Source of the DNA: Polyangiaceae bacterium
GTDB lineage: Bacteria > Myxococcota_A > Polyangia > Polyangiales > Polyangiaceae
Length of the DNA: 64,000 nt
Direction: 5' to 3'
NCBI GenBank assembly: GCA_015075635.1
Contig: JABTUA010000002.1
Span: 868,001 to 932,000, forward strand
Positions 1-64,000 of the stretch are shown in pieces. Below the pieces are notes generated by a model. That model ran no database searches, was not told where the DNA came from, and saw only the letters and a program-made list of their open reading frames with translations. The position numbers and the translations under genes are program-made. Numbering within the stretch: the first letter of the stretch is position 1; the number at the start of each line of letters is the position of its first letter.

Positions 1-1246
1 CGTCGTAGTCCGCGATGGTCGGCGCGCCGCCGCCACCGCCCGGCACGGCAAGCGGTCCGAGCACGGCCGTGCCGTCCATGGCGTAGATGGCCGCGGTGCC
101 ACCGCGGATCACCGCCAGCTCGGGGTTCGTCGCCGGCAGGCTGGCGCCGTACGCGCCAAAATCGGCCACCGCAGGGAAGCCCGGGCCGGGCCCGGCGAAA
201 TACGTCTCCACCTGCCAGCCCCCGCTCGTCCACTGCCACACGGTCTGGCCGTTGGTCAGCTCGATGGCGGGATCTTGGTCGAGATCGGCCAGCACCGGAT
301 CGAGCCCCTGGCTGTAGCTCGCGTAGCCCGCCGGTGAAGCGCCCTTGATCGCGCCGGTCAAGCCGTCCACCACGGTGCCCTCGCGGATCACCTCCGGCAC
401 GCCGTCGTCGTCCAGATCGTGGATGCTCGGCCCCGCCCAGTTGCCGCCGGCGATGGCCGCCGCCGACTGCCAGAGCACGCCCCAGTTGCCGGCCTTGCGC
501 GTGAAGGCGACGAGCAGCCCGTCTGCACCCTTGGCGACGATCTCCGGCGAGCCGTCGCCGTCGAGATCGCCGGCCGCCACCGACGCTGACGAGATGAGCC
601 AGCCGCTGTAGCCGGACTGGCCACCACCGAGGTTCGCCTCGAGCTGGCAGGTGTCGCCGCGCAGCACGCGGATCACGCCCTGGTTCTCGGTGTAGCTCGC
701 CGGCACCGTCGCCGTGAACGGCGCCACGATGCTGGGCACGCCTTGACCCGGCTTGTTGAAGTTCACCACTACCGGCGTGGCCTGCACATCGAGGTGATTG
801 GGGAACGGATCGCCCGCGGGGGCCGTCGAGAACTCGCACTTGATGGCGGGCGCGAAGTTGCCGGGAGGCAGACCGACCTGGCAGTTCGGATCGTTGTTCT
901 TGCCCGGCGGGGTGCCCCAGGGCACGCAGCCAGTGCCCGGCTCGCAGTACGTGTCGTTCTGGCAGTCGTCGTCGGTGTTGCACGCGGTCTGCGTGACACA
1001 GAAGCCGTTGATGCAGATCTGCCCTTCAGGGCAGCCGCCCGGACAGGTGTTGCTGGTCTCGCCGCCGTTGCCGTCGGGGAAGATCAGCGAGTCGCTGCTG
1101 GAGTCGCCGGCGCCGCCACCGGTACCGCCGGTGCCGGGCACGTTCGAGGCTTCTTCGCCTTCGTCGCTGCAGCTGCACGCCTGCGCGAGCGCGAAGGCCG
1201 CGACACCGATGCCCAAGAACAAGCGTTTTCGTACGACGAGCGCCAT
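1..1246 (-). CDS. FG-GAP/VCBS repeat lipoprotein, C-terminus beyond window
   Basis: Predicted secreted lipoprotein, only the first 415 codons are inside the window. The N-terminus is a hydrophobic signal ending in a lipobox-like LAQAC (Cys about residue 24), followed by an acidic, Gly-rich linker. Two short Cys-rich blocks follow (CPGGCPEGQIC and CNTDDDCQND types), as in myxobacterial surface proteins. The rest holds FG-GAP-like calcium-loop motifs such as DLDGDGSPEI and DLDDDGVPEV, which build beta-propellers in extracellular adhesion or binding proteins. The start ATG (1244-1246) has a strong Shine-Dalgarno, GGAGGTGA, a few bases upstream. Ligand and role are unknown. Confidence 0.85.
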   Translation of the reverse strand, partial: MALVVRKRLFLGIGVAAFALAQACSCSDEGEEASNVPGTGGTGGGAGDSSSDSLIFPDGNGGETSNTCPGGCPEGQICINGFCVTQTACNTDDDCQNDTYCEPGTGCVPWGTPPGKNNDPNCQVGLPPGNFAPAIKCEFSTAPAGDPFPNHLDVQATPVVVNFNKPGQGVPSIVAPFTATVPASYTENQGVIRVLRGDTCQLEANLGGGQSGYSGWLISSASVAAGDLDGDGSPEIVAKGADGLLVAFTRKAGNWGVLWQSAAAIAGGNWAGPSIHDLDDDGVPEVIREGTVVDGLTGAIKGASPAGYASYSQGLDPVLADLDQDPAIELTNGQTVWQWTSGGWQVETYFAGPGPGFPAVADFGAYGASLPATNPELAVIRGGTAAIYAMDGTAVLGPLAVPGGGGGAPTIADYD

Positions 1247-1295
1247 CGGCTCACCTCCGCAGCAAGGTGAAGACTATAGCTTGGTCTCGAGGCGC

Positions 1296-2075
1296 TCACA
1301 TCGCGCAGGTGATGTTTGCCAGCTTCTCGCTGTCCGAGGTGCCATTGTCCCACTGCACCTTCAGCGTCGCGGAACCACCGCAGAAAGTGCAGGGAGCTCC
1401 GCTGCCCCCGCTGCCGGTGCCGCTCCCGGCGGTCTTTTGGTGCTGCACCACGGACGTGGCCCCGGCGTTGACGGTGCCGCTGCCGTCCGGCGTGACCTTG
1501 AAGGTCCAGTCGAGGTTGCTCGGCCCCTTGCTCAGCGACAGGACGACGCTCGTGACCTTGGTCTGTCCCGCCGCGGTCCCGGCGGTGTTGTCATAGGAGA
1601 CCTGGAACGAGCCGTTGACCGGATCGGGCCCGACGATGGGCATGCAGTTGATGTAGAGCTGGCTGCCCGTGATGGTCGGCACGATCTTGGCCGCGCCAGC
1701 GTCACCCCCGGCGTCCGCTCCACCCGTGCCGGCGCCACCGTCGGTGCCGCCGCTGCCCGCGGAGCCACCTGCACCCGCGGAGCCACCTGCACCCGCGGAG
1801 CCACCTGCACCCGAGGTTCCACCTGCACCCGAGCTTCCACCTGCACCCGCGGAGCCACCCGCGCCCGCGGAGCCACCCGCGCCCGCGGAGCCACCCCCAC
1901 TGCCCGCGCCGCCGCCGGCGCCACCGCTCGTCCCACCGCCAGTTCCGCCCCCACCCGTACCACCGGTCGTGGCACCTCCGGTCCCGCCCCCATCCTCGCC
2001 GTCTTCGCCGCACGCGGACAGCGTGAGACCGAGCGAGATCAGAACCCCGAGAACCCAAGTCGAGCGCTTCGCCAT
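1296..2075 (-). CDS. Gly-linker lipoprotein, unknown function
   Basis: 259-residue predicted lipoprotein. A signal peptide ends in LTLSAC and is followed by roughly 90 residues of almost pure Gly/Ala/Ser/Thr, built on a repeated AGGSAG-type hexapeptide. The C-terminal 150 residues form a compact domain with paired cysteines (PCTFCGG) and alternating beta-like segments. I do not recognise the domain. It is transcribed in the same direction as the upstream-encoded FG-GAP lipoprotein but separated by a gene-free gap of about 50 bases. The linker probably spaces the domain away from the outer membrane; that is inference. Confidence 0.8.
   Translation of the reverse strand: MAKRSTWVLGVLISLGLTLSACGEDGEDGGGTGGATTGGTGGGGTGGGTSGGAGGGAGSGGGSAGAGGSAGAGGSAGAGGSSGAGGTSGAGGSAGAGGSAGAGGSAGSGGTDGGAGTGGADAGGDAGAAKIVPTITGSQLYINCMPIVGPDPVNGSFQVSYDNTAGTAAGQTKVTSVVLSLSKGPSNLDWTFKVTPDGSGTVNAGATSVVQHQKTAGSGTGSGGSGAPCTFCGGSATLKVQWDNGTSDSEKLANITCAM
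1761..1886 (-). repeat. seven 18-bp tandem units encoding a Gly-rich linker
   Basis: Seven consecutive 18-bp units related to GGAGCCACCTGCACCCGC on the plus strand. The first two are identical, the later ones carry substitutions. They encode the hexapeptide repeat (AGGSAG type) of the lipoprotein linker on the minus strand. The period of six codons preserves the frame, so copy-number change would alter linker length without breaking the gene. Confidence 0.85.
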
Positions 2076-2128
2076 TCCCGGACGGTAGCGCGTGTGTGCG
2101 CGCCGGCAACTGAGTAGAGTCGCTCGCG

Positions 2129-3499
2129 ATGCCGGACCTCCCGGTCTTCGACGGCTGCCAGGTGCTCGAGAAGCTCCGCTCGGGACCCGTCGCGGACCTT
2201 TATCACGCGGTCCAGCAGCCGCTCGGCCGGCCGGTGCTGGTGAAGGCGTTGTCGTCGAGCATCTTGCCGTCGAGCCCGTTCGCCGCGTCGCTGGAGCGCG
2301 AGGCGCGCGTGCTCGCTGAGCTCCACCACCCGAACATCCTGCACGTCCACGACTTCGTGCGGCGCGAGGACCGCATGTGGCTGGTGCTCGAATACGTGGA
2401 CGGCTGGGCCCTGGACGAGCTGCTCCGCGTGGTGAAGAAGCTCCCGCCGTTGACCGCGGCGGCCATCGTGCTGGAGGTCGGCCGCGCGCTCGAGCACGCC
2501 CACCGGCACGGCGTCGTACACCGGGACGTGCAGCCCAAGAACGTCATGGTCTCGAAGCGGGGCCACGTGAAGCTCTTGAATTTCTCGGTCGCGGTGGATG
2601 GGCGGCTGCCAACGGCGCCGGAGCTGCTCGATGGCGCGACCAGCTTCGGCGGCCCGCTGTATCTGTCGCCGGAGCAAATCCTGGGCGAGCCGGCGGATCC
2701 GCGCAGCGATCTGTTCTCGCTCGGCGTGGTGCTGTACGAGCTCCTCGCGGGTGCGCGCCCCTTCGACGCGCCGGACGATCGCACCGCGGCGCAGCGCATC
2801 CGACACGACGCCGCTCCGCCGCTCGGGCGCTCCGTCTCCGGGGTGCCGGCGACGCTGGAGCGCATCGCGCAGCGCTGCCTGGAGAAGATGCCGAGCGATC
2901 GCTTCGCGAGCACGGAGGAGATGGTCCTGGCGCTCGAGCGCTTTCTCGGCGAGGCCGGCGTGACCTCGTCGCACCGAGAGATCGCGCGTGCGCTGGTGCA
3001 GTCGGGCCTCACCGAAGAGGCACCGCGCTCGGTGCTCGACACCTCGGCGGTGCTCGCCGAACCAGCCGAGGCGCCGCCGGTGAGCTGGGCGCTGAAGGGC
3101 TTTTTGGCCTGCCTCGCGGCCATCGTCGTCGTTGGCGCGGGCCTGCACTGGCTCGCCTCCCGGCAGGAGGGCCGCACGGCGGCCCGCGGCGGGCCGGCGG
3201 AGCTGGCGCTCTCGCCGAAACGGCCGGCGTTCCTGCGCGTCGTCGCGGATCCCTGGGCCCACGTGGTCGTGGACGGGCAGCGCGTGGACACCACACCCTT
3301 CGCGCGCGCCATCCCGCTCGGCGCGGGCACCCACTACGTGCGGCTCGAGCACCCGAACGCGCCCACCGAGCGGCGCACCATCACGCTCGTCCCGGGAGAG
3401 ACCGTGCTGCTCGACGTGAAGATGCGGATCGAAGGCAGAGCGCTGGTGGACGCCGGCGAGCTGCCGCCGGCGGTGGACGCCGGTATCGAGACGCCGTGA
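2129..3499 (+). CDS. Ser/Thr kinase-like membrane protein with PEGA domain, probable pseudokinase
   Basis: 456 residues: kinase-like domain (about 10-280), one membrane helix (about 330-350) and an external PEGA-type beta domain (about 375-440). The ATP lysine (K39, VLVKAL), HRD (131-133) and SPEQ are present. The DFG motif that binds magnesium is replaced by NFS (151-153), and the glycine loop is degenerate (LRSGPVADLYHA). HRD is followed by VQPKN, close to the usual xKPxN. These losses suggest a pseudokinase or weak kinase that works as a scaffold or envelope sensor. It stands alone, convergent with the toxin gene downstream. It could still be active with a non-standard metal site; the call is by motif only. 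Confidence 0.85.
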   Translation: MPDLPVFDGCQVLEKLRSGPVADLYHAVQQPLGRPVLVKALSSSILPSSPFAASLEREARVLAELHHPNILHVHDFVRREDRMWLVLEYVDGWALDELLRVVKKLPPLTAAAIVLEVGRALEHAHRHGVVHRDVQPKNVMVSKRGHVKLLNFSVAVDGRLPTAPELLDGATSFGGPLYLSPEQILGEPADPRSDLFSLGVVLYELLAGARPFDAPDDRTAAQRIRHDAAPPLGRSVSGVPATLERIAQRCLEKMPSDRFASTEEMVLALERFLGEAGVTSSHREIARALVQSGLTEEAPRSVLDTSAVLAEPAEAPPVSWALKGFLACLAAIVVVGAGLHWLASRQEGRTAARGGPAELALSPKRPAFLRVVADPWAHVVVDGQRVDTTPFARAIPLGAGTHYVRLEHPNAPTERRTITLVPGETVLLDVKMRIEGRALVDAGELPPAVDAGIETP

Positions 3500-3507
3500 G
3501 CGACGGA

Positions 3508-3954
3508 TCAGCGCTCGGTGCTTTCGACGAGCGGGTTCTTCGTCGCGAGCGCGGCGAAGCGGTTGAAGTCGCGGTCCGCGGTCCAGAGCTCGGTCACCCC
3601 ATGCAGGATGCACAGCGCCGCGATGCGGGCATCATGGACCTTGGCTCCGGTGACCTGCGACGAATGGAGCAGCCCCGCCAGGACGTCCCAGTATCCGTCC
3701 TCTTCGGCAAGAAGTCGGACGGCGGGCGAACCGAGCCACTGACTCGCTTGCTCGATCGCGAGGGCGAGCGGCGTCGGGGACCTGTAGATCCTGGCGTTGG
3801 TGACGTTGGCCACGAACTCGTGGACGCACGGCCAGGGCAGCGCCCAGCGCGTCCCGCCCTCGACCAGCTGGCGGACGACACGCTGCGCGCGAGCGTGGAA
3901 GGGGGAGTCGCTCCGGTGCGAGTACACCAGGATGTTCGTGTCGAGGGCGATCAC
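3508..3954 (-). CDS. vapC: VapC-family PIN-domain ribonuclease toxin
   Basis: 148-residue PIN domain, the usual VapC length. The four acidic metal-binding positions are visible: D5 (ALDTNI), E46 (HEFV), D108 (VHDAR) and D127/D129 (TADRDF). VapC toxins are Mg-dependent endoribonucleases that cut tRNA or rRNA when released from VapB. I chose the GTG at 3954 because its first bases overlap the antitoxin stop as GTGA, a classic coupling arrangement, and because the PIN fold starts at the next residues. The gene lies downstream of its antitoxin, as usual for vapBC. Confidence 0.88.
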   Translation of the reverse strand: MIALDTNILVYSHRSDSPFHARAQRVVRQLVEGGTRWALPWPCVHEFVANVTNARIYRSPTPLALAIEQASQWLGSPAVRLLAEEDGYWDVLAGLLHSSQVTGAKVHDARIAALCILHGVTELWTADRDFNRFAALATKNPLVESTER

Positions 3955-4199
3955 CCGCCGCGGCCTTCGTAGGTCAGATCGCGCAGTCGATCGCCGTCGG
4001 TCCACTCGAGCCCCTCGACCAGCCCCCCGCTTCCGAACGAGCAGTCCTTCATCTGGTAGCGCTCGCGACCCGGCCGCTCGCGCCGGAGCACCTCGCTCAG
4101 GCCCTCGAGCAAGAGCGCTCGGAGCGAGGTCTTGCGCTCGCGCGCGAGCTTCTTGGCGCGCTGAAAGAGGCCGTCGGGGATGTCGATCGAGGTACGCAT
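3951..4199 (-). CDS. vapB: VapB-family antitoxin
   Basis: 82-residue protein starting MRTSIDIPDGLFQRAKKLA, a ribbon-helix-helix-like DNA-binding N-terminus of the VapB/DUF2191 type. The C-terminal half (YQMKDCSFGSGGL onward) is the short linear segment that normally threads into the PIN toxin and blocks its active site. It precedes and overlaps vapC by 4 bp (GTGA). There is no Shine-Dalgarno in front of the ATG, and a sigma-70-like -10 ends only about 9 bases upstream, so the message may be leaderless. Autoregulation at the start-proximal inverted repeat is likely by family analogy. Confidence 0.85.
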   Translation of the reverse strand: MRTSIDIPDGLFQRAKKLARERKTSLRALLLEGLSEVLRRERPGRERYQMKDCSFGSGGLVEGLEWTDGDRLRDLTYEGRGG

Positions 4200-4236
4200 T
4201 ATGCTAAAACATATTCTCGACTGTGCTTCTATGCAA
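4200..4236 (-). promoter_or_regulatory. vapBC promoter and operator candidate
   Basis: On the minus strand: -35 TTGCAT (4231-4236), a 17-bp spacer, and -10 TATGTT (4208-4213). The vapB ATG begins at 4199, so transcription would start at or within a few bases of the start codon. The 14-bp palindrome TATGCTAAAACATA (4200-4213; 4-bp arms, 6-bp centre) overlaps the -10 and touches the ATG, a plausible VapB operator. The stretch is clearly more A+T rich than its surroundings. Confidence 0.5.
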
Positions 4237-4428
4237 GGCGGCTCGAACCGCTGGAGTGCCGCACGGCGCGCTCCCGATTGCTGCGTCCTGAGCTGGCGCC
4301 TTCGTCGAGGACTGGGCGGCGGGTCCTCACCGCCGCGGCACCGAGGTCCCCAGAGAGTCGTCCGCTTCGGCTCCGGCACCCGTCCGCGCACGAACCGCCG
4401 CTGAGCCGCGCGACCCCCGCGCCCTCCC

Positions 4429-5175
4429 TCAGCTCCGCGCGCCCCGCCACTTGGCGCGCTCTTCCTCGAAGATGCGCGCCAGACGGCGTTGCTCCTGCAC
4501 GAACGCCGCGTAGCTCTTGGGCACCCGCGCGTCGCTCGAGAAGGCGTGCAAGACCCGCACCGCCGCCTCGGCGTCGTCGCTGGCGCGGTGAGCCTGGCTG
4601 ATCTCGATGCCGAGCCGGCCCGCCACCTCGCCCAGCGTCTTGCCCTTCTCGAACTTCTGCAGCTCGCGGGCCCAGACCAGCGGATCGATCCAGTCCACGC
4701 CGCGCCGACAGGCGGGCGCGGAGCCGTCGCTGGCGCCTGCGCGCTCGAGCTCGGCCAGGAGGAAGGCCCGATCGAACTCGGCGTTGTACGCAAGGGGCAC
4801 CGCCCCGGCGAGGGCGTCGAGGACCTCCCGGGCGATCTCCGAGAAGCGCGGCTTGTCACGCACGTCGTCGTCCCCGATGCCGTGCACGTCGAAGGCCTCC
4901 TTCGGGATCGGGATGCCCGGGTTCACCAGCCAGCTCTTGCGCCAGGCGACGGCGCCGCGTTCGAAGCGCACGCAGGCGATCTCGACGATGCGGTCGAGCG
5001 CGGCGTCGCGCCCGGTCGTCTCCGTGTCGATGGCCACCAGCGGCAGCTCCGCGATCGCGCGCTCCGCGCCGAGCTCCTCGGCGACGCCCACCGCCACGGC
5101 GCGCAAGAGGTGTGCGATGCCGGGGTAGTGACGCCCGGTGGGGAAGCAGCCGCCGCCGTCTGCGCCCTGCTTCAT
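4429..5175 (-). CDS. DnaQ-like 3'-5' exonuclease (DEDDh)
   Basis: 248 residues with an RNase T/DnaQ exonuclease fold. Exo I is AIDTETTG (D50, E52), Exo II is YNAEFDRAFL, Exo III is HRASDDAEAA; the DEDDh acidic set is complete. Such enzymes trim 3' ends of DNA or RNA (proofreading subunit or stand-alone nuclease). A C-terminal helix rich in Glu/Arg follows. The start at 5175 overlaps the DsbA-like gene stop as ATGA, so the two are translationally coupled. Nothing shows that it is the polymerase III epsilon subunit. Confidence 0.85.
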   Translation of the reverse strand: MKQGADGGGCFPTGRHYPGIAHLLRAVAVGVAEELGAERAIAELPLVAIDTETTGRDAALDRIVEIACVRFERGAVAWRKSWLVNPGIPIPKEAFDVHGIGDDDVRDKPRFSEIAREVLDALAGAVPLAYNAEFDRAFLLAELERAGASDGSAPACRRGVDWIDPLVWARELQKFEKGKTLGEVAGRLGIEISQAHRASDDAEAAVRVLHAFSSDARVPKSYAAFVQEQRRLARIFEEERAKWRGARS

Positions 5176-6239
5176 TTGCCCTTGGCGCTCGGGTCGGTCT
5201 TGGCGCGGGTGGCGTTGCCGCTGGGCGGCGGCGCCGCCGACGGAGCGGGCACGGCCGAGGCCGGCGGCTTGATGTCCTTCTCGACCACCGGCTTTTCGCC
5301 CGGGCCGTCGTCCTTCACGGCCTTCGGCTCGACCTTCTTGCCGGTCTTGAGCTCGAGCTCGAGCGCGATCCAGTCGTCGAGGTCTTCGGCGAAGTCGAAG
5401 TGATCCAGGTCGTAATGGCGGCCGTTGATGAAGAGCAGCGGCGTGGACTCCAGGTCCACCGCGTCGCCGTGCTTGCGGTCGCGCGACACCTCGTCGGCGA
5501 TGGCCTCGCTCGCGACGTCGTCGGCGAACTTCTTCATGTCGAGGCCGAGCTCTTTGGCCAGCTTCTCCAGCGCCGCGTCGTCCGGCGGGTTCGGCTGCAT
5601 CTCGAACAGCCGCGCGTGCATCTCCCAGAACTTTCCTTGACGGCCAGCGGCCAAGGCGGCGCGCGCGGCCTTCTCCGCGTGCTTGTGGATGCTGAGCGGG
5701 TAGTTCTTGAACACCAGGCGAATGTGCGACGGGTACTTCGCCAGGAGCTTGGCGATCACCGGATGGGCCTTGCCGCAGCCGGGGCACTCGAAGTCCGCGA
5801 ACTCGATGATGGTGACGACCGCGTCGTCGGGCCCCTTGGTGGGCGAGCCGGCGATCGGGATCTCCTTGACCTGATCGGCGGCGAAGCGCTTCTTGTACGC
5901 CGCGTCGAGCTGCGCTCGCGTCTTGCCTTTGCGCACGTGCCTGGCCAGAAACTGCGCGCCCGGCGTGCAGGCCTTGCAGGGGCGCGCCTCCTTCACGCAC
6001 TGCGCGAGGCTGACGGCCTGATCCGCGCACGGGGCCAGAAGCTCGCTCACCGCGCTCGACCAGTCGTGCTTCTCGCGGGAGGTCAGCTGAGCGGTGTCCA
6101 CGCCCGGCAGCTCGACCAAGCTGCCGGAGTCCCCGCTGCCCGGTCCCTTGCCCCCCTCGCCCGGCGAGCGGCAGGTGCTCAGCTTGAATTGGAGCAGCGA
6201 GAGCACCATGACGGCTCCCAGCAGGCGCAGGCTCAGCAT
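5172..6239 (-). CDS. DsbA-like thioredoxin-fold lipoprotein
   Basis: 355 residues. Signal peptide with lipobox LSTC (Cys 23), a Cys-rich linker region (residues 71-91), then a thioredoxin_4/DsbA domain with the active site CPGC (152-155), a cis-proline segment (STPLLFING) and a long Pro/Ala-rich tail. It should catalyse or shuttle disulfides in the periplasm, anchored by lipid. Compared with E. coli DsbA it has an extra N-terminal region carrying CxxC-like cysteines (CKAC), possibly a second redox site. Downstream exonuclease overlaps by 4 bp; the functional link is unclear. Confidence 0.87.
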   Translation of the reverse strand: MLSLRLLGAVMVLSLLQFKLSTCRSPGEGGKGPGSGDSGSLVELPGVDTAQLTSREKHDWSSAVSELLAPCADQAVSLAQCVKEARPCKACTPGAQFLARHVRKGKTRAQLDAAYKKRFAADQVKEIPIAGSPTKGPDDAVVTIIEFADFECPGCGKAHPVIAKLLAKYPSHIRLVFKNYPLSIHKHAEKAARAALAAGRQGKFWEMHARLFEMQPNPPDDAALEKLAKELGLDMKKFADDVASEAIADEVSRDRKHGDAVDLESTPLLFINGRHYDLDHFDFAEDLDDWIALELELKTGKKVEPKAVKDDGPGEKPVVEKDIKPPASAVPAPSAAPPPSGNATRAKTDPSAKGK

Positions 6240-6325
6240 GGCGGGGCTATATCATCGGTCGCGAGCCGGCTCTAGATCGACGGCAGAACGCCGCTCCCGG
6301 CCCAAAGTGAGGTAGATCCCTGGCC

Positions 6326-7915
6326 ATGGCGGATTCCATCCCGCCCGACAGCATCCCGCCGAGCGTGCCTCCCCCACGCAACGTCCGCCACGTGATCGCG
6401 GTGGGCGGGGGACGTGGCGGCGTGGGCAAGAGCGTGCTCGCCGTGAACCTCGGCGTGTACCTGGCGCAGCTGGGCCGCTCGGTGCTCCTGGTGGACGCCG
6501 ACCCGGCGGGCGCGGAGCTGCACACCATGCTGGGGGTGGACGTCCCGCTCGGGTTCCCGAGCACGCGCGAGGAGTCTGCCGACGACGATCTCACTCCGGT
6601 CCCGACGCCGGTGCCGGGGCTCTTGCTCCTGCCGCAGCTCTACACCCCCGGCTCGACCGTGCCGATCCGCCCGGGGCGCAAGCCGCGCTGGGCGCGCCGC
6701 CTGCGCCAGCTCGACGTGGACTACGTGCTGCTCGATCTCGGCGCCGGCACCGGGCCGGCCACGCTGGATCTGTTCCTGGGCGCCGACACCGGCCTGTGCG
6801 TCACCGCGCCGGAGCCGCCCAGCGTCGAGGCGACCTACCGCTTCGCGCGCGCGCTGTTCCAGCGCCAGATCCGCCGCACGCTGATCAAGGACCGCTTCAA
6901 GATGCGGCTGGTCGAGCGCGCGCAGTCCGAGCTGCCCCCGCTGCCGGCGCCGCAGGATCTGGTGCGCAACATCGCCCGCTACGACGTCGGCGTGGGGGAG
7001 CTGGCGGCGAGCGAGTTGGCGAAGCTCCAGCTGCGCATCGCGGTGAACGGCGTCCGCCTGCGCACCGACTCCGACCTGGGCCAGGCCATGTGCGACATGG
7101 CCGAGCGCTACCTGGGCGTACACTTCGACTACGTCGGCCACATCGAGCAGGACGACGGCGTCTGGCTCTCCGTGGTGCGACGCCGCCCGGTGCTCATCGA
7201 CAGCCCCACCAGCAAGAGCGCGCGCAACATCGAGCGCATCGCGCGCCGCGTGCTGGCCGTCTCCACGACGCGCGAGCAGGTCCGGGAAGCCACGCCGATC
7301 CCGCTGGTGCCCAAGGAGCCGAGCCTGTACGACGTGCTCTGGACGCACCGAGGTGCGACGGACGAAGAGGTACGCCGGGCGTACAAGCGGCAGCGCGAGC
7401 TGTACCAGCCCGGCAGCCTGCCCCTGACCTCGCTCTTGAACGAGGCGGCGCTCCGCGTGGAGCAAGCGCGAATCGAGGAGGCGCACGACACGCTGCTCGA
7501 TCCCATCCGACGTCGCGCCTACGACGTGTCGGTCTTCCCGGAGTCCAGCGAGGAGCGCGTGGCGCGGCCCGCGATCCTCGACAGCGCCCTCGAGGCCGAG
7601 CGCGCGATGCTGCGCCAGGAGCTGGGCCGCGAGATCAACGCCGAGACCGAGTTCACCGGACGCCTGATCGCCAAGGTGCGCGAGTCGCAGGGGGTCGAGA
7701 TCGAGGAGATCGCCGATCACACCAAGATCAGCGCCGCCCACCTGCGCGCCATCGAGGCCGAGGCCTTCGCGGATCTGCCGGCGCTGGTCTACACCCGGGG
7801 CTTCGTGCAACAAGTGGCCAAGTACCTGAAGCTCGACCCGGCCCAGGTCTGCCGCACCTACCTCCGCCGCATGCGCCAGTGGGGCGCGACGAGCGGCGGC
7901 GAGACCAACGCCTAG
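6326..7915 (+). CDS. ParA/MinD-type ATPase fused to J-like and RodZ-type HTH regions
   Basis: 529 residues in three parts. Residues 20-310 are a MinD/ParA ATPase with deviant Walker A GGRGGVGKS (28-36) and VLLVDADPAG. Residues about 332-400 resemble a J domain (LYDVLW, EEVRRAYKRQRELY), but the HPD tripeptide needed to stimulate Hsp70 is QPG. Residues about 440-525 are a RodZ/HTH_25 helix-turn-helix (VRESQGVEIEEIADHTKIS, followed by YTRGFVQQVAKYLKLDP). The combination suggests a positioning ATPase that binds a partner or DNA through the HTH. It is followed 18 bp later by a membrane glycosyltransferase. The exact role is unknown. Confidence 0.85.
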   Translation: MADSIPPDSIPPSVPPPRNVRHVIAVGGGRGGVGKSVLAVNLGVYLAQLGRSVLLVDADPAGAELHTMLGVDVPLGFPSTREESADDDLTPVPTPVPGLLLLPQLYTPGSTVPIRPGRKPRWARRLRQLDVDYVLLDLGAGTGPATLDLFLGADTGLCVTAPEPPSVEATYRFARALFQRQIRRTLIKDRFKMRLVERAQSELPPLPAPQDLVRNIARYDVGVGELAASELAKLQLRIAVNGVRLRTDSDLGQAMCDMAERYLGVHFDYVGHIEQDDGVWLSVVRRRPVLIDSPTSKSARNIERIARRVLAVSTTREQVREATPIPLVPKEPSLYDVLWTHRGATDEEVRRAYKRQRELYQPGSLPLTSLLNEAALRVEQARIEEAHDTLLDPIRRRAYDVSVFPESSEERVARPAILDSALEAERAMLRQELGREINAETEFTGRLIAKVRESQGVEIEEIADHTKISAAHLRAIEAEAFADLPALVYTRGFVQQVAKYLKLDPAQVCRTYLRRMRQWGATSGGETNA

Positions 7916-7933
7916 CATCCCGGCGACCGACCG

Positions 7934-9400
7934 ATGCGCTCTTCCCGTGCCGACCGCGGCGACCTGATCTTCACGCTCGCCGTGGCCTTGGTCGCGCTCC
8001 TGCCGCGGCTGTTCGTCGCCATCGCGTGGGCGCGGGAGCCGGTCTGGGACGGTCACTACTACCACTTCGGCGCCACGCGCATCGCGTCTGGCCTGGGCTA
8101 CTCCGAAGACGTGCTGATCGCGGGTCAGGCCGTGTGGAAGCCCTGGTGTCACTACCCGGTGGGCCTCTCCGGCTTTCTCGGCCTCGTCTACAAGGTCTTC
8201 GGCACCGGCATCGGCGTCGCGCCGGTCGTCAACGCCGTGCTCGGCGCGCTGCTCGTCGCCGTGGTGCACCGCCTCGCGCGCCAGTACCTGAGCGAGCGCC
8301 GCGCGCGCGTCGCCGCCACCCTGGCCGCGCTCCACCCCGGTCTCATCGCCTACTCCGCGGTGGTGATGACGGAGCCCTTGGCCGCGCTCCTTCTGGCCAG
8401 CGCCGCGCTGGTCGCCGCGCTGTTCGGACCGCGTTGGCTCGGCGCGGTGGCCGCGGGGCTCGTGCTCGGGCTCGCCACCCTGGTCCGGCCCTCGACCTTG
8501 CTCGCGGCGCCGCTCATCGCGGTGATGGGGCCGCGCCCGTGGTGGAAGGCGCTCGCTCGTGCGGCCATCGCCACCGGCTTGGCGCTCGTGGTCGTCTCGC
8601 CGTGGACGCTGCGCAACTGCCGGGTCATGGACGGCTGCGCCCTGGTCAGCACCAACGGCGGCTGGAACCTGGCCATCGGCGCCATCAGCGACACGGGACG
8701 CTTCGACACGCTGCGCGCCAGCGACGGCTGCCCCATCGTGACGGGCCAGGTGCAGCAAGATCGCTGCTGGGCCGCCGTCGGCCGCGCGCGCATCAAGGCC
8801 GATCCCGTGCGCTGGCTGGGGCTCATTCCCAAGAAGCTCGGCCACACCTTCGACCACGAGTCCTTCGCCATCGAGTACCTGCGCGAGGCGGACCCGGCGT
8901 CCTGGCCCGAGGCGCGTCGCGTCGCGGGCCGAGGTTTGCTCACCCTGTTCCACCGCTTGCTCTTGGTGGCCGCCGCCCTCTCGGTCGTGACCAACGTCAG
9001 CGTCAGGAGCCGCGAGAGCAAGAAGCAATACGCGCAGTGGGGTCTGTTCCTGCTGGTCGTCGCCGGCACGACCTACGGCTTCGCCGACATCCGCCACCCG
9101 TTCTTCTGGCTGCCCGCGCTCCTGCCGCTCGCCGCGCTCCTGCCGCTGCCGGGTCGCCCGCGCCACGGCCCGGTCGGGCGCTACCTCTACTGCCTGCTCG
9201 CCGCCACCGCGCTCACCCACGCCGTGTTCTTCGGCGACGACCGCTATCACCTGGTGGTGACGCCGGTGCTCTGCCTCCTGGCGGCAGCGGCGCTCCGGCG
9301 GGAGGGTGAGGCGAGCGCGGTGGAATTACTCACCAACCGTGAACCGCCGGGCGTGCCCGCTCCACCACACCCGACGTCCGTGGTCCGCACGCCTCGCTGA
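7934..9400 (+). CDS. GT39/ArnT-like membrane glycosyltransferase
   Basis: 488 residues with about ten predicted membrane helices. The N-terminal loop contains WDGHYYHFGATRI, typical of GT-C enzymes where an acidic residue in the first external loop is catalytic (D48 region). Further features are VVMTEPLAALLLA and TLVRPSTLL, standard in the GT39/PMT-like family, and a conserved DIRHPFFWLPALLPLAAL helix near the end. It would transfer sugars from polyprenyl-phosphate donors on the outer face of the inner membrane. It lies 18 bp after the ParA-fusion gene, so a common transcript is likely. Acceptor unknown. Confidence 0.8.
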   Translation: MRSSRADRGDLIFTLAVALVALLPRLFVAIAWAREPVWDGHYYHFGATRIASGLGYSEDVLIAGQAVWKPWCHYPVGLSGFLGLVYKVFGTGIGVAPVVNAVLGALLVAVVHRLARQYLSERRARVAATLAALHPGLIAYSAVVMTEPLAALLLASAALVAALFGPRWLGAVAAGLVLGLATLVRPSTLLAAPLIAVMGPRPWWKALARAAIATGLALVVVSPWTLRNCRVMDGCALVSTNGGWNLAIGAISDTGRFDTLRASDGCPIVTGQVQQDRCWAAVGRARIKADPVRWLGLIPKKLGHTFDHESFAIEYLREADPASWPEARRVAGRGLLTLFHRLLLVAAALSVVTNVSVRSRESKKQYAQWGLFLLVVAGTTYGFADIRHPFFWLPALLPLAALLPLPGRPRHGPVGRYLYCLLAATALTHAVFFGDDRYHLVVTPVLCLLAAAALRREGEASAVELLTNREPPGVPAPPHPTSVVRTPR

Positions 9401-9446
9401 ATTCTCGGAAGTTCTGGCCGGCATGGAGGTTGCTGGCGTCCGGCGC

Positions 9447-9917
9447 ATGAAGCACTGGGGAATGCTCCTGTTCCTGATCACGAGCGGTTGTGCCACGGGT
9501 CCGACCGCGTACCGCGCCCACTTCGCCTCGGAGACCGAGGCGGAGGGCGTGCGTGCCTGCGTCGACGCTTGCCGGCAGTCCAGCTACGACGGCGACAACC
9601 CTCACCTCTGCCTGGCGGCCTGTCCGGGGTTCTCGTCGCGCCGCGGGGACCGCTGCACACCCGGCGGCGAAGCGCCCGGGACGTTGTGCGTCACCGTAGA
9701 GGATCGCCTCGTCCCGAGCGAGGCGTTCTGGAGCGCCGTCTTCGAGGCCGCGCTCGACGAGGCGCTGGCCGACCGCGAGCCCGACTCGAGCGACGAGCCC
9801 GCGGGCGACTCCGCCGGCGAGACCCGGGCGACCGCGCGGGACACCCGGGCGCACACCCCCGCGCGACCGTCGTCGCGGGGATCGGCGACGCGGGAGAGGC
9901 GACGCTCGAGCCGGTAG
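9447..9917 (+). CDS. small predicted lipoprotein
   Basis: 156 residues. I start at MKHWGMLLFLITSGCATG, because this gives a signal peptide with lipobox ITSGC; an in-frame ATG at 9423 would only add a non-hydrophobic leader. The mature part has four to six cysteines (RACVDACRQSS, HLCLAAC) likely paired in disulfides, then an acidic, Ser/Thr/Arg-rich disordered tail. No family recognised. It is convergent with the large membrane protein downstream, whose stop lies 10 bp away. Confidence 0.65.
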   Translation: MKHWGMLLFLITSGCATGPTAYRAHFASETEAEGVRACVDACRQSSYDGDNPHLCLAACPGFSSRRGDRCTPGGEAPGTLCVTVEDRLVPSEAFWSAVFEAALDEALADREPDSSDEPAGDSAGETRATARDTRAHTPARPSSRGSATRERRRSSR

Positions 9918-9927
9918 TCCCCGGGGC

Positions 9928-12600
9928 CTACCTCGCCATCACCCGTCCCCAAGCCCGCGACGGATCGTGCCAGCCGTACAGGCGTGGGATCAGGAGGTCC
10001 GTGTGTGCGCGCTTGAACTCGGTCAGCATGTTGTCGTCCGTGATTGTCTGAAGGTCGGCGCTGGCCCTCAGCTCCTCACCGCGGTCGTGCAGCGACGACG
10101 ACGCCAGGCGCTCCGTGGTCTCGGCATTCAGCAAGCGGCGCCCGCCCTCGAGGAAGAGCTCCAGGTTCTTGCGTCGCTCGTCCCGGGTCAGATCGATCGG
10201 CGACGCGCTGGCGGCCACGAAGTTCGAGAACCTCACGACGTACCTGAAGGCTGTCGCAGCGGTGTACGCGGCATCGGGCGAGCCAGTCGTGTTGTAGTAA
10301 ATCACCCCGCCTGGCTCGAGATGACTCCGGCAGAGCTCGAGGAACTCCCGCGACAACAGATTCGTCGCGTTGCTTCGATAGTGCTGCACAGTGTTCATGA
10401 GGATGAAGTCGAAGCGCGCATCAGGGTTTCGGCGCAGCCACCGGCGACCGTCGTCCCACGCGTATTCGATGCGCGAGTCGTCGAGTATCCCAGCTTGCCC
10501 GGCGTACTCGCGGATGAGCCTCGAGTAACCCGGGTTGAGCTCGACCACCGTGATCTGTTCGACGCTCCGGTGCGACGCAACCACACGCACCCACGAGCCA
10601 CTAGACAGACCGATGACCAGAACTCGTCGCGGCTTGCGGTGCAGGCTGGCGAGCATGTAGGCGCGCTCGATGGCGTTGGCGCCCGTGACTGGGTCGATGG
10701 TGAAGCGCCCGTCGTAGTTCCCGCCGCCGTAGATCACGTCCCCCGCCGGGTGTGCTTCCACAGCGAGCACCCCGCTGCGGTTCTGCACCACGCGCCGGAA
10801 GGGCTTCCTCGATTCGAAGCTGGCCCCGTACAGCAGCTTCTCGAAGAGTTCCGCGTACAGGCGGTCGTGGACCAACGGGATCGCCAACGCCAGCACCGCA
10901 GCGGCATACAGGACCGCCGCCCGCGCCGGGTCGCGACCGGGCCGAGCGGCCGTGATCGACAGGGTCCCCGCGCCGGCGAGGGTCGCGAGCGAGAGACCCA
11001 GCGAGCACTGCTCCAGGGTGAAGTGGTCGAATAGCACGAACGCGGTGACGAGCGGGCCTGCGGTGCAGCCGGCGACGTTCGCGACGTAGATCCAGGCGAC
11101 CGAGACGCCGGCCGCGGCGCCGCGTGCGGCCGCCACGTGCGAGAGGACAGGGAGCACTGCTCCGAGCAGGTACGCCCCGGCCCCGACCGCGAGGTACGCG
11201 ACCGGCAGGCCGGCGGACTTGCTCCATGACATGACCTGACCGACGAGCGGGATCGCCACGTAGGCCGCCACCCCCGCCACGAGCAGGCGACGCGCGAGCG
11301 CTCGAACGACGTCAGCTCCCGGCAGACCACAGAGGGCTTTCGCGTCACGCGCCCCGAGCGCAACACCGATCAGGAAGACGCCGAGCACGTGGCCGAACAC
11401 CTGCGGGATGCCGAGCATGGCGAAGCCGATGACTCGTACCCACAGGATCTCCTGGCTGAGCGAGACGAAGCCCACCAGGGCCGCCACGACGAGCACCCAC
11501 GCGGGTGGCAAAGAGCGGGCGGGCCGGGGCGACTTCTCGCGCTCGTCCGTGAGCTCCGCTTCGCGCTGGCGCTCGGTGCCGCGCAGGGCCCGGACCCGCG
11601 CCGCGATGCGCAGGACGAGCACCGCGACCGCGCAGTTCAGGAGCACCGCGACCCAGACGACGGCCTGGCGGCCGAGCATCACGAACAGAACGTCGACCGT
11701 CAGGAGGCTCGCGAGCGCCGCACCCAGCGTGTTGAGCCCATAGAGCCGCCCGACGGTAGCGCCGACGTGCGCGTCGTGCCGCGTGACGTGGGCGACCAGA
11801 ACGGGAAGCGTGGCTCCCATGAGCAGCGTCGGCAGAAGCAGCGAGCCAAACACCGCCGCTGCGACGCCCGCCATGGACAGGTGGAGCGTCCGCGCCGCGA
11901 TCGCCTCGATCAGAGGGATGCTGACGGCGCCGAACACGCCAATGGCGAGCTCGGCCCCCGCGAACAGCTCCGGCAGTCGCTTCGGGAAGCGCTCCGAGAC
12001 CCGCGCTCCCACGAGCGCGCCCAATCCGAGCCCGAGCATGAACACGGCCACGACGAGCGTCACGGACTCGATGTTGACGCCGTAGGCTGCGAACAAGACA
12101 CGCTGCCACACGATCTCGTAGACGAGGGCCGCCATCCCCGAGAGCGCGAAGAGCAACGCCAGGTGCGTGTCCGCTGTCGCCACATGATGTGCGCGAGGCC
12201 GAGCTCGCAGCACCAGTGCCACTTGGCCCGCCGCGAACGCGAGCAGCATCGCGTAGGCCACCGGGATCGAGACGTGGACGCCGGCGACACCGGCCAGCGG
12301 CAGGAGGAACGGGGAGTAGCTGGCGACCTCGAGTCGTTGGTAAGGCGAGTCCGGAAGGAGCGCGCCGGGCGAGAGCCGCCCGACCAGGGTCCGCGCGACG
12401 AATCGCAGCGCGACCAACGACGCGGCGCCCAGGGCGGCGCCTACGGCCAGTCGCGCCGCGAGCGCGCCTGGCTCGGGCGGACCGCTCGCGCCCCGCGCCC
12501 AGAGGTCCATGCCCACGAACGCCCCGGCGAGCGCGCCGAGCGCGCCAACGACGCCGGCGCGTGTCCACGCGACGACGTGTGTCGATCGTACGGTTCCCAT
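9928..12600 (-). CDS. fused membrane transporter-like/spermidine synthase-like protein
   Basis: 890 residues. The first about 600 hold some 14 hydrophobic helices of the fused MFS/spermidine synthase type (MAALVYEIVWQRVLF, VFMLGLGLGALVGA). The C-terminal 270 residues are a Rossmann aminopropyltransferase/methyltransferase-like domain: VLVIGLSSGSW (about residue 658), VVELNPGY, WDDGRRWLRR and FDFILMNTVQHYR. This architecture is widespread in myxobacteria; whether it makes polyamines, methylates or only binds a nucleotide is unsettled. The gene is followed by convergent small lipoprotein gene ends and is not obviously in an operon. Confidence 0.82.
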   Translation of the reverse strand: MGTVRSTHVVAWTRAGVVGALGALAGAFVGMDLWARGASGPPEPGALAARLAVGAALGAASLVALRFVARTLVGRLSPGALLPDSPYQRLEVASYSPFLLPLAGVAGVHVSIPVAYAMLLAFAAGQVALVLRARPRAHHVATADTHLALLFALSGMAALVYEIVWQRVLFAAYGVNIESVTLVVAVFMLGLGLGALVGARVSERFPKRLPELFAGAELAIGVFGAVSIPLIEAIAARTLHLSMAGVAAAVFGSLLLPTLLMGATLPVLVAHVTRHDAHVGATVGRLYGLNTLGAALASLLTVDVLFVMLGRQAVVWVAVLLNCAVAVLVLRIAARVRALRGTERQREAELTDEREKSPRPARSLPPAWVLVVAALVGFVSLSQEILWVRVIGFAMLGIPQVFGHVLGVFLIGVALGARDAKALCGLPGADVVRALARRLLVAGVAAYVAIPLVGQVMSWSKSAGLPVAYLAVGAGAYLLGAVLPVLSHVAAARGAAAGVSVAWIYVANVAGCTAGPLVTAFVLFDHFTLEQCSLGLSLATLAGAGTLSITAARPGRDPARAAVLYAAAVLALAIPLVHDRLYAELFEKLLYGASFESRKPFRRVVQNRSGVLAVEAHPAGDVIYGGGNYDGRFTIDPVTGANAIERAYMLASLHRKPRRVLVIGLSSGSWVRVVASHRSVEQITVVELNPGYSRLIREYAGQAGILDDSRIEYAWDDGRRWLRRNPDARFDFILMNTVQHYRSNATNLLSREFLELCRSHLEPGGVIYYNTTGSPDAAYTAATAFRYVVRFSNFVAASASPIDLTRDERRKNLELFLEGGRRLLNAETTERLASSSLHDRGEELRASADLQTITDDNMLTEFKRAHTDLLIPRLYGWHDPSRAWGRVMAR

Positions 12601-12703
12601 TCCAGCGAGCGTACGGAGCGGCCGCGAGGTGGAGAATGGTCACCGCTTCCAAAGCGCTTGGTCACTTGTTGCGAATGCTCATCGCGCAGTGATGCGTCAC
12701 AGG

Positions 12704-13096
12704 TCAGAAGCAGGAGCCGGCATCGCCTCCCGGCACGACGCGATAAGGCACGCGCTTCAGCGTGACCTCCCCGCCGGTCCAGGAGAGCTCGATCTCCTCG
12801 GCGGACACCTCGCGCACTGAGACGTCGAGGGTTGGTCCTTCGCCTCCTGCGCGCGGCCCGAGCCGGAGGGTCGTGTCCGACAAGCGGCTCCAGGCGTGCG
12901 GGTCGATCGGGAACAGGCACGTCTCCTGGTCATCGAGCGCTCCAGACAGGTGAAAGTAGGTGCGCTCGCTCGGTTCGGCATCCCCCCGCCGGACCCAAGC
13001 ACCCACTACGGGATCGTCGCCTCTTGGCTCACCCGAGTGGCAACCGAGCGAGAGCGCGGCGGCAAGCAGCACGAGGAATGCACGACGAGCCGTCAT
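12704..13096 (-). CDS. small lipoprotein, unknown function
   Basis: 130 residues with signal peptide and lipobox SLGC. The mature domain is about 110 residues, predicted mostly beta (GAWVRRGDAEPSERTYFHL, DTTLRLGP), with Cys pairs near the middle and C-terminus, lipocalin-like in feel but not recognised. Its ATG overlaps the stop of the upstream small lipoprotein gene as ATGA (13093-13096). It is the last gene of the operon that begins with the sigma-54 activator. Confidence 0.75.
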   Translation of the reverse strand: MTARRAFLVLLAAALSLGCHSGEPRGDDPVVGAWVRRGDAEPSERTYFHLSGALDDQETCLFPIDPHAWSRLSDTTLRLGPRAGGEGPTLDVSVREVSAEEIELSWTGGEVTLKRVPYRVVPGGDAGSCF

Positions 13097-13473
13097 GGCC
13101 CCGCCGTGAGCTCGAGCGAGTGACAGACACCGTCCTGCCGCCAGTGCAGGACGAGCCCGCCGTCCTCCGTGCGCTCGGTCTGAACGGTTTCGGGGGTGCC
13201 TCCATCATCGCTGGCCAGCGAAATCAGCGAGGCCGTCTCTCTCGAGAATGTCCCTTCGCCGAACAGGGTTCCTGAGTAGCAGCCATCGCCTGCGCAGCGT
13301 TGATTCCCCCCTTTGTAGACGTAGAAGCAGAGCTTCTCGTCGCCGCTGTACCAGCAGGTGAGGAGGGCGTCCTCCAGGGCCGCTGTGCCCCGCGCGTCAC
13401 CCGCCCTGCAGCTGAACAGGAGCGCTGCCCCCAATGAGGCGGCGAGGACCCCGCTCACCAGCGCGCGGACCAC
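13093..13473 (-). CDS. small lipoprotein, partner of the next gene
   Basis: 126 residues: signal peptide with lipobox LFSC, then a small Cys-rich beta domain (LLTCWYSGDEKLCFYVY, RCAGDGCYSG). Resembles its downstream neighbour in size and plan, so the two may be diverged duplicates or form a pair. The start lies inside the 3' end of the TPR/PEGA gene (19-bp overlap), and the stop overlaps the next start, so expression is coupled to the kinase operon. No family recognised. Confidence 0.75.
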   Translation of the reverse strand: MVRALVSGVLAASLGAALLFSCRAGDARGTAALEDALLTCWYSGDEKLCFYVYKGGNQRCAGDGCYSGTLFGEGTFSRETASLISLASDDGGTPETVQTERTEDGGLVLHWRQDGVCHSLELTAGP

Positions 13474-14858
13474 TGCCCTCGTATCCCGCTTGGGGTTGCC
13501 GTGATCGCCGGCTCGGTCGTCGCGTGCGGGCTCTCACCGGTGAGGTACAGCGCGGTGCCGGTCGTGAGCAGCACCGCTCCGCCCACGGCCAAGACGGCGC
13601 TGAGTAGGTCGAATTGCTTGATGGAGTCGCGCAAGTCGTCGTTCTGGACCTGTCGCTTCATGAGCGCCGGATCGCGGTACGGTGGCTTGGCCCAGGCTTC
13701 GTCCATGCGCGCCTGCCTCTCCTTCCAGGTCTGATACCGGTTGCTGTTCCAGTAGTAGATGCTCGCTCCTGCGACCGCCAGCCCGAGCCCCTGCGCCCCG
13801 AGCGCCCAGGCCCAGGTTCGTTGGGTCGCACGCGCGCGCAACGTCTCTTCGGTCGGGACGAGTCCCTCGCCGAGCGTCAGCGTCCTCCCGGCGGCGACCG
13901 ACACGTCGCCTTCCCAGGGCCTGTGCCCGGCTGCCGTCAGCTTCACTCGGTGCCGCCCGGGCGCGACGCGTCCGCCGGCGGGTAGCTCCCTTCCGTCCAC
14001 CCAGGCTCGCCCTGAGGCCGCCGGACCGACGAGCACGACGCGGCCCATCTTCCCCGAGCCCTTGGCCACGAGCTGACAGCGCGCCACCGACTCCACGCCT
14101 TTCGCCGCGAGCACCGAGTGCTCGGACGCGGCGTACCCCGCTCGCCGAAACGCGACGCGATGGGGACCCGGAGAGATCAGCATCGAGCTCAGTGGAGTGC
14201 GCGCCACCGCCACGTCGTCGAGGTATACGGTGGCGTCGGGAACTGGGCAGTCGATGCCTAGATGCACGCGCTCGCGGCTGGCCGACTTCGCCGGGTCGAG
14301 CCTGACTTGCAGTGACGTCACGGTGCGACCCTTCAGCTCGAGCGACCGGCGATCCGTACGATGACCGGCGTGCGTGATCACGAGCTCGTGCTTGCCCGCC
14401 GCCACGGTGATCGGCTCCGCGGCGGCGACGACGACACCGTTCAGGGTCACACGCGCCCCCCTGGGCTCCAGGTCGAGCACCAACGTCGCCAGGCGCGGCG
14501 CGAGCTCGTCGAGGACGCGCTGCGTCTCGGCGCGGCGTTCGGGTGTCACGGAGCTACCTGCTTCCCTCAGATAGCGCTCCAGGCTCTTCGCGGCCGCTAC
14601 CGAGCTGCCCATGGCGACGTGAGCCATGCCGATGTTGTAGAGAACCGCCGGGTGGGGATGCAGCGCGTAGGCTGCTTCGAGCTCCTCGAGCGCACCCGGG
14701 TACTTCTTCTGCTCGAGCAAGACTACGGCGCGGTCGAAGTGCGCTCGCGCCTCGTGCCGCTGTGTGTCGCCGCGCGCCGCGCTGGTTGCCAGCATTGCGC
14801 ACAGGCCCACGGCCCACGCCAGTCGCACGCCCACGGTCGCTGTTGCGGGTCGGCTCAT
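13455..14858 (-). CDS. TPR/PEGA secreted protein with two C-terminal membrane helices
   Basis: 467 residues: signal peptide (ATSAARG), TPR-like helices (about 30-120; HFDRAVVLLEQKKYPGALEELEAA), then three or four PEGA-type beta modules (LDLEPRGARVTLNGVVV; YLDDVAVARTPLSSMLISPGPH; WVDGRELPAGGRVAPGRH), and two membrane helices near residues 356-375 and 433-455. PEGA domains occur outside the membrane in proteins linked to kinases and are thought to sense the wall or other envelope states. The ATG overlaps the kinase stop as ATGA. It is probably the sensing or effector partner of that kinase. Confidence 0.85.
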   Translation of the reverse strand: MSRPATATVGVRLAWAVGLCAMLATSAARGDTQRHEARAHFDRAVVLLEQKKYPGALEELEAAYALHPHPAVLYNIGMAHVAMGSSVAAAKSLERYLREAGSSVTPERRAETQRVLDELAPRLATLVLDLEPRGARVTLNGVVVAAAEPITVAAGKHELVITHAGHRTDRRSLELKGRTVTSLQVRLDPAKSASRERVHLGIDCPVPDATVYLDDVAVARTPLSSMLISPGPHRVAFRRAGYAASEHSVLAAKGVESVARCQLVAKGSGKMGRVVLVGPAASGRAWVDGRELPAGGRVAPGRHRVKLTAAGHRPWEGDVSVAAGRTLTLGEGLVPTEETLRARATQRTWAWALGAQGLGLAVAGASIYYWNSNRYQTWKERQARMDEAWAKPPYRDPALMKRQVQNDDLRDSIKQFDLLSAVLAVGGAVLLTTGTALYLTGESPHATTEPAITATPSGIRGQWSARW

Positions 14859-16159
14859 TGGTAGGGGTTCTGCAGGTCGAAGCGTTGGCTCGCGCTCGGG
14901 GCAGCGCGCGCGGCGGCGGCGGGCGTCGCCGTCGGACGCGGCGGGCGGCGGCGCGGTGGCGCGGCGGCGCTTGGCGGCGGAGCCGACTCCGTCAGGGGTG
15001 CTTGCGACGCCGCCGCCGAGCTCGGCGCTTCCAACACTGGAAGCTGCTCGGGCCGGCCCGCAACCGGAGGCGCAGGCTCCGGTCCCGCCACCACTGGACT
15101 CGGGCGCAGCGACCAGGCGAGACCGCCCGCCAGCGTGCTTCCCGCGACGAACGCCAAAAGCGCGGGGCGCCAGCCCGCTCGCGCCGGCGCGAGGCCGATG
15201 GCGGCAGCGGCGCCGGAGCGCACGGTGTCGTCCGCTGCGCCCAGCTGTTGCGTGCCGAAAGGACCGTAGGCGGCGAGCGCTCGCTCCATCCGCTCGGCCG
15301 ACGCCGGTCGTACTTCGGGATCGGGGTCCATCGCGTCGTGGATGATCCTCGCGAGGCCTTCCGGAACCTCGGCGCGGAGCTCTCGGATCGGGACCGGGGC
15401 CTTGGAGAGGATGTGATAGATGATGGCGTTGTAGGTGTCGCCGGGGTGAGGTTTCTGTGCCGTCAGGAGCTCGTACAGGATCACACCGAGCGCATAGAGA
15501 TCCGCGCGGGTGTCGATGCGCCTCTCGCCGCGAGCCTGCTCCGGCGACATGTAATACGGAGTGCCGACGGCGGAGCCGGTAGTCGTTCCGCCGTTCTCGG
15601 CTCGGGGCTTGATGACCTTCGCGATCCCGAAATCGACGATCTTGACCAGATCGCGGCCGTCGCTGCTCCGGCACACGATCAGATTCGACGGCTTGATGTC
15701 GCGGTGCACGACGCCTGCGTGGTGCGCCACGGCCAGGCCGCGGCACGCCTGCTGCACGATCCCCACGGCGCGCGCCACCGGAAGCGGCCCTTCTGCGTCG
15801 AGCAGCGCCGCCAGGTTTTGACCGTCGAGGAATTCCATGACCAGGCACGGGGTTCCGTCTTCGTCGGGGGCGAAGTCGATCACGGTCGGAATGTGCTCGC
15901 TCTCGAGCGCTCCCGCGCTGAGCGCCTCTTGCTCGAAGCGTGCCAACAGCTTCGCGCTCGCGACCGTCCCTGCTCTGACGAACTTCACCGCGACCCGACG
16001 CCCGAGGCGGGTGTGTCGGGCCTCGTACACCGTGCCCATGCCGCCCTGGCCGAGCACCCGGACCACCTCGTATTGACCGAGCACCGTGCGCCCGACGCGC
16101 GCGTCGTGCCGCGCATCAGGGTCGTCGAGCCTGGTGGTGGCGTCGGCTGCGGGCTTCAT
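14855..16159 (-). CDS. Ser/Thr protein kinase, membrane-anchored
   Basis: 434 residues with a complete Hanks kinase: glycine loop LGQGGMGTV, K59 (VAVKF), HRDIKPSN (152-159), DFG (176-178), YMSPEQ activation-loop end. A single membrane helix lies about 318-340, and the external tail is Pro/Ala/Arg-rich and low complexity. All catalytic residues are intact. It sits between a sigma-54/FHA activator and a TPR/PEGA protein, with 4-bp ATGA overlaps on both sides. The obvious model is that phosphorylation creates a pThr site for the FHA domain of the activator; this is inference. Confidence 0.93.
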   Translation of the reverse strand: MKPAADATTRLDDPDARHDARVGRTVLGQYEVVRVLGQGGMGTVYEARHTRLGRRVAVKFVRAGTVASAKLLARFEQEALSAGALESEHIPTVIDFAPDEDGTPCLVMEFLDGQNLAALLDAEGPLPVARAVGIVQQACRGLAVAHHAGVVHRDIKPSNLIVCRSSDGRDLVKIVDFGIAKVIKPRAENGGTTTGSAVGTPYYMSPEQARGERRIDTRADLYALGVILYELLTAQKPHPGDTYNAIIYHILSKAPVPIRELRAEVPEGLARIIHDAMDPDPEVRPASAERMERALAAYGPFGTQQLGAADDTVRSGAAAAIGLAPARAGWRPALLAFVAGSTLAGGLAWSLRPSPVVAGPEPAPPVAGRPEQLPVLEAPSSAAASQAPLTESAPPPSAAAPPRRRPPRPTATPAAAARAAPSASQRFDLQNPYQ

Positions 16160-17535
16160 GCGTCGGACCGGTCATCCGGGTCTTCCGGAAAGCGCAGCGC
16201 GTCCAGATCGAAGTTACGCTTCTCGAGCACCCGGTAGGCCTGTTGCCGCGAGATCCCCACCGACGCACAGGCCTTCGACACGTTGCCCTTGTTGGCTTGG
16301 AGAGCGGAGGCGAGGCGGCCGAACAGCTCGTTGGCGCGCCGCTCGCGGCGACTCGTCGCGAGCTTCTGCGCGGGCGCCCGTGGTACCGCGCGGGGCGCGC
16401 TCCGGTGCTGCATCCTGGCAGGCAGGTGCTCCAGCCCGAGCCGGGGCTCGCTCCCGTGCAGGGCCAAAAGGCGGCGAGTCGTCTGAACCAGCTCCCTCAC
16501 GTTGTAGGGCCATTCGTGCGTGCACACGCGCTCAACGAGCTTCGGGTCCAGCTTCGGCGGCGAGCCCCCGGACTGGGCACGGAGCACCGCCTGGAAGATC
16601 GCAGCGGCGTCGCTGCGCCGCTGGCGCAAGGGCGGCAGGTCGATCGTCACGCCATCCAGCCGAGCATACAGGTCGCGGCGGAAGCGGCCCGCCTCGACCG
16701 CAGCAGGCAGCGGTTCCTGCGCAGCGACGACCAAGCGCACGTCCACCGGCACGGGGCGGGTCTCCCCGAGGGGTGTCACCTCTCGCTGCTCGATGGCCCT
16801 GAGCAGCTTGGCTTGGATCGGCAGCGGCAGCTCGATGACTTCGTCCAGAAACAGCGTGCCCGAGTGGGCGGCTCGGAAGTAGCCCGCGCTCTCCCGCGAC
16901 GCGCCGGTGAACGCGCCGCGCCGGTAGCCGAAGAGCTCGGCCTCGGCCAGGGACTCCGGCAGCGCCGCGCAGTTGACCGCCACGAAGGCTCCGGTGCGTG
17001 CGCTGAACGCGTGAAGCGCATTCGCGATGTGCTCCTTCCCCGTGCCGGTCTCGCCTTCGAGGATGATCGACAGCTCCGTCTTGGCTGCGCGGCGCACGGA
17101 GGCGAGGGCGGGCGCGAGGCCAGGGCCGGCGATCAAGCCGGGGCGAATCTCGCGCGGAGACTCGAGGTCCTTCGCGTCCGCGGCGGACTCGAGCACCCCG
17201 ACCCATTCGCCCACTCTGAGCACGCTGCCGATCTCGAGTGGAGCCTCGCTGACGCGCTCCCCGTCGACGAAGACGCCGTTCGTACTCCCCAGATCCTGGA
17301 GAATCCATATGGGGCCATCGCGCCGTAGGCGTGCGTGCTGGCGCGAGGTCTCGACGCCAGGCAGGACGACATCGCACTCTTCCCCTCGGCCCAGGGTGAG
17401 ATCGGCCTTCCGCCCCAGCGGTGTCAGCTGCACCGTGGGAAACACCCAACATACGCCCAGTGAGCCCACGCCCGACGCCCCGACACGCAGGTCACGTGAC
17501 GGGGCTGTGGTGTCCCCAGGTCGCAGCCTCTCCAT
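16156..17535 (-). CDS. sigma-54-dependent transcriptional activator with N-terminal FHA domain
   Basis: About 459 residues: FHA domain (about 40-115; LGRGEECDVV, SRQHARL, LGSTNG), AAA+ sigma-54 activator core with Walker A GETGTGKE, canonical GAFTGA loop (needed to contact sigma-54), FLDEVIELPLPIQAKLLRA, and a C-terminal Fis-type HTH (NKGNVSKACASVGISRQQAYRVLEK). FHA domains bind phosphothreonine, so activity is probably kinase-controlled. The start is uncertain: I use ATG 17535; ATG 17562 is also in frame. The stop overlaps the kinase ATG. Divergent from the two HTH genes that sit behind a sigma-54 promoter. Confidence 0.92.
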   Translation of the reverse strand: MERLRPGDTTAPSRDLRVGASGVGSLGVCWVFPTVQLTPLGRKADLTLGRGEECDVVLPGVETSRQHARLRRDGPIWILQDLGSTNGVFVDGERVSEAPLEIGSVLRVGEWVGVLESAADAKDLESPREIRPGLIAGPGLAPALASVRRAAKTELSIILEGETGTGKEHIANALHAFSARTGAFVAVNCAALPESLAEAELFGYRRGAFTGASRESAGYFRAAHSGTLFLDEVIELPLPIQAKLLRAIEQREVTPLGETRPVPVDVRLVVAAQEPLPAAVEAGRFRRDLYARLDGVTIDLPPLRQRRSDAAAIFQAVLRAQSGGSPPKLDPKLVERVCTHEWPYNVRELVQTTRRLLALHGSEPRLGLEHLPARMQHRSAPRAVPRAPAQKLATSRRERRANELFGRLASALQANKGNVSKACASVGISRQQAYRVLEKRNFDLDALRFPEDPDDRSDA

Positions 17536-17570
17536 CCTCCCGATCGCTCCCGAGACTACCATCGAGCTCG

Positions 17571-17661
17571 GTGTCACGGATCGACGAAAGTGACACTGCG
17601 GACATCGTGGACACGGCTCGCGCGCGCCGCGAGGCACGCGGTCTCGTCCACAGTGTCCGCA
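17571..17661. promoter_or_regulatory. inverted repeats, candidate sigma-54 enhancer (UAS)
   Basis: Two palindromic structures lie between the divergent genes. First, GTGTCAC (17571-17577) and GTGACAC (17590-17596), a perfect 7-bp inverted repeat with a 12-bp spacer. Second, a 16-bp arm TGCGGACATCGTGGAC (17597-17612) faces GTCCACAGTGTCCGCA (17646-17661), matching at 14 of 16 positions, with a 33-bp GC-rich spacer. They lie about 85-175 bp upstream of the -24 element at 17746, the usual distance for activator binding. Confidence 0.6.
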
Positions 17662-17745
17662 TTGGGACCGACTCCGCTCACTCCTCGGGCGGGTTCCACA
17701 GGGCGGAAGCGCACCAAGGCCCAGGGCCGCCGCGATGGCTACCGT

Positions 17746-17762
17746 GGCACCCCGCTTGCATC
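17746..17762 (+). promoter_or_regulatory. sigma-54 (-24/-12) promoter
   Basis: TGGCAC, five bases, TTGCAT: an essentially perfect -24/-12 sigma-54 promoter (GG at 17747-17748, GC at 17759-17760, spacing correct). Transcription would begin about 17772, just before the Shine-Dalgarno GAGGAGGA (17773-17780) and ATG at 17785. It drives the two small HTH genes and is placed for control by the divergent sigma-54 activator. Confidence 0.8.
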
Positions 17763-17784
17763 GTCGCGCATCGAGGAGGACGCG

Positions 17785-18090
17785 ATGGATGGGCTCACTC
17801 CGCGAGGCTTGCTCGCGATGAACTTCCGCTTCGAAGCGGTCGACTGGCTGGTGTTGAGCTTCGAAACACGGGAGCTGGACCTACTGGAAGGTTTCACCCC
17901 CGCCGAGGCGGACGTCGTGCGCGGAGTGTTGGCGGAGGAGTCGAACGCGGCGATCGCTGCGCGCCGCGGCACCTCGGTGCGCACCGTGGCCAATCAGCTC
18001 GCGGCGCTGTTCAAGAAGCTCGGAGTCAGCTCACGCGCCGAGCTCGTTCACCACGTCGTCGTCGGAGGCACGCCATGTCCGCGGCGCTGA
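17785..18090 (+). CDS. small LuxR-type HTH regulator
   Basis: 101 residues, no receiver or ligand domain, only a LuxR/GerE-type helix-turn-helix in the C-terminal half: LLEGFTPAEADVVRGVLAEE, then NAAIAARRGTSVRTVANQLAALFKKLGV, whose SVRTVANQ is the recognition helix. Strong Shine-Dalgarno GAGGAGGA ends 4 bases before ATG 17785. Expressed from the sigma-54 promoter at 17746. The next HTH gene starts inside its 3' end. Probably a DNA-binding effector of the kinase/activator circuit. Confidence 0.82.
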   Translation: MDGLTPRGLLAMNFRFEAVDWLVLSFETRELDLLEGFTPAEADVVRGVLAEESNAAIAARRGTSVRTVANQLAALFKKLGVSSRAELVHHVVVGGTPCPRR

Positions 18091-18461
18091 ACCTGCAAGC
18101 CATCGCGGCTGCCCTCGTGGCTGACCTCGGTGTGCCCAACCCGGAGGGTGCATGGCGCGCCTTCCAGCGCGGCGAGTACGCGGTCGTGGACCGCTTCGAG
18201 CTCGAGGGGCGCAGCTTCGTGCTGGCTCGACGCCGTGACACGACCGAGCGGCTTTCACACCGATCGCGTCGCGCGTTGGAGCTCCGAGCGGCTGGCGTCG
18301 CGCTGAAGGTCATCGCCTTCGAGCTCGGCGTGAGCCCGGCCACCGTGTCTCGCGACATCGCCCGCTCCATGAAGAAGCTTGGCCTCGGAACGCAAGTCGA
18401 ATTGGCTCGCCTGTTGGGGTGCGAGGCCAGCGTACCCACGACTCGGCATCTCGCACCGTGA
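18075..18461 (+). CDS. second LuxR-type HTH regulator, overlapping the first
   Basis: 128 residues. The N-terminal half (about 1-55) is a short alpha/beta region (FQRGEYAVVDRFELEGRSFVLARRR), the C-terminal half a LuxR-like HTH: LELRAAGVALKVIAFELGVSPATVSRDIARSMKKLGL. The start ATG 18075 lies 16 bp inside the preceding gene with its own GGAGG at 18064-18068, so translation is coupled. The two proteins share the HTH plan but not obvious sequence identity elsewhere, and may act as a heteromer. Confidence 0.8.
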   Translation: MSAALNLQAIAAALVADLGVPNPEGAWRAFQRGEYAVVDRFELEGRSFVLARRRDTTERLSHRSRRALELRAAGVALKVIAFELGVSPATVSRDIARSMKKLGLGTQVELARLLGCEASVPTTRHLAP

Positions 18462-18617
18462 GGGATGATGCGCTTGACGGCCGCGGCTGTGACGGCCCAA
18501 CCGGCTACTACTCGCGGAGGTCCTCGCGTCGCGCGCGGCGGCCGCGCCTACTCGGCACTTGTCCCCGACCCCGTCCAGCCGTCGTGGCGTGCCAAGTCGC
18601 GAGAACCGCACTGCCCG

Positions 18618-19734
18618 TCACTCCAGCGGCGGCACCGCCACCACCTCGAAGGCGTTCGCAGGCAGCGACTTGAGCTCGCTGATCAACGAATTCGGCCACG
18701 CCGCGTTGAGCTCGCCCTGGAAGTAGAAGTTCGAGCCGTTGTCCGCGATGATCATGCCGTACTTCTTGAACGCCGCCGTCACCGCCTTGGCCTCGGCGGA
18801 GAGCGCGGCGTCGTTGAAGCTGGCCTTCATGCGCACGCGCAGGCCCATGGGCGGTGCGTTCGGGTCGTTCGGGTTGCAGCTGCCGGGCACCGCTTTGTGC
18901 GTCGCGGGTTTGACGAACTTGTTGATGGTGCAGGCAGTGGTGAAGCGAATCGCGTGCTGCACCGAGTGGTGCCATGACCTCGTCGTAGCGCAAGAGGCCC
19001 GCAGTGACGGAGAGCCCCGCCGCATCGGCGCTGGTCCAGCCCTTCGGGCGCTGGCCGTACGAGAGCTTCGTCAGATCCCACACCGCGCCGTTCGCGCAGT
19101 GCCAGCTCGTGGTGTAGTGGCAGGCGAAGCCTTCGTACAGCTTGCAGGTACCCTGGAGCAGCGTGAGCAGGTGGCAGTCCCCGCTGCACGACGTCGGCGT
19201 ACCGCCTTCGATCTTCGCGGTCCCCGGGCCCGGAAACGGGTAAGGGCCCGGGTCGCTCTCCGTCGGGTACGAGTCGAACGAGACCGGCACCATGGCCTGG
19301 TTCGCCGGCACGATGTTGATGGGGATACCGTACTGCGCTCCGCCGAAGTCGGGGTGCAGCTTGAGCGTGCTCCCGTTCACGAAGGTCATCAGCTTCTGCG
19401 TCCATGCGGCATCGACCGTGGCGCCCGAGACGTCCAGGTTCCACTCGTCGCCGGGCGGGAACATCGCGCAGCCGCCGAGCACGGGGCTCCCCGGCGAGGA
19501 CCCGCCAGTGCCTCCAGCGCCGCCTCCGCTCGGCGCGCCGCCTCCGCTCGGCGCGCCGCCTCCGCTCGGCGCGCCGCCTCCGCTCGGCGCGCCGCCTCCG
19601 CTCGGCGCGCCGCCGCTCGACTGAGCGCCCGAGCCGGCCGAGCCGCCCGCTCCGCCGCCACCTCCCGAGTCGTCGTCGCCACCACAAGACACAGCCAGAA
19701 CGACGATCGGCGCTGCGAATGGACGAAGCCTCAT
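18618..19734 (-). pseudogene. frameshifted Gly-linker lipoprotein
   Basis: Starts at 19734 with a signal peptide and lipobox (LAVSC), then a Gly/Ser/Ala/Pro linker and a domain of about 180 residues (DEWNLDVSGATVDAAWTQKL, TSWHCANGAVWDLTKLSYG). Near 18965-18975 the reading frame is lost just after LLRYDEV. The continuation, QHAIRFTTACTINKFV through to EVVAVPPLE, is in the next frame down to the stop at 18618. Removing one base around CTCGGTGCA would join both halves. The intact family (predicted polysaccharide-binding or hydrolase-like myxobacterial lipoproteins) contains this junction. Either a recent pseudogene or an assembly error. Confidence 0.75.
19521..19610 (-). repeat. five identical 18-bp tandem repeats in a lipoprotein linker
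   Basis: Exactly five perfect copies of the 18-mer CGCCTCCGCTCGGCGCGC (plus strand), encoding a GGAPSG-type hexapeptide on the minus strand. Perfect identity indicates recent slippage or expansion. It sits in the linker of the frameshifted lipoprotein. Confidence 0.95.
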
Positions 19735-19830
19735 GGGAGCCCTCCGGCGGCCAGCATACTCCCGAACGCCGCGGGTTCGAACCGGAGCCTTCGCGGGGCG
19801 TGCGCCGAGCTGTAGTAGCCTGGAACGGAC

Positions 19831-20391
19831 ATGCGCGCCGCGTCACTCGCCTGGGTCTCGCTCCTCGTGGTCGCCTGCGGAGGCAAGAGCCCACCCGCTG
19901 CGGCGCCGAGTGTCTCGTCCTCCGCGGCTCCGGAGGGCTCAGCGAGCGAGTCCAGACCAGAATCACCGCCGATGGAGAACGACGAGCTTCGCGTTCTCTT
20001 GCCCAAGGATCAGGTCGCCGAGTACTTCCGCGTGAAGAAGGGAGCGGACAAGCCCGGCTCGTACTTCGAGCCGACACGGGCCGAGATCGAGAAGCTCGAG
20101 AGCGCGCTGCCCGGGATGATCCGCGAAGAGCTGCGCGGTCAGGCCGCGATTTCCCCGCCGCTCTGGGAGCGGGTCAAGGACTACAAGCGCCAGTACGTGC
20201 CCTTCGTCGAAGCGGGCGGAGCGCGCTTCATCTGGGGCAACTTCATGTGCGCGAACCCCGGCCGCCCCGGGAGTGACAAGTGGCGCAACAAGGTCGTCTT
20301 GCCCGACCACGGCGGCGACTGCTTCTTCAACGTCGAGTTCTCGCCGGACACCGGCAAGTTCCGCAGGTTCGAGATCAGCGGCGACGACTGA
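19831..20391 (+). CDS. predicted lipoprotein, unknown domain
   Basis: 186 residues with a signal peptide (lipobox VVAC), a Pro/Ser/Ala linker of about 30 residues and a folded domain (about 50-186). The domain has conserved-looking runs such as YKRQYVPFVEAGGARFIWGNF and HGGDCFFNVEFSPDTGKF, the cysteines being in the second. I do not recognise it. It diverges from the frameshifted lipoprotein and precedes another small lipoprotein gene with about 26 to 38 bp between, so co-transcription is possible. Confidence 0.75.
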   Translation: MRAASLAWVSLLVVACGGKSPPAAAPSVSSSAAPEGSASESRPESPPMENDELRVLLPKDQVAEYFRVKKGADKPGSYFEPTRAEIEKLESALPGMIREELRGQAAISPPLWERVKDYKRQYVPFVEAGGARFIWGNFMCANPGRPGSDKWRNKVVLPDHGGDCFFNVEFSPDTGKFRRFEISGDD

Positions 20392-20428
20392 CTGGCTCGG
20401 ACCCGCCCCGCGGCGCATGATGCCCGGC

Positions 20429-20929
20429 ATGACCAGCGTCGGCCGCCTCGCACGGGGAGCGAGCCTCGCGTTCGCGTGCGCGCTCGCGGCCTGCGGAGGC
20501 CCCACCTTCATCGTGCAGCAATACTCCGGACCGGTGCGCGACCCGGACAGCATCGCCGTCTTGCGGGTGAACGGCGACGGGAACGTCGTGCTCATCAGCC
20601 TGGACGGCGAGCCCGTGCGCACGCGCGTGGCGGAGGACGCCCGCTTGCACGTGGAGATGCTGCCCGGTCCGCACAGTCTGGCGATCGCCGACCTCGCCGA
20701 CAGCGCGCGGCCGCTCGGGCGAGCGCGCTTCGTGGCCGAACCAGGGCGGGTCTACCGCCCGGTCTTCGCGGGCGTGGGCCCGGGCGGGGCGCGCGTGATG
20801 GAGGTCGATGCGTCGAGCGACGCGCCGCTCCGGGACGTGACCGTCAGCGCGCCGGAGCCCGACGAGCCGGCGCCCAGCCGGCCGCTGCCGCCGCCACGCC
20901 CTCGAAGCGAGGGCGAAGACGTGCTTTGA
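20429..20929 (+). CDS. small lipoprotein, unknown function
   Basis: 166 residues: signal peptide with lipobox LAAC, then a compact beta-rich domain (SIAVLRVNGDGNVVLISLDGEPV, LHVEMLPGPHSLAIADL) similar in plan to PEGA/bacterial lipoprotein barrels, and a Pro-rich tail. In-frame ATGs at 20417 and 20420 are alternative starts; I prefer 20429 because it gives the cleanest signal peptide. Downstream methyltransferase starts 10 bp after the stop. Confidence 0.72.
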   Translation: MTSVGRLARGASLAFACALAACGGPTFIVQQYSGPVRDPDSIAVLRVNGDGNVVLISLDGEPVRTRVAEDARLHVEMLPGPHSLAIADLADSARPLGRARFVAEPGRVYRPVFAGVGPGGARVMEVDASSDAPLRDVTVSAPEPDEPAPSRPLPPPRPRSEGEDVL

Positions 20930-20939
20930 TCGGGGCGCG

Positions 20940-21563
20940 TTGTACTCGGACGTGCTCACGCGACTGCGCGAACGACGCGGGGTCTACGACTTCGAGTTCG
21001 ACCGCGTCTACTCCGAGGAGCTCCAGCGCGTGTCCGCCTTCTTCTGGACGCCGGTCTCCGTGGCGGTGCGCGCGGCGGAGCTCTTGGTCCAGGGGCCCTC
21101 GACACGCGTGCTCGACGTCGGCTCGGGCGCGGGCAAGTTCTGCCTGGTCGGCGCCGCGGCGACCGGCGCCAGCTTCACCGGGGTCGAGCACCGCGAGCGC
21201 TTCGTGCGCGCGGCCAGCGCCTCGGCGCGCGCGCTCGGCCTCGAAAGCGTGAGCTTCATCCACGACAACTTCGATCGCGTGGACGTCTCCGCCTTCGACG
21301 CGCTCTACTTCTTCAACCCGTTCGAAGAGAACATCTGGTACCCGCACGATCAGATCGATCACTCCGTGGAGCTGTCGGAGGATCGCTACCTGACGGACAT
21401 CGCGCGGGCCGAGCGCCTCTTGCACCGGGCCCGCGCGGGCACACGGGTGGCCACCTACCACGGCTTCGGCGGGGTGATGCCGAGCTCGTACCGCCTGGAG
21501 CTCGAGGAGCGACGCCACTCCGGCGTGCTGGCCCTGTGGGTGAAGGGCGGCGACGCAGCCTGA
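20940..21563 (+). CDS. SAM-dependent methyltransferase
   Basis: 207 residues, Rossmann-fold class I methyltransferase: motif I VLDVGSGAGKF, VEHRERF for the adenosine ribose acid, FIHDNFDRV and DALYFFNPFEEN (motif IV region). The start is TTG 20940 because no ATG or GTG lies close to the fold's first strand; it sits 10 bp after the preceding stop, so the two may be co-transcribed. No substrate can be inferred. Convergent with the kinase gene that follows. Confidence 0.85.
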   Translation: MYSDVLTRLRERRGVYDFEFDRVYSEELQRVSAFFWTPVSVAVRAAELLVQGPSTRVLDVGSGAGKFCLVGAAATGASFTGVEHRERFVRAASASARALGLESVSFIHDNFDRVDVSAFDALYFFNPFEENIWYPHDQIDHSVELSEDRYLTDIARAERLLHRARAGTRVATYHGFGGVMPSSYRLELEERRHSGVLALWVKGGDAA

Positions 21564-21564
21564 A

Positions 21565-23043
21565 CTACTTCGCGAAGCACTCGCGCTTCGGCACGCGCAC
21601 GCCGTGAGCGTCCACCGTGTAGGGCGGGTCGCAGGCCGGCTTGGGAGGCTTCGGCCTGGGCGCCCGGGGCGCGCGCGGCAACGGCAGCGCGGAGCCCTCC
21701 GGCGCAGCGCTCGGCGGGAGCTCCGGCGCCTCCGGAGACAGCGGGGGCGCGCTCGCGGTCGGCGCGTTCGGCGCGCTCGGGCTCGGCGGTGCCGGCGCGA
21801 TCGCGTCCGGCTCACGCCCGAGCCGGGTCACCGCGACCACACCCAGGAGCAGCGCACCGAGCGCGAACGCCAGGAGCGGGAGCCCCCACACCAGCCTGTC
21901 GCGGCGCTTCGGCCCGTCCTCGACGTTCTTGACCGCGTTCGTGCGCGTCTCACCCGCGAGGCGTTCGCTCGGCGGAGGCAGCGCGGGCTCGACCGGCTCC
22001 GGCACGACCAGCGTGGGCCCCTCCCCGTCGTCGCCCACCTCGCCGACCAGCGTCTCCTCACTGGAGACGGGCGCCGTCTCCTCGCGCCATGCCTCAATCT
22101 CCGCGACGCGTCGTGCGCGTTCCCCCAGCTCGTCGCCAGCGACGCGCTCGACGAAGCGGGCAACCTCCATCTGAGACGCCGGGGGCACGGCGCGCTCCAG
22201 CTCGGCCGCCATGTCGATGGCGGTGGGGAAGCGTTCGGAGGCGTGCGGCGACAGCCCCCGTGCGATCAGCGCGTCCAGCTCGGTTGGCACCTCCGGGGCG
22301 AGCGTGCTCGCCCGCGGCAGCTCCGCCGTCGAGATGCGCCGCATCACGCTCTGGTCCGTGTCGCCGGCGAACGGCCGCGTCCCGGTGACGAGCTCCCACA
22401 GCACCAGCGAAGCGGCGTACACGTCGGTGCGCCGGTCCACGCGCTCGCGCCGGATCTGCTCCCGCGCCATGTACTCGAGCTTGCCCTTGATCTCCTCGGT
22501 GCGCGTGAACTGAAGGCGCTCGCGGGCCAGTGCGATGCCGAAGTCCGTCACCCTTCCCAGGCCGTCCCGCCCGACGATGACGTTCTGCGGCGACACGTCC
22601 CGGTGCACCAGCCCGCACAGCTCGCCGCGCTCGTCCCGTACCTCGTGCGCGGCGTGCAGGCCTTGGAGCACGTTGCCGATGATCGCGACGGCGACGCTGG
22701 GCGGGATCCGCTCGCCCTGATCCAGCGCGCGCCGCCAGAGCTTCGCCAGGCTCAGCCCGTCCACGTACTCCATCACCAAGAGCAGCTCGCCCGGCTGCTG
22801 CACGACGTCGATGACCGGGACCACGCTCGGGTGACGGACCCGCCCCGCGAGCCGCCCTTCGTCCACCATCATCGAGACGAAGTCGGGGTCCTTCGCCATC
22901 GGCTCGTGCATGCGCTTGATTGCGACCACGCGCGAGAAGCCCACCGCGCCGGTGGCCCGCCCGAAGCACACCGTCGCCATGCCCCCGCGCGCGAACGACT
23001 CGAACAGAAGGTAGCGACCGATGCGGCGCGGGCGGGGGGTCAT
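21565..23043 (-). CDS. Ser/Thr protein kinase with membrane helix and basic tail
   Basis: 492 residues: kinase (about 10-280) with glycine loop FARGGMATV, K43 (VAIKRM), VHRDVSPQN and TDFGIA. The usual YMAPEQ end of the activation loop reads YMAREQ, so the APE proline is Arg; this may alter the P+1 loop. One membrane helix (about 388-408) and an external Pro/Ala-rich tail ending in a short Cys pair region (ACDPPYTVDAHGVRVPKRECF). It directly abuts the upstream sigma-54/FHA gene (ATG immediately follows the TAG), so they are co-translated. Confidence 0.9.
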   Translation of the reverse strand: MTPRPRRIGRYLLFESFARGGMATVCFGRATGAVGFSRVVAIKRMHEPMAKDPDFVSMMVDEGRLAGRVRHPSVVPVIDVVQQPGELLLVMEYVDGLSLAKLWRRALDQGERIPPSVAVAIIGNVLQGLHAAHEVRDERGELCGLVHRDVSPQNVIVGRDGLGRVTDFGIALARERLQFTRTEEIKGKLEYMAREQIRRERVDRRTDVYAASLVLWELVTGTRPFAGDTDQSVMRRISTAELPRASTLAPEVPTELDALIARGLSPHASERFPTAIDMAAELERAVPPASQMEVARFVERVAGDELGERARRVAEIEAWREETAPVSSEETLVGEVGDDGEGPTLVVPEPVEPALPPPSERLAGETRTNAVKNVEDGPKRRDRLVWGLPLLAFALGALLLGVVAVTRLGREPDAIAPAPPSPSAPNAPTASAPPLSPEAPELPPSAAPEGSALPLPRAPRAPRPKPPKPACDPPYTVDAHGVRVPKRECFAK

Positions 23044-24408
<1,365 letters not shown>

Positions 24409-24415
24409 GCTGGCG

Positions 24416-25213
24416 ATGTCTCGCCTCGGGCTGCTCGCGCTCGGTCTGTTCTGGGCCGCCCCCGCGGCTGCGGACGACGCTTGCCTGCGCCCCTACGAGA
24501 GCGCTCAGCGCCTGCGCCTGGAGTCCAAGCTCATCGAGGCGAAGCGCCAGCTCTTGGTGTGCGCCCGCGCGGAGTGCCCCGAGGTGCTGCGGCGCGACTG
24601 CTCGACCTGGCTGGGGGAAGTGGATGCCGCGATGCCCAGCGTGGTGGTGGCCGCCCGGGCCGGCGCGACCGAGGTGACCGACGTGCGCGTGCTGGTCGAC
24701 GATCGGGAGCTCGCGAGCTCCCTGGACGGGGCGGCGCTGCCGGTGGACCCGGGGCAACGCACGTTTCGCTTCGAGCGCGCGGACGGCGCCACGCTCGAGC
24801 AGAAGGTCGTGATCCGCGCGGGCGAGAAGAACCGCCTGCTCGAGCTGGACTTCGACGCCGAGCCCGCACCCGCGCCCGCGCAGGCGGCGCCGAGCCGGCT
24901 CCCGGTCTACGCGCTCCTCGGTGTCGGCGCCGTCGCGCTCGGCAGCTTCACCTACTTCGCGCTGAGCAGTCACGCGAAGCGCGATGACCTGGAGTCGTGC
25001 AAAGGGCACTGCCCCGAGGCCGAAGTGGACGCCGTGCGACGCGAGCAGCTCGTCGCGGACGTGTCTCTCGGCGTCGGGCTGATCGCGCTGGGCGCCGCCG
25101 CATACCTACACTTCGGCGCGCCGAGCGAGCGCGCTCCGGAACGAGCCTCGTGGCAGCTCGGCTTCTCCGCGCGGAGGCAAGGCGGCGCGGCCAGCCTGAG
25201 CGGGCGCTTCTGA
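24416..25213 (+). CDS. secreted PEGA-like protein with C-terminal membrane helices
   Basis: 265 residues from ATG 24416 (24407 is alternative). Signal peptide AAPAAAD, a Cys-rich N-terminal region (LLVCARAECPEVLRRDCSTWL), then PEGA-like strands (VRVLVDDRELASSLDGAALPVDPG, FRFERADG) and two membrane helices near the end. This plan recurs in myxobacteria as the partner encoded beside Ser/Thr kinases. Divergent from the sigma-54/kinase pair with almost no spacing, so promoters must overlap or lie inside coding DNA. Confidence 0.78.
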   Translation: MSRLGLLALGLFWAAPAAADDACLRPYESAQRLRLESKLIEAKRQLLVCARAECPEVLRRDCSTWLGEVDAAMPSVVVAARAGATEVTDVRVLVDDRELASSLDGAALPVDPGQRTFRFERADGATLEQKVVIRAGEKNRLLELDFDAEPAPAPAQAAPSRLPVYALLGVGAVALGSFTYFALSSHAKRDDLESCKGHCPEAEVDAVRREQLVADVSLGVGLIALGAAAYLHFGAPSERAPERASWQLGFSARRQGGAASLSGRF

Positions 25214-25244
25214 CGCAGAGCTCGAAATCGGATAGCTTGTCCGA

Positions 25245-26534
25245 ATGCGGCTCCTCGCGACCTGCCTGCTCCTCGGCACGGCGTGGGCGGTCGGCTGCGG
25301 TGCGAGCGACGACGACCCCGGCGAGACCAGCAGCGGCGGCGCGAACAACAGTGGTGGCGCGACCAGCAGCGGCGGCTCGAGCACCGGCGGCGCCGCAGGC
25401 TCGGCGGGCACGAGCCCGATCCCCGACGCCGGCGCGGACTCCGAACCGGGGCCGACGACCGAGCAACACGATCCCTGCGCGAAGGCGAGCTGCTGGACTG
25501 CGCCGACCCTGGGCGCGTGCGGCGCGACCAGCGTCAAGGAGACCTTCACCAGCGGGCTCTACGGCGTCCACCGCTACCTGCTGATGGCGCCCGCGGGGGT
25601 GGGCATCGATCTCACGCTGACGCGCACCGCCGGCTCGTGGACCCCCGTGCTCGTCGTGCACGACGAGCAGGGCACGACGGTGTACGACGGGACGAAGTCT
25701 CACTCGACCGCGCTCTTGTCGGTCTCCGCGCTCTCGCCCGGCTCGCCCGACTCGGTGGGAGTGTACCTCCAGGCCTCGAAGCGCCAGCACCTGGCGCTGT
25801 ACGCTACCGGCGCGAACGTGGTCGCCAGCGGCTTCTCCGATGGCCTGCCCACCGACGCCAAGTACACGCTCGACGCCGCGCTGGGCTGCACCAAGCCCAG
25901 CCCGCTGACGGTGCGCGGCGTGCAGCTCGACGCCGAGCAGGAGCTGTGGGTCCGCTACATCGCGGAGCACGTGGTGCCGTTCGTCCCGGGCAGCCCAGCG
26001 CAGCGCATCGACAAGAGCGCCTACGTGACCTGGTGGGCGCTCAAGGAAGGCGTGCTCGACGTCAACAACCCGCTCTCGTACTCCAACTGCAGCATCCCGC
26101 CGGACAAGCACATCGGCCCCATCGAGGTGTGTCCCGACCCCGGCAACGCCTGGCAGGTCGGCCTCTCGGGCGTGCAAGCGGCGTATCGCACGCTGGAGAG
26201 CGTCGAGAAGCTCTCGCTCCAGGTGTTCCCGGGCAAGACGCTCACCGCGATGCTGACCGAGGCCGCCGTCACGGCGGGCTTCGGCGCCAACACGTCCCTG
26301 GGGAAAGCCATCACGGGCTCGGGCGATCGCTTGCGCCTGTCCTGGCTCCTGCGCAACGGCCCCATCGGCTTCGAAGCGCAGTACCCGCCGGTCCACAGCG
26401 AGTGCTTCGTCGCCACCAAGCCCTGGTGCTTCGGCACGGGCTGGCCGAGCTCGGCGTCCTTCGCGCCCACGCAGGCGGAGGCGCTGAAGTCCGTCGCGGA
26501 TCTGAAGGCCATCTTCCAGACGCTCTCGCCGTGA
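25245..26534 (+). CDS. Gly-linker lipoprotein of unknown function
   Basis: 429 residues: signal peptide (lipobox AVGC), Gly/Ser/Asn linker to about residue 60, then a large domain with six to eight cysteines (CAKASCWTAPTLGACG, NCSIPPDKH, EVCPDPGNAWQ, ECFVATKPWCFGTGW). The N-terminal third (VKETFTSGLYGVHRYLLMAPAGVGIDLTLT) resembles a jelly-roll pre-peptidase domain and the rest is helical. No family recognised. Transcribed alone. Confidence 0.78.
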   Translation: MRLLATCLLLGTAWAVGCGASDDDPGETSSGGANNSGGATSSGGSSTGGAAGSAGTSPIPDAGADSEPGPTTEQHDPCAKASCWTAPTLGACGATSVKETFTSGLYGVHRYLLMAPAGVGIDLTLTRTAGSWTPVLVVHDEQGTTVYDGTKSHSTALLSVSALSPGSPDSVGVYLQASKRQHLALYATGANVVASGFSDGLPTDAKYTLDAALGCTKPSPLTVRGVQLDAEQELWVRYIAEHVVPFVPGSPAQRIDKSAYVTWWALKEGVLDVNNPLSYSNCSIPPDKHIGPIEVCPDPGNAWQVGLSGVQAAYRTLESVEKLSLQVFPGKTLTAMLTEAAVTAGFGANTSLGKAITGSGDRLRLSWLLRNGPIGFEAQYPPVHSECFVATKPWCFGTGWPSSASFAPTQAEALKSVADLKAIFQTLSP

Positions 26535-26658
26535 GACGCCGTTCAGTCACAGGCCGGCTGTGGCGCCCGTGCGTCGCCTGACCGGATTGGAGACACTCCC
26601 GCTCCAGGGCGGGCCGAGACACAGCCTTGCCCGGGCGGGTTCTGCGGACACTCGATGC

Positions 26659-27105
26659 GTGGGGAGTCCCGGGCGGAGGTGGCGGGCGTTCGCACGAGCG
26701 GCTGCTGGCGTCCCCGCGGTGCTGATCGTGGGCGCCGGAGCTTGCGGCGCTCGCACCGGGTTGCGCTCGGAGCAGTGCGTGGATCTCGACGCGGTGGCCG
26801 AGCAGTCGTCGTTGGTCGTGTTCCTCATGCTCGATACTTCCGGCTCGATGGATTGGAAGACCGCCGAAGGCGAGAGCAAGGCTCAGGCCGTGCGGGACGC
26901 GCTCGCGGACTTCCTCGCTGATCCCGCCTCGGCGGGCCTCGGAGTGGCCGCGGCGTTTTTTCCCGTGGTGCACGCGGACGTGCCGCTGCATTGCCATTCG
27001 GACGAAGACTGCGGCGAGCCGCTCGCGTGCCGCGCCACCTCCTTCAAGATGTGCCTTCCGAGTCAGCAGAACTTCGGCACCGGCTGCTTCCGCGGGAACG
27101 AGCCA
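26659..27105 (+). pseudogene. truncated von Willebrand factor A lipoprotein
   Basis: An ORF with a GTG start at 26659 encodes a signal region (GAGACG lipobox-like) and a VWA domain: VVFLMLDTSGSMDWKT, with the MIDAS DxSxS motif, then DPASAGLGVAAAFFPV, VPLHCHSDEDCGEPLACR and CLPSQQNFGTGCFRGNEP. After about 27100 the frame continues only as the antisense of the FG-GAP gene, so the second half of the VWA domain and tail are missing. I read it as a 3'-truncated gene. Whether it is still expressed is unknown. Confidence 0.65.
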
Positions 27106-27141
27106 AGGAAGAGCGGCGGGGCACTACCGAACGGGCCGTCG

Positions 27142-28422
27142 TCACGGCGCTCGTTGCAGGAATACGAAGGCGCCCTTCTTGTTCGAAAGCACCACGTCGA
27201 TGCGACCATCAGCGTTGACGTCGCCGGCGACGACTTGGGTCCCGACTCCCGACGCGTCGTCGATCAAGTGCGGGATGTAACGGGTGCCGCCGGCGTCGCG
27301 CCGGAGCTCGAACCAGTAGAGCTTGGCGGGACTGGCGAGCTCGCTCGGCCACCCGTCGTAGTGACCCCAGAAGCGTTCGCCGGTGACGATGTCCAAGAGA
27401 CCGTCGCCGTTCACGTCGGCCAGCGCGAGCGCGTGCGGCTCGTGAATCACCTCGAGGTCTCCGGGGTTGGCCGGATCCTTCGCAGCGATTGGGTGCTCGA
27501 CGAACTCGCGTCCGCTGGCGCCTTTTACCTGCTCGAACCACGAGATGCCGTAGCCGTGCGCGGCCAAGCTGGCAATCACGTCGGCGTCACCATCACCATC
27601 GACATCGGTGGCAAACATGTCGGCGCCTCCGCCGCCGAATTGATGGGCCTCGAAGCTCCAAACCGGATCGCCGATGAGTGACGCCGGTGGGGTCCAGAAA
27701 CCCGGCGCCTCGAGGATCTCCTTCCTCCCGTCGCCGTCGATGTCTCCGACGCCGAGCCCGTGCGTGAAGGGTTTGTAGTCTTTGAATTCGCTCGCGGGGT
27801 GGAACGGCCACGGCTGGGCGGGATCGGCGCCGGGCTCGGCCCAGCCGAGCTTTCCGCCGTTCGCGCACACGAGCTCCGGAAGGCCGTCCCCGGTCAGATC
27901 CGTGAACCTCGGGGACTCGGTGCTCACTTCGTCGAGCACCGAATGCCGCACCCAAGCGGCGCCGACCTGTTTGGGATTTTCGTACCAGTACGCGTCCTTG
28001 CCGGGAAAGTTCACGAACAAGACGTCGAGCGTCCCGTTCCCGTCGAGATCGCGCGGAAACGCGAAGAAGTTGTCCGAGTAACCGATGCGGTCGAAGAACA
28101 CCGGCGGATAAATCTGGATTGTCGCCTTGAAATCCGGTCCGCGGTAGACGAACGGCCCGGCGACCACGTCGCCGATCCCGTCGCCGTCGAAGTCGCCGTA
28201 GGACGCACCTTCGGAATGGAATTCGCTGGTCAGCTCGAATTTCTCGAACGTCGGCGCCGCCGGTTCGCCGGCGCTTCCCCCGCTTCCCCCGCTTCCCGCG
28301 CCACCGTCCGTTCCCGCGCTGCCGCCGGTGGCTGCTGCGCGCGTGCTCTTCTCGTCGCTGCCGCAAGCGCTCACGGCCAGCGCGAAAATGACCCCTGCTC
28401 CCGTCCTCGAGCAACCCCACAT
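27142..28422 (-). CDS. FG-GAP/VCBS beta-propeller lipoprotein
   Basis: 426 residues. Signal peptide with lipobox VSAC, a Gly-rich linker (about 30-55), then six or seven FG-GAP/VCBS repeats with calcium loops: DFDGDGIGDVV, DLDGNGTLDVL, DLTGDGLPELV, DIDGDGRKEIL, DVDGDGDADVI, DVNGDGLLDIV, DVNADGRIDVV. It should fold as a calcium-stabilised beta-propeller on the cell surface. Its 3' end overlaps the decayed tail of the convergent VWA gene. Confidence 0.85.
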   Translation of the reverse strand: MWGCSRTGAGVIFALAVSACGSDEKSTRAAATGGSAGTDGGAGSGGSGGSAGEPAAPTFEKFELTSEFHSEGASYGDFDGDGIGDVVAGPFVYRGPDFKATIQIYPPVFFDRIGYSDNFFAFPRDLDGNGTLDVLFVNFPGKDAYWYENPKQVGAAWVRHSVLDEVSTESPRFTDLTGDGLPELVCANGGKLGWAEPGADPAQPWPFHPASEFKDYKPFTHGLGVGDIDGDGRKEILEAPGFWTPPASLIGDPVWSFEAHQFGGGGADMFATDVDGDGDADVIASLAAHGYGISWFEQVKGASGREFVEHPIAAKDPANPGDLEVIHEPHALALADVNGDGLLDIVTGERFWGHYDGWPSELASPAKLYWFELRRDAGGTRYIPHLIDDASGVGTQVVAGDVNADGRIDVVLSNKKGAFVFLQRAP

Positions 28423-28476
28423 GACGACAAGGCTACGATCGAATCCGCGATCGGCAAACCACGGGCACGCACGCGC

Positions 28477-29190
28477 TCAAGCCCGGAGCGTGGCCTCGGC
28501 TGCCTCCACGATCTCCGTCACCCCTCGCCGCCGCTCCTCGCGGACTTGCTCGATGCTCGGGATCCCGAAGGCGTTCAGGTCGGGGTCCGCACAGCGCGCC
28601 TGCGCGTCGAGCGCGAGCGCTCGCGGCACGGCCTCGTCGAACGCGCGACGGACTTGCGGGCCGAGGCCGCGATCGACGCAGAAGGCCCAGCGCACGAAGG
28701 CCCACGCGAGCTCGGCGTGGCGCGCCTCGTCCTCGGCGATGCGGTCCAAGGCCAGGCGCGCCGCGGGCTCGGTGGCGAGGCCCGCGGCCAGGCGCGCCTC
28801 GAGCGCGGACAGGGTCTCGCCGACGCAGCCCTCGATCACCGTCGACTCGACGAGCTCGGGCAGGGACGTGCTCGCTGCGGGCACGTCGCGAAGGTCGAGC
28901 GGGCCAGGTCCGATGGCGTCCGCGGCGTAGGCGCCCGCGATGGCGAAGCTCATGCGCGCGTGCACGATCTCGTCCAGAGCCGCCTCGTGGGCGAGCACCA
29001 ACAGCTCCGGCGGCGCCGCCACCGCGAGCAGGCCCAAGCTGAAGCGGTCGAACGAAGCCACCGACGCATGCTCGTTCTGCGCGCGGACGGCCCAGACCTC
29101 CGCGGCGCGAGCCAGCAGGGAGGCGTCGAACGCCGACCGGTCGAGCCCGCGGAGCGAGACTTCGAGCTGGGCGAAGTCGAACGCGCCCAT
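28477..29190 (-). CDS. ferritin-like di-iron protein
   Basis: 237 residues of four-helix ferritin-like type. Di-iron ligands appear as QNEHASVASF, LDEIVHARMSF, EGCVGETLSA and EDEARHAELAW: paired E and ExxH motifs in four helices. Such proteins are peroxidases, oxygenases or iron stores. It is only 6 bp downstream of a small Cys-rich lipoprotein gene in the same direction, so the pair is probably co-transcribed. There is no signal peptide here, so it would be cytoplasmic while its partner is exported. Confidence 0.82.
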   Translation of the reverse strand: MGAFDFAQLEVSLRGLDRSAFDASLLARAAEVWAVRAQNEHASVASFDRFSLGLLAVAAPPELLVLAHEAALDEIVHARMSFAIAGAYAADAIGPGPLDLRDVPAASTSLPELVESTVIEGCVGETLSALEARLAAGLATEPAARLALDRIAEDEARHAELAWAFVRWAFCVDRGLGPQVRRAFDEAVPRALALDAQARCADPDLNAFGIPSIEQVREERRRGVTEIVEAAEATLRA

Positions 29191-29196
29191 GTTTCG

Positions 29197-29676
29197 TCAG
29201 CCCACCCTCGGCGGGCACGCCCAGTCCGCTCTCCGCCGAAGCGGAGCGAGCCGCGGCTCACCTCGAACGATGAGCGGGCGCCCATCGCACCCGATCGTGC
29301 TCCAGATGTAGCAACACGGCGGGCCAGCGGTGGGCTTCTGCGGGGCATACGGGCCCATGGCCGTCGAAGAACAGCTGCACACGCCTGAGCCCGTGGGCCA
29401 GCCGTCGGGCTTGGGGTCCGGCACCGGCGGGCAAGCGCCGTCGGTCGCGGGGGTACAGATCACCTTCTCGCAACACTGGCCGTAGTAGCCACCATCGTAG
29501 ACAGGACCGAAACAGCCCGCCGGAGTCGGATACGGCTCGGTGGGCAGGCCGGTCGCGCCGCCCGACCCGCCGGAACCCGACTCACCCTCCCTCTCCGCTT
29601 GCCCACAGCTCGAGCTCAGAGCAAGGACGGCTCCCCACTCCACGGCCCGCAGCAAGCGTCTCGAGAACCTCGACAT
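29197..29676 (-). CDS. Cys-rich lipoprotein paired with the ferritin-like gene
   Basis: 159 residues: signal peptide (SSSC lipobox), short Gly/Ser linker, and a domain with eight or more cysteines (GQCCEKVICT, GVCSCSSTAMGPY, PPCCYIWSTIGCDGRPLIV). The GRPL segment near the end resembles that of small myxobacterial proteins found beside ferritin-like genes. Only 6 bp separate it from the ferritin-like gene, suggesting one transcript. Function unknown. Confidence 0.75.
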   Translation of the reverse strand: MSRFSRRLLRAVEWGAVLALSSSCGQAEREGESGSGGSGGATGLPTEPYPTPAGCFGPVYDGGYYGQCCEKVICTPATDGACPPVPDPKPDGWPTGSGVCSCSSTAMGPYAPQKPTAGPPCCYIWSTIGCDGRPLIVRGEPRLAPLRRRADWACPPRVG

Positions 29677-29888
29677 CGCCCAGCCTCACCCGCGCTAATC
29701 GGCCATTCTGGAGAGTAGCACTTCGCGCACACGGAGACACCGGAGAGTTCGGGGGTGACGGTTGGGTGCGCTCGACCGCGCCCGGGCTCACGCTCACGCT
29801 CACGCCCTCGCCCGCGCACGCGCACACGCTCGCCGGGTGGAACGTCTAGCTCGACGGCTGACCGGTGGTGAAGCGGGGGTATACTCGG

Positions 29889-30440
29889 ATGATGGTGGGG
29901 TTGGGCCTTTGCGGGAGTTGTCGGGCACTGTGCCTCGCGCTGGCCTGCGCCATCTCGTCCGGCTGCGGCGCAACGCCTCGACCTGCGAAGGAGGCGACGG
30001 CGCCCGGGCCTCCGACGCCGACGCCGACGCCCAAGCCGACGTCGACGCCAAGCTGCACGCCGACGGTGCCACCCAAGCCTGGTCTGCGCGTCCCGGGCGA
30101 CCGCCCCCAGGAGCACCCCGCCGGCGTGTGGTACGGCACACCTGAGCTCTGGACCGTATTGCCCGCGACGGGGGAGTACCGGCCGAGGAAGAGCGTGTGG
30201 TGGAGCGTCCGCTTCGGCGGCGGACAGGTCGAGCAGCGGCCCGACGTGCGCGTCGTCGCCCGTCGACTCGACGCCGAGCAGGCTCCCATCATCTCAGCGG
30301 GGCCGGGCACGAACGCTCACACCGAGACGGACGGGTGGTTCATGATCGCCAACTTCCCGACCCATCTCCCCTCGGGGTGTTGGGAGATCACCGCGACCTA
30401 CAGAGGGGAATGGCTGCGCTACGTCGTCGAGGCACCGTGA
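29889..30440 (+). CDS. lipoprotein with Pro/Thr linker
   Basis: 183 residues from ATG 29889 (29892 is alternative). Signal peptide with lipobox SSGC, a PTPTPKPTSTP-type linker, and a small beta domain (LRVPGDRPQEHPAGVWYGTPELWTVLP; SVRFGGGQVEQRPDVRVVARRLD; CWEITATYRGEWLRYVVEAP). Looks like a surface-exposed sugar- or protein-binding fold; not recognised. TATACT at 29880-29885 resembles a -10 but is too close to the start to be the main promoter, unless the message is leaderless. Confidence 0.72.
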   Translation: MMVGLGLCGSCRALCLALACAISSGCGATPRPAKEATAPGPPTPTPTPKPTSTPSCTPTVPPKPGLRVPGDRPQEHPAGVWYGTPELWTVLPATGEYRPRKSVWWSVRFGGGQVEQRPDVRVVARRLDAEQAPIISAGPGTNAHTETDGWFMIANFPTHLPSGCWEITATYRGEWLRYVVEAP

Positions 30441-30513
30441 GCTGATCACGCTCCGCCTGGGCGCCCGGCAGCGCCGAGACGACGGGCGCATGCCAGGAGG
30501 GGCGGAGCGGCCT

Positions 30514-30530
30514 GGGCACGGTCCGTGCTA
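30514..30530 (+). promoter_or_regulatory. weak sigma-54-like promoter candidate
   Basis: GGGCACG, four bases, GTGCTA: the invariant GG and GC of a -24/-12 promoter are spaced correctly (30515-30516 and 30527-30528), but the T of TGG and the first T of TTGC are missing. It lies 30 bp before the GTG of the following lipoprotein gene. Treat as a candidate only. Confidence 0.3.
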
Positions 30531-30558
30531 CGCCGCGCTTTGACCTTGGAGGCGAACC

Positions 30559-31074
30559 GTGACCAAGCCCTTGTTCGTGACGTTGCTGCTCCTTCTCTCC
30601 TGCGCAGGCCGCACCGACCAGGGGTCGGCGACCGGGGGCACGGCGGGGATGCCGGGCGTGACCGGGGGCACAGCAGGGAGCAGCACCGGAGGTGCGGCCG
30701 GAACCGCGAGCGGGGGTGTCGCAGGGACCGGCGCTTCGGGGGGAACCGGCGGTTGGGCGACGGGTGGCGCGGCGTGCGCGAACATCGAGGGGCAGTTCAA
30801 GGCTTCGCTCAATGCCGCGAAGAAGTGCTCGCTCGACTCGACGTCGCCGACCTGCACCCAATCCGTGGACACCAGCATCGCCGGCTGCGGCTACTACGCC
30901 TACGCTGAAGGCAGCAACACCGCCGAGGTCGCGGAGCTAGCCAAATTGAGCGCCGAATGGCAAACGCTGGGATGCCCGCCGACCGCCTGCGCCCTCGGCG
31001 GATGGGGGCCCTTCGCCGCCAAGTGCAAGCCGCAAGGCCTCGGCGGGGCGCCCGGGCTTTGCACGCCGGACTAG
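30559..31074 (+). CDS. Gly-linker lipoprotein with small Cys-rich domain
   Basis: 171 residues. GTG start preceded by GGAGG (30548-30552). Signal peptide with lipobox LLSC, then a long Gly/Ala/Thr/Ser linker (about 15-75) and an 85-residue domain with five or six cysteines (CANIEGQFKAS, KKCSLDSTSPTCTQS, GCGYYAYAEGS, LGCPPTACALGGW). No family recognised. Same plan as the other linker lipoproteins of this window. Confidence 0.75.
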   Translation: MTKPLFVTLLLLLSCAGRTDQGSATGGTAGMPGVTGGTAGSSTGGAAGTASGGVAGTGASGGTGGWATGGAACANIEGQFKASLNAAKKCSLDSTSPTCTQSVDTSIAGCGYYAYAEGSNTAEVAELAKLSAEWQTLGCPPTACALGGWGPFAAKCKPQGLGGAPGLCTPD

Positions 31075-31146
31075 CACCTCGGACCCGGCGCGCACCCGGC
31101 GTGTCCACCTGCAACATGAAGTAGCCGGCGGGCCGGACGGGACGAG

Positions 31147-31773
31147 TCAGGACGAGCGTCGTGAGAGCTGCACCAGCGCGGCGCCCGGCGCAGGCCTCCA
31201 CGGTCGTCGGTAGTAGTAGTCGACGAAGGCCGGGACCCGCTCTTCGACCAGCGCCTCCGCGACGCGATCCGCCGCCTCGATGCTGGCGGCCTCCAGCTCA
31301 CACAGGACGGCCGTTATCTTCCCGAGCTCCCCGCCCGCCGCGACGTGGCGGCAGCCGCACTGGTTCTGGCAGCGCTCGAGGAGCTCGCACGACGCGCAGG
31401 TCTCCAGGTTCCGCTCCTTCTGCGCGCGGAGCTCAGCGGCTCGCGCGAAATCGACGCCGTCGTCGAGGTCGCCGATGACGTGCTCGTCGGAGTCGTCCTC
31501 ACCCACCATCTGCGGGCACGGATACAGACGACCTCTCGGCGTGACCGTGAGCTCGCCGTTGCCTAGCACGCAGCGGCTCCCGCACGGTGTGCCGCCTTTC
31601 AGGTGCGACAGGATCTTGGTGTGGAACGGCTCGACCGGAACGACAGCGCCGTCGCGCACGCGATCGGCCCAGACCCGGGCCGCAGCAGCCAGGCCCCCGC
31701 GCAGCGACTCGATGGAAGCCTCGCTCCAGTCGTCGCGGTAGTTGGCGTTGAGCCTACGTGGCGCCAACCTCAC
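31147..31773 (-). pseudogene. SPASM-domain fragment of a radical SAM protein, core missing
   Basis: 208 codons if started at GTG 31773, which overlaps the upstream lipoprotein stop as GTGA. It encodes the C-terminal SPASM part of a radical SAM maturase: CGSRCVLGNGELTVTPRGRLYPCPQMV and CASCELLERCQNQCGCRH supply the auxiliary iron-sulfur Cys ligands. The radical SAM core with its CxxxCxxC is absent; upstream DNA belongs to an unrelated lipoprotein. Either an N-terminally truncated relic or a short gene that retained only the cluster-binding domain. Coupling at GTGA suggests it is still translated. Confidence 0.6.
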
Positions 31774-32552
31774 TTCGGCGGCTGAACCGTCGACACGATG
31801 CCCAGGTAGATGTCGTCGGCCGCGAAGTCGTTGCCCGCGGCCACGGTGTTCGCGTTCACGAGCTCGAGCGAGACCGAGGTGGCGGACCCGGAGCTCCAGG
31901 TCGTGCTGAGGCCCTCCCAGACACCGAGCTTCGACGACGTGCGCGTGCCGAGGAGCTGCTTGTTCGCGTAGAACGAGAGCTCGGACGGGCCCACCGGGTC
32001 GATGCCGTTGCCGAGCCCGGAGGCGCAGCACAGGTTCATCACGAAGGCCTCGAAGTAGTAGTTGGTGTTCGGCTGCACGGGAATCGGTGCCGTCGTGAAC
32101 CAGACGCGATCGGGCGTGGACTTGCCGTTGCCGATGAACATGAGCCCGTTGCCCGCGGTGTGATCCCCGTTGGTGATCAACAGGCCGTTGAACGCCTGAG
32201 CGTTCGTCCCGACGGTGTACTGTCCCTCGCCCGTGTTGTTCGTGGCGTACGCGTAGTCGGATCCGAAGAGCGTGTTGCCCTGAGAGAAGTCACCGTTCGG
32301 GATCAGGTTCACCGCCACGGGCTTGCCGTCGGGCGCCGGGCCGTCGCTCGGCGGCCCGGAGTCGACGATCAGCGAGCCCCCGGTTCCACCGGCGCCCCCG
32401 GTGCCCGGCTTGCCTCCCGTGGACGCGTCCGGGTTGCCCAGCACGTTGCCGGTGGGTCCCGCCGTTCCGTCGTCGGCGCCGCAAGACCACGCGAGCCAAG
32501 ACAGACCGAGCGCCAGCACCGAGGCGCCGGCCGTGCGCGCAGAGGAGGTCAT
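31770..32552 (-). CDS. Gly-linker lipoprotein with carbohydrate-binding-like C-terminus
   Basis: 260 residues: signal peptide (lipobox AWSC), Gly/Asp-rich linker, and a 180-residue jelly-roll-like domain (LIPNGDFSQGNTLFGSDYAYATN, YYFEAFVMNLCCASGLGNG, VSLELVNANTVAAGNDFAADDIYLG). The pattern NLIPNGDFS followed by paired beta strands resembles carbohydrate-binding modules. Probably binds a polysaccharide at the cell surface. Start ATG 32552 gives the signal peptide. Divergent from the membrane kinase. Confidence 0.75.
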   Translation of the reverse strand: MTSSARTAGASVLALGLSWLAWSCGADDGTAGPTGNVLGNPDASTGGKPGTGGAGGTGGSLIVDSGPPSDGPAPDGKPVAVNLIPNGDFSQGNTLFGSDYAYATNNTGEGQYTVGTNAQAFNGLLITNGDHTAGNGLMFIGNGKSTPDRVWFTTAPIPVQPNTNYYFEAFVMNLCCASGLGNGIDPVGPSELSFYANKQLLGTRTSSKLGVWEGLSTTWSSGSATSVSLELVNANTVAAGNDFAADDIYLGIVSTVQPPK

Positions 32553-32621
32553 CTCCGAATGGTAGGCCTCGACGCGCGAGGCATCAACTCGGGCCCTCCC
32601 GCCCCGTGCTATGGGGCGGCG

Positions 32622-34205
32622 GTGAGCTCGGCCGCTCATTCCACACACGCTCGGAGCTTCCTTCAGAAGCGTCTGGCGCTGATGTACCGCGTGGGCTTCG
32701 CGCTGTGCGTCGCGTTCCTGCTCGGCGTCGTCGTGGTGCGTGGGCTGATCGGCGGGACAATCTTGACCGAGCTCCGCTCGCCCTCGCGCTGGTTCCACAT
32801 CCTGACGACGATGGTCACCGGAGGCTGCTGGCTCGTGCTTCGCGCCAAGCCGCTCAGGCTGCGAACGCTCGAGACCATCGACGCCGCTGGCCTCCTGGTG
32901 CTCTCCGTCCTCCTGCATTTCAACGGCGCGCTGTTCCCGATCCGAACGGTCGCCGTGTTCAACCTGGCGCTGACCACGGGAGTCGCGGCCGTGCTCCGAG
33001 CCGTGGTCGTCCCGAGCACGGCAAGTCGCACGCTCACGCTGGGCGCCATCGCCGGCGCGTCCGCGTTGATCGTGTTCTTCTTGTCGGCGCTCCACCCCGC
33101 CTGGCCCGTGCGTCAATCGGGACCCGCGGACTGGCCGCTGCCGTTCCAGCTCATCAGCCTGGTCTTGTGGCTCGGCACGCTGTTGGCCACGGCCACCCTG
33201 GCCTCGCGGGTCATCTTCGGTCTGCGTCGGGAGGTCAGCGAGGCGCGGAAGCTCGGCCAATACACGCTGGGGGCGAAGATCGGCGAAGGCGGGATGGGCA
33301 TCGTGTACCGCGCGACCCACGGCATGCTCCGGCGCGAGACCGCGCTGAAGCTCTTGCCGCCGGACCGCATCGACGCCCAGTCGGTGCGCCGCTTCGAGCG
33401 CGAGGTCGTGGCGACGGCCCGCCTCCGCCACCCGAACACGGTGGCCATCTTCGACTACGGTCGCACCCCCGAGGGCGTCTTCTACTACGCCATGGAGTAC
33501 CTGGACGGGCTGACCATCGACGAGCTGATCGAGCACGAGGGCCCGCTCCCGCCCGGGCGAGTGATCTGGCTTCTCTCGCAGGTCTGCGCGTCGCTGGACG
33601 AGGCGCACGCCCTGGGGCTCGTGCATCGGGACATCAAGCCCGCGAACATCATGGTCATCGGGCACACTGCGGCCTACGATCACGTCAAGGTGCTGGACTT
33701 CGGCCTGGTCAAGACCGTCACGAACGTGCAGGCCAGCTCGCTGTCGCGCGCCGACGAGCTGACCGGCACTCCCTTGTACATGGCGCCGGAGCTGATCTCG
33801 GAGCCGGACGGCGCCGGGCCAGCCAGCGACCTCTACGCGGTCGCAGCCGTCGGCTACTACATGCTGGCGGGCCAGCACGTCTTCGACGGCAGCTCGGTGA
33901 TCGAGGTCTGCGCCGACCACCTGCACACTCCGCCCGTCCCCGTTCACGAGCGGCTGGGGCGGCCGGTGCCTGCCGACTTGGAGGCGATCATCATGCAGGG
34001 ACTGGCCAAGGCGCCCGGCGATCGGCCCGCGAGCGCCGCGGCGTTCCGCGACGCGCTCGCCCGCTGCGACGTCGCGCCCTGGACGCAGCGCGACGCTCGG
34101 TCTTGGTGGGAGGAGCACGGCGACGCGTTCGAGCCCAGGACCAACGCCGACACCGATCTGGCCAGCGCGAGGACGATCGAGGTCAAGCGCAACTCCGCGG
34201 TTTGA
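32622..34205 (+). CDS. Ser/Thr kinase with N-terminal multi-helix membrane domain
   Basis: 527 residues from GTG 32622. Six hydrophobic segments precede the catalytic part (about 22-46, 58-75, 87-102, 109-130, 140-158, 176-199), so the kinase is C-terminal and cytoplasmic. This is the reverse of most bacterial kinases, which have an N-terminal kinase and external tail. Kinase motifs: IGEGGMGIVYR, ALKLL lysine, HRDIKPANI, LDFGLV, YMAPEL. All complete. The membrane part resembles no family I know and could sense the bilayer. It precedes the PfpI gene by 16 bp. Confidence 0.9.
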   Translation: MSSAAHSTHARSFLQKRLALMYRVGFALCVAFLLGVVVVRGLIGGTILTELRSPSRWFHILTTMVTGGCWLVLRAKPLRLRTLETIDAAGLLVLSVLLHFNGALFPIRTVAVFNLALTTGVAAVLRAVVVPSTASRTLTLGAIAGASALIVFFLSALHPAWPVRQSGPADWPLPFQLISLVLWLGTLLATATLASRVIFGLRREVSEARKLGQYTLGAKIGEGGMGIVYRATHGMLRRETALKLLPPDRIDAQSVRRFEREVVATARLRHPNTVAIFDYGRTPEGVFYYAMEYLDGLTIDELIEHEGPLPPGRVIWLLSQVCASLDEAHALGLVHRDIKPANIMVIGHTAAYDHVKVLDFGLVKTVTNVQASSLSRADELTGTPLYMAPELISEPDGAGPASDLYAVAAVGYYMLAGQHVFDGSSVIEVCADHLHTPPVPVHERLGRPVPADLEAIIMQGLAKAPGDRPASAAAFRDALARCDVAPWTQRDARSWWEEHGDAFEPRTNADTDLASARTIEVKRNSAV

Positions 34206-34221
34206 GGCGAGGCAGGAGCGC

Positions 34222-34968
34222 ATGAACCCAAAGGCGATTCTGTGCCCGCTGCCCGACCGCGACTTCGACGTGACCGAGGTCGCCGTGCCCTGGAAGCTCC
34301 TGACCGAAGCCGGCCACCGCGTGGTGTTCGCGACGGAGCAGGGCGCCGAGCCGCGCTGTGATCCCTTGCTCATCGACGGCGTGGTCTTCGGCAAGCTCGG
34401 GGCCGCCGAGGAGCCCATCCGTTTCTATCGCGAGCTGGAGACGTCCAGCGCCTTCAAGCGCCCCGGCCGCTGGAACGAGCTCGCGCTCGACGGCATCGAC
34501 GCGTTGCTCCTGCCCGGGGGCCACGCCCAGGGCATGCGCCAGTACCTGGACTCCGAGCCCTTGGCCCGGCAGATCGCGGCACTCTGGAAGCGCCAGGTCC
34601 CGGTCGCGGCCATCTGCCATGGCGTGCTGGCCGTGGCGCGCGCCAAGGACCCCGAGAGCGGCCTGAGCGTGCTCAACAAGAGCCGGACCACGTGTCTGCC
34701 GGCCTACATGGAGGGACTGGCGTACGGGCTCACCTTCTGGAAGCGCGGCCGCTACTACCGCACCTACCCTGAGTACGTCGAAGCGGAGGTGCGCGCCGCG
34801 CTCGCCGACCCGCGGCGGCAGTTCGAGAGGGGACCTCTCACCTTCGTGACGCGCGGGACCCGGGAAGACGACACCGGCGCCTTCGTGGTCCAAGACGGCC
34901 ACTACGTCTCCGCGCGCTGGCCGGGGGACGCTTACGCGTTCGCGCGGGCGCTCATCGCGCGCCTGTGA
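34222..34968 (+). CDS. DJ-1/PfpI-family glutamine amidotransferase-like protein
   Basis: 248 residues, type 1 glutamine amidotransferase/DJ-1 fold. The nucleophile elbow is AAICHGVLAV, with Cys in the right place, and LLPGGHAQGMRQYLDSEPL is the preceding segment. Family members include chaperones, glyoxalases and proteases, so the reaction cannot be fixed. It starts 16 bp after the membrane kinase stop, suggesting co-transcription. Convergent with the Cys-rich gene. Confidence 0.85.
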   Translation: MNPKAILCPLPDRDFDVTEVAVPWKLLTEAGHRVVFATEQGAEPRCDPLLIDGVVFGKLGAAEEPIRFYRELETSSAFKRPGRWNELALDGIDALLLPGGHAQGMRQYLDSEPLARQIAALWKRQVPVAAICHGVLAVARAKDPESGLSVLNKSRTTCLPAYMEGLAYGLTFWKRGRYYRTYPEYVEAEVRAALADPRRQFERGPLTFVTRGTREDDTGAFVVQDGHYVSARWPGDAYAFARALIARL

Positions 34969-34972
34969 CGCC

Positions 34973-36424
34973 CTACTTCACACACTCCTGCCCCTCGACC
35001 CTGCACTGCTCGTGGGTCACACACGCGAGCGAGAGCGCGCAGTGCTCGTCTCGCGTCGGCACGCACGAGTCGCCACGCTTGGCGCACTTCCCCCGATAGT
35101 CGCACTCCGTGAAGGCGCCACAGGTGTCCTGCCGGTCGAGCGCACAGCCGCCGGCGACCGCGGTGCAGAAGCCAAACCGGCGACAGACCTCGCTGTCTTT
35201 GCAGTGCGCGTCGGCGAAAGCGCGACACAGCCCTTGGCCGTCCGGGGCGCAGCGCCCGCGGACCGCGCAGTCGGCGGAGCCGGCGCAGTCAGAGTGCGTC
35301 ACCGCCAGGCAACCCCGAGGGGTCGAGGTGCAGTGACCGTGACTCTTGCAGGCGACGTCCCGCGAGCAATCGCGCTTGCCATCCGCCGTGAGCGTGCATC
35401 GACCATGCCGCTCCGTGCACAGACCCCGCTCGCGACAGGCGGCGGACTGTTGGCAGTCCCGGTCCGAGGTGGCGAGACACGTCGTGCCGGCGGGAGCACA
35501 CTGGCCGCTCGCCGCGCAGCTCGCCGTGCAATCCGACGGCTGGCACTCGCCGTCACGCGCGCGACAGCGATTCTCTTCCCGACACACGGCGGATGCCGCG
35601 CAGTGTGCGTCCTCGCCGGCACCGCACACGAGCACACCGCCCCGCCAGACCGCACCACACAGTCCCGCGCTGGCGCACTCGACCGCTGCGGCGCAGCGCT
35701 GCTCGCGCGAGCGCTCCAGGAGCCCCACGCCGCCGAGCAGAGCCACGCCAGCGGTGGCCACCAGCATCCCGTAGAGCACCCAGCGCGGCGCGCCCCACAG
35801 CGCACACGCCGCAGAGAGCCCCAACGTCGCGTCCAGACCTTCCTCCGCGCCGGACGGCTCCACCGTCGCCAGCTCCACTACGTCGCTCGAAGCGACGAGC
35901 GTCCACGCCTGCTCGGCCGAGCTCCGGTAGTCCTTCGCGCGATGCTCCGCTTGGAGCACGCCCCGCGCGAGCACGGCGTCGCCGGTGTAGAGCCAGCGCA
36001 GCGCCAAGCTGGTGAACGTCTGCTCCGAGCCGACCACCGTGCGCAGGGGTGGAGCGAGCGCGACTCGAGTTCCGTCCTCGAGCTCGAGCAGAAGGTCCTC
36101 CCGGAGCTCGCCCATCGAGGCCGCGACCGGATGCCCCGCGAGCGGCGAGGCGCGCCGCAGCCGGCCCTCGCCGGTGAGCACCCACCCGCGGAAGCGCTGC
36201 TCCCGACTAATCAGCACCCCCCGCAGCACCGCCGGGCCCACGTCGAGCTCCGCGCCGCTGCCCCTGAGCGGCACGCCCGCGAGCAAGCGCCGCCGCCGCA
36301 GCGCGTCCGCCCGCCGCACGAGCCGCCGCCAAACGCGCCGCCGCCGCACCGAGCGCCGGCTCAGCACCGCCCACGCGAGGAGGAGCGGAGCGGCGAGAGC
36401 GAGGGTGACGGTGAGAAGGGACAT
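34973..36424 (-). CDS. membrane-anchored Cys-rich protein, unknown
   Basis: 483 residues from ATG 36424 (MSLLTVTLALAAPLLL). Two membrane segments (about 2-18 and 215-235) bracket a 190-residue cytoplasmic or periplasmic domain (GVLISREQRFRGWVLTG, LALRWLYTGDAVLARGVL, DYRSSAEQAWTLVASSD). The C-terminal 250 residues carry about 10 Cys-rich units of the CxAxxECxxxGxC type, each with 4-6 cysteines (SDCAGSADCAVRGRC; CKDSEVCRRFGFCT). Repeated disulfide modules outside the membrane are implied. No family recognised. It ends 4 bp from the convergent PfpI gene. Confidence 0.75.
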   Translation of the reverse strand: MSLLTVTLALAAPLLLAWAVLSRRSVRRRRVWRRLVRRADALRRRRLLAGVPLRGSGAELDVGPAVLRGVLISREQRFRGWVLTGEGRLRRASPLAGHPVAASMGELREDLLLELEDGTRVALAPPLRTVVGSEQTFTSLALRWLYTGDAVLARGVLQAEHRAKDYRSSAEQAWTLVASSDVVELATVEPSGAEEGLDATLGLSAACALWGAPRWVLYGMLVATAGVALLGGVGLLERSREQRCAAAVECASAGLCGAVWRGGVLVCGAGEDAHCAASAVCREENRCRARDGECQPSDCTASCAASGQCAPAGTTCLATSDRDCQQSAACRERGLCTERHGRCTLTADGKRDCSRDVACKSHGHCTSTPRGCLAVTHSDCAGSADCAVRGRCAPDGQGLCRAFADAHCKDSEVCRRFGFCTAVAGGCALDRQDTCGAFTECDYRGKCAKRGDSCVPTRDEHCALSLACVTHEQCRVEGQECVK

Positions 36425-36480
36425 GCCGACGCCCGGGCGCCCGCCGGAGGATCCCGCGTCCGCGGCGAGCGGGCAATGGG

Positions 36481-36533
36481 GCAACGGTTTCGTAAACCGT
36501 AGGTCTCGAGTTCAAGTCTCGAAGCTGGCTCCA
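36481..36533 (+). tRNA. tRNA-Thr(CGT)-like 3' half; 5' half not recognisable
   Basis: Perfect anticodon stem (36484-36488 with 36496-36500) around a 7-base loop TTCGTAA (anticodon CGT, Thr), variable loop AGGTC, perfect T stem (36506-36510 with 36518-36522) with TTCAAGT loop, acceptor 3' strand AGCTGGC, T discriminator and CCA. The 26 bases upstream do not form a D arm or pair with the acceptor strand. So either a degenerate tRNA or the 3' half left by integration of an element at a tRNA-Thr gene. Start of the feature is set where normal tRNA-Thr similarity begins. Confidence 0.55.
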
Positions 36534-36606
36534 GGAGGTCTCAGCGGAATCCCGGACGGCTTGCTGCAAGGTGCCCCGGGACCGCGGGCCGCCGGTCGAG
36601 GTGATC

Positions 36607-36640
36607 TTGGCGCCGCTCGACTAATCAAGTATACGCTTGA
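36607..36640 (+). promoter_or_regulatory. arsR-rhodanese promoter with palindromic operator
   Basis: -35-like TTGGCG (36607-36612), 17-bp spacer, -10-like TATACG (36630-36635). The -10 is flanked by TCAAG (36625-36629) and CTTGA (36636-36640), a perfect 5-bp inverted repeat with the -10 in its centre. ArsR-family repressors bind such imperfect palindromes, so binding would occlude the promoter. Start ATG is 36653. The arrangement is what an autoregulated gene would have. Confidence 0.55.
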
Positions 36641-36652
36641 ATAATTGAGTCG

Positions 36653-37336
36653 ATGAGCCCCCACCGTCGCTTCAAGGACAGCGTCTACGAGCAGTTTTCC
36701 CGTGTCGGAAAGGCGATCTCGGCGCCGAAGCGGCTCGAGCTCCTCGACCTCCTGTGCCAGGGCCCGCGGACCGTCGAGGTTCTGGCGGAGCAAGCGGGCA
36801 TCTCCGTCGCGAATGCATCGCAGCACCTTCAGGTGCTCCGCGCCTCTCGCCTGGTGGAGTCCGAGAAGAAGGGCCTGTACGTCGAGTACCGACTGGCGGG
36901 CGACGAGGTCTGCCAGTTCTACCTCGCGCTCAGGCGGCTCGCCGAGTCGCGCCTGGCCGAGGTCGAGCAGGTCACCCGCGCCTTCTTCGAGCGGCGGGGC
37001 GCCCTGGAAGCCGTCGCAGGCGACGAGCTGCTCCGGCGGGTGAGGAGCGGCGGCGTGACGGTGCTCGACGTGCGCCCCGTCGAGGAGTATCGCGCGGGGC
37101 ACATCCCCGGCGCCATCTCCGTGCCCGTCGGCGAGCTCGAGGCCCGCCTGAAGGAGCTGCCACGACGGCGCGAGATCGTGGCCTACTGCCGCGGCCCCTA
37201 CTGCGTGATGGCGGTGGAGGCGGTCGAGCTGCTGCGCAAGAGAGGCTTCCGCGCCCGGCGCCTGGAGCAGGGGGTCGTCGATTGGCGCGCCCGCGGCTGG
37301 CGCGTCGAGGTCGTGCGCGCAGGGAGGACCCGGTGA
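36653..37336 (+). CDS. ArsR-family regulator fused to rhodanese
   Basis: 227 residues. Residues 1-100 are an ArsR/SmtB winged helix (KRLELLDLLCQGPRTVEVLAEQAGISVANASQHLQVLR), residues about 120-225 a rhodanese domain with catalytic loop YCRGPYCVMA (Cys is the sulfur carrier). Fusions like this sense reactive sulfur or oxidants: a persulfide on the rhodanese cysteine would modulate DNA binding. Operator-like palindrome lies directly upstream. It is followed 27 bp later by an MFS transporter, a common pairing, which may export a sulfur compound. Confidence 0.87.
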   Translation: MSPHRRFKDSVYEQFSRVGKAISAPKRLELLDLLCQGPRTVEVLAEQAGISVANASQHLQVLRASRLVESEKKGLYVEYRLAGDEVCQFYLALRRLAESRLAEVEQVTRAFFERRGALEAVAGDELLRRVRSGGVTVLDVRPVEEYRAGHIPGAISVPVGELEARLKELPRRREIVAYCRGPYCVMAVEAVELLRKRGFRARRLEQGVVDWRARGWRVEVVRAGRTR

Positions 37337-37363
37337 TCGACGCGGCCGGGCGGGTGCAAGACC

Positions 37364-38608
37364 GTGAGTGACGTCCGCCTCGGCATTCGCAAGAACCTCG
37401 CGCAGTTCTCGCTGCTGGTGCTCGTCAACGCCTTCGTCGGCGCGATGGTCGGGATGGAACGCACCATCTTGCCGCCGATCGCCGAGCAGGACTTCGATCT
37501 CTCCGCAAAGACCGCGGTGCTCTCGTTCATCGTCGTCTTCGGTGTGACGAAAGCGCTGACGAACTACCTGGCTGGGCGCCTCTCGGATCGGTTCGGGCGC
37601 AAGCACGTGCTGATCGGAGGCTGGCTCGTCGCGGCCCCGGTGCCGTTCCTCTTGATGTGGGCCCCGAGCTGGTCATGGGTGCTCTTCGCCAACGCGCTGC
37701 TCGGGGTGAGCCAGGGGCTGACCTGGTCGACGACGGTCATCATGAAGATCGACCTGGCCGGACCCGACAAGCGCGGTCTGGCGATGGGGCTCAACGAGTT
37801 CGCCGGCTACTTCGCGGTGGCTGGGAGCGCGGTCGCGACCGGCTTCGTCGCGGCGCGCTACGGGCTGCGCCCGGAGCCGTTTTACCTCGGCGTCGCCTTC
37901 GTCGCCTTCGGGCTCTTGCTCTCCGCGCTCGCGGTGCGTGAGACCAAGCACCACGTCGCCGCCGAGTCCCGACTCCACGCCGAGCTGCCGCCCGGTGAGC
38001 TTCCCACCCAGCGCGCGATCTTCTGGAACACGACGCTGCTCGACCGGAACCTGTCCAGCGTCAGCCAAGCGGGACTGGTGAACAACCTGAACGACGGCAT
38101 GGCCTGGGGTCTCTTCCCCCTGTTCTTCGCCGCCGCGCGCATGGACCTCCGCTCGATTGGCACGCTGGCCGCCATCTACCCGGCGACCTGGGGCGCGGCG
38201 CAGCTCTTCACGGGTGCCTGGTCGGATCGCGTCGGGCGCAAGTGGCTCATCGCCTCGGGCATGTGGGTCCAGGCGGCGGGCATCGCGTGCGTCGTCCTCG
38301 CCCACGGCTTCGCCGGCTTCGCCGCAGGTGCCGTGCTGCTCGGCATCGGCACCGCGATGGTCTACCCGACCTTGCTCGCGGCGATCGGGGACGTCGCGCA
38401 TCCTTCCTGGCGGGCGTCCTCGGTCGGGGTGTACCGGCTCTGGCGTGATCTCGGCTACGCCATCGGCGCGCTGCTCGCGGGCGCGACGGCCGACGCGCTG
38501 GGGCTCCCTGCGGCAATGTGGCTCGTGGCGGCGTTGACCTTCGCGTCCGGGGTCGTCGTCGCGGTGAGAATGCGCGAGACGCTCGGAGACGCCGTTCATC
38601 CGCGATGA
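37364..38608 (+). CDS. MFS transporter, probably co-regulated with the ArsR-rhodanese gene
   Basis: 414 residues, twelve predicted membrane helices. MFS signatures: GRLSDRFGRKHVLIGGW between TM2 and TM3 and GAWSDRVGRKWLIASG in the second half. Start is GTG 37364 in frame with MSDVRLGIRKNLAQF. It lies 27 bp downstream of the ArsR-rhodanese gene in an apparent operon. Substrate not predictable; by analogy with sulfite or organo-sulfur exporters, a small sulfur or metal compound is possible. Confidence 0.87.
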   Translation: MSDVRLGIRKNLAQFSLLVLVNAFVGAMVGMERTILPPIAEQDFDLSAKTAVLSFIVVFGVTKALTNYLAGRLSDRFGRKHVLIGGWLVAAPVPFLLMWAPSWSWVLFANALLGVSQGLTWSTTVIMKIDLAGPDKRGLAMGLNEFAGYFAVAGSAVATGFVAARYGLRPEPFYLGVAFVAFGLLLSALAVRETKHHVAAESRLHAELPPGELPTQRAIFWNTTLLDRNLSSVSQAGLVNNLNDGMAWGLFPLFFAAARMDLRSIGTLAAIYPATWGAAQLFTGAWSDRVGRKWLIASGMWVQAAGIACVVLAHGFAGFAAGAVLLGIGTAMVYPTLLAAIGDVAHPSWRASSVGVYRLWRDLGYAIGALLAGATADALGLPAAMWLVAALTFASGVVVAVRMRETLGDAVHPR

Positions 38609-38762
38609 CGTTTCGAGCCACCGTCATGCCGGCGCCATCGCTCGCAGCGTTCGCCCACTACTTCGCGCCGGCGCACGCGTTCATCGCGGCGTTCGCGGCC
38701 TCGCAAGCGGCCTAGCGGTGCAACCGGCGGTGCGGGAACCGGTGCGGCCGGCGCTTCATGCG

Positions 38763-39632
38763 TCACGCGCGCGCCGCGTTCAAGAGCTCCGACAAGCCGA
38801 GCTCATCCGCCAGCCGGCGCGCGGTCTCGCCGCGGAAGCCTTCGTCCGGGTCCGCTCCGAACGCCAGCAACACGGGGATCACGGCGAGCTTCCGGTTCAC
38901 GAGCGCGCACGCGAGCGGGGGCATCGCGTCCGGCCAGGGCGCCGCCACGCTCGCGCCCGCCGCGAGCAGGGCTTCGACCAGAGGAGGCGAGTCCTGGAGC
39001 ACGGCTTCAAAGAGCGCGGTGCTGTTGCGATCGACCGAGACCCCGCGCAGCGCAGCATCGGGCGCGTCGCGTCCCGCGTTGGGGTCCGCACCTCTGGTCA
39101 AGAGCGCGCGCACGCGCTCCACGTCCCCGGCGCGCACCGCTCTGAGCAGCGAGGCCGGCGAAACCCGCCGCGTCGGGCGCGGCCCGACGGCGCGCGGGTG
39201 CTGGTCGTCGACCAGGAGCTGCAGGTCGGCCCAGTCGCCGCCGTAGCTCATCGAGCGCTCCTCCGATTCGGGCGTGCGCAGGTACTCGTGGCCGTGAAAG
39301 CGATCCCAGGCCGCGAACACGTCGCCTTCTGCCAGGTGCCCGAAGGGCAGCTCGGACCATGCCGCCGCGTCGACGATCTCGCTGGCGCGCAGCACGAGGT
39401 AGTACTCGCTGTCGTAGCAGTACTCGTTCGTCAGTTGGTACGTGAACGGCTCGGCGATGGCGACGGGCTCGCCCGCCACCCGCAAGAGGAGCGTCGCCGG
39501 AAGCGAGTCCTGGCCCGAGTAGTGGCCGGCGTCAGCGCGTCGCTCCGGCAGGATGGCGAGCATCCAATGCGGCAGCTCCCAGTCCTCGCCGGGCGCCGGG
39601 CGCTCGAGGTCGAGCTCGAGGCGAGTGGTCAT
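38763..39632 (-). CDS. ankyrin-repeat protein
   Basis: 289 residues from ATG 39632. The N-terminal 125 residues are an unknown domain (ELPHWMLAILPERRADAG, YCYDSEYYLVLRASEI, HGHEYLRTPES). The C-terminal half has four ankyrin repeats: SLLRAVRAGDVERVRALLTRGADPNAG, TALFEAVLQDSPPLVEALLAAGASV, PLACALVNRKLAVIPVLLAFGADPDEG, TARRLADELGLSELLNAA. No signal peptide, so cytoplasmic protein-protein adapter. Upstream ORF extensions beyond 39632 are not supported. Divergent from the next lipoprotein. Confidence 0.8.
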   Translation of the reverse strand: MTTRLELDLERPAPGEDWELPHWMLAILPERRADAGHYSGQDSLPATLLLRVAGEPVAIAEPFTYQLTNEYCYDSEYYLVLRASEIVDAAAWSELPFGHLAEGDVFAAWDRFHGHEYLRTPESEERSMSYGGDWADLQLLVDDQHPRAVGPRPTRRVSPASLLRAVRAGDVERVRALLTRGADPNAGRDAPDAALRGVSVDRNSTALFEAVLQDSPPLVEALLAAGASVAAPWPDAMPPLACALVNRKLAVIPVLLAFGADPDEGFRGETARRLADELGLSELLNAARA

Positions 39633-39711
39633 GCCTGAGCGCGAGCGTACCCCAGTCAGCGGGGTAGATCCTGCCGCGCCTGGCGTATCAAGCCGCGCCA
39701 AAGGGAGAATC

Positions 39712-40323
39712 ATGCCGAAGCTCGTGCTCACCGTCCTCGTTGCGATGCTGCCCATCGGGCTGGGTGGGTGCGAGCGCGCCGCCGCCGATGGCAAGGCGGC
39801 CGGTTCGTCCTCGAGCGCCTCGCGCGCGCCCGCCGTCACCGCGACCGGCGCGGCGCTCGCGCCTCCCGCCGTGGCAGCACCGAGCGCCGCGCCGGAGTCC
39901 GGCGAGCCGATCCCGACCATCGACGCGAAGCTCCCGGTCGAGAAGCTGGACCTGGCCGCCTTCTCGAAGACGAGCAAGGAAGACAAGGCCAAGCTAGTCG
40001 GGAAGAAGCTCCGGCTGAAGGGCGCGGTTCACTCGGTGTCCTACAACGCCATGCTCTTCGACGCGCAACACGCCTTGCACGGACCAGTGAAGGAGGGAGC
40101 CGCAAACGCCGTGTATGCAGTCGAGCTCCACGGTGCCAAGGCGCCAGGTGAGACCTGGAGCAAGCAGGTCGCGTCCTGTTTCGTCGACGCAAAGACGCAG
40201 CAGGAGTTGCTGGCCGATTTCAAAGGCGACGGCGTCAACGTGGAGGTGGAGGGCATCGTCGAGGCAACCTTCAACGACCTGGCACCTTGCAAAGTAGTCT
40301 CGAAGAAGGTCGGCAAGAAGTAG
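39712..40323 (+). CDS. lipoprotein with OB-fold-like domain
   Basis: 203 residues. Signal peptide and lipobox GLGGC, a Ser/Ala/Pro linker, and a domain (about 75-200) with LVGKKLRLKGAVHSVSYN, reminiscent of tRNA_anti-like OB folds, then ELHGAKAPGETWSKQVASCF and CKVVSKKVGKK. AGGGAG (39701-39706) is the Shine-Dalgarno. The domain call is tentative. Function unknown. Confidence 0.75.
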   Translation: MPKLVLTVLVAMLPIGLGGCERAAADGKAAGSSSSASRAPAVTATGAALAPPAVAAPSAAPESGEPIPTIDAKLPVEKLDLAAFSKTSKEDKAKLVGKKLRLKGAVHSVSYNAMLFDAQHALHGPVKEGAANAVYAVELHGAKAPGETWSKQVASCFVDAKTQQELLADFKGDGVNVEVEGIVEATFNDLAPCKVVSKKVGKK

Positions 40324-40435
40324 CGCTGCCCCTGTTCGAATCCGGGAAGATGACAGGAGGTCGCAGCGGACTCGTCTCCCGCGCGCTCCGGCGCGGGCAC
40401 GAGCCATCGAGCTGGCGTGCTACGCTCGACGGGCC

Positions 40436-40885
40436 ATGATCGGGGGAGCAGCTCGATGCTTTCTGCTGGCGCTGCTGGCGACTTCAGGCGAGCTCGGGTG
40501 CTGGAAGTACTGCACCGACGCCGGCTGCGACTCGGGCCTCGACATCACAATCTTGTCATCGGCCACTACGTTTGCGCCCGGCAGTTATGCGGTAGAACTG
40601 ATGATCGACTCCGCCGTGTTCGCGCTCACCTGCCAGATCCCCGACACTCAGGAAGGGTTTCCGTGCAATTGCCAAGGCGGGTCCCCGAACGTCAACGCCT
40701 GCCTGATGCACGATGCGTTGTCCGTGCAGGTGGACGGTTTCCCCAAGTCGGCGTCGGTCAGACTAGTCCGTGAGGGCGTCGAGATCGGCCAGAAGCAATT
40801 CTCCCCCCAGTACGAGACCATTCAGCCGAACGGTCCAGGCTGCAAGCCGACGTGCACGGCGGCGAAGGAGGTCTCGCAGTTCTGA
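40436..40885 (+). CDS. small Cys-rich lipoprotein
   Basis: 149 residues with signal peptide and lipobox (GELGC). The mature region is beta-rich with eight or more cysteines (CWKYCTDAGCDSGLDI, ALTCQIPDTQEGFPCNCQGG, CLMHDALS, CKPTCTAAKEV). Strands such as YAVELMIDSAVFALTC and VRLVREGVEIGQKQ suggest an Ig-like sandwich. No family recognised. Same direction as the OB-fold-like lipoprotein, 112 bp further. Confidence 0.75.
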   Translation: MIGGAARCFLLALLATSGELGCWKYCTDAGCDSGLDITILSSATTFAPGSYAVELMIDSAVFALTCQIPDTQEGFPCNCQGGSPNVNACLMHDALSVQVDGFPKSASVRLVREGVEIGQKQFSPQYETIQPNGPGCKPTCTAAKEVSQF

Positions 40886-41341
40886 GGGTACCGGTCTCTT
40901 GCTCGCGAGCGCGATCGTCGCCCGTCATCGAAGCGGCGTGTGGTCGGCTCTCACTCGCATTGGGCCACGACAGCGTCGTGCAAGAGCTGGCGTCGAACCT
41001 CTTTGAATCCAGGCGGCGATGGCCACGCGCTCGGTACACCTCGAGATCCGGCGGAACCCCGAGCCAGGGCGGCGGCGACGATACATCCGTCGCCGGCCGG
41101 TTCAGCACCCTGAGCCTCGCGGTCTTGTAGAACTCGGCGATCTCGGTGCGCGCGTCCTCCACGGGCTCCGACTCGCCCGACACATGATCGCCGACGCGAA
41201 AGCCATGCTCGACCTGGGCCGCCTTGCCGACGGCCGCGACGAACTCGCGCTGCTCGCCGCCCGCCATCCAGAACGTAGAGACCGTCCACCGCGAGTGCGC
41301 GACCGCCGCGTGATCGCGGTGGAATCAAACTGCTCGGCGCT
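40886..41341. other. gene-poor stretch with decayed coding remnant
   Basis: No intact gene. On the minus strand about 41300-41000 an ORF reads REFVAAVGKAAQVEHGFRVGDHV, then RTEIAEFYKTARLRVLNRP and PPPWLGVPPDLEVYRARGHRRLDSKRF, which has coding character and resembles part of a conserved bacterial protein, but both ends are lost. Elsewhere nothing convincing. Treat as a relic. Confidence 0.4.
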
Positions 41342-41809
41342 CTAGTGGGGGTACCACGTGCCGTCCGCCGTTTTGCAGATGTCCATGGCGGCCGACGCAT
41401 CGGTGTACTGCGGCGGCCCCCAGTAATACACTCGGCAAGATCCACTGATGTACTCGATGGCGCAGGCTCCGAAGCCCGTGGTGGGGTCGCACTTGGCGGC
41501 CGCGTCGAGAGTGCCCGGCCCTTGGACGTCGCACACCGGCTTGATGGCGTCGCTCGACGACGTGTCGTCGTGGAAGTCGAAGCAAGATCCCGTCCCGTCG
41601 TTGCTCTTGCAGCTCGCGACGAACTTGGTGCTGCCGCAGTGGCTCGCGGTCCCGCCTCCAGCACCCGCCGCGCCGCCCGTGCCCGCCGCGCCCCCACTGC
41701 TGCCGCCCGTGCCCGCCGCGGCGCCGGTGCCCCCGGAACCCCCGCCGTCATCGCCTCCGCACGCCACCGTGAGGCCAAGAAACAAGAGAACCAGCACCAC
41801 ACACCGCAC
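41342..41809 (-). CDS. Gly-linker lipoprotein, small Cys-rich domain
   Basis: 155 residues. GTG start with GGAGG 8 bases upstream. Signal peptide with lipobox TVAC, Gly/Ala-rich linker to about residue 55, and a 100-residue domain with four or five disulfides' worth of cysteines (SHCGSTKFVASCKSNDGTGSCFDFHDD, VCDVQGPGT, KCDPTTGFGACAIEYISGSCRVYYWGPP). Resembles the 30.6-kb lipoprotein in plan. Unknown function. Confidence 0.75.
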   Translation of the reverse strand: MRCVVLVLLFLGLTVACGGDDGGGSGGTGAAAGTGGSSGGAAGTGGAAGAGGGTASHCGSTKFVASCKSNDGTGSCFDFHDDTSSSDAIKPVCDVQGPGTLDAAAKCDPTTGFGACAIEYISGSCRVYYWGPPQYTDASAAMDICKTADGTWYPH

Positions 41810-41966
41810 AGCCTCGACCTCCGTTGGGAAAAGCGTAGGTGAGCGCCCGCGGGGCTACAAGGGGTGGCGGCGGTGCACCGTGCGGCGCGCGCTACGGACC
41901 ACGGCGTCTTCCGCTCGGCGTCCCGCCTCCTGCTGGAGGCACGTCGAGCGCGGCGAGGCCCCGAGG

Positions 41967-42000
41967 CCCGGCGGCGGCCGCGGCCGGCCGGGCCGCCGGG
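41967..42000 (-). terminator. GC-rich hairpin downstream of the DUF35 gene
   Basis: Perfect 9-bp stem CCCGGCGGC (41967-41975) with GCCGCCGGG (41992-42000), loop of 16 bases, lying about 18 bp after the DUF35 stop (42018). No U-tract follows on the minus strand, so it may be a weak or Rho-assisted terminator. Confidence 0.4.
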
Positions 42001-42017
42001 GTCTCCGAGCGGAGGTC

Positions 42018-42422
42018 TCAGCGAACGAGCTTGAAGGCCATCACTGGCAGGTCCGGCGTGCGCAGCACGTCGAACACGACCTTGCTGGGCCCGCGAGCGT
42101 AGATCTCGCTCATCGTCTTCGGGTCGGTGGCGACGTCGCGCACGATGGCGTTCACGACGATTCCCTCTTCGAGCACGATGTGCCCGTAGGCGTAGGGCGC
42201 AATGTCCGCGAAGCGCGGGTTCGGCGGCGGGGCGACCCCGTGGGACAGGAAGTGAAGCGTCCCCTTCCCAGACAGCTTCTTGTCCTGCAACGCCGAGCCG
42301 CCACACTGCTCGCAGGCCGTCGTCGGCGGGAAGGTCACGTGCTGGCACTGCTTGCACTGAGCACCGATGAGCACGCCGTGATCGAGCCCATCATAGAAAT
42401 GCTTGATGACTGAGTCGGGCAT
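42018..42422 (-). CDS. DUF35 zinc-ribbon/OB-fold partner of the thiolase
   Basis: 134 residues, DUF35 family. The N-terminal rubredoxin-like zinc ribbon has CKQCQHVTFPPTTACEQCG (two CxxC), followed by an OB fold (GTLHFLSHGV, YAYGHIVLEEGIVVNAIV). DUF35 proteins assist thiolase-like acyl-CoA enzymes, as in Ltp2/ChsH2 aldolases. Two bp separate its start from the thiolase stop, so the two are one operon. ATG at 42422 is clear. Confidence 0.88.
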   Translation of the reverse strand: MPDSVIKHFYDGLDHGVLIGAQCKQCQHVTFPPTTACEQCGGSALQDKKLSGKGTLHFLSHGVAPPPNPRFADIAPYAYGHIVLEEGIVVNAIVRDVATDPKTMSEIYARGPSKVVFDVLRTPDLPVMAFKLVR

Positions 42423-42424
42423 GA

Positions 42425-43708
42425 TCAGCTCCCTTCCAGGACCAGGACGGTCGAAATCATTGCGTAGCCGTGGGTGTGGATCACCGAGATCCCAGGCTGC
42501 TTCTTGATCTGTCGCGACCCCGCCTCGCCGCGCATCTGCTTGACGGCTTCGTAGGTGTCGGAGCCGGCGCTGGCCGCCCAGGCGTGACCGAAGGCGTGCC
42601 GCCCGCCGTGGGTGCTCATGGGACGATCGCCGTCGAAGCGCAGGCGTCCGTCGCGCGCCGCCTGGAGCGACTTGCCCGGCTCGAGGTAGCCCGTCAGCTC
42701 GGCGGTCAGGATCGAGGAGATGTGCGAGCAGTCGTGCGTGTGCAGGTAGCCGATGTCCTTGCCGGTGATGCCCGCCATGGCGAAGGCCGTGTCGAGCGCC
42801 ATCCGGTCGATGGGCCACAGCGTCGGGTCTTCTCCGTACCAAGGCAGGTCGGAGTACTTGATGGCGAAGCCCTTGACGCCGATGGGAGCCTTCTTCAGCC
42901 CCTTGGCGATGGTCTCGCGCGTCAGCAGCATGGCCGACGCGCCGTCGGCGGTGCGCACCATGCTGTGCAGTCGGGCTGGCCAGGCCATGAACGGGTTGTG
43001 GCGAGAGCGCCAGAGCTCCCACGGGTCGCCCATGCCCTGACGTTGGGCCTCGGCCTCGAGGGTCTCCTGCGTGGCCGCCTTCGGGGTCATCGAGCCGTGC
43101 AGGCGCCGCGTCCGGCAGAGCTCGAACATGCCGCGCTCGTAGTCTTCGAGCGAAATTCCGTACTTGCGGCAGTAGGCCTGCGCCGGGATGCCGTTGTAGA
43201 CCGAGAAGATCTCGTAGCCTTGGGGCACCGCGTAGGCCTGGTTCACCGCCATGTCCGTCCAGAGCCACACCTGGTCGTTCGGCAGCTCCTCGCGGGCGAA
43301 GGGGCTCGCGCCCTTGACCTTGGTGCGCGTCGCCTCGACGCCCACCACGAGCACGCTGTCGTACACGCCGGAGGCGATGGCCATCGCGGCCAGCGAAGCC
43401 CCGACGTTGGTGGTCGAGCACTGCGCCTCGAAGTGAACGCCGGCCTTGAACTGCATGCCGGTCCACTTCGCAATTTGAGTCTCGGTGGCCGGCAGCTGCG
43501 AGCTGTGAACCATGGCGTTGCCCACGAAGACGGCGTCCACGTCCTGGGGGGCGAGCCCCGCGTCGTCGAGCGCCTCGCGGCTGGCAACGGCGCACAGCTC
43601 CTGCAAGCTGAGCCCTTTGATCTCCGGCGTCTCGAGCAGATCTCCGAAGCGCGTGCAGCCCACGCCGGCGATGGAGACGGGCTCTGCCAGTTTGTTTCGC
43701 ATGGCCAT
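42425..43708 (-). CDS. thiolase-family (SCP2-like) acyl-CoA enzyme
   Basis: 427 residues, thiolase fold. CSTTNVGAS gives the nucleophile region (AQCSTT), HTHDCSHISS and GGRHAFGHAWAAS the other catalytic segments; the usual GHP is GHA, as in SCP2-type or aldolase-like members. Start 43708 has GGAGG five bases upstream. With its DUF35 partner it could be an acyl-CoA C-acetyltransferase or a retro-aldolase in sterol/fatty acid side-chain breakdown. A sigma-54 promoter lies at 43733-43749. Confidence 0.85.
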   Translation of the reverse strand: MAMRNKLAEPVSIAGVGCTRFGDLLETPEIKGLSLQELCAVASREALDDAGLAPQDVDAVFVGNAMVHSSQLPATETQIAKWTGMQFKAGVHFEAQCSTTNVGASLAAMAIASGVYDSVLVVGVEATRTKVKGASPFAREELPNDQVWLWTDMAVNQAYAVPQGYEIFSVYNGIPAQAYCRKYGISLEDYERGMFELCRTRRLHGSMTPKAATQETLEAEAQRQGMGDPWELWRSRHNPFMAWPARLHSMVRTADGASAMLLTRETIAKGLKKAPIGVKGFAIKYSDLPWYGEDPTLWPIDRMALDTAFAMAGITGKDIGYLHTHDCSHISSILTAELTGYLEPGKSLQAARDGRLRFDGDRPMSTHGGRHAFGHAWAASAGSDTYEAVKQMRGEAGSRQIKKQPGISVIHTHGYAMISTVLVLEGS

Positions 43709-44045
43709 GAGAACCTCCAGATCTGGCGGCTTCAGCAAGTCACATGCCACGCGGAATGGCGCAGGGCGCAGGCAGAAGTGCGCGAGTCCTCGACGGACGG
43801 ATCGGCGTTCGCTGCGTGCAGACGGCCATCGACGGCAACGAGTGCGCGATGGAGCGCGAGCTGGATTGGGTCCGTGAGGTGCAGCGCCTGCGCCGCTGGG
43901 AAGTGACCCCAAAAGGGCCAACGCGCGAGCACGACCGTGCTCGCCGTGTCTTCGCGACGGCAACCTCGCATGCTCCGGCGAGAGTGCGCCCGATGAGTCG
44001 CTGGCGAGCGTTCGCGCGAACAAGGCGGGCCGGCGCGCACAACCC
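43709..44045. other. intergenic region: sigma-54 promoter, no clear gene
   Basis: Between the thiolase gene and the 44-kb lipoprotein there is no convincing CDS. A short plus-strand stretch (RCVQTAIDGNECAMERELDWVREVQRLRRWEV at about 43810-43910) reads like protein but is broken on both sides. The region holds the thiolase promoter at its left end and presumably activator sites for it. Confidence 0.55.
43733..43749 (-). promoter_or_regulatory. sigma-54 (-24/-12) promoter of the thiolase/DUF35 operon
   Basis: On the minus strand TGGCAT, five bases (GTGAC), TTGCTG: GG and GC spacing is that of sigma-54 promoters, with one mismatch (C to T at the end of TGGCAC). The predicted start near 43722 falls just before GGAGG (43714-43718) and ATG 43708. 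No sigma-54 activator is encoded nearby. Confidence 0.65.
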
Positions 44046-45119
44046 TCACTTGCGCGGCCCGATGTACTGGGTCGCCGCGACGACGTCGTCGTACCAGAGC
44101 TTGTTCTCGCGCACCTCGTTGGGGCTGATGTAGCCGCCGATGCCGAGGTAGTCGATCTTCAAGCTGTCGATGTCACGCAGCCGCATGTTGGGGAAGTCCG
44201 CGATGAGCTTGCCGTCGAGCCACATCGCGATGCGTCCGTCGCGCTGCCCGGGCGTGTTGGCCTTGACCATCAGCTCGTAGCACTGCCACTCGTCGAGCGC
44301 GGGCGCCACGTTCGGCCGCTTGACGAAGTCGGGCCCGAAGTTGCCCGGCAGCGAGGTGTTCGGGCTCACCTCGCCGGTCGGGTAGAAGATGTCGCCGTAG
44401 TCGTCGCGCTGCTCGAGGTGGTAGACGTACGCGATCAGGTGTCCCGGCGGCGGGCCATTGCTGTAGACGGTCGCCTCGTACGAGACCAAGAACTTGTTCT
44501 TGCCGTCCGCGGGGACCCCGGGCGTCGACTGTCCGTTCACGTGGTAGTGCGCCGAGATGGAGCCGGTGTTGTGGAACGAGCCCGCGCCGGTCACGTCGAA
44601 ACCCGCCTCGAACTTCTGATAGAAGCGCAAGAACAGGATGTCCTGCTCCGCGAGCAGGTGCTTCATGAGCCCGTTGCCGACGGAGCCGGACGTCTTGGGG
44701 AAGGGCATCTCCACGGCTTTGCTTCCGCCGTTCACGTTGTCCGCCTCGGTGGCGATGCGGAGGCGCGTCTCGTCCCACACCACGTCCCACTTGTCGCGGA
44801 GATCGACGGGGACCGTCGCAGCCTCGAAGTCGTCCGCGAACAGCACCGCGGGGTCGCTGCCGATGCCGACGTCGCCCGGGTACTTCGCACCGAGGCCGGT
44901 GTCGCCTTCGGGCAGCGCGCCGGTGGCCGCGCTGCCGCCGCCGCCCGCGCTGCCGCCGCCGCCCGCGCTGCCGCCGCCGCCCGCGCTGCCGCCAGTTCCG
45001 CCGTTCCCACCACTCGCAGCACCACCCGTGCTCGGGCCGCTCTCTCCGCCGTCGTCGCCGCCGCAGGCAGCCAACGCGAGCGGGCTCGCCAAGACCAGCG
45101 GGAGAAGAAGTCGTCGCAT
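44046..45119 (-). CDS. Gly-linker lipoprotein with lectin/lyase-like domain
   Basis: 357 residues from ATG 45119. Signal peptide with lipobox LAAC, a Gly/Ser/Ala linker that includes three exact 18-bp units, and a 270-residue beta-sandwich domain: DDFEAATVPVDLRDKWDVVWDETRLRI, GSISAHYHVNGQSTPGVP, DEWQCYELMVKANTPGQRDGRIAMWLDGKLIADF. The last segment is the pattern of concanavalin-like polysaccharide lyase or laminin G proteins. Predicted to bind or cut a polysaccharide outside the cell. Catalytic residues cannot be assigned. Confidence 0.78.
   Translation of the reverse strand: MRRLLLPLVLASPLALAACGGDDGGESGPSTGGAASGGNGGTGGSAGGGGSAGGGGSAGGGGSAATGALPEGDTGLGAKYPGDVGIGSDPAVLFADDFEAATVPVDLRDKWDVVWDETRLRIATEADNVNGGSKAVEMPFPKTSGSVGNGLMKHLLAEQDILFLRFYQKFEAGFDVTGAGSFHNTGSISAHYHVNGQSTPGVPADGKNKFLVSYEATVYSNGPPPGHLIAYVYHLEQRDDYGDIFYPTGEVSPNTSLPGNFGPDFVKRPNVAPALDEWQCYELMVKANTPGQRDGRIAMWLDGKLIADFPNMRLRDIDSLKIDYLGIGGYISPNEVRENKLWYDDVVAATQYIGPRK
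44931..44984 (-). repeat. three perfect 18-bp tandem repeats in a lipoprotein linker
   Basis: Three identical copies of GCTGCCGCCGCCGCCCGC (plus strand), each six codons of the Gly-rich linker (SAGGGG type) on the minus strand. Same 18-bp period as the arrays at 1761 and 19521, but different sequence. Confidence 0.9.
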
Positions 45120-45197
45120 CCGCGTTCCCCGAGGCTCGAGCATACGGGCTCGGCCTGTTGGGCGCCAGGCACGGAGCCATGCGTGCGAAGCGTCCGA

Positions 45198-46382
45198 TCA
45201 GTGGTCGCCTGGCTCCGGCGCGGAGCCCGGCTGGACCTTCACCAGCGCCACGCTCGGGTGCCTCGGATGCCAGAGGATGCGCACGGAGCGGTCGAGGAGC
45301 GCGTTGGCCCGGGCCGTCCCATGGTCGTCGATGCTGGTCGCGAGCACCGGCCAGACGCGACCGTCGGGGTCGCGCACGTCTGCCTGAACGCTGAGGCCGT
45401 AGTACGCGGTCCGTCGCGATCGGTACGCTCGCCGTGTCTTGCCGACGACGCGGCCCTCCCCGGCGAAGCCGTGCTTGGCGATGCGCAGGTTGCGCCTTCC
45501 GGTGAGCGCCAGCCAGACGGAGAGGGCCAACAGAAACGGGCTCACGGCGACCAGCTTGAACCAGGCGTCCGGGTCCGCGCCGGCACCGGCAAGGTCCGCG
45601 TTCGTCGCAACGGCGAGCGCCATCGCGACCACCGCGGCCAGCGAGCCGCCCGCGATGCGTAACCAGGCGGCACTCACCTCCGAGTCTCGCCAAGGTACGT
45701 CCAGATACGAAGCGTCGATGTCCCAGGCTCGAGGCAGCTTGTCGACGATCGAGCGCGCGCCATCGACACCGACGCGCCGGAGGAGCTCGCGGAGCGCGCG
45801 GTCCGCCGCGGGCTTTGCGCCGGATGCGCGAAGGGCGTGCGCGCGGACGGCCATCGCCAGCGAGCGATAGCTCCGGAGGATCGGCACCTCGCCGTCGCGC
45901 TCTCCGAGCAGCAGCACGGCACCCGCAGGCCGCCCTTCGGATATCGCGAGCGTCGCCTCGGCGATCCGGTGCACGCTGTCCACGGCGAGCGTCGGGCTCG
46001 GTTGGCACTCGGCCAGCCAGCGGCGCGCGCCGTCGAGATCCCCCAAGCGAACCGCGGTGCTCGCGGCGCTCGCGGCGAGCGCGGTGCGGTAGCCCGTGTC
46101 GGTCGTGAGCGGTGCGGCTTCGGCCAGCAAGCGGTAGCGTTCCGCTGGCTCCAGCTCTCCGCCGAGCTGGACCGACAGCCGGAACAGGGCTGCATCGCGC
46201 GCGGGATCACCCAGCCAGGTCTGCCAGAGCCTTCGGGCCTCGGGGACCTCTTCCGGGGGAATTCCGCGGGCCCATCGCTCGAGCTCGGGGATCGTCTCGA
46301 AATCGTCGCCGTTGGACGTCCGAAGGCGCGCGATGTGGTCTGGCGAGCTCAGGCTCGAAGGCGGCGCGGTCACGCGTGACAT
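45198..46382 (-). CDS. membrane protein with TPR-like N-terminus, unknown
   Basis: 394 residues from ATG 46382. The N-terminal 230 residues are helical and TPR-like (LFRLSVQLGGELEPAERYRLLAEA, LAVDSVHRIAEATLAISEGRPAGAVLLL), followed by two membrane helices (about 250-270 and 282-300) and a C-terminal beta domain of about 90 residues (GEGRVVGKTRRAYRSRRTAYYGLSV, RVWPVLATSIDDHGTARA, SVRILWHPRHPSVALVKV). The C-terminal domain resembles the DUF3592 fold. No signal peptide. Function unknown. Confidence 0.75.
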   Translation of the reverse strand: MSRVTAPPSSLSSPDHIARLRTSNGDDFETIPELERWARGIPPEEVPEARRLWQTWLGDPARDAALFRLSVQLGGELEPAERYRLLAEAAPLTTDTGYRTALAASAASTAVRLGDLDGARRWLAECQPSPTLAVDSVHRIAEATLAISEGRPAGAVLLLGERDGEVPILRSYRSLAMAVRAHALRASGAKPAADRALRELLRRVGVDGARSIVDKLPRAWDIDASYLDVPWRDSEVSAAWLRIAGGSLAAVVAMALAVATNADLAGAGADPDAWFKLVAVSPFLLALSVWLALTGRRNLRIAKHGFAGEGRVVGKTRRAYRSRRTAYYGLSVQADVRDPDGRVWPVLATSIDDHGTARANALLDRSVRILWHPRHPSVALVKVQPGSAPEPGDH

Positions 46383-46507
46383 GCTAATCGTGGATCGCCG
46401 GGATGGGGTGCGGATGCGTGGGCTCGGCGGGTCTACTCCGCGCACCCGAGCCCAGCGGTCCCGCACGAGTTGGAGCGGCCAGTGCGCGTGCGCGCGGTGA
46501 TCGGAGC

Positions 46508-47701
46508 TCACAGACAGCAGACGGTGGTCGGACCGACGGGGGCGACGCTGCCGGTTTGCGGCAACGTCGCCGGCGGACACGAGCCCCCCGTCGGGGATCC
46601 CGGGTTCACCACCAGGCTCTGGTACGCCGTGGTGCCGGGGAAGCACCCTGGGTTCGCCTCGACCTTCGGCGGCGTGCCGCCGCCCCACGGATTCACGCAG
46701 CCTTTGTCGTAGTAGGGGCGATACCAGCCGTCGCACGTGCGACCGACGGGCGCGGCGCAGGAACAGCCGCCGCAGGTCCGGGTGTCCACGAAGGTCTTGG
46801 CGTCGTAGATCGTGGTCTTCTTGCCGTAGCCCGACGGGCACGCGAAATCCCCGGAGCGATACACGCAGACCGCCGTCTCGAAGCCGGACGCCGGGGTCTG
46901 CACGCAGCTCGTGCCGCCGACGCAGCCGCCGCCGGCGGTGACGGCACACACACGCGCGCGCAGCGCGTAGCTGGGCTCGGGGCGCGCGCTCTCCGCGCCG
47001 CCGCTCGAGGTGCACGACGAGCCGCTGACGCTCACGCCCGGGTACACGAAGCTCTTCGGCGCGCCGCCGTTCACGAACGGGAAATCGACGCACTTGGCCG
47101 GTTGAATCGAGAACGACGCGGAGCCGCTGCCGCAGCTGCCACCGGCATACACGGTGCCCGTCGAGCCCATGGTGCAGCTGCCGCCGCTCGGATTCGCGCA
47201 GAGGCACGCCGTGCACGTGAGCTGCGGGGCGTCGAGCGCGCCCGCGCCTCCGTCGATCGCGGCAGGCCCGCCACCGGGGCACGACGGCAAGGCGTCATTA
47301 CTGCTCGCGAGCGCCAGCCACACCGGTCCGGACCAGTTCTGCGGCGTGGGCAGCACGCACTGCGTGACGCCCGCGCACGCCGGATCGGCGCAGTCGGTCA
47401 GCTGGTTCTGATCGTCGTCGACGCCGTTGTTGCACTGCTCGCCACCGCCGCCGCTGCCGCCACTCCCGCCAGCGCCGCCGGTAGCCGCGCCCGCGGCGCC
47501 GCCAGCGGCCGTGCCCGCCGCGCCGCCAGTAGCCGTGCCCGACGCGCCGCCAGTGGCCTTGCCCGCCGCGCCGCCAGTGGCCTTGCCCGCCGCGCCGCCC
47601 GTTCCGTCCGGCGTCCCCCTGAGGTCGTCCAGATTGGACAGCGAACAAGCGGCTGCGCCGAGCACGAGCAACCACCCCCACACCGCGGAGCTTCCCTTCA
47701 T
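46508..47701 (-). CDS. Cys-rich Gly-linker lipoprotein
   Basis: 397 residues: signal peptide with lipobox AAAC, an Ala/Gly/Thr linker built of 8-residue units (GGAAGKAT type), then a MYXO-CTERM-like calcium/Cys motif (CNNGVDDDQNQLTDCADPACAG) and about 250 residues with some 20 cysteines. Blocks such as CTACLCANPSGGSCT, VCAVTAGGGCVGGTSC and RTCGGCSCAAPVGRTC imply many disulfides. A CNNGxDDDxNxxxDCxDxxC motif is frequent in myxobacterial surface proteins. Function unknown. Confidence 0.78.
   Translation of the reverse strand: MKGSSAVWGWLLVLGAAACSLSNLDDLRGTPDGTGGAAGKATGGAAGKATGGASGTATGGAAGTAAGGAAGAATGGAGGSGGSGGGGEQCNNGVDDDQNQLTDCADPACAGVTQCVLPTPQNWSGPVWLALASSNDALPSCPGGGPAAIDGGAGALDAPQLTCTACLCANPSGGSCTMGSTGTVYAGGSCGSGSASFSIQPAKCVDFPFVNGGAPKSFVYPGVSVSGSSCTSSGGAESARPEPSYALRARVCAVTAGGGCVGGTSCVQTPASGFETAVCVYRSGDFACPSGYGKKTTIYDAKTFVDTRTCGGCSCAAPVGRTCDGWYRPYYDKGCVNPWGGGTPPKVEANPGCFPGTTAYQSLVVNPGSPTGGSCPPATLPQTGSVAPVGPTTVCCL
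47474..47593 (-). repeat. five 24-bp tandem units in a lipoprotein linker
   Basis: Five consecutive 24-bp units (eight codons) starting at 47474, 47498, 47522, 47546 and 47570, all beginning GCCGCC. The last two are near-identical, the first three diverge. They encode the Ala/Gly/Thr/Lys linker of the lipoprotein on the minus strand. Confidence 0.85.
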
Positions 47702-47949
47702 CCGACCGCTTCAGCGTAGCACGCCGTGCGAGGTCTCGGCTCACGAGGGTGACCGCACGGCACCCAGGCGTGACTTCCGGGTTGCGCCAGAATCGGCTGT
47801 CACGCGACGAGCTGTGGGGTCCTCTGCTCGGGCGGCTGATGCTATCGGAGTGAGGTCTTGCTTGGGTCGCCAAGCTCCGGTACGAGCGCATCGCAGGCGA
47901 CCGGGGGGTCGTGACCGCCGATTCTTGACGAGACCTGGGTAGAACGCTG

Positions 47950-50208
47950 ATGGAGACGCTCTACATCATCGGTCCGCTACTGCTGCTGGGCGTCGTGATC
48001 GGGGCTGTTTGGCTCGATCGGTTCAGCGTGCCTGTCATCCTCGTCGCTCTGGGGCTCGGGCTCCTGGCGGGCAGCGACGTTCTCGGGCTGTGGCACTTCG
48101 ACGACGTCAACCTGGCAAACCAGGTCGCGAACGCGAGCCTGGTGTTCATTCTGTTCCACGGCGGGCTCGTGACGAAACGCAGCGTCCTCAGGGCTGTCGC
48201 GCTACCGGCGGGCGGGATGGCGACGTGGGGTGTCGTGCTCACGGCGGGCGCCGTGTTCTGCGTCCTCCATTTCGGCTTGCGTTGGGCCTTCGATCGTTCG
48301 CTCCTCATTGCCGCCGTCATCTCGTCGACCGATGCGGCCGCTACGTTTTCGATCCTTCGTCGCCATTCGCTTCGGCAGCGGCTCGCATCGGCGATCGAGA
48401 TCGAGAGCGCAGCGAACGATCCGATGGCGATCCTCCTCACACTCGTCGTCGTCGAGGCGCTGACCTCCGGCACGACGCTGAGCTGGACCATTTTGGGGGT
48501 GTTCGCCTGGAAGTTCACGGCCGGGCCGGTGGCCGGCTGGTTGGTCGCGCGCGCCGCACTCGCCATCTTCGACCGGCTGAACCCGCAGGATCGAGGCTAC
48601 TACTACGTGCTGCTGATTGCCGTCGTGCTGCTGACGTACGGCTTGGCAGAGGCTGCAGAGGCCAGCGGGATGCTCGCCGTTTTCACGGCCGGCCTGGTCA
48701 TGGGGAACCGAAAGTTCATCTACCAACAGGGCATCCGCAACTTCTCGGCTGCGTTGTCGATGATAGCGAACATTGGCGTGTTCGTGATGATGGGGCTCTT
48801 GGTCTTTCCGAGCCAGTGGAGCAGCCTGTGGCTCGATGGCGTCCTGCTGTTTCTGGCGCTGACCCTCGTCGCCCGGCCCACCGCCGTGTGGTTGGGCACG
48901 CTCGGGATGGGCTTCGCGGCGAAGGAGCGCCACTTCATGTGCTGGGCGGGACTTCGCGGTGCGGTCCCAATCGTCCTCGCGACCTACCCGATGGCCGCCG
49001 GGATTCCGACCGGGCAGGACGTGTTCAATCTCGTCTTCTTCGCGGTCATCTTGTCGGTGGGCATTCAGGGATCGACGCTCGGCGTGCTCGCACGACGATT
49101 CGGGCTGTCGACACCGTCGCGTCCCCAGCCACGATACGGGCTCGAGCTCGTCACGATGGCGCACAGCGATCTCGACTTGATCGTCATCGATCTGCCTGAC
49201 CCGAAGGGCCGACCGGGCCCGCGAATCCGCGAGCTCGCCCTGCCCCCGGGCGCGATTGTCACGCTCGTCACGCGAGGCAACGAGGTAGTCGCACCGACCG
49301 GCAACACCAGGCTGCTCGGCTGGGACCAGGTCACCGTACTCGGGCGCCCAGCCGACGAAGCCGAAGTCCGCTCCGCACTACTCGACCGTTTCGACGAGTC
49401 CGGCCCGCCGGAGAAACACGCGACGCCCGTGATCGATGGTCCACAGGTCGAGTCTGGCAGCAACGACAGACCGATGCGCGATCATGTCATCCTGCTCGGT
49501 CACGGCGATGTCGGCAGCGTGCTCACACGATTCTTGCGACTGCGTGAAATGCCGTTCGTCGTGGTCGAACAGGACGAGGCGACCGTGATGACATTGCGCA
49601 GTCAGGGCGTGCACGTCATACACGGCCGTGCAGAGGACCCCGAGGTGCTCCAGCGCGCCGGCATCCGGCACGCGAAGATGTTGCTCGTGACCACCGCGCA
49701 GGCCGTGGCCGCGCAGCGCGCGATCGAGCACGCTCAGCGCGTGAATCCAAAGATCGACGTGATCGCCCGTGTACACGGCCATTCGCTGCGGCGTGTCCTG
49801 TCCGAGCTTCCCCGGACCCAGGTCGTGCACGCCGACGTCGAGCTGGGCTACGCCATGGCCAGGTTCATGCTGCTCGCGTCTGGCGCAACCGCCATCGAGA
49901 CCGAGGCATTGATCCTCGAGGCGCGCCGGGGGGAGTCCGGCGCCACGTCGACGCGGTTCCTCGAGGTTCACGTCCCAGGGGCGTCACCACTCGTCGGCAA
50001 GCGGCTTGCCGAGCTCGCTCTGCCCCCCGGCTCGCTCGTCATCAAAATCCTGCGTCGCGGCGAGCAGGTCGTACCTGGAGGCCAGACCGAGATCCTCGCG
50101 GACGACGCGCTGTTCGTGCTGACTGATGACGATAATACGCCCATGGTCGAGCGCTTACTCGGCGCGAGCCCGTCCGACTCCTCGGATTCCACCGGCGGCA
50201 CGCTCTGA
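47950..50208 (+). CDS. CPA-type K+/H+ antiporter with RCK (TrkA) domains
   Basis: 752 residues. Residues 1-410 are a cation/proton antiporter of NhaP2/KefB type with twelve or more helices (RFSVPVILVALGLGLLAG; SSTDAAATFSILRRHS with the conserved acidic pair region; ANDPMAILLTLVVVEA, the ND motif). Residues about 415-495 are a TrkA-C domain, 510-640 a TrkA-N Rossmann domain (VILLGHGDVGSVL), and the rest a second TrkA-C. Nucleotide-gated potassium or sodium/proton exchange at the inner membrane is expected. The acidic catalytic residues are in place. Confidence 0.88.
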   Translation: METLYIIGPLLLLGVVIGAVWLDRFSVPVILVALGLGLLAGSDVLGLWHFDDVNLANQVANASLVFILFHGGLVTKRSVLRAVALPAGGMATWGVVLTAGAVFCVLHFGLRWAFDRSLLIAAVISSTDAAATFSILRRHSLRQRLASAIEIESAANDPMAILLTLVVVEALTSGTTLSWTILGVFAWKFTAGPVAGWLVARAALAIFDRLNPQDRGYYYVLLIAVVLLTYGLAEAAEASGMLAVFTAGLVMGNRKFIYQQGIRNFSAALSMIANIGVFVMMGLLVFPSQWSSLWLDGVLLFLALTLVARPTAVWLGTLGMGFAAKERHFMCWAGLRGAVPIVLATYPMAAGIPTGQDVFNLVFFAVILSVGIQGSTLGVLARRFGLSTPSRPQPRYGLELVTMAHSDLDLIVIDLPDPKGRPGPRIRELALPPGAIVTLVTRGNEVVAPTGNTRLLGWDQVTVLGRPADEAEVRSALLDRFDESGPPEKHATPVIDGPQVESGSNDRPMRDHVILLGHGDVGSVLTRFLRLREMPFVVVEQDEATVMTLRSQGVHVIHGRAEDPEVLQRAGIRHAKMLLVTTAQAVAAQRAIEHAQRVNPKIDVIARVHGHSLRRVLSELPRTQVVHADVELGYAMARFMLLASGATAIETEALILEARRGESGATSTRFLEVHVPGASPLVGKRLAELALPPGSLVIKILRRGEQVVPGGQTEILADDALFVLTDDDNTPMVERLLGASPSDSSDSTGGTL

Positions 50209-50774
50209 GCGAGCGCGGCCTCGGAGGTTGGTGTCTTCGGCTCGCACCGCGCTGGATCCGGCGCAGCGGATCTGGTGTCGGCCTGGTCGACGCTCGAGCG
50301 GACGGTTCACGGCGCTCGTCAGGCCAGCGACGTACTCCCAGCGCCTTCGGAGCGAACAACGCCACTCCGAACAGCGCGCCCGCGAAGGCCATCGCGAGCA
50401 AGCGTATCCCCCGACCGGTCGACCGTTGACGGGTCGAAGGGCGTGTCCATCGTCGCGCACGACACCAGCAAGGAGCTCAGCATGATCAGCGCCGGTCTCA
50501 GCACCCCCAGCAGCGCGCCGTACGATGACGAGGATGACGACCTGTCGGGCGGCCTCGACGAAGGCGAGGGCGACGGCGACGACGACGACGAGGCCGTCGA
50601 CGACGAGGCCGACGACGACGAAGCCGAGGTGAGAGCACCCTCGAAGAGGTGGGGCAGCGCTTCTCGGTCACCCGGGAGCGGATCCGCCAGATCGAGTCCA
50701 AGGCGCTCAGCCGACTGCGCGTGCGCAGCGCCGCGCGTCGCTGTCGCAGCCTGCTCGACGGCTGAGGCGAGGAA
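50209..50774. other. decayed stretch after the antiporter
   Basis: No intact gene. Besides the sigma-70 remnant (separate entry) there is a minus-strand ORF 50504-50319 starting MLRPALIMLSSLLVSCATMD, which looks like a lipoprotein signal but lasts only 61 codons, and a hydrophobic frame MLAMAFAGALFGVALFAPKAL nearby. They may be remains of one minus-strand lipoprotein gene. Confidence 0.4.
50484..50765 (+). pseudogene. sigma-70 region 4 remnant preceded by acidic ORF
   Basis: From 50631 to the stop at 50763-50765 one frame encodes [31 protein letters not shown], a textbook sigma-70 region 4.2 (HTH for the -35 element), then [12 protein letters not shown]. Nothing of regions 1-3 remains. Upstream, from about 50484, another frame is extremely acidic ([22 protein letters not shown]). 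One base of frameshift would join the acidic part to region 4. Either a broken rpoD-like gene or a deletion-derived fusion; no intact start. Confidence 0.65.
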
Positions 50775-51470
50775 TCAGGGCATCCAGTGCCGGTCGTCCG
50801 CGCCGAGCGACCACAAGAGGTGCGCGGCATAACTCGCGAAGGCGAGCGTGCCGAGCCCGACCACCAGCAAGCCGACCAATCCGGCCTGCGCGTCGAAGCT
50901 CGACTCAGTCAGATCCCCGACCGCGACCACGAACGCCAAGCTGCCGAGCGTCGCGAACACGGCGCTCCGCACCACGCGACCTCGCACACGCGACGCGCGA
51001 CCGCGGCGCGTCGCGAATTCGTCGCTCTGCTCCGTCGCACGCAGCGCACGGGCGCCGTGAAAGAGCCCGGCGCCGAGCAGCGTCAATCCTGCGCCGCCCA
51101 CGGAGAACGCCGCGGTTCGCTGCGACCAGAGCCCGGCGCCGAACAGGGCGCCCAACCCGATGGCTCCGACCGAAGCGTGCAGGAGCGCGTCCCCGAGGCC
51201 CGGCGCACACTCGCTCCGATAGCGTCCGAGCAGGCTGTCGCCGACCACCAAGACCGCGTAGCTGCTCAGGAACAGACACGGCAGCGCGAGCAGCGTGCTG
51301 CCCAGCGGTTGAATCGCGATCCGCTGCAGGGAGCCCGGATTTCCGAGCTGCATGAGCAAGAGCAGCGCCAGGATCAGGTACAGCGCAGCAGCCAGGGAAC
51401 GCACGCGCCGCGATTCACCGTCGAAACATCGGCTCAGCACGCGTTCGAAACTGCTCTCCTGCTCGGTCAT
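50775..51470 (-). CDS. multi-pass membrane protein, unknown
   Basis: 231 residues from ATG 51470 (MTEQESSFERVL). Six hydrophobic segments (AALYLILALLLLMQLG; TLLALPCLFLSSYAVLVVG; LLHASVGAIGLGALFGAGL; AFSVGGAGLTLLGAGLF; RSAVFATLGSLAFVVAVG; GLVGLLVVGLGTLAFASYA). The longer ORF start at 51536 adds a non-hydrophobic leader and is less likely. No family recognised. It diverges from the CBS gene. Confidence 0.75.
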   Translation of the reverse strand: MTEQESSFERVLSRCFDGESRRVRSLAAALYLILALLLLMQLGNPGSLQRIAIQPLGSTLLALPCLFLSSYAVLVVGDSLLGRYRSECAPGLGDALLHASVGAIGLGALFGAGLWSQRTAAFSVGGAGLTLLGAGLFHGARALRATEQSDEFATRRGRASRVRGRVVRSAVFATLGSLAFVVAVGDLTESSFDAQAGLVGLLVVGLGTLAFASYAAHLLWSLGADDRHWMP

Positions 51471-51718
51471 CCAATCCTTTGCTGCAAGGGACCCATCCCC
51501 TACGACAGGGGTGCGGCGAACGCGAGCGACATTCAAGCCGGTGCCACGAAGTGCACCGACGCGTCATCGCGAAGTGGCCGAAGCGTGACCCCCTACGGCT
51601 TGTGAAGCGTCGTCCTGCGCCTTACGTTGACCGCTGCGAGGGTCGAGACGGCAGACACGAGCGAGGCTTCGCTCGAACCGATTCCCCCACGCGGCGCCGA
51701 AGGAGAAAGGCGAAGAGG

Positions 51719-52261
51719 ATGCCGAACGACGAGCCCTGCCCGACGCAAACGAAAGACGACCCGGTTGAGAGCGTGATGACGGCGCCCGCGCTGTTCGTCG
51801 AGCGTCGCTCCAGCGTCTCCGCTGCCGAGGCGCTGCTCCGGTGTCACGCGGCCGACTGGCTGCTCGTGATGGACGACGACATGTTGCTGAGGGTGGTCAG
51901 CAGCGCGGAGCTGTCTGTCGCGGACGCGGAGGCCCCGCTCGACTCGCTGGGAACCGAGTCGTTCTTCTTCGCTTGCGCCCACGACGCTCTCGGCGGCGTG
52001 ATCGAGGGCATGCTCCAGCGCGGGCTCGCGTGCGTTCCGGTACTGGACGAGCAGGACTCGATCGCCGGGATCCTGACGCGCGCGGAGCTCCGGCGCGCGC
52101 GGCTGTTGCCCGGCGAGCGCGGCATGGACCTGTGCGGCTCGTGTGGGAGCGACGAGCACTTGGAACAGCCGTGCAGCGAGCGTGGCCGCGCGTTCTGTGT
52201 GGAGTGCCTGGCGCCGACCGGTTTCGACGCCGGGTACGCCACGCTGGGCGGCAGCGGGTGA
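51719..52261 (+). CDS. CBS-domain protein with zinc-finger-like tail
   Basis: 180 residues. Residues about 15-130 form a pair of CBS-like motifs (VMTAPALFVERRSSVSAAEALLR, LLVMDDDMLLRVVSSAEL, DALGGVIEGMLQRGLACVPVLDEQDSIAGILTRAEL), which usually bind adenine nucleotides. The C-terminus carries CGSCGSDEHLEQPC and CVEC, a Cys4 zinc-binding pattern. The stop overlaps the next kinase GTG as GTGA, so the two proteins are coupled and probably interact. Role: nucleotide-sensing regulator of the kinase, by inference. Confidence 0.8.
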   Translation: MPNDEPCPTQTKDDPVESVMTAPALFVERRSSVSAAEALLRCHAADWLLVMDDDMLLRVVSSAELSVADAEAPLDSLGTESFFFACAHDALGGVIEGMLQRGLACVPVLDEQDSIAGILTRAELRRARLLPGERGMDLCGSCGSDEHLEQPCSERGRAFCVECLAPTGFDAGYATLGGSG

Positions 52262-54360
52262 GCTACTCGAGCTCCAGCACGCCGTCGCATCCGGTCCCCC
52301 ACGAGCTCGAGGGCCCCGGCGCCGCCGTCGGCTCGGTCGTGGGCGGCTATACGCTGGAGGAGTACCTCGGTTGCGGCGCGATGGCGGACGTCTACGCCGG
52401 TTCGTCAGCGACTGGCCCGGTCGCGGTCAAACGTCTGCTTCCGATGCGCCGCGACAGCCATCACCTGGTGGACCTGTTCCTCCATGAGGCGCGAGTCCTG
52501 TTACAGATCTCCCATCCTAATGTGGCACGCTGCATCGACTTCGGGCTGTCCGACGGCGTCCCCTATCTGGTGACGTCCTACGTCGACGGTGTCTCTTGCG
52601 AGCTCCTTCTGGCCGGGCTCGCGGGTGAGCGCGGGGCTTTCCCGGTGGAGGTCGCTCTCGCCATCGTGCACCAGGTGTTGCTCGGCCTCTCCGCCGTGCA
52701 CGAGGCGCGAGACCCTGACGGCCGCCTGCTCGGGATCGTCCACCAGGACGTTTCGCCGGACAACGTCCTCATCGGCCGGAACGGCTCCGTCACCCTCATC
52801 GACTTCGGAGTCGCGCGAAGTCACAACCAAAGGCGCGCCGGCGGCGCCGAGGACCTCCGCGGCAAGCTCGGCTACATGTCACCGGAGCAGATCTTGGGCG
52901 AGCGGATCGACGCCCGCTCCGACGTATTCTCGGTCGGCGCCCTGCTCGGAGAGCTCCTGCTGGGCAAGCGGCTGTTCGGCGCCCCGACCACGCTGGGGAG
53001 CCTCGTCCGGGCGAGCCGCGCGGACACGGACGACCTCGGCGATCTCGATCCACGTGTCTCCGCGGACGTGCGTGAGGTGCTGGCCCGGGCCCTGGAGCGG
53101 CGACCGGCTCGACGCTTTCCGTCGGCGCGCGCCTTCGATCGCGCGGTGGGCGCCTTGCAGCAGGCGCGCGGCGCTCCGCTGGACGCCGCGCAGATGGCGG
53201 CCTGGCTCGCCGCCCGAGGCGTGGCGGCGACCGGCGCGCCGCGAAGCTCGCGGTCGCCGACACCAGCCGTCGGTAACCTCGTGGCTCGCATCGACGCTGC
53301 CGACCGAGTCCTGATCGACGGCCGCGGCGGCGAGCCTTCGGTCGCGGCCCCGCGCAGACCGACACCGAGCAGCGCGCCGACTGCGCGGCTGTTTCGAGTC
53401 CGAGAGCCTGGCTCCCACACGGAGCTGCCCTGCTCACTCGCCGACCTCGTCGAGCGCTTCGCCACCGGCCGCGTCTCGGACGCGACGCTGGCGGCCAGCG
53501 GCCGCTCTGCGCCGGTTGCGCTGGTGGATGTGCCGGAGTTGGTGCACCTGGCGCGGGCGTCCAAGGCCCGATTCGACGCGGAGCTGGGACGGGCACCGCG
53601 TTGGCGCTGTTCGCTGGAACGGGCGAGGCTGCCGGGAATGCTCTTCATGCTGGCGGGGACCCGGGCGACCGGCCTCTTGTCTGCGCGCGCCGGCGCTCGC
53701 CGCAAGCTGGTCTACTTCGACGCGGGCGTGCCGTGCTTCGTGGCCTCCAGCGAGCCGAGCGAGCTGATCGGCGCGCAGCTCCTGGCAGGCGGCTTCCTTT
53801 CCCGAGCGGCGCTCGACGACGCAGTGGCCGGAGCCACCGTGCAGCAGCGCCCGCTGGGAGAGACGCTGGCGGAAATGCGTGTGCTCTCCTCCAGCGAAAT
53901 GTTGCGCCAGCTGGTGACCCAGCTCGACACGCGCGTGCTCGAGCTCGGCAGCTGGCTCGACGCGAATCTCTCGTTCACGCCGGGGCTCCGGCCGGGCGCG
54001 GTGATACCGCAGTCGCTCGGCGTGCCGGGCGAGCTGGCGTGCCGCATGGTGCGGACCCGCTATTGCGACGAAGAAATTTCGGACTTCTTGCGCCCCCTGG
54101 CGGATGCATCGCTGACAGCCAAGTCGGAGCGCCCGCGGGTCGAACAGCCGCTGCCGTTGCTCGAGGTCGAGACCGGCGTGCTCTCTGCAGCAGCCAGCTG
54201 TCGCGACATCGGGACTCTCACGCTGCGCATGACCCGAGATCACGCGCTGCCACCGGAGGACACGCGACGCGCAGTGTTCATGGGGCTCTCCGCAGGTCTC
54301 CTCGAGTCACCGGCGTGGCTGTCGCCTTTTGCGACATCCGGTCTAGGCTCTCACCGGTGA
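52258..54360 (+). CDS. Ser/Thr kinase with HQD motif and C-terminal DUF4388 (PATAN) domain
   Basis: 700 residues from GTG 52258. Kinase about 30-300: glycine loop LGCGAMADVY, K58 (VAVKRL), VHQDVSPDN (the HRD Arg is Gln at 163), IDFGVA, YMSPEQ. The C-terminal half has a segment with SLADLVERFATGRV and DVPELVHLARASK, then a DUF4388-like PATAN domain (about 460-590; GMLFMLAGTRATGLLSARAGAR, KLVYFDAGVPCFVASSEPSELIG). No membrane helix, so cytoplasmic. The Arg to Gln change usually marks kinases without activation-loop phosphate control. It is coupled to the CBS/zinc protein. Confidence 0.88.
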   Translation: MSYSSSSTPSHPVPHELEGPGAAVGSVVGGYTLEEYLGCGAMADVYAGSSATGPVAVKRLLPMRRDSHHLVDLFLHEARVLLQISHPNVARCIDFGLSDGVPYLVTSYVDGVSCELLLAGLAGERGAFPVEVALAIVHQVLLGLSAVHEARDPDGRLLGIVHQDVSPDNVLIGRNGSVTLIDFGVARSHNQRRAGGAEDLRGKLGYMSPEQILGERIDARSDVFSVGALLGELLLGKRLFGAPTTLGSLVRASRADTDDLGDLDPRVSADVREVLARALERRPARRFPSARAFDRAVGALQQARGAPLDAAQMAAWLAARGVAATGAPRSSRSPTPAVGNLVARIDAADRVLIDGRGGEPSVAAPRRPTPSSAPTARLFRVREPGSHTELPCSLADLVERFATGRVSDATLAASGRSAPVALVDVPELVHLARASKARFDAELGRAPRWRCSLERARLPGMLFMLAGTRATGLLSARAGARRKLVYFDAGVPCFVASSEPSELIGAQLLAGGFLSRAALDDAVAGATVQQRPLGETLAEMRVLSSSEMLRQLVTQLDTRVLELGSWLDANLSFTPGLRPGAVIPQSLGVPGELACRMVRTRYCDEEISDFLRPLADASLTAKSERPRVEQPLPLLEVETGVLSAAASCRDIGTLTLRMTRDHALPPEDTRRAVFMGLSAGLLESPAWLSPFATSGLGSHR

Positions 54361-54479
54361 GATGCGGTGCGTTCCTTGCGCGGACCCTGCCGCGGGCGTA
54401 GGGTGGACGCCTCGTTGTGGTCGTCGAGCGTGGCGATGCGCGCGTAGTCCCCAAAAGCGCGCTCGGCGAGTGAGGAGCC

Positions 54480-56750
54480 ATCGAGCAGGTCATCCGGAAC
54501 CGGACCATCCGACGTGTCGCTTTCCTGGGAAACCACCTCCCGCGTCAGTGCGGCATAGCGACTTTCACGACCGACCTCTGCGACGCCGTTTGCTCCGAGC
54601 ATCCCGAGATCGACTCGCTGGTCCTGGCGATGACCGAGTCGGGCGCGCGCTACTCGTACCCGTCACGCGTCGCGCTCGACATCGCACAGGACGACCTGGC
54701 CTCGTATCGCAGCGCAGCGGCCTTCCTCGAGTCGAACGCAGTGGACGTCGTGTGCGTCCAGCACGAATACGGGATCTTCGGCGGCCGCGCTGGCAGTCAC
54801 GTTCTCGAGTTGCTGAGCGGGCTGAGCATGCCGATCGTGACGACGCTACACACGATCTTGGCGCGACCCGACGCGGCGCAACGCGAGGTGATGACCGAGT
54901 TGTGTCGAATCTCCGAGCGCTTGGTCGTGATGAGCACCCACGGGCAGAAGCTGCTCCGAGACGTCTACGGCATCCCGGAGCGCAAGATCGACTGGATCCC
55001 ACACGGCATTCCGGCCCTGCCGAACCCGCGCGACAGCAAGAGTCGGATCGGCGTCCACGGCAAGAAGGTCATCCTGACGTTCGGGCTGCTCTCTCCCGAC
55101 AAGGGCATCGAGCACGTCATCGACGCGATGCCCTCGATCCTGGAGCGCCACCCCGAGGCGAGGTACATCGTGCTCGGCGCGACCCACCCGCACGTCCGGC
55201 AACGGCACGGTGAGGCGTACCGCTCGATGTTGGCGGCGCGTGCGCGGGAGCTCGGCGTGGAGTCGTCGGTGGTCTTCCACGACGCCTTCGTGAGTCGGGC
55301 GCAGCTCACCGAGTACCTAGCGGCCGCCGATCTGTACGTGACCCCATACGAGAAGGCCGAACAGATCACCTCCGGCACGCTGGCGTACGCGGTCGGCTCC
55401 GGCAAGGCCGTGATCTCCACGCCCTATTGGTATGCGTGCGAGCTCTTGGCCGACGGTCGAGGCGTGTTGGTTCCCTGGCGGGATCCTCGGGCAATTGCCG
55501 TTGCCGCCGCCGACCTCTTGGGGGACGACGCGAAGCGAGCCGCGATGTCGGAGCGAGCAGCAGCTCTCGGGCCGCAAATGCGCTGGCCCGGCGTCGCCGG
55601 GCGCTACCTCGAGAGCTTCACCCAGGCACGTGCCGACCACGCCACCGAGCCGCGGGTCGCACGGCACGAACCCTCCGAGCTCCCAGCGGTCGAGCTGGAG
55701 CACCTCTCGGCTCTCAGCGACTCCACTGGCGTCCTGCAACACGCGCTCTACGACGTGCCGCGTCGTGAGGACGGCTACTGCCTGGACGACAACGCGCGTG
55801 CGCTGCTCGCGATGGTGCTGATGGACTCGCCCGGCGGCGAGCAAGCAAAGGTCGTGCGCCCGCTCCTGGCTCGCTACCTGGCGTTCGTCAGGCATGCCTT
55901 CGACGGTGACCGCAGGCGATTTCGCAACTTCATGTCGTACTCGCGCAGCTGGCTCGAAGCAGCCGGCTCGGAGGACAGCCAAGGCCGGGCGCTCTGGGCG
56001 CTCGGCGCGCTGGTCGGTCGAAGCCCAAACGCGGGTTGGCGCATCCTGGGGAGCCAGCTGTTCCACGCCGCGCTGCCGCCTCTGCTCGACTTCACCAGCC
56101 CGCGGGCTTGGGCCTTCGCGCTGCTCGGGATGGACGAATACCTCGCGGCGTTCGCCGGAGACGGCGAAGTGCAGGCGCTCCGGAACGACCTGGCTACTCG
56201 ACTGGTCGAGTTGTTCGTGCGCGCGCGTCGCCCGGACTGGGCTTGGTTCGAGGACTCCGTGACCTACTCGAACGCCAGCTTGTGCCAGGCGCTGATCGCC
56301 TCCGGCTCCCGCATGGGCGACGAGCGAGTCAAGCAGGTGGGGATGACCTCGCTCACCTGGCTGGTCGAGATCCAGACGGACGCACACGGCGACTTTGCGC
56401 CGGTCGGCTCCAATGGGTTCTTTCGGCGCGGCGCCGACAAGGCGCGCTTCGACCAGCAGCCCCTGGAAGCGGGCGCGACCATCTCCGCGTGTCTCGAGGC
56501 GGAGCGTGCCACGGGTGACCCCAGGTGGGCGGAGCGCGCGGTCACGGCGTTCGGCTGGTTTTTCGGCAAGAACCAGCTCGGCGCAGCCCTGATCGACGCG
56601 CAGACCGGCGCCTGCCGGGACGGCCTGCACGCCGACCGGCTCAACGAGAACCGTGGCGCGGAATCGACCCTGTCGTTCTTGCTCGCGCTGCTCGAAATGC
56701 GCGCCAGACACCGAAGCGGACCAGCCGCGCTGGTCGGAGGTCGAGCATGA
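54480..56750 (+). CDS. GT4-type glycosyltransferase with C-terminal (alpha/alpha) domain
   Basis: GT4-like glycosyltransferase (PHGI..., DKGIEHVIDAM, VTPYEKAEQITSGTLAYAVGSGKAVISTPYWY; UDP/GDP-sugar-binding) followed from about residue 360 by a helical domain (YDVPRREDGYCLDDNARALLAM) found with such enzymes. The conserved N-terminus VAFLGNHLPRQCGIATFTTDL lies in frame from 54504 onward, but the frame has no ATG, GTG or TTG between the TGA at 54471 and the ATG at 54630. I give the ATC at 54480 only to include that segment; the annotated start may be 54630 or the region contains a mutation. Followed by GH130 with ATGA overlap. Confidence 0.83.
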   Translation: MEQVIRNRTIRRVAFLGNHLPRQCGIATFTTDLCDAVCSEHPEIDSLVLAMTESGARYSYPSRVALDIAQDDLASYRSAAAFLESNAVDVVCVQHEYGIFGGRAGSHVLELLSGLSMPIVTTLHTILARPDAAQREVMTELCRISERLVVMSTHGQKLLRDVYGIPERKIDWIPHGIPALPNPRDSKSRIGVHGKKVILTFGLLSPDKGIEHVIDAMPSILERHPEARYIVLGATHPHVRQRHGEAYRSMLAARARELGVESSVVFHDAFVSRAQLTEYLAAADLYVTPYEKAEQITSGTLAYAVGSGKAVISTPYWYACELLADGRGVLVPWRDPRAIAVAAADLLGDDAKRAAMSERAAALGPQMRWPGVAGRYLESFTQARADHATEPRVARHEPSELPAVELEHLSALSDSTGVLQHALYDVPRREDGYCLDDNARALLAMVLMDSPGGEQAKVVRPLLARYLAFVRHAFDGDRRRFRNFMSYSRSWLEAAGSEDSQGRALWALGALVGRSPNAGWRILGSQLFHAALPPLLDFTSPRAWAFALLGMDEYLAAFAGDGEVQALRNDLATRLVELFVRARRPDWAWFEDSVTYSNASLCQALIASGSRMGDERVKQVGMTSLTWLVEIQTDAHGDFAPVGSNGFFRRGADKARFDQQPLEAGATISACLEAERATGDPRWAERAVTAFGWFFGKNQLGAALIDAQTGACRDGLHADRLNENRGAESTLSFLLALLEMRARHRSGPAALVGGRA

Positions 56751-57712
56751 ACCGGCGACGAGACTACGACGTGCTCTTCAGGCGGCATGCCAAGAACCCG
56801 ATCCTGACGGCGGCAGACTGGCCGTATCCGGCTCACACCGTGTTCAACCCCGGCGCGACCCTGCTTCGCGACGGCACCACGCTCCTGCTCTGTCGAGTGG
56901 AAGATCGGCGCGGACACTCCCACTTGTGCGCCGCACGCTCGCAGAACGGGGTCGACGGCTGGGTCATCGACGAGTCACCGACGCTGCTGCCGGATCCGGA
57001 GCGACATCCGGAGGAGATCTGGGGCATCGAAGATCCCCGCATTACCTGGGTACCTGAGCTGGAGAAGTACGCGATTGCGTACACGGCATTCAGTCGTGGC
57101 GGCCCAGGTGTGGCGCTGGCGTTGACCGAGGACTTTCGCGAATTCGAGCGCTGCGGCCTGGTCATGCAGCCCGACGACAAGGACGCCGCGCTCCTGCCCG
57201 AGCGCATCGACGGGAACTTCGCCCTCGTGCACCGGCCCATGACGGACCTGGGCGCACACATCTGGATCTCGTTTTCCCCCGACCTGCTCAACTGGGGCAA
57301 TCACCGGCTGATGCTCCCTTCGCGCAAGGGTGCGTGGTGGGACGCCAACAAGGTCGGCCTGTCCCCGCCACTGATAGCCACCGACCGCGGCTGGCTGATG
57401 CTCTATCACGGTGTGCGGCACACCGCGGCCGGCTGCCTGTACAGGCTCGGGCTCGCGCTCTTCGACCGGGCGCGCCCAGAGCAATGCCTGCTGCGCGGCG
57501 ACAGCTGGGTGTTCGGCCCCGAGGCTCCCTACGAACGCGAAGGCGACGTCGGCTACGTCGTGTTCCCGTGCGGGCACACGCTGGCGCCCGATGGCGACAC
57601 GCTGCGCCTCTACTACGGCGCCGCGGACAGCGGCGTGGCCCTCGCGAGCGGCAGCATTCGTGAGCTCTTGGCCTGGCTCGACGCCCACGGCGAGCCTTCG
57701 CTCTCGGCCTGA
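56747..57712 (+). CDS. GH130-like mannoside phosphorylase/hydrolase
   Basis: 321 residues, five-bladed propeller of GH130 type: NPGATLLRDGTTLLLCRVEDRRGHSHL, EEIWGIEDPRITW, RIDGNFALVHRP, WWDANKVGLSPPLI, YYGAADSGVALASGSIREL. GH130 enzymes phosphorolyse or hydrolyse beta-mannosides; the catalytic Asp in the IEDPRIT segment is present. The ATG overlaps the glycosyltransferase stop by 4 bp (ATGA). The pair may build and recycle a manno-oligosaccharide; substrate is inference. Confidence 0.85.
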   Translation: MNRRRDYDVLFRRHAKNPILTAADWPYPAHTVFNPGATLLRDGTTLLLCRVEDRRGHSHLCAARSQNGVDGWVIDESPTLLPDPERHPEEIWGIEDPRITWVPELEKYAIAYTAFSRGGPGVALALTEDFREFERCGLVMQPDDKDAALLPERIDGNFALVHRPMTDLGAHIWISFSPDLLNWGNHRLMLPSRKGAWWDANKVGLSPPLIATDRGWLMLYHGVRHTAAGCLYRLGLALFDRARPEQCLLRGDSWVFGPEAPYEREGDVGYVVFPCGHTLAPDGDTLRLYYGAADSGVALASGSIRELLAWLDAHGEPSLSA

Positions 57713-57978
57713 TTCGGCCTGCTGCGCGGGCGTGTTCCGCGTCGCCAATCCGCCGCTGCGCTTCGAGCGCGAGCTCGTCGAAGCCCTGCGCGCGTCGAGA
57801 AGATCCTCGGCGCCCCGTGCCAGAGTCACCGGCGTTCGGCGTCGCGATTCGACACGTGGAGCTCCGCCGGCTATTGACAGAACATGTGACGTCCGGTCGC
57901 AGCGTGTCGAATGGCCGCGCGCACGACCGACACGCGGGACTTGGGCGAGTGCCGAAACCTCGACTAAGCTCGGCGCGA

Positions 57979-59049
57979 ATGCGCCGCACCGTCCTCTGCC
58001 TGCTCGGGTTGGTGCTGGCAACCGCCTGTACCCCCGGACGAGTTCTCCAGCCGGCCCCAACACCAACCCTGACGCCAGCCCCAGCGAGATCGGTAGCACC
58101 CACTTCGACCCTCGTGCCGGAGCTTCAACACCTCGCGGAGCGGTCCCTGGTGGCGACCCATCATGCGGGAGCGCTGGTGGCGCTGAACCCTCGAGACGGC
58201 AAGGTGCTCGCCCTCCATTCGATCGCCGGGAGTCGGGGCGACCCGTTGGTCACGCTCCACCAGCCAGGCTCCACGTTCAAAGTATTCAGTGCGATCGCAG
58301 CGCTGGAAGCGGGCACCATCGACGCGGACACCACGCTGACCTGCAACCAAAGCTATCCCTTCGGCGAGCTCACGCTGACATGCCCTCTCGCTCACGGACC
58401 CGAGGATGTTTCGAAGGCGTTGGCGGTGTCGTGCAACTCGTTCTTCTATGCGCTCGCCGAAAAGCAGGGGCCCAAACCGCTGCATGCGGTGGCAAGCGCG
58501 TTCGGGTTGGGCGAACCGAGCGGCATCGCGCCCGACGAGCCCGCAGGCGTCTTGCGAGATCCCGTACCCGATCCCGCGCGACCCGCGCTCGACCTGGCGG
58601 ACGCCATCGGCCACGGCGCTTATTACACCAATCTGCTCGGACTCGCGCGCGCCTACGCGGCGATCGCCAATGGCGGCACGCTGCCAACCCTGCATCTCAG
58701 CGGCGGAGCGACGCCCGCAACGCGGCGTGTCCCCTACGCCGACACTACGCTGGCATTGGTAAGGGCGGCCCTCGTCGACGCCGTCGAAAAGGACTACGGG
58801 CGCAGCTACGCTCAGCGCATCGGCGGCTATGTCTTCGCCGGCAAGACCGGCGGCGTCGACGCACCAGGGCCCGACGGCTCACCCAGCGACACGCTCATGG
58901 ACAGCTGGTTCGTGGCGTTCGCGCCGCCCGCGCACCCGACGCTCTTGGTAGCGGCTCGACTCGAGAGCGTCCCTCACGCGGGCCCCGTGAACGCGGCGGC
59001 GGTGGTACGCGAAGTGCTGCTCGGCGCACGCGCCCTCGCTCAACGCTGA
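57979..59049 (+). CDS. lipid-anchored penicillin-binding transpeptidase
   Basis: 356 residues from ATG 57979. Signal peptide with lipobox LATAC, Pro/Thr linker, then a class B-type transpeptidase domain: PGSTFK (S98, K101), SCN (151-153) and FAGKTGG (about 293-299), all three active-site motifs complete. Only the transpeptidase part is present; no dimer or transglycosylase domain. So an outer- or inner-membrane-anchored D,D-transpeptidase or carboxypeptidase. Upstream 266 bp intergenic has no convincing promoter. Convergent with the DUF1244 remnant. Confidence 0.85.
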   Translation: MRRTVLCLLGLVLATACTPGRVLQPAPTPTLTPAPARSVAPTSTLVPELQHLAERSLVATHHAGALVALNPRDGKVLALHSIAGSRGDPLVTLHQPGSTFKVFSAIAALEAGTIDADTTLTCNQSYPFGELTLTCPLAHGPEDVSKALAVSCNSFFYALAEKQGPKPLHAVASAFGLGEPSGIAPDEPAGVLRDPVPDPARPALDLADAIGHGAYYTNLLGLARAYAAIANGGTLPTLHLSGGATPATRRVPYADTTLALVRAALVDAVEKDYGRSYAQRIGGYVFAGKTGGVDAPGPDGSPSDTLMDSWFVAFAPPAHPTLLVAARLESVPHAGPVNAAAVVREVLLGARALAQR

Positions 59050-59227
59050 TACTTCGCCTTCCATTTGGGGTAGGGCATCCCGTACACGATTTCGCCGCCG
59101 GGTCGTCGGTCTCGACTCCGCGCTCGCTCGCTGCCTCGCGGTACCAGCGCGAGAGACAGTTGCGACAGACGGCGCGCAGCTTCCGCCCGAAGGCAAGGAC
59201 ACCGGCCCAGTGCAGCTGGAGACACAC
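59040..59227 (-). pseudogene. frameshifted DUF1244 gene
   Basis: On the minus strand MCLQLHWAGVLAFGRKL then VCRNCLSRWYREAASERGVETDDPAA in one frame, and EIVYGMPYPKWKAKYQR to the stop in the next. CRNCLxxWYxxAAxExG and IVYGMPYxxWKAKYQ are the signature of DUF1244. A single-base deletion after GCGGCG explains the break. The 3' end overlaps the penicillin-binding protein stop by 10 bp. Function of DUF1244 is unknown. Confidence 0.7.
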
Positions 59228-59302
59228 ATCACCGCGCCTCGGTCACCCCTCGCCGCCCCTCGCCGCCCTGCGCGCCCGTTTCCTCGGTGCGCCCTCGTGC
59301 CG

Positions 59303-59611
59303 CTACATGAAGTTCCGCGTGTGCAGGCTCGAGAGCCGCTCGGCATCCGCCGCGACGAAGCCCAGCCGCTCGAGTCGCGCGCGGCGGCCCGCGTCCATGT
59401 CGAGGGTGAGCTGGATCACGGCGGCGTGTCCCTTGCGGAGCGCCGGCGGCTCGAGGCTGCCGGCGGCGAGCAGGATCAGCGCGTCGACGCCGTTCCCCCA
59501 CTGGGCGATGTGACCTGGATCGACTCCGACCTGATTCTGGTTCCAACCCACGAGGGCGAATGCGGAGAGCCCGATGGCGACCTGCAGGATCAACGGCCTC
59601 CGGGGCGTCAT
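59303..59611 (-). CDS. small exported or membrane protein, unknown
   Basis: 102 residues from ATG 59611: hydrophobic N-terminus (LILQVAIGLSAFALVGW), a loop (NQNQVGVDPGHIAQWGNGVDAL) and a helical C-terminus with LERLGFVAADAERLSSLHTRNFM. It resembles small periplasmic anti-sigma or metal-sensor proteins in size only. The reading is unbroken and codon use is normal, so I consider it real but unidentified. A TTG 12 bp upstream is an alternative start. Confidence 0.5.
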   Translation of the reverse strand: MTPRRPLILQVAIGLSAFALVGWNQNQVGVDPGHIAQWGNGVDALILLAAGSLEPPALRKGHAAVIQLTLDMDAGRRARLERLGFVAADAERLSSLHTRNFM

Positions 59612-60196
59612 GGCAGCCCCCAAGCCGCTGGGACTGCTACAGCGTGCGTGCGTGCGAGCGTGCGATCTTCATGCCAACCTCCTGCACCACGTGTGCATGC
59701 ACATCATCGCAGATTCTGTCCTGCGTGTCCCTTGCAGGGAAGTGGCGCCGGCGCGTAGATGACCGGCGCGGATGCGCTGCAACAGCTCTCCAACACCCCG
59801 CTCGCGGACGAGCTCGCGCAAAGGGCCGCCGTCAACCTCGTCCTTGTGCTCGACAACACCGCAGCCGGGCGCATCGTCGTGCTCGAGTCGACCGCGCTGG
59901 GCCCGTAGCCGCCTCCGACTATCGCTTCCGCTCGCTCTCTCGGATCGAGGTGAACAGCGGCGCCCGAATCTTCTTCCGAGCGCCGTCTACGACCTGGAGT
60001 GGCTCGAGAGCACTCCGAAGTAGCGCAACAGATGCCAGCGAGGCGGGGGCACCGCGGACGCGGGATGCCTTCGAGCTTGCGTTCGGCGATGCCCGGGATT
60101 TTCACGGGCTTTTGTCGCAGGTGTCCGGGCGCCGCGTCCGGCCTGCGGACGCGTGTCCGCCTCGGTGAGCGGACACGGCGCGTCGAGAGCTCGAGC
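59612..60196. other. gene-poor region with decayed plus-strand ORF
   Basis: A plus-strand ORF 59759-59908 (MTGADALQQLSNTPLADELAQ..., 49 codons) looks protein-like but ends in TAG. The following sequence keeps coding character in a second frame (SDYRFRSLSRIEVNSGARI) and then a third (PSAVYDLEWLESTPK stop at 60023). This suggests a gene broken by two frameshifts. 59640-59700 is simple GCGTGCGTGC-like repeat. A hairpin ends the region (60153-60176). Confidence 0.45.
60153..60176 (-). terminator. hairpin after the AgmX-like gene
   Basis: Perfect 8-bp arms GTGTCCGC (60153-60160) and GCGGACAC (60169-60176) with an 8-base loop, starting about 20 bp after the stop at 60197. Preceded by another GCGGAC...GTCCGC hairpin. 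Lacks a clear U-tract. The same GCGGACA/TGTCCGC words form the large inverted repeat at 17597-17661. Confidence 0.45.
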
Positions 60197-61294
60197 TCAG
60201 CCGGGAGAGAACTCGAACGGGAAGGCCACGGTGGCCTGCTTTGCCGCGGGAGCGAACCGTACGTTGTAGAGCACCTCGCGGAAGCACCCGGTGAAGGACG
60301 CATCGGCGCCGCCCGTCACGACGAGGTCGAGCTTGGAGACCACGCCGTCGGGCTCGATGGTGAAGTGCGCCTCGACCCGGCGCCTCTCCGTGGGAGCGCG
60401 CCCGAGCAAATCCTCGTAGCAGGCTCGAAAGCCCGGAAAAGCGCTGCGCACCGTCTCCACGATGTCCTCGCGCGTGCGAGCCGCAGCGCTGGTTTCCGCC
60501 AGAGCGGGCTTGGTCGTGGCCCGCTCGGCAACGTGCCGGGCGTCCTCCGGCGGGTCACCGCCCAAGATCGGCATCAGCCGCAGCCGCACCGGCGCGTCGC
60601 ACTCCGAGCTACTCGAGCACGCGCCGAGCTTGCCGCCGCTGAAGACCGCGCGGCGCTCGTCCTGCCGGCGTGCGCCGGCCCCGGCGCCGAGCGCCTCTAC
60701 GCCGGCCGCTCGCGCGCTGCCGCTGGCGACATCCAGCTCGAAAGCGCCGGCAGCGTAGTTCAGGACGAGGTGGGTCGCCCCCTCGCAGCCGTCCCGCAGC
60801 TGTGACCGGTAGAGCGACGGAGCGGTCGCGAAGTACAGCCCGCGCACGAAGTAGCGGAGCCGCAGCGCGCGGTCACTCCCGACGCGCCCCGTGAGCTGTG
60901 CCACGCTCAGCGGCAGCTTCGCGTACAGCTCGTCTCGGCTCTGAACGTCTAGGCTCTGCAGGTCGCCGGACGTGGCGCGGAACCGATACTCACCGGGAAC
61001 CTGGCACGCGGGCAGCAGCTCCAGCCCGCAGCCGGACATCTTCACCACGGCCAGCGACTGCTGAGCGTGTGCGGCGAGCTCGGCCCGGGCGGTAGCGTCC
61101 CAGGTGACGACGAACGGGTTCAGCCTCCCCAGCCCCTGTCGACAGCGCGCTTCGTCGATGGCCAGAGCCGCGTCGCTCGTCGCGCGCTCTGCGTTCTCCA
61201 CCTCGCCGCCACCCGGCGATGCCGGAGGCAGCGCCGGCGCGCAGCTCCACAGGAGCGCTATCAGCGCCACGCCCACGAGAAGAGAGAGTCGCAT
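60197..61294 (-). CDS. AgmX/PglI C-terminal-domain lipoprotein
   Basis: 365 residues from ATG 61294. Signal peptide with lipobox LWSC, a middle region with several cysteines (VKMSGCGLELLPACQVPGEY), and an AgmX/PglI C-terminal domain (about 275-365): VRSAFPGFRACYEDLLGRAPT, VEAHFTIEPDGVVSKLDLV, FTGCFREVLYNVRFAPA. AgmX-type domains occur in myxobacterial envelope proteins linked to gliding. Divergent from the kinase. The upstream part of the longer ORF is not conserved-looking. Confidence 0.82.
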   Translation of the reverse strand: MRLSLLVGVALIALLWSCAPALPPASPGGGEVENAERATSDAALAIDEARCRQGLGRLNPFVVTWDATARAELAAHAQQSLAVVKMSGCGLELLPACQVPGEYRFRATSGDLQSLDVQSRDELYAKLPLSVAQLTGRVGSDRALRLRYFVRGLYFATAPSLYRSQLRDGCEGATHLVLNYAAGAFELDVASGSARAAGVEALGAGAGARRQDERRAVFSGGKLGACSSSSECDAPVRLRLMPILGGDPPEDARHVAERATTKPALAETSAAARTREDIVETVRSAFPGFRACYEDLLGRAPTERRRVEAHFTIEPDGVVSKLDLVVTGGADASFTGCFREVLYNVRFAPAAKQATVAFPFEFSPG

Positions 61295-61442
61295 CACTGG
61301 GCAGTCTCGCGCCGTCCACTCGCCGGGACAACGCGTGAGAGAGCGCGTGCAGTTTCTGCGCGCCCCGAGCGCTCGCGACGGCACGCCGCGGCGGGTGGCT
61401 GGGTTAGAGTGTGCTTTGCACTCGGCGCAACGGAGCGAGGTC

Positions 61443-62966
61443 GTGGCTCGACGGATGCACGAAGAACGACACGAGGCGGAGCGGCCCAATGCCGACGGCG
61501 ACGACCCGTCGGACGCGCCGGCGCGCATCGACGACCCGAAACCCGGGCAGAGAGAGCCCGGGGCCTTGGTCGCTGGCCGCTATCGTCTGGAGCGGCTGCT
61601 CGGGCAAGGTGGCATGGGCCAGGTCTGGGCGGCCACCCACACCGTGACCCGAAGACAGGTGGCGCTGAAGTTCCTCAGACCCGGCGCGGACCTGCGTCCC
61701 GAGCTTCAGAGGCGCTTTCTTCGCGAGGCGCGCGCAGCGAGCGCCGTCGATCATCCCAACGTCGTGCGAATCCACGACGTGTTCGCCCTCGACGACGGCT
61801 CGCTGCTGATGGTCATGGACCTGCTCGAGGGTGAAACCCTGGGCAGCCTGCTGGAACGCAAGGGCAAGCTCTCATTGTCCGAAGCGTCCAGCCTGCTCTT
61901 GCCGGTCGTGTCCGCGGTCGGCAGGGCTCACGACCTCGGCATCGTTCATCGCGACTTGAAGCCGGACAACATCTTCGTGGTCGACGCCGATCCGTCGAAG
62001 GGCGCGGTCAAGGTCCTCGACTTTGGCATCGCGAAGGTGCTCGAACCGACGGTCGACACTGGGCTCGTGACCGGCACGGGCGCCGTGCTCGGGACGCCCA
62101 GCTACATGGCTCCCGAGCAGTGCTTCGGGGAGTCGGACATCGATCATCGCGCCGACCTCTGGGCAATCGGCGCCATCCTGTACGAATCGCTCGCGGGCAT
62201 GCGTCCCGTCGATGGCGACAACCTCGGGCAGATCGTCAAGCGCTTGATGGAGGGAATCGAGCCGATCGAACGCCGGCTCCCCGATTTGCCCAGGGACGTC
62301 ACGGCGCTACTGAGCCGCATGTTGTCCCGCGAGCGCGCGCAGCGGCCTGCCGACTTGCGGGAGGTCGCCGCGGTGCTGGCCAAGCACACTGACGTGGAAG
62401 TGCCGTCGTTCGCCGAGCCCAGCAGTCGCGCGCATGACACGCCACTGCACGAGGAACCCGTGCGCATCGGCCCGTTCCGCAAGAGCACGGTCTCTGGCGA
62501 CGAGTCGACGGTCGCGGCGCGCTCGACTTCGGCTCACGACGACACCTCGGGGCAGCGCGCGGTCCCAGCGCGATCGCCGAACCGTGTGCTGGTCTCGATC
62601 GGCGTGGTCGGCGCATTGGCGTTGTTGGTCGTCGGCGTTCGTCTGTCCGCTGGCTCGGCAGCCAGCGACGAGGCGCCCGCTTCGCCGGCCAGCGCAACGG
62701 CGAGCGAGCGAGAGGCGCCGCTCGCGCTGCCCATGCCGCTCGCGAGCACGGAGCCCGCCGCGCCCAAGCCCTCGGACGAGGTTCCGGCGCCTGGCATCGA
62801 TGGAGGAGCGCGGCCGCGCCCTGGGAGCGCACCCGTCGTGAAGCGACCCGAGACCTCGACCCCGGCGCCTTCCGCAGCTGATCCAGCGGCGCCGGCGCCC
62901 CCACCGATCCCGACGCCACCGCTGAAACCGACCTCGACCGGTCTAGTCGCGGAGCCGCCGTTTTGA
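61443..62966 (+). CDS. Ser/Thr protein kinase with membrane helix
   Basis: 507 residues from GTG 61443 (GGAGCGAGG upstream; ATG 61455 is alternative). Kinase about 45-320: LLGQGGMGQVW, K76 (VALKFL), HRDLKPDNI, LDFGIA, YMAPEQ; all catalytic residues intact. One membrane helix (about 385-405; VLVSIGVVGALALLVVGV) and a Ser/Pro/Ala-rich external tail. The stop overlaps the TTG start of the next gene as TTGA. Typical kinase-plus-PEGA module. Confidence 0.9.
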   Translation: MARRMHEERHEAERPNADGDDPSDAPARIDDPKPGQREPGALVAGRYRLERLLGQGGMGQVWAATHTVTRRQVALKFLRPGADLRPELQRRFLREARAASAVDHPNVVRIHDVFALDDGSLLMVMDLLEGETLGSLLERKGKLSLSEASSLLLPVVSAVGRAHDLGIVHRDLKPDNIFVVDADPSKGAVKVLDFGIAKVLEPTVDTGLVTGTGAVLGTPSYMAPEQCFGESDIDHRADLWAIGAILYESLAGMRPVDGDNLGQIVKRLMEGIEPIERRLPDLPRDVTALLSRMLSRERAQRPADLREVAAVLAKHTDVEVPSFAEPSSRAHDTPLHEEPVRIGPFRKSTVSGDESTVAARSTSAHDDTSGQRAVPARSPNRVLVSIGVVGALALLVVGVRLSAGSAASDEAPASPASATASEREAPLALPMPLASTEPAAPKPSDEVPAPGIDGGARPRPGSAPVVKRPETSTPAPSAADPAAPAPPPIPTPPLKPTSTGLVAEPPF

Positions 62967-64000
62967 ATGACTCCCGCTTCGGTCTGGCACGTGCGGTCAC
63001 GGTCGCGCGTTCGCTCTCGTTGGCGCTGGCGCTCGGTATCGGGAGCGCGTCAGCCCAGTCACCGCCCGACGAACCGACGTCCGTCGTCCAGGCTCGCGAT
63101 GCGTTTCGCCTCGGCGCAGGGCTCGCTGAGGCGGGGCAATGGAAGGACGCGCTCGCCGCGTTTCAGCGAAGCGCGAAGCTCCGTCCCCATGCGACCACGA
63201 CCTACAACCTCGCATTCTGCGAGCGAGCGCTCGGCCGCTACACCCGGGCGCGCAAGCTGCTCTTGCTGGCTCTGGAGCAGAGCCGCGCTGCCCCGACGCC
63301 CGAGCTCACGCCGAGCCTCGAGACCCAAGCCAAGGCCTACCTGAGCGAGGCGGAGCAGAAGCTCGCTCGCGTGAGCCTCTCGCTGGACGACCGGGCCTTG
63401 GCGGTTTCGGTGGACGGACGACCGCTGGAGCTCGACCGAACCGCTCCGCGCCCGGTCCTGGTGGCCGGAGTCCGAGAACCTGGCCCCGGGGAGGCTCTTC
63501 CAGCGACCGAGGTGGAGCTGGTGATCGACCCCGGCGCCCACGTCTTCGTCATCACGAAGGCCGACGCGAGCCGTGTGCTCAACCTGCAAGTCGAACCGGG
63601 CGCCACCGATCGCATCGAGCTTTGCCTGGGCCCGAAGCCCGCGCGCGCCGCCGCGCAGCCGGATCGACCCGACGCCACCTGGCCGATTCTCGCCTTCGGC
63701 GTCGGAGCGGCAGGCGTCGCGGTCGGCACGCTCACGGGCCTGGCTGCGCTGCAGGAGAAGTCGAGCCTCGACGACCACTGCACCAGGGGAATAGCTCGCT
63801 GCGACGCGCGCTATCAGCGCGACATCGACGCCATGAACCGCTACGCGGTCGTGTCCACCGCCAGCTTCGGCGTCGGCCTCGTCGGTCTCGGCCTCGGTGC
63901 TTACCTGCTCCTGTCCACGCCCAGCGCGGACGCCACAAGAGAGAGCGCCAAGCTCCGGCTGCTGGTCGGGCCAACTGGCGGCAGCGTGTTCGGTCGTTTC
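62963..64000 (+). CDS. TPR/PEGA-like secreted protein, runs off the right edge
   Basis: 346 codons seen, no stop inside the window. TTG start at 62963 overlaps the kinase stop (TTGA), and the signal peptide reads ARSLSLALALGIGSASAQ. Then TPR-like helices (ARDAFRLGAGLAEAGQWKDALAAF, TTTYNLAFCERALGRYTRARKLLLL), a PEGA-like beta segment (LDDRALAVSVDGRPLELD, VELVIDPGAHVFVIT) and two helices near the end (LAFGVGAAGVAVGTLTGLAAL). This matches the 13.5-kb partner protein in plan. It is the probable coupled partner of the 61.4-kb kinase. Confidence 0.82.
   Translation, partial: MNDSRFGLARAVTVARSLSLALALGIGSASAQSPPDEPTSVVQARDAFRLGAGLAEAGQWKDALAAFQRSAKLRPHATTTYNLAFCERALGRYTRARKLLLLALEQSRAAPTPELTPSLETQAKAYLSEAEQKLARVSLSLDDRALAVSVDGRPLELDRTAPRPVLVAGVREPGPGEALPATEVELVIDPGAHVFVITKADASRVLNLQVEPGATDRIELCLGPKPARAAAQPDRPDATWPILAFGVGAAGVAVGTLTGLAALQEKSSLDDHCTRGIARCDARYQRDIDAMNRYAVVSTASFGVGLVGLGLGAYLLLSTPSADATRESAKLRLLVGPTGGSVFGRF

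Follow-up and report, generated by a model that had tools for sequence, protein, structure and literature searches.

An overlapping gene pair for a CBS-Cys4 protein and a non-RD Hanks-type kinase in a Polyangiaceae bacterium, with the CBS protein as a candidate kinase switch

Described relatives and layout of the gene pair

The kinase-DUF4388 proteins of the same bacterial family (host copy G000:C1:3071411, L024) share with the kinase studied here the layout of a kinase domain followed by a DUF4388/MshEN-like region, with 31–38% identity over most of the length, but they differ in that HRD and the T-loop Thr are kept and no CBS match adjoins them; the neighbours common to L024-type loci are presumably gatA and truB. 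Proteins of the Thermoplasma Ta0289 type consist of a CBS pair with a zinc ribbon, and we know of no kinase association for this type. The profile of our CBS-Cys4 family alignment (A1) matches the CBS part of Ta0289 (PDB 1pvm and 2qh1; E 5.6e-9 and 7.2e-9, respectively), although this match does not cover the Cys tail. The MshEN (GSPII) c-di-GMP domain, as in MshE (PDB 5htl) and PilF, has a tandem 24+5+24 motif and a helix bundle in common with our locus, whereas here the motif is degenerate and embedded in a PATAN domain. In the NmpRSTU system of Myxococcus xanthus, the CBS-protein gene MXAN_4236 stands in a hypoxia-induced operon with an NtrC-type regulator, and the portion of that report considered here describes no Hanks kinase alongside (PMC11841059). 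Six genomes of Myxococcus, Corallococcus, Pyxidicoccus, Archangium, and Hyalangium yielded CBS matches, none of which reached the Cys4 part, and on this basis MXAN_4236 was rejected as a CBS-Cys4 protein. Finally, non-RD kinases of archaea and plants have no Arg before the catalytic Asp, and some of them work without activation-loop phosphorylation, according to the portion of the source considered (PMC5682000); by comparison, the loss described here sits within a group that is otherwise HRD in every member examined.

The locus lies in a window of 64,000 nucleotides (the whole stretch of DNA that was analysed) from a Polyangiaceae bacterium with a 9.47 Mb genome and at least 151 kinase matches (150 of 258 candidates scored). 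Two open reading frames joined by a GTGA overlap had been proposed in an initial annotation and were recovered here to the nucleotide, with the following features:

51719..52261, + strand: gene for a CBS-CBS-Cys4 protein (180 aa; ATG at 51719, TGA at 52261; Pfam and family alignment)
52133..52207, + strand: Cys4 tail CxxC-x17-CxxC, C139 to C163, a putative zinc site (family alignment)
52258..52261, + strand: GTGA shared by the CBS stop and the kinase start (sequence)
52258..54360, + strand: gene for a non-RD Hanks-type protein kinase with C-terminal DUF4388 (700 aa; GTG at 52258, TGA at 54360)
52741..52749, + strand: HQD replacing HRD, residues 162–164 (sequence and relatives' loops)
52801..52872, + strand: DFG and activation loop VARSHNQRRAGGAEDLRGKLG, with the family T-loop Thr replaced by Gly at residue 195 (Thr in 15/15 relatives, L023–L037)
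53611..53991, + strand: DUF4388 (PATAN-like) domain, residues 452–578 (Pfam 28.1 bits, cut-off 25)
53764..53922, + strand: degenerate MshEN-like tandem 24+5+24 residue helix motif within DUF4388, residues 503–555 (NCBIfam, profiles, and model)

GC contents at codon positions 1/2/3 were 0.70/0.51/0.90 in the CBS frame and 0.74/0.54/0.84 in the kinase frame, resembling those of two neighbouring genes, and the stop/start overlap suggests that translation of the CBS protein and the kinase is coupled. The best match outside the host genome reached 35% identity for the CBS protein, and the best match of the kinase 36–38%. Among the best 80 of 565 matches, the nearest named kinase domains were mostly myxobacterial, the others being labelled bacterium, Deltaproteobacteria, or Proteobacteria, with two from Comamonas. 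The pair is a new combination of known parts, and such a CBS protein/kinase pair was absent from the titles and abstract starts in a partial literature search. A candidate sigma-54 site upstream of 51719 agreed at 6 of 10 positions at best, which is not meaningful, and was discarded.

Loss of the RD arginine and the T-loop threonine

The kinase domain (PF00069, E 3.4e-34, residues 31–288) is followed by a linker and then by DUF4388 (residues 452–578). It retains the Lys, Glu, catalytic Asp, Asn, DFG, and SPE of Hanks-type Ser/Thr kinases and is, as judged by sequence, catalytically complete. The initial annotation had described a cytoplasmic kinase in which the HRD Arg is Gln, and this description stands: HQD occupies residues 162–164, and the sequence gives no sign of a membrane helix, the highest hydropathy averaged over 19 residues (1.74) falling inside the kinase domain.

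Long relatives of this kinase were found at E ≤ 1e-80 in 17 of 59 genomes (host included), with 18 matches besides the window kinase, of which 15 (L023–L037, one in the host genome) were compared and those in G028, G035, and G036 were left out. All 15 of these full-length relatives carry HRD together with a Thr at position 11 after DFG, mostly as RRTxxGxLKGK. In the window kinase, Gln stands for the HRD Arg and Gly for the T-loop Thr, and the activation loop holds a single Ser (Ser188) at loop position 4; having neither the Arg before the catalytic Asp nor the phosphorylatable T-loop residue of RD kinases, it falls outside that class. Two more kinase-DUF4388 proteins of the host, as well as the host cluster kinase, are HRD. 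The host kinase-DUF4388 genes at L244 (G000:C3:796000-802000) and L243 (G000:C3:873500-879500), both HRD, lie far from the three CBS-Cys4 genes found in this genome.

The proposal that the HRD change may release the kinase from T-loop control is supported by the loss of the RD Arg and by that of the activation-loop Thr, which had been missed before; on sequence grounds, this joint loss is the strongest new point in favour of the idea. Because both sides of the T-loop switch appear dismantled, kinase activity is most likely set by accessory parts.

HQD is rare, with 52 sites vs 7584 HRD pattern matches across 59 genomes (not every match being a kinase) and 2 vs 209 pattern matches in the host genome; genomes of the group carry up to about 250 HRD-type kinase sites each. 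As such it is not new, because a short-loop kinase group with HQD.KPxN (L168–L215, e.g., L169, L171, and L215) accounts for many of the other HQD sites; this group occurs in several families of the order and has a 15-residue activation loop resembling VAAxxxxxVAGTPT. Mid-loops without Ser/Thr were seen in 9 of 38 HQD loops (window excluded) vs 0 of 93 HRD loops (Fisher p 7e-6, uncorrected for kinship). All nine were 15-residue loops of the short-loop group, and the idea that HQD generally goes together with a loss of Ser/Thr from the loop was rejected on that account; within the GK class the counts were 0/9 for HQD vs 0/65 for HRD, which lends the window kinase no support. The HQD kinases L078 and L112 retain loop Ser/Thr.

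The CBS-Cys4 protein and its neighbourhoods

Pfam reported one CBS repeat in the CBS protein (1e-7), and a second became apparent when the protein was aligned with its family and with CBS pairs in the PDB, the two making up a CBS (Bateman) module. C139, C142, C160, and C163 are invariant in all nine rows of A1 (window included), a wider set shows the C..C...C..C pattern in 45 of its 47 rows, and the protein ends in ATLGGSG. The combination of a CBS pair with CxxC...CxxC places the protein in the CBS-Cys4 family, and its earlier description as a CBS protein with a Cys4 tail is thus borne out by Pfam, the family alignment, and the invariant cysteines. Matches to the CBS-Cys4 profile at E ≤ 1e-15 occur in at least 129 of 317 genomes of the class (with up to 11 candidates scored per genome), many of the matches covering the CBS part only.

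The usual CBS ribose motif is GxxTxxD, which is a pointer to adenine-nucleotide binding and no proof of it. In both repeats of the window protein the Asp of this motif is Glu (RVVSSAEL and GILTRAEL), and CBS1 is without the HH and CxC residues present in most relatives, so that the epithet "nucleotide-sensing" given to the protein at the outset does not find support. AMP and ATP are probably not what the protein senses, or it binds them only weakly, and AMP/ATP sensing would be a guess. Its predicted structure (pLDDT 42.6) was set aside.

In the CBS tree, the window protein shares a subclade with L018, L019, L020, and L021 (support 98/100) and sits on a long branch (1.9); a first tree had paired the window row with a long-branch row, and the final tree was built without six rows (L134_6070, L149, L150, L151, L153, and L157). 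The window kinase, by contrast, groups with the L024 type (support 86 at a 16-row fork and 98 at an 18-row fork) and not with L018, L019, and L021, its branch being long (1.7) and its place in the tree unsure. The two trees tell different histories, so the pairing looks like a new combination; co-duplication of the pair from the conserved cluster described below was rejected, as the CBS protein groups with the cluster CBS proteins and the kinase with the L024 type.

Neighbourhoods were compared for 46 CBS-Cys4 sources (window, L018–L022, and L118–L157, with L150 lacking the Cys4 pattern), and near-full CBS matches in G040:C8, G081, G216, G224, and G227 stand outside this set. Within the stretch compared, a kinase was present in 11 of the 46 loci and absent from 35, some stretches stopping at contig ends. 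It adjoins the CBS-Cys4 gene in seven (window, L132, L137, L139, L142, L144, and L154), five of which are of one family. In this family (f15), a kinase-PEGA gene lies upstream of the CBS-Cys4 gene, and on its strand, in five of seven loci (L137, L139, L142, L144, and L154, from five genomes); in L144 the two genes are separated by 0.7 kb and by a regulator match on the opposite strand. The remaining loci L153 and L155 have no kinase; the f15 kinases are HRD with PEGA, not DUF4388, and the gene order is opposite to that of the window. The kinase of L132 is convergent to the CBS-Cys4 gene. In L018, L019, and L021 the kinase and the CBS-Cys4 gene are 3.0–3.4 kb apart, and in L125 the distance is about 5.3 kb. 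CBS-Cys4 genes thus cluster repeatedly with Hanks kinases, in pairings that are homologous, not orthologous.

The loci L018, L019, and L021 represent one conserved cluster, in which a kinase-DUF4388 gene, two sigma-54 activators, a CBS-Cys4 gene, and a receiver-histidine kinase are joined in L018 and L021 by a HAMP/GAF hybrid histidine kinase and in L018 and L019 by a lone receiver:

L018, 3055-14497: conserved cluster
L019, 3172-10524: conserved cluster
L021, 969-13534: conserved cluster

Pfam was scanned for the L018 genes and, in L021, for the kinase and hybrid kinase only; the DUF4388 assignment comes from Pfam for L018 and L021, and from a regional profile for L019. Among the four other members of the window CBS subclade, all three with context lie near a kinase-DUF4388 gene, and L020 stops at a contig end. 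The L021 cluster kinase is HCD with no Ser/Thr in its activation loop, but two of the three cluster kinases (L018 and L019) keep HRD and loop Ser/Thr, and a nearby CBS-Cys4 gene is therefore not a rule for loss of the switch. The host genome encodes five kinase-DUF4388 proteins (of 17 DUF4388 matches) and at least three CBS-Cys4 genes (11 of 217 candidates scored), and two of the five kinase-DUF4388 genes lie less than 5 kb from a CBS-Cys4 gene (0.016 expected; P about 1.2e-4, assuming random placement and computed after the result was known).

Synteny, which had been suggested as a check on the pair, gave a divided answer: an orthologous CBS-kinase pair was not found in the relatives searched, the pair itself occurs nowhere else in the loci compared, and no CBS match adjoins the 15 kinase relatives L023–L037, but homologous CBS-Cys4/kinase associations do exist. 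The CBS gene and the kinase gene are both paralogs that diverge fast.

Candidate routes of kinase control

We propose that the two genes form a soluble signalling module in which the T-loop switch would have been lost on both sides (HRD Arg to Gln, phosphate-carrying Thr to Gly). Control would be exerted in trans by the CBS-Cys4 protein, whose translation appears coupled to that of the kinase, and in cis by the PATAN domain and the MshEN-like helix bundle it contains. We put at about one half the probability that the T-loop switch has been dismantled and that accessory modules have most likely taken over control, the coupled CBS-Cys4 protein being the leading candidate. We infer, in line with the initial annotation, that the CBS protein may be the kinase switch; it would contact the kinase and either activate or inhibit it, and zinc at the Cys4 tail and any ligand would likewise be putative elements of the module.

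A rival or second switch would be the PATAN/MshEN-like domain, which the kinase itself carries. The presence of a C-terminal PATAN-like domain, as annotated before, is confirmed by a DUF4388 score above the curated cut-off, and PATAN was reportedly described, in the title of work by Makarova in 2006, with an alpha-helical insertion. MshEN was taken to comprise two 24-residue (R/K/L)LGxx.. motifs with a 5-residue spacer and key residues kept, following the tandem-motif consensus in the portions of PMC5013675 and PMC11731258 considered. In the window the spacing is exact, and 10/11 and 8/11 positions are kept in motifs I and II, respectively, with Ala for Gln at position 24 of motif I and with Pro at 1, Ala at 7, and Arg for Gly at 10 in motif II. 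The NCBIfam model NF053729 (MshE-related c-di-GMP motif) matches residues 504–555 of the window kinase at 20.2 bits, below its cut-off of 38; over 10 proteins, only the kinase L048 (39.0) and the non-kinase L064 (55.2) exceed this cut-off, the eight further kinases ranging from no match in L021 to 39.0 in L048 (37.3 in L024). A profile of the region (window, L044, L048, L064, and L066) matched PilF (3.2e-21) and the N-domain of MshE (5htl; 1.7e-10). As the strong motif carrier L064 contributes to this profile, a search with the window segment alone was added, in which 5htl came first of four matches (E 0.0069). Structure prediction of the PATAN region, another of the checks suggested, succeeded in part: the helix bundle of the model can be superposed on 5htl to 1.0 Å over 54 columns (Foldseek probability 1.00, E 0.82, rank 6), but the model is of modest confidence (mean pLDDT 52.4, with blocks of 67–83 over the helix region), and Foldseek gave no match at E ≤ 0.001 and ranked five low-probability matches ahead of the short MshE match. 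Ser/Thr kinases that carry MshEN have already been published (PMC5013675), and the publications found to mention both PATAN and MshEN do not equate the two, in the portions considered.

These results bear on an alternative in which the kinase would either be active constitutively or answer only to its own PATAN/MshEN-like domain (through a cyclic-di-GMP-type or protein-docking input), with the CBS-Cys4 protein a co-expressed substrate or bystander. The profile matches, the superposition, the NF053729 match, and the published MshEN kinases agree with it, whereas the score below cut-off, the failure of all but two of the proteins to pass, and the replaced key residues in both motifs argue the other way, and the recurrent CBS-Cys4 neighbourhood would be left unexplained; we regard this alternative as rather unlikely. 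Because motif II is damaged, c-di-GMP binding by the window kinase is doubtful.

A decaying or weakly active duplicate, with both genes being fast-diverging paralogs under relaxed constraint, would account for the long branches of both genes, the failure to find orthologs in the relatives searched, and the lost CBS1 motif residues, but it is improbable given that both frames are open with codon-position GC like that of neighbouring genes and that the catalytic residues, the four Cys, and the C-terminal TLGGS tail of the CBS protein are retained.

Directly downstream of the kinase, on the same strand, are glycosyltransferase and GH130 phosphorylase-type genes (54630-57712); the conserved N-terminus of the glycosyltransferase (54474-56750) is matched in 10 of 10 loci within the open frame, which contains no ATG, GTG, or TTG before 54630, pointing to a rare start codon or a sequence error. 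That the CBS-kinase pair acts on these two genes as one operon, to which the shared strand and the 113 bases from kinase stop to glycosyltransferase open frame would lend themselves, is very improbable and was rejected as a functional unit, the CBS-Cys4 and kinase pair being absent from all 10 loci compared (of 14 other glycosyltransferase matches), where L160 has a multi-CBS protein without Cys4 and L161, L162, and L165 have HRD kinases only 32–37% identical in the kinase domain.

Control by the CBS-Cys4 partner thus stays our preferred reading, and we tentatively extend it to the class, an extension that is possible though less than probable: a set of CBS-Cys4 proteins may act as trans regulators of Hanks kinases, and in the present case the CBS partner would have taken the place of T-loop phosphorylation, so that the kinase could lose the RD Arg and the Thr, with the PATAN/MshEN-like domain as a second input. 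To our knowledge, inputs are known for few Hanks kinases of this group. A kinase without an internal switch beside a small, partly kinase-associated partner would make it possible to test how such a kinase gains a new switch, and, to judge from the MshEN-like motif, members of the wider kinase-DUF4388 group may be responsive to cyclic di-GMP.
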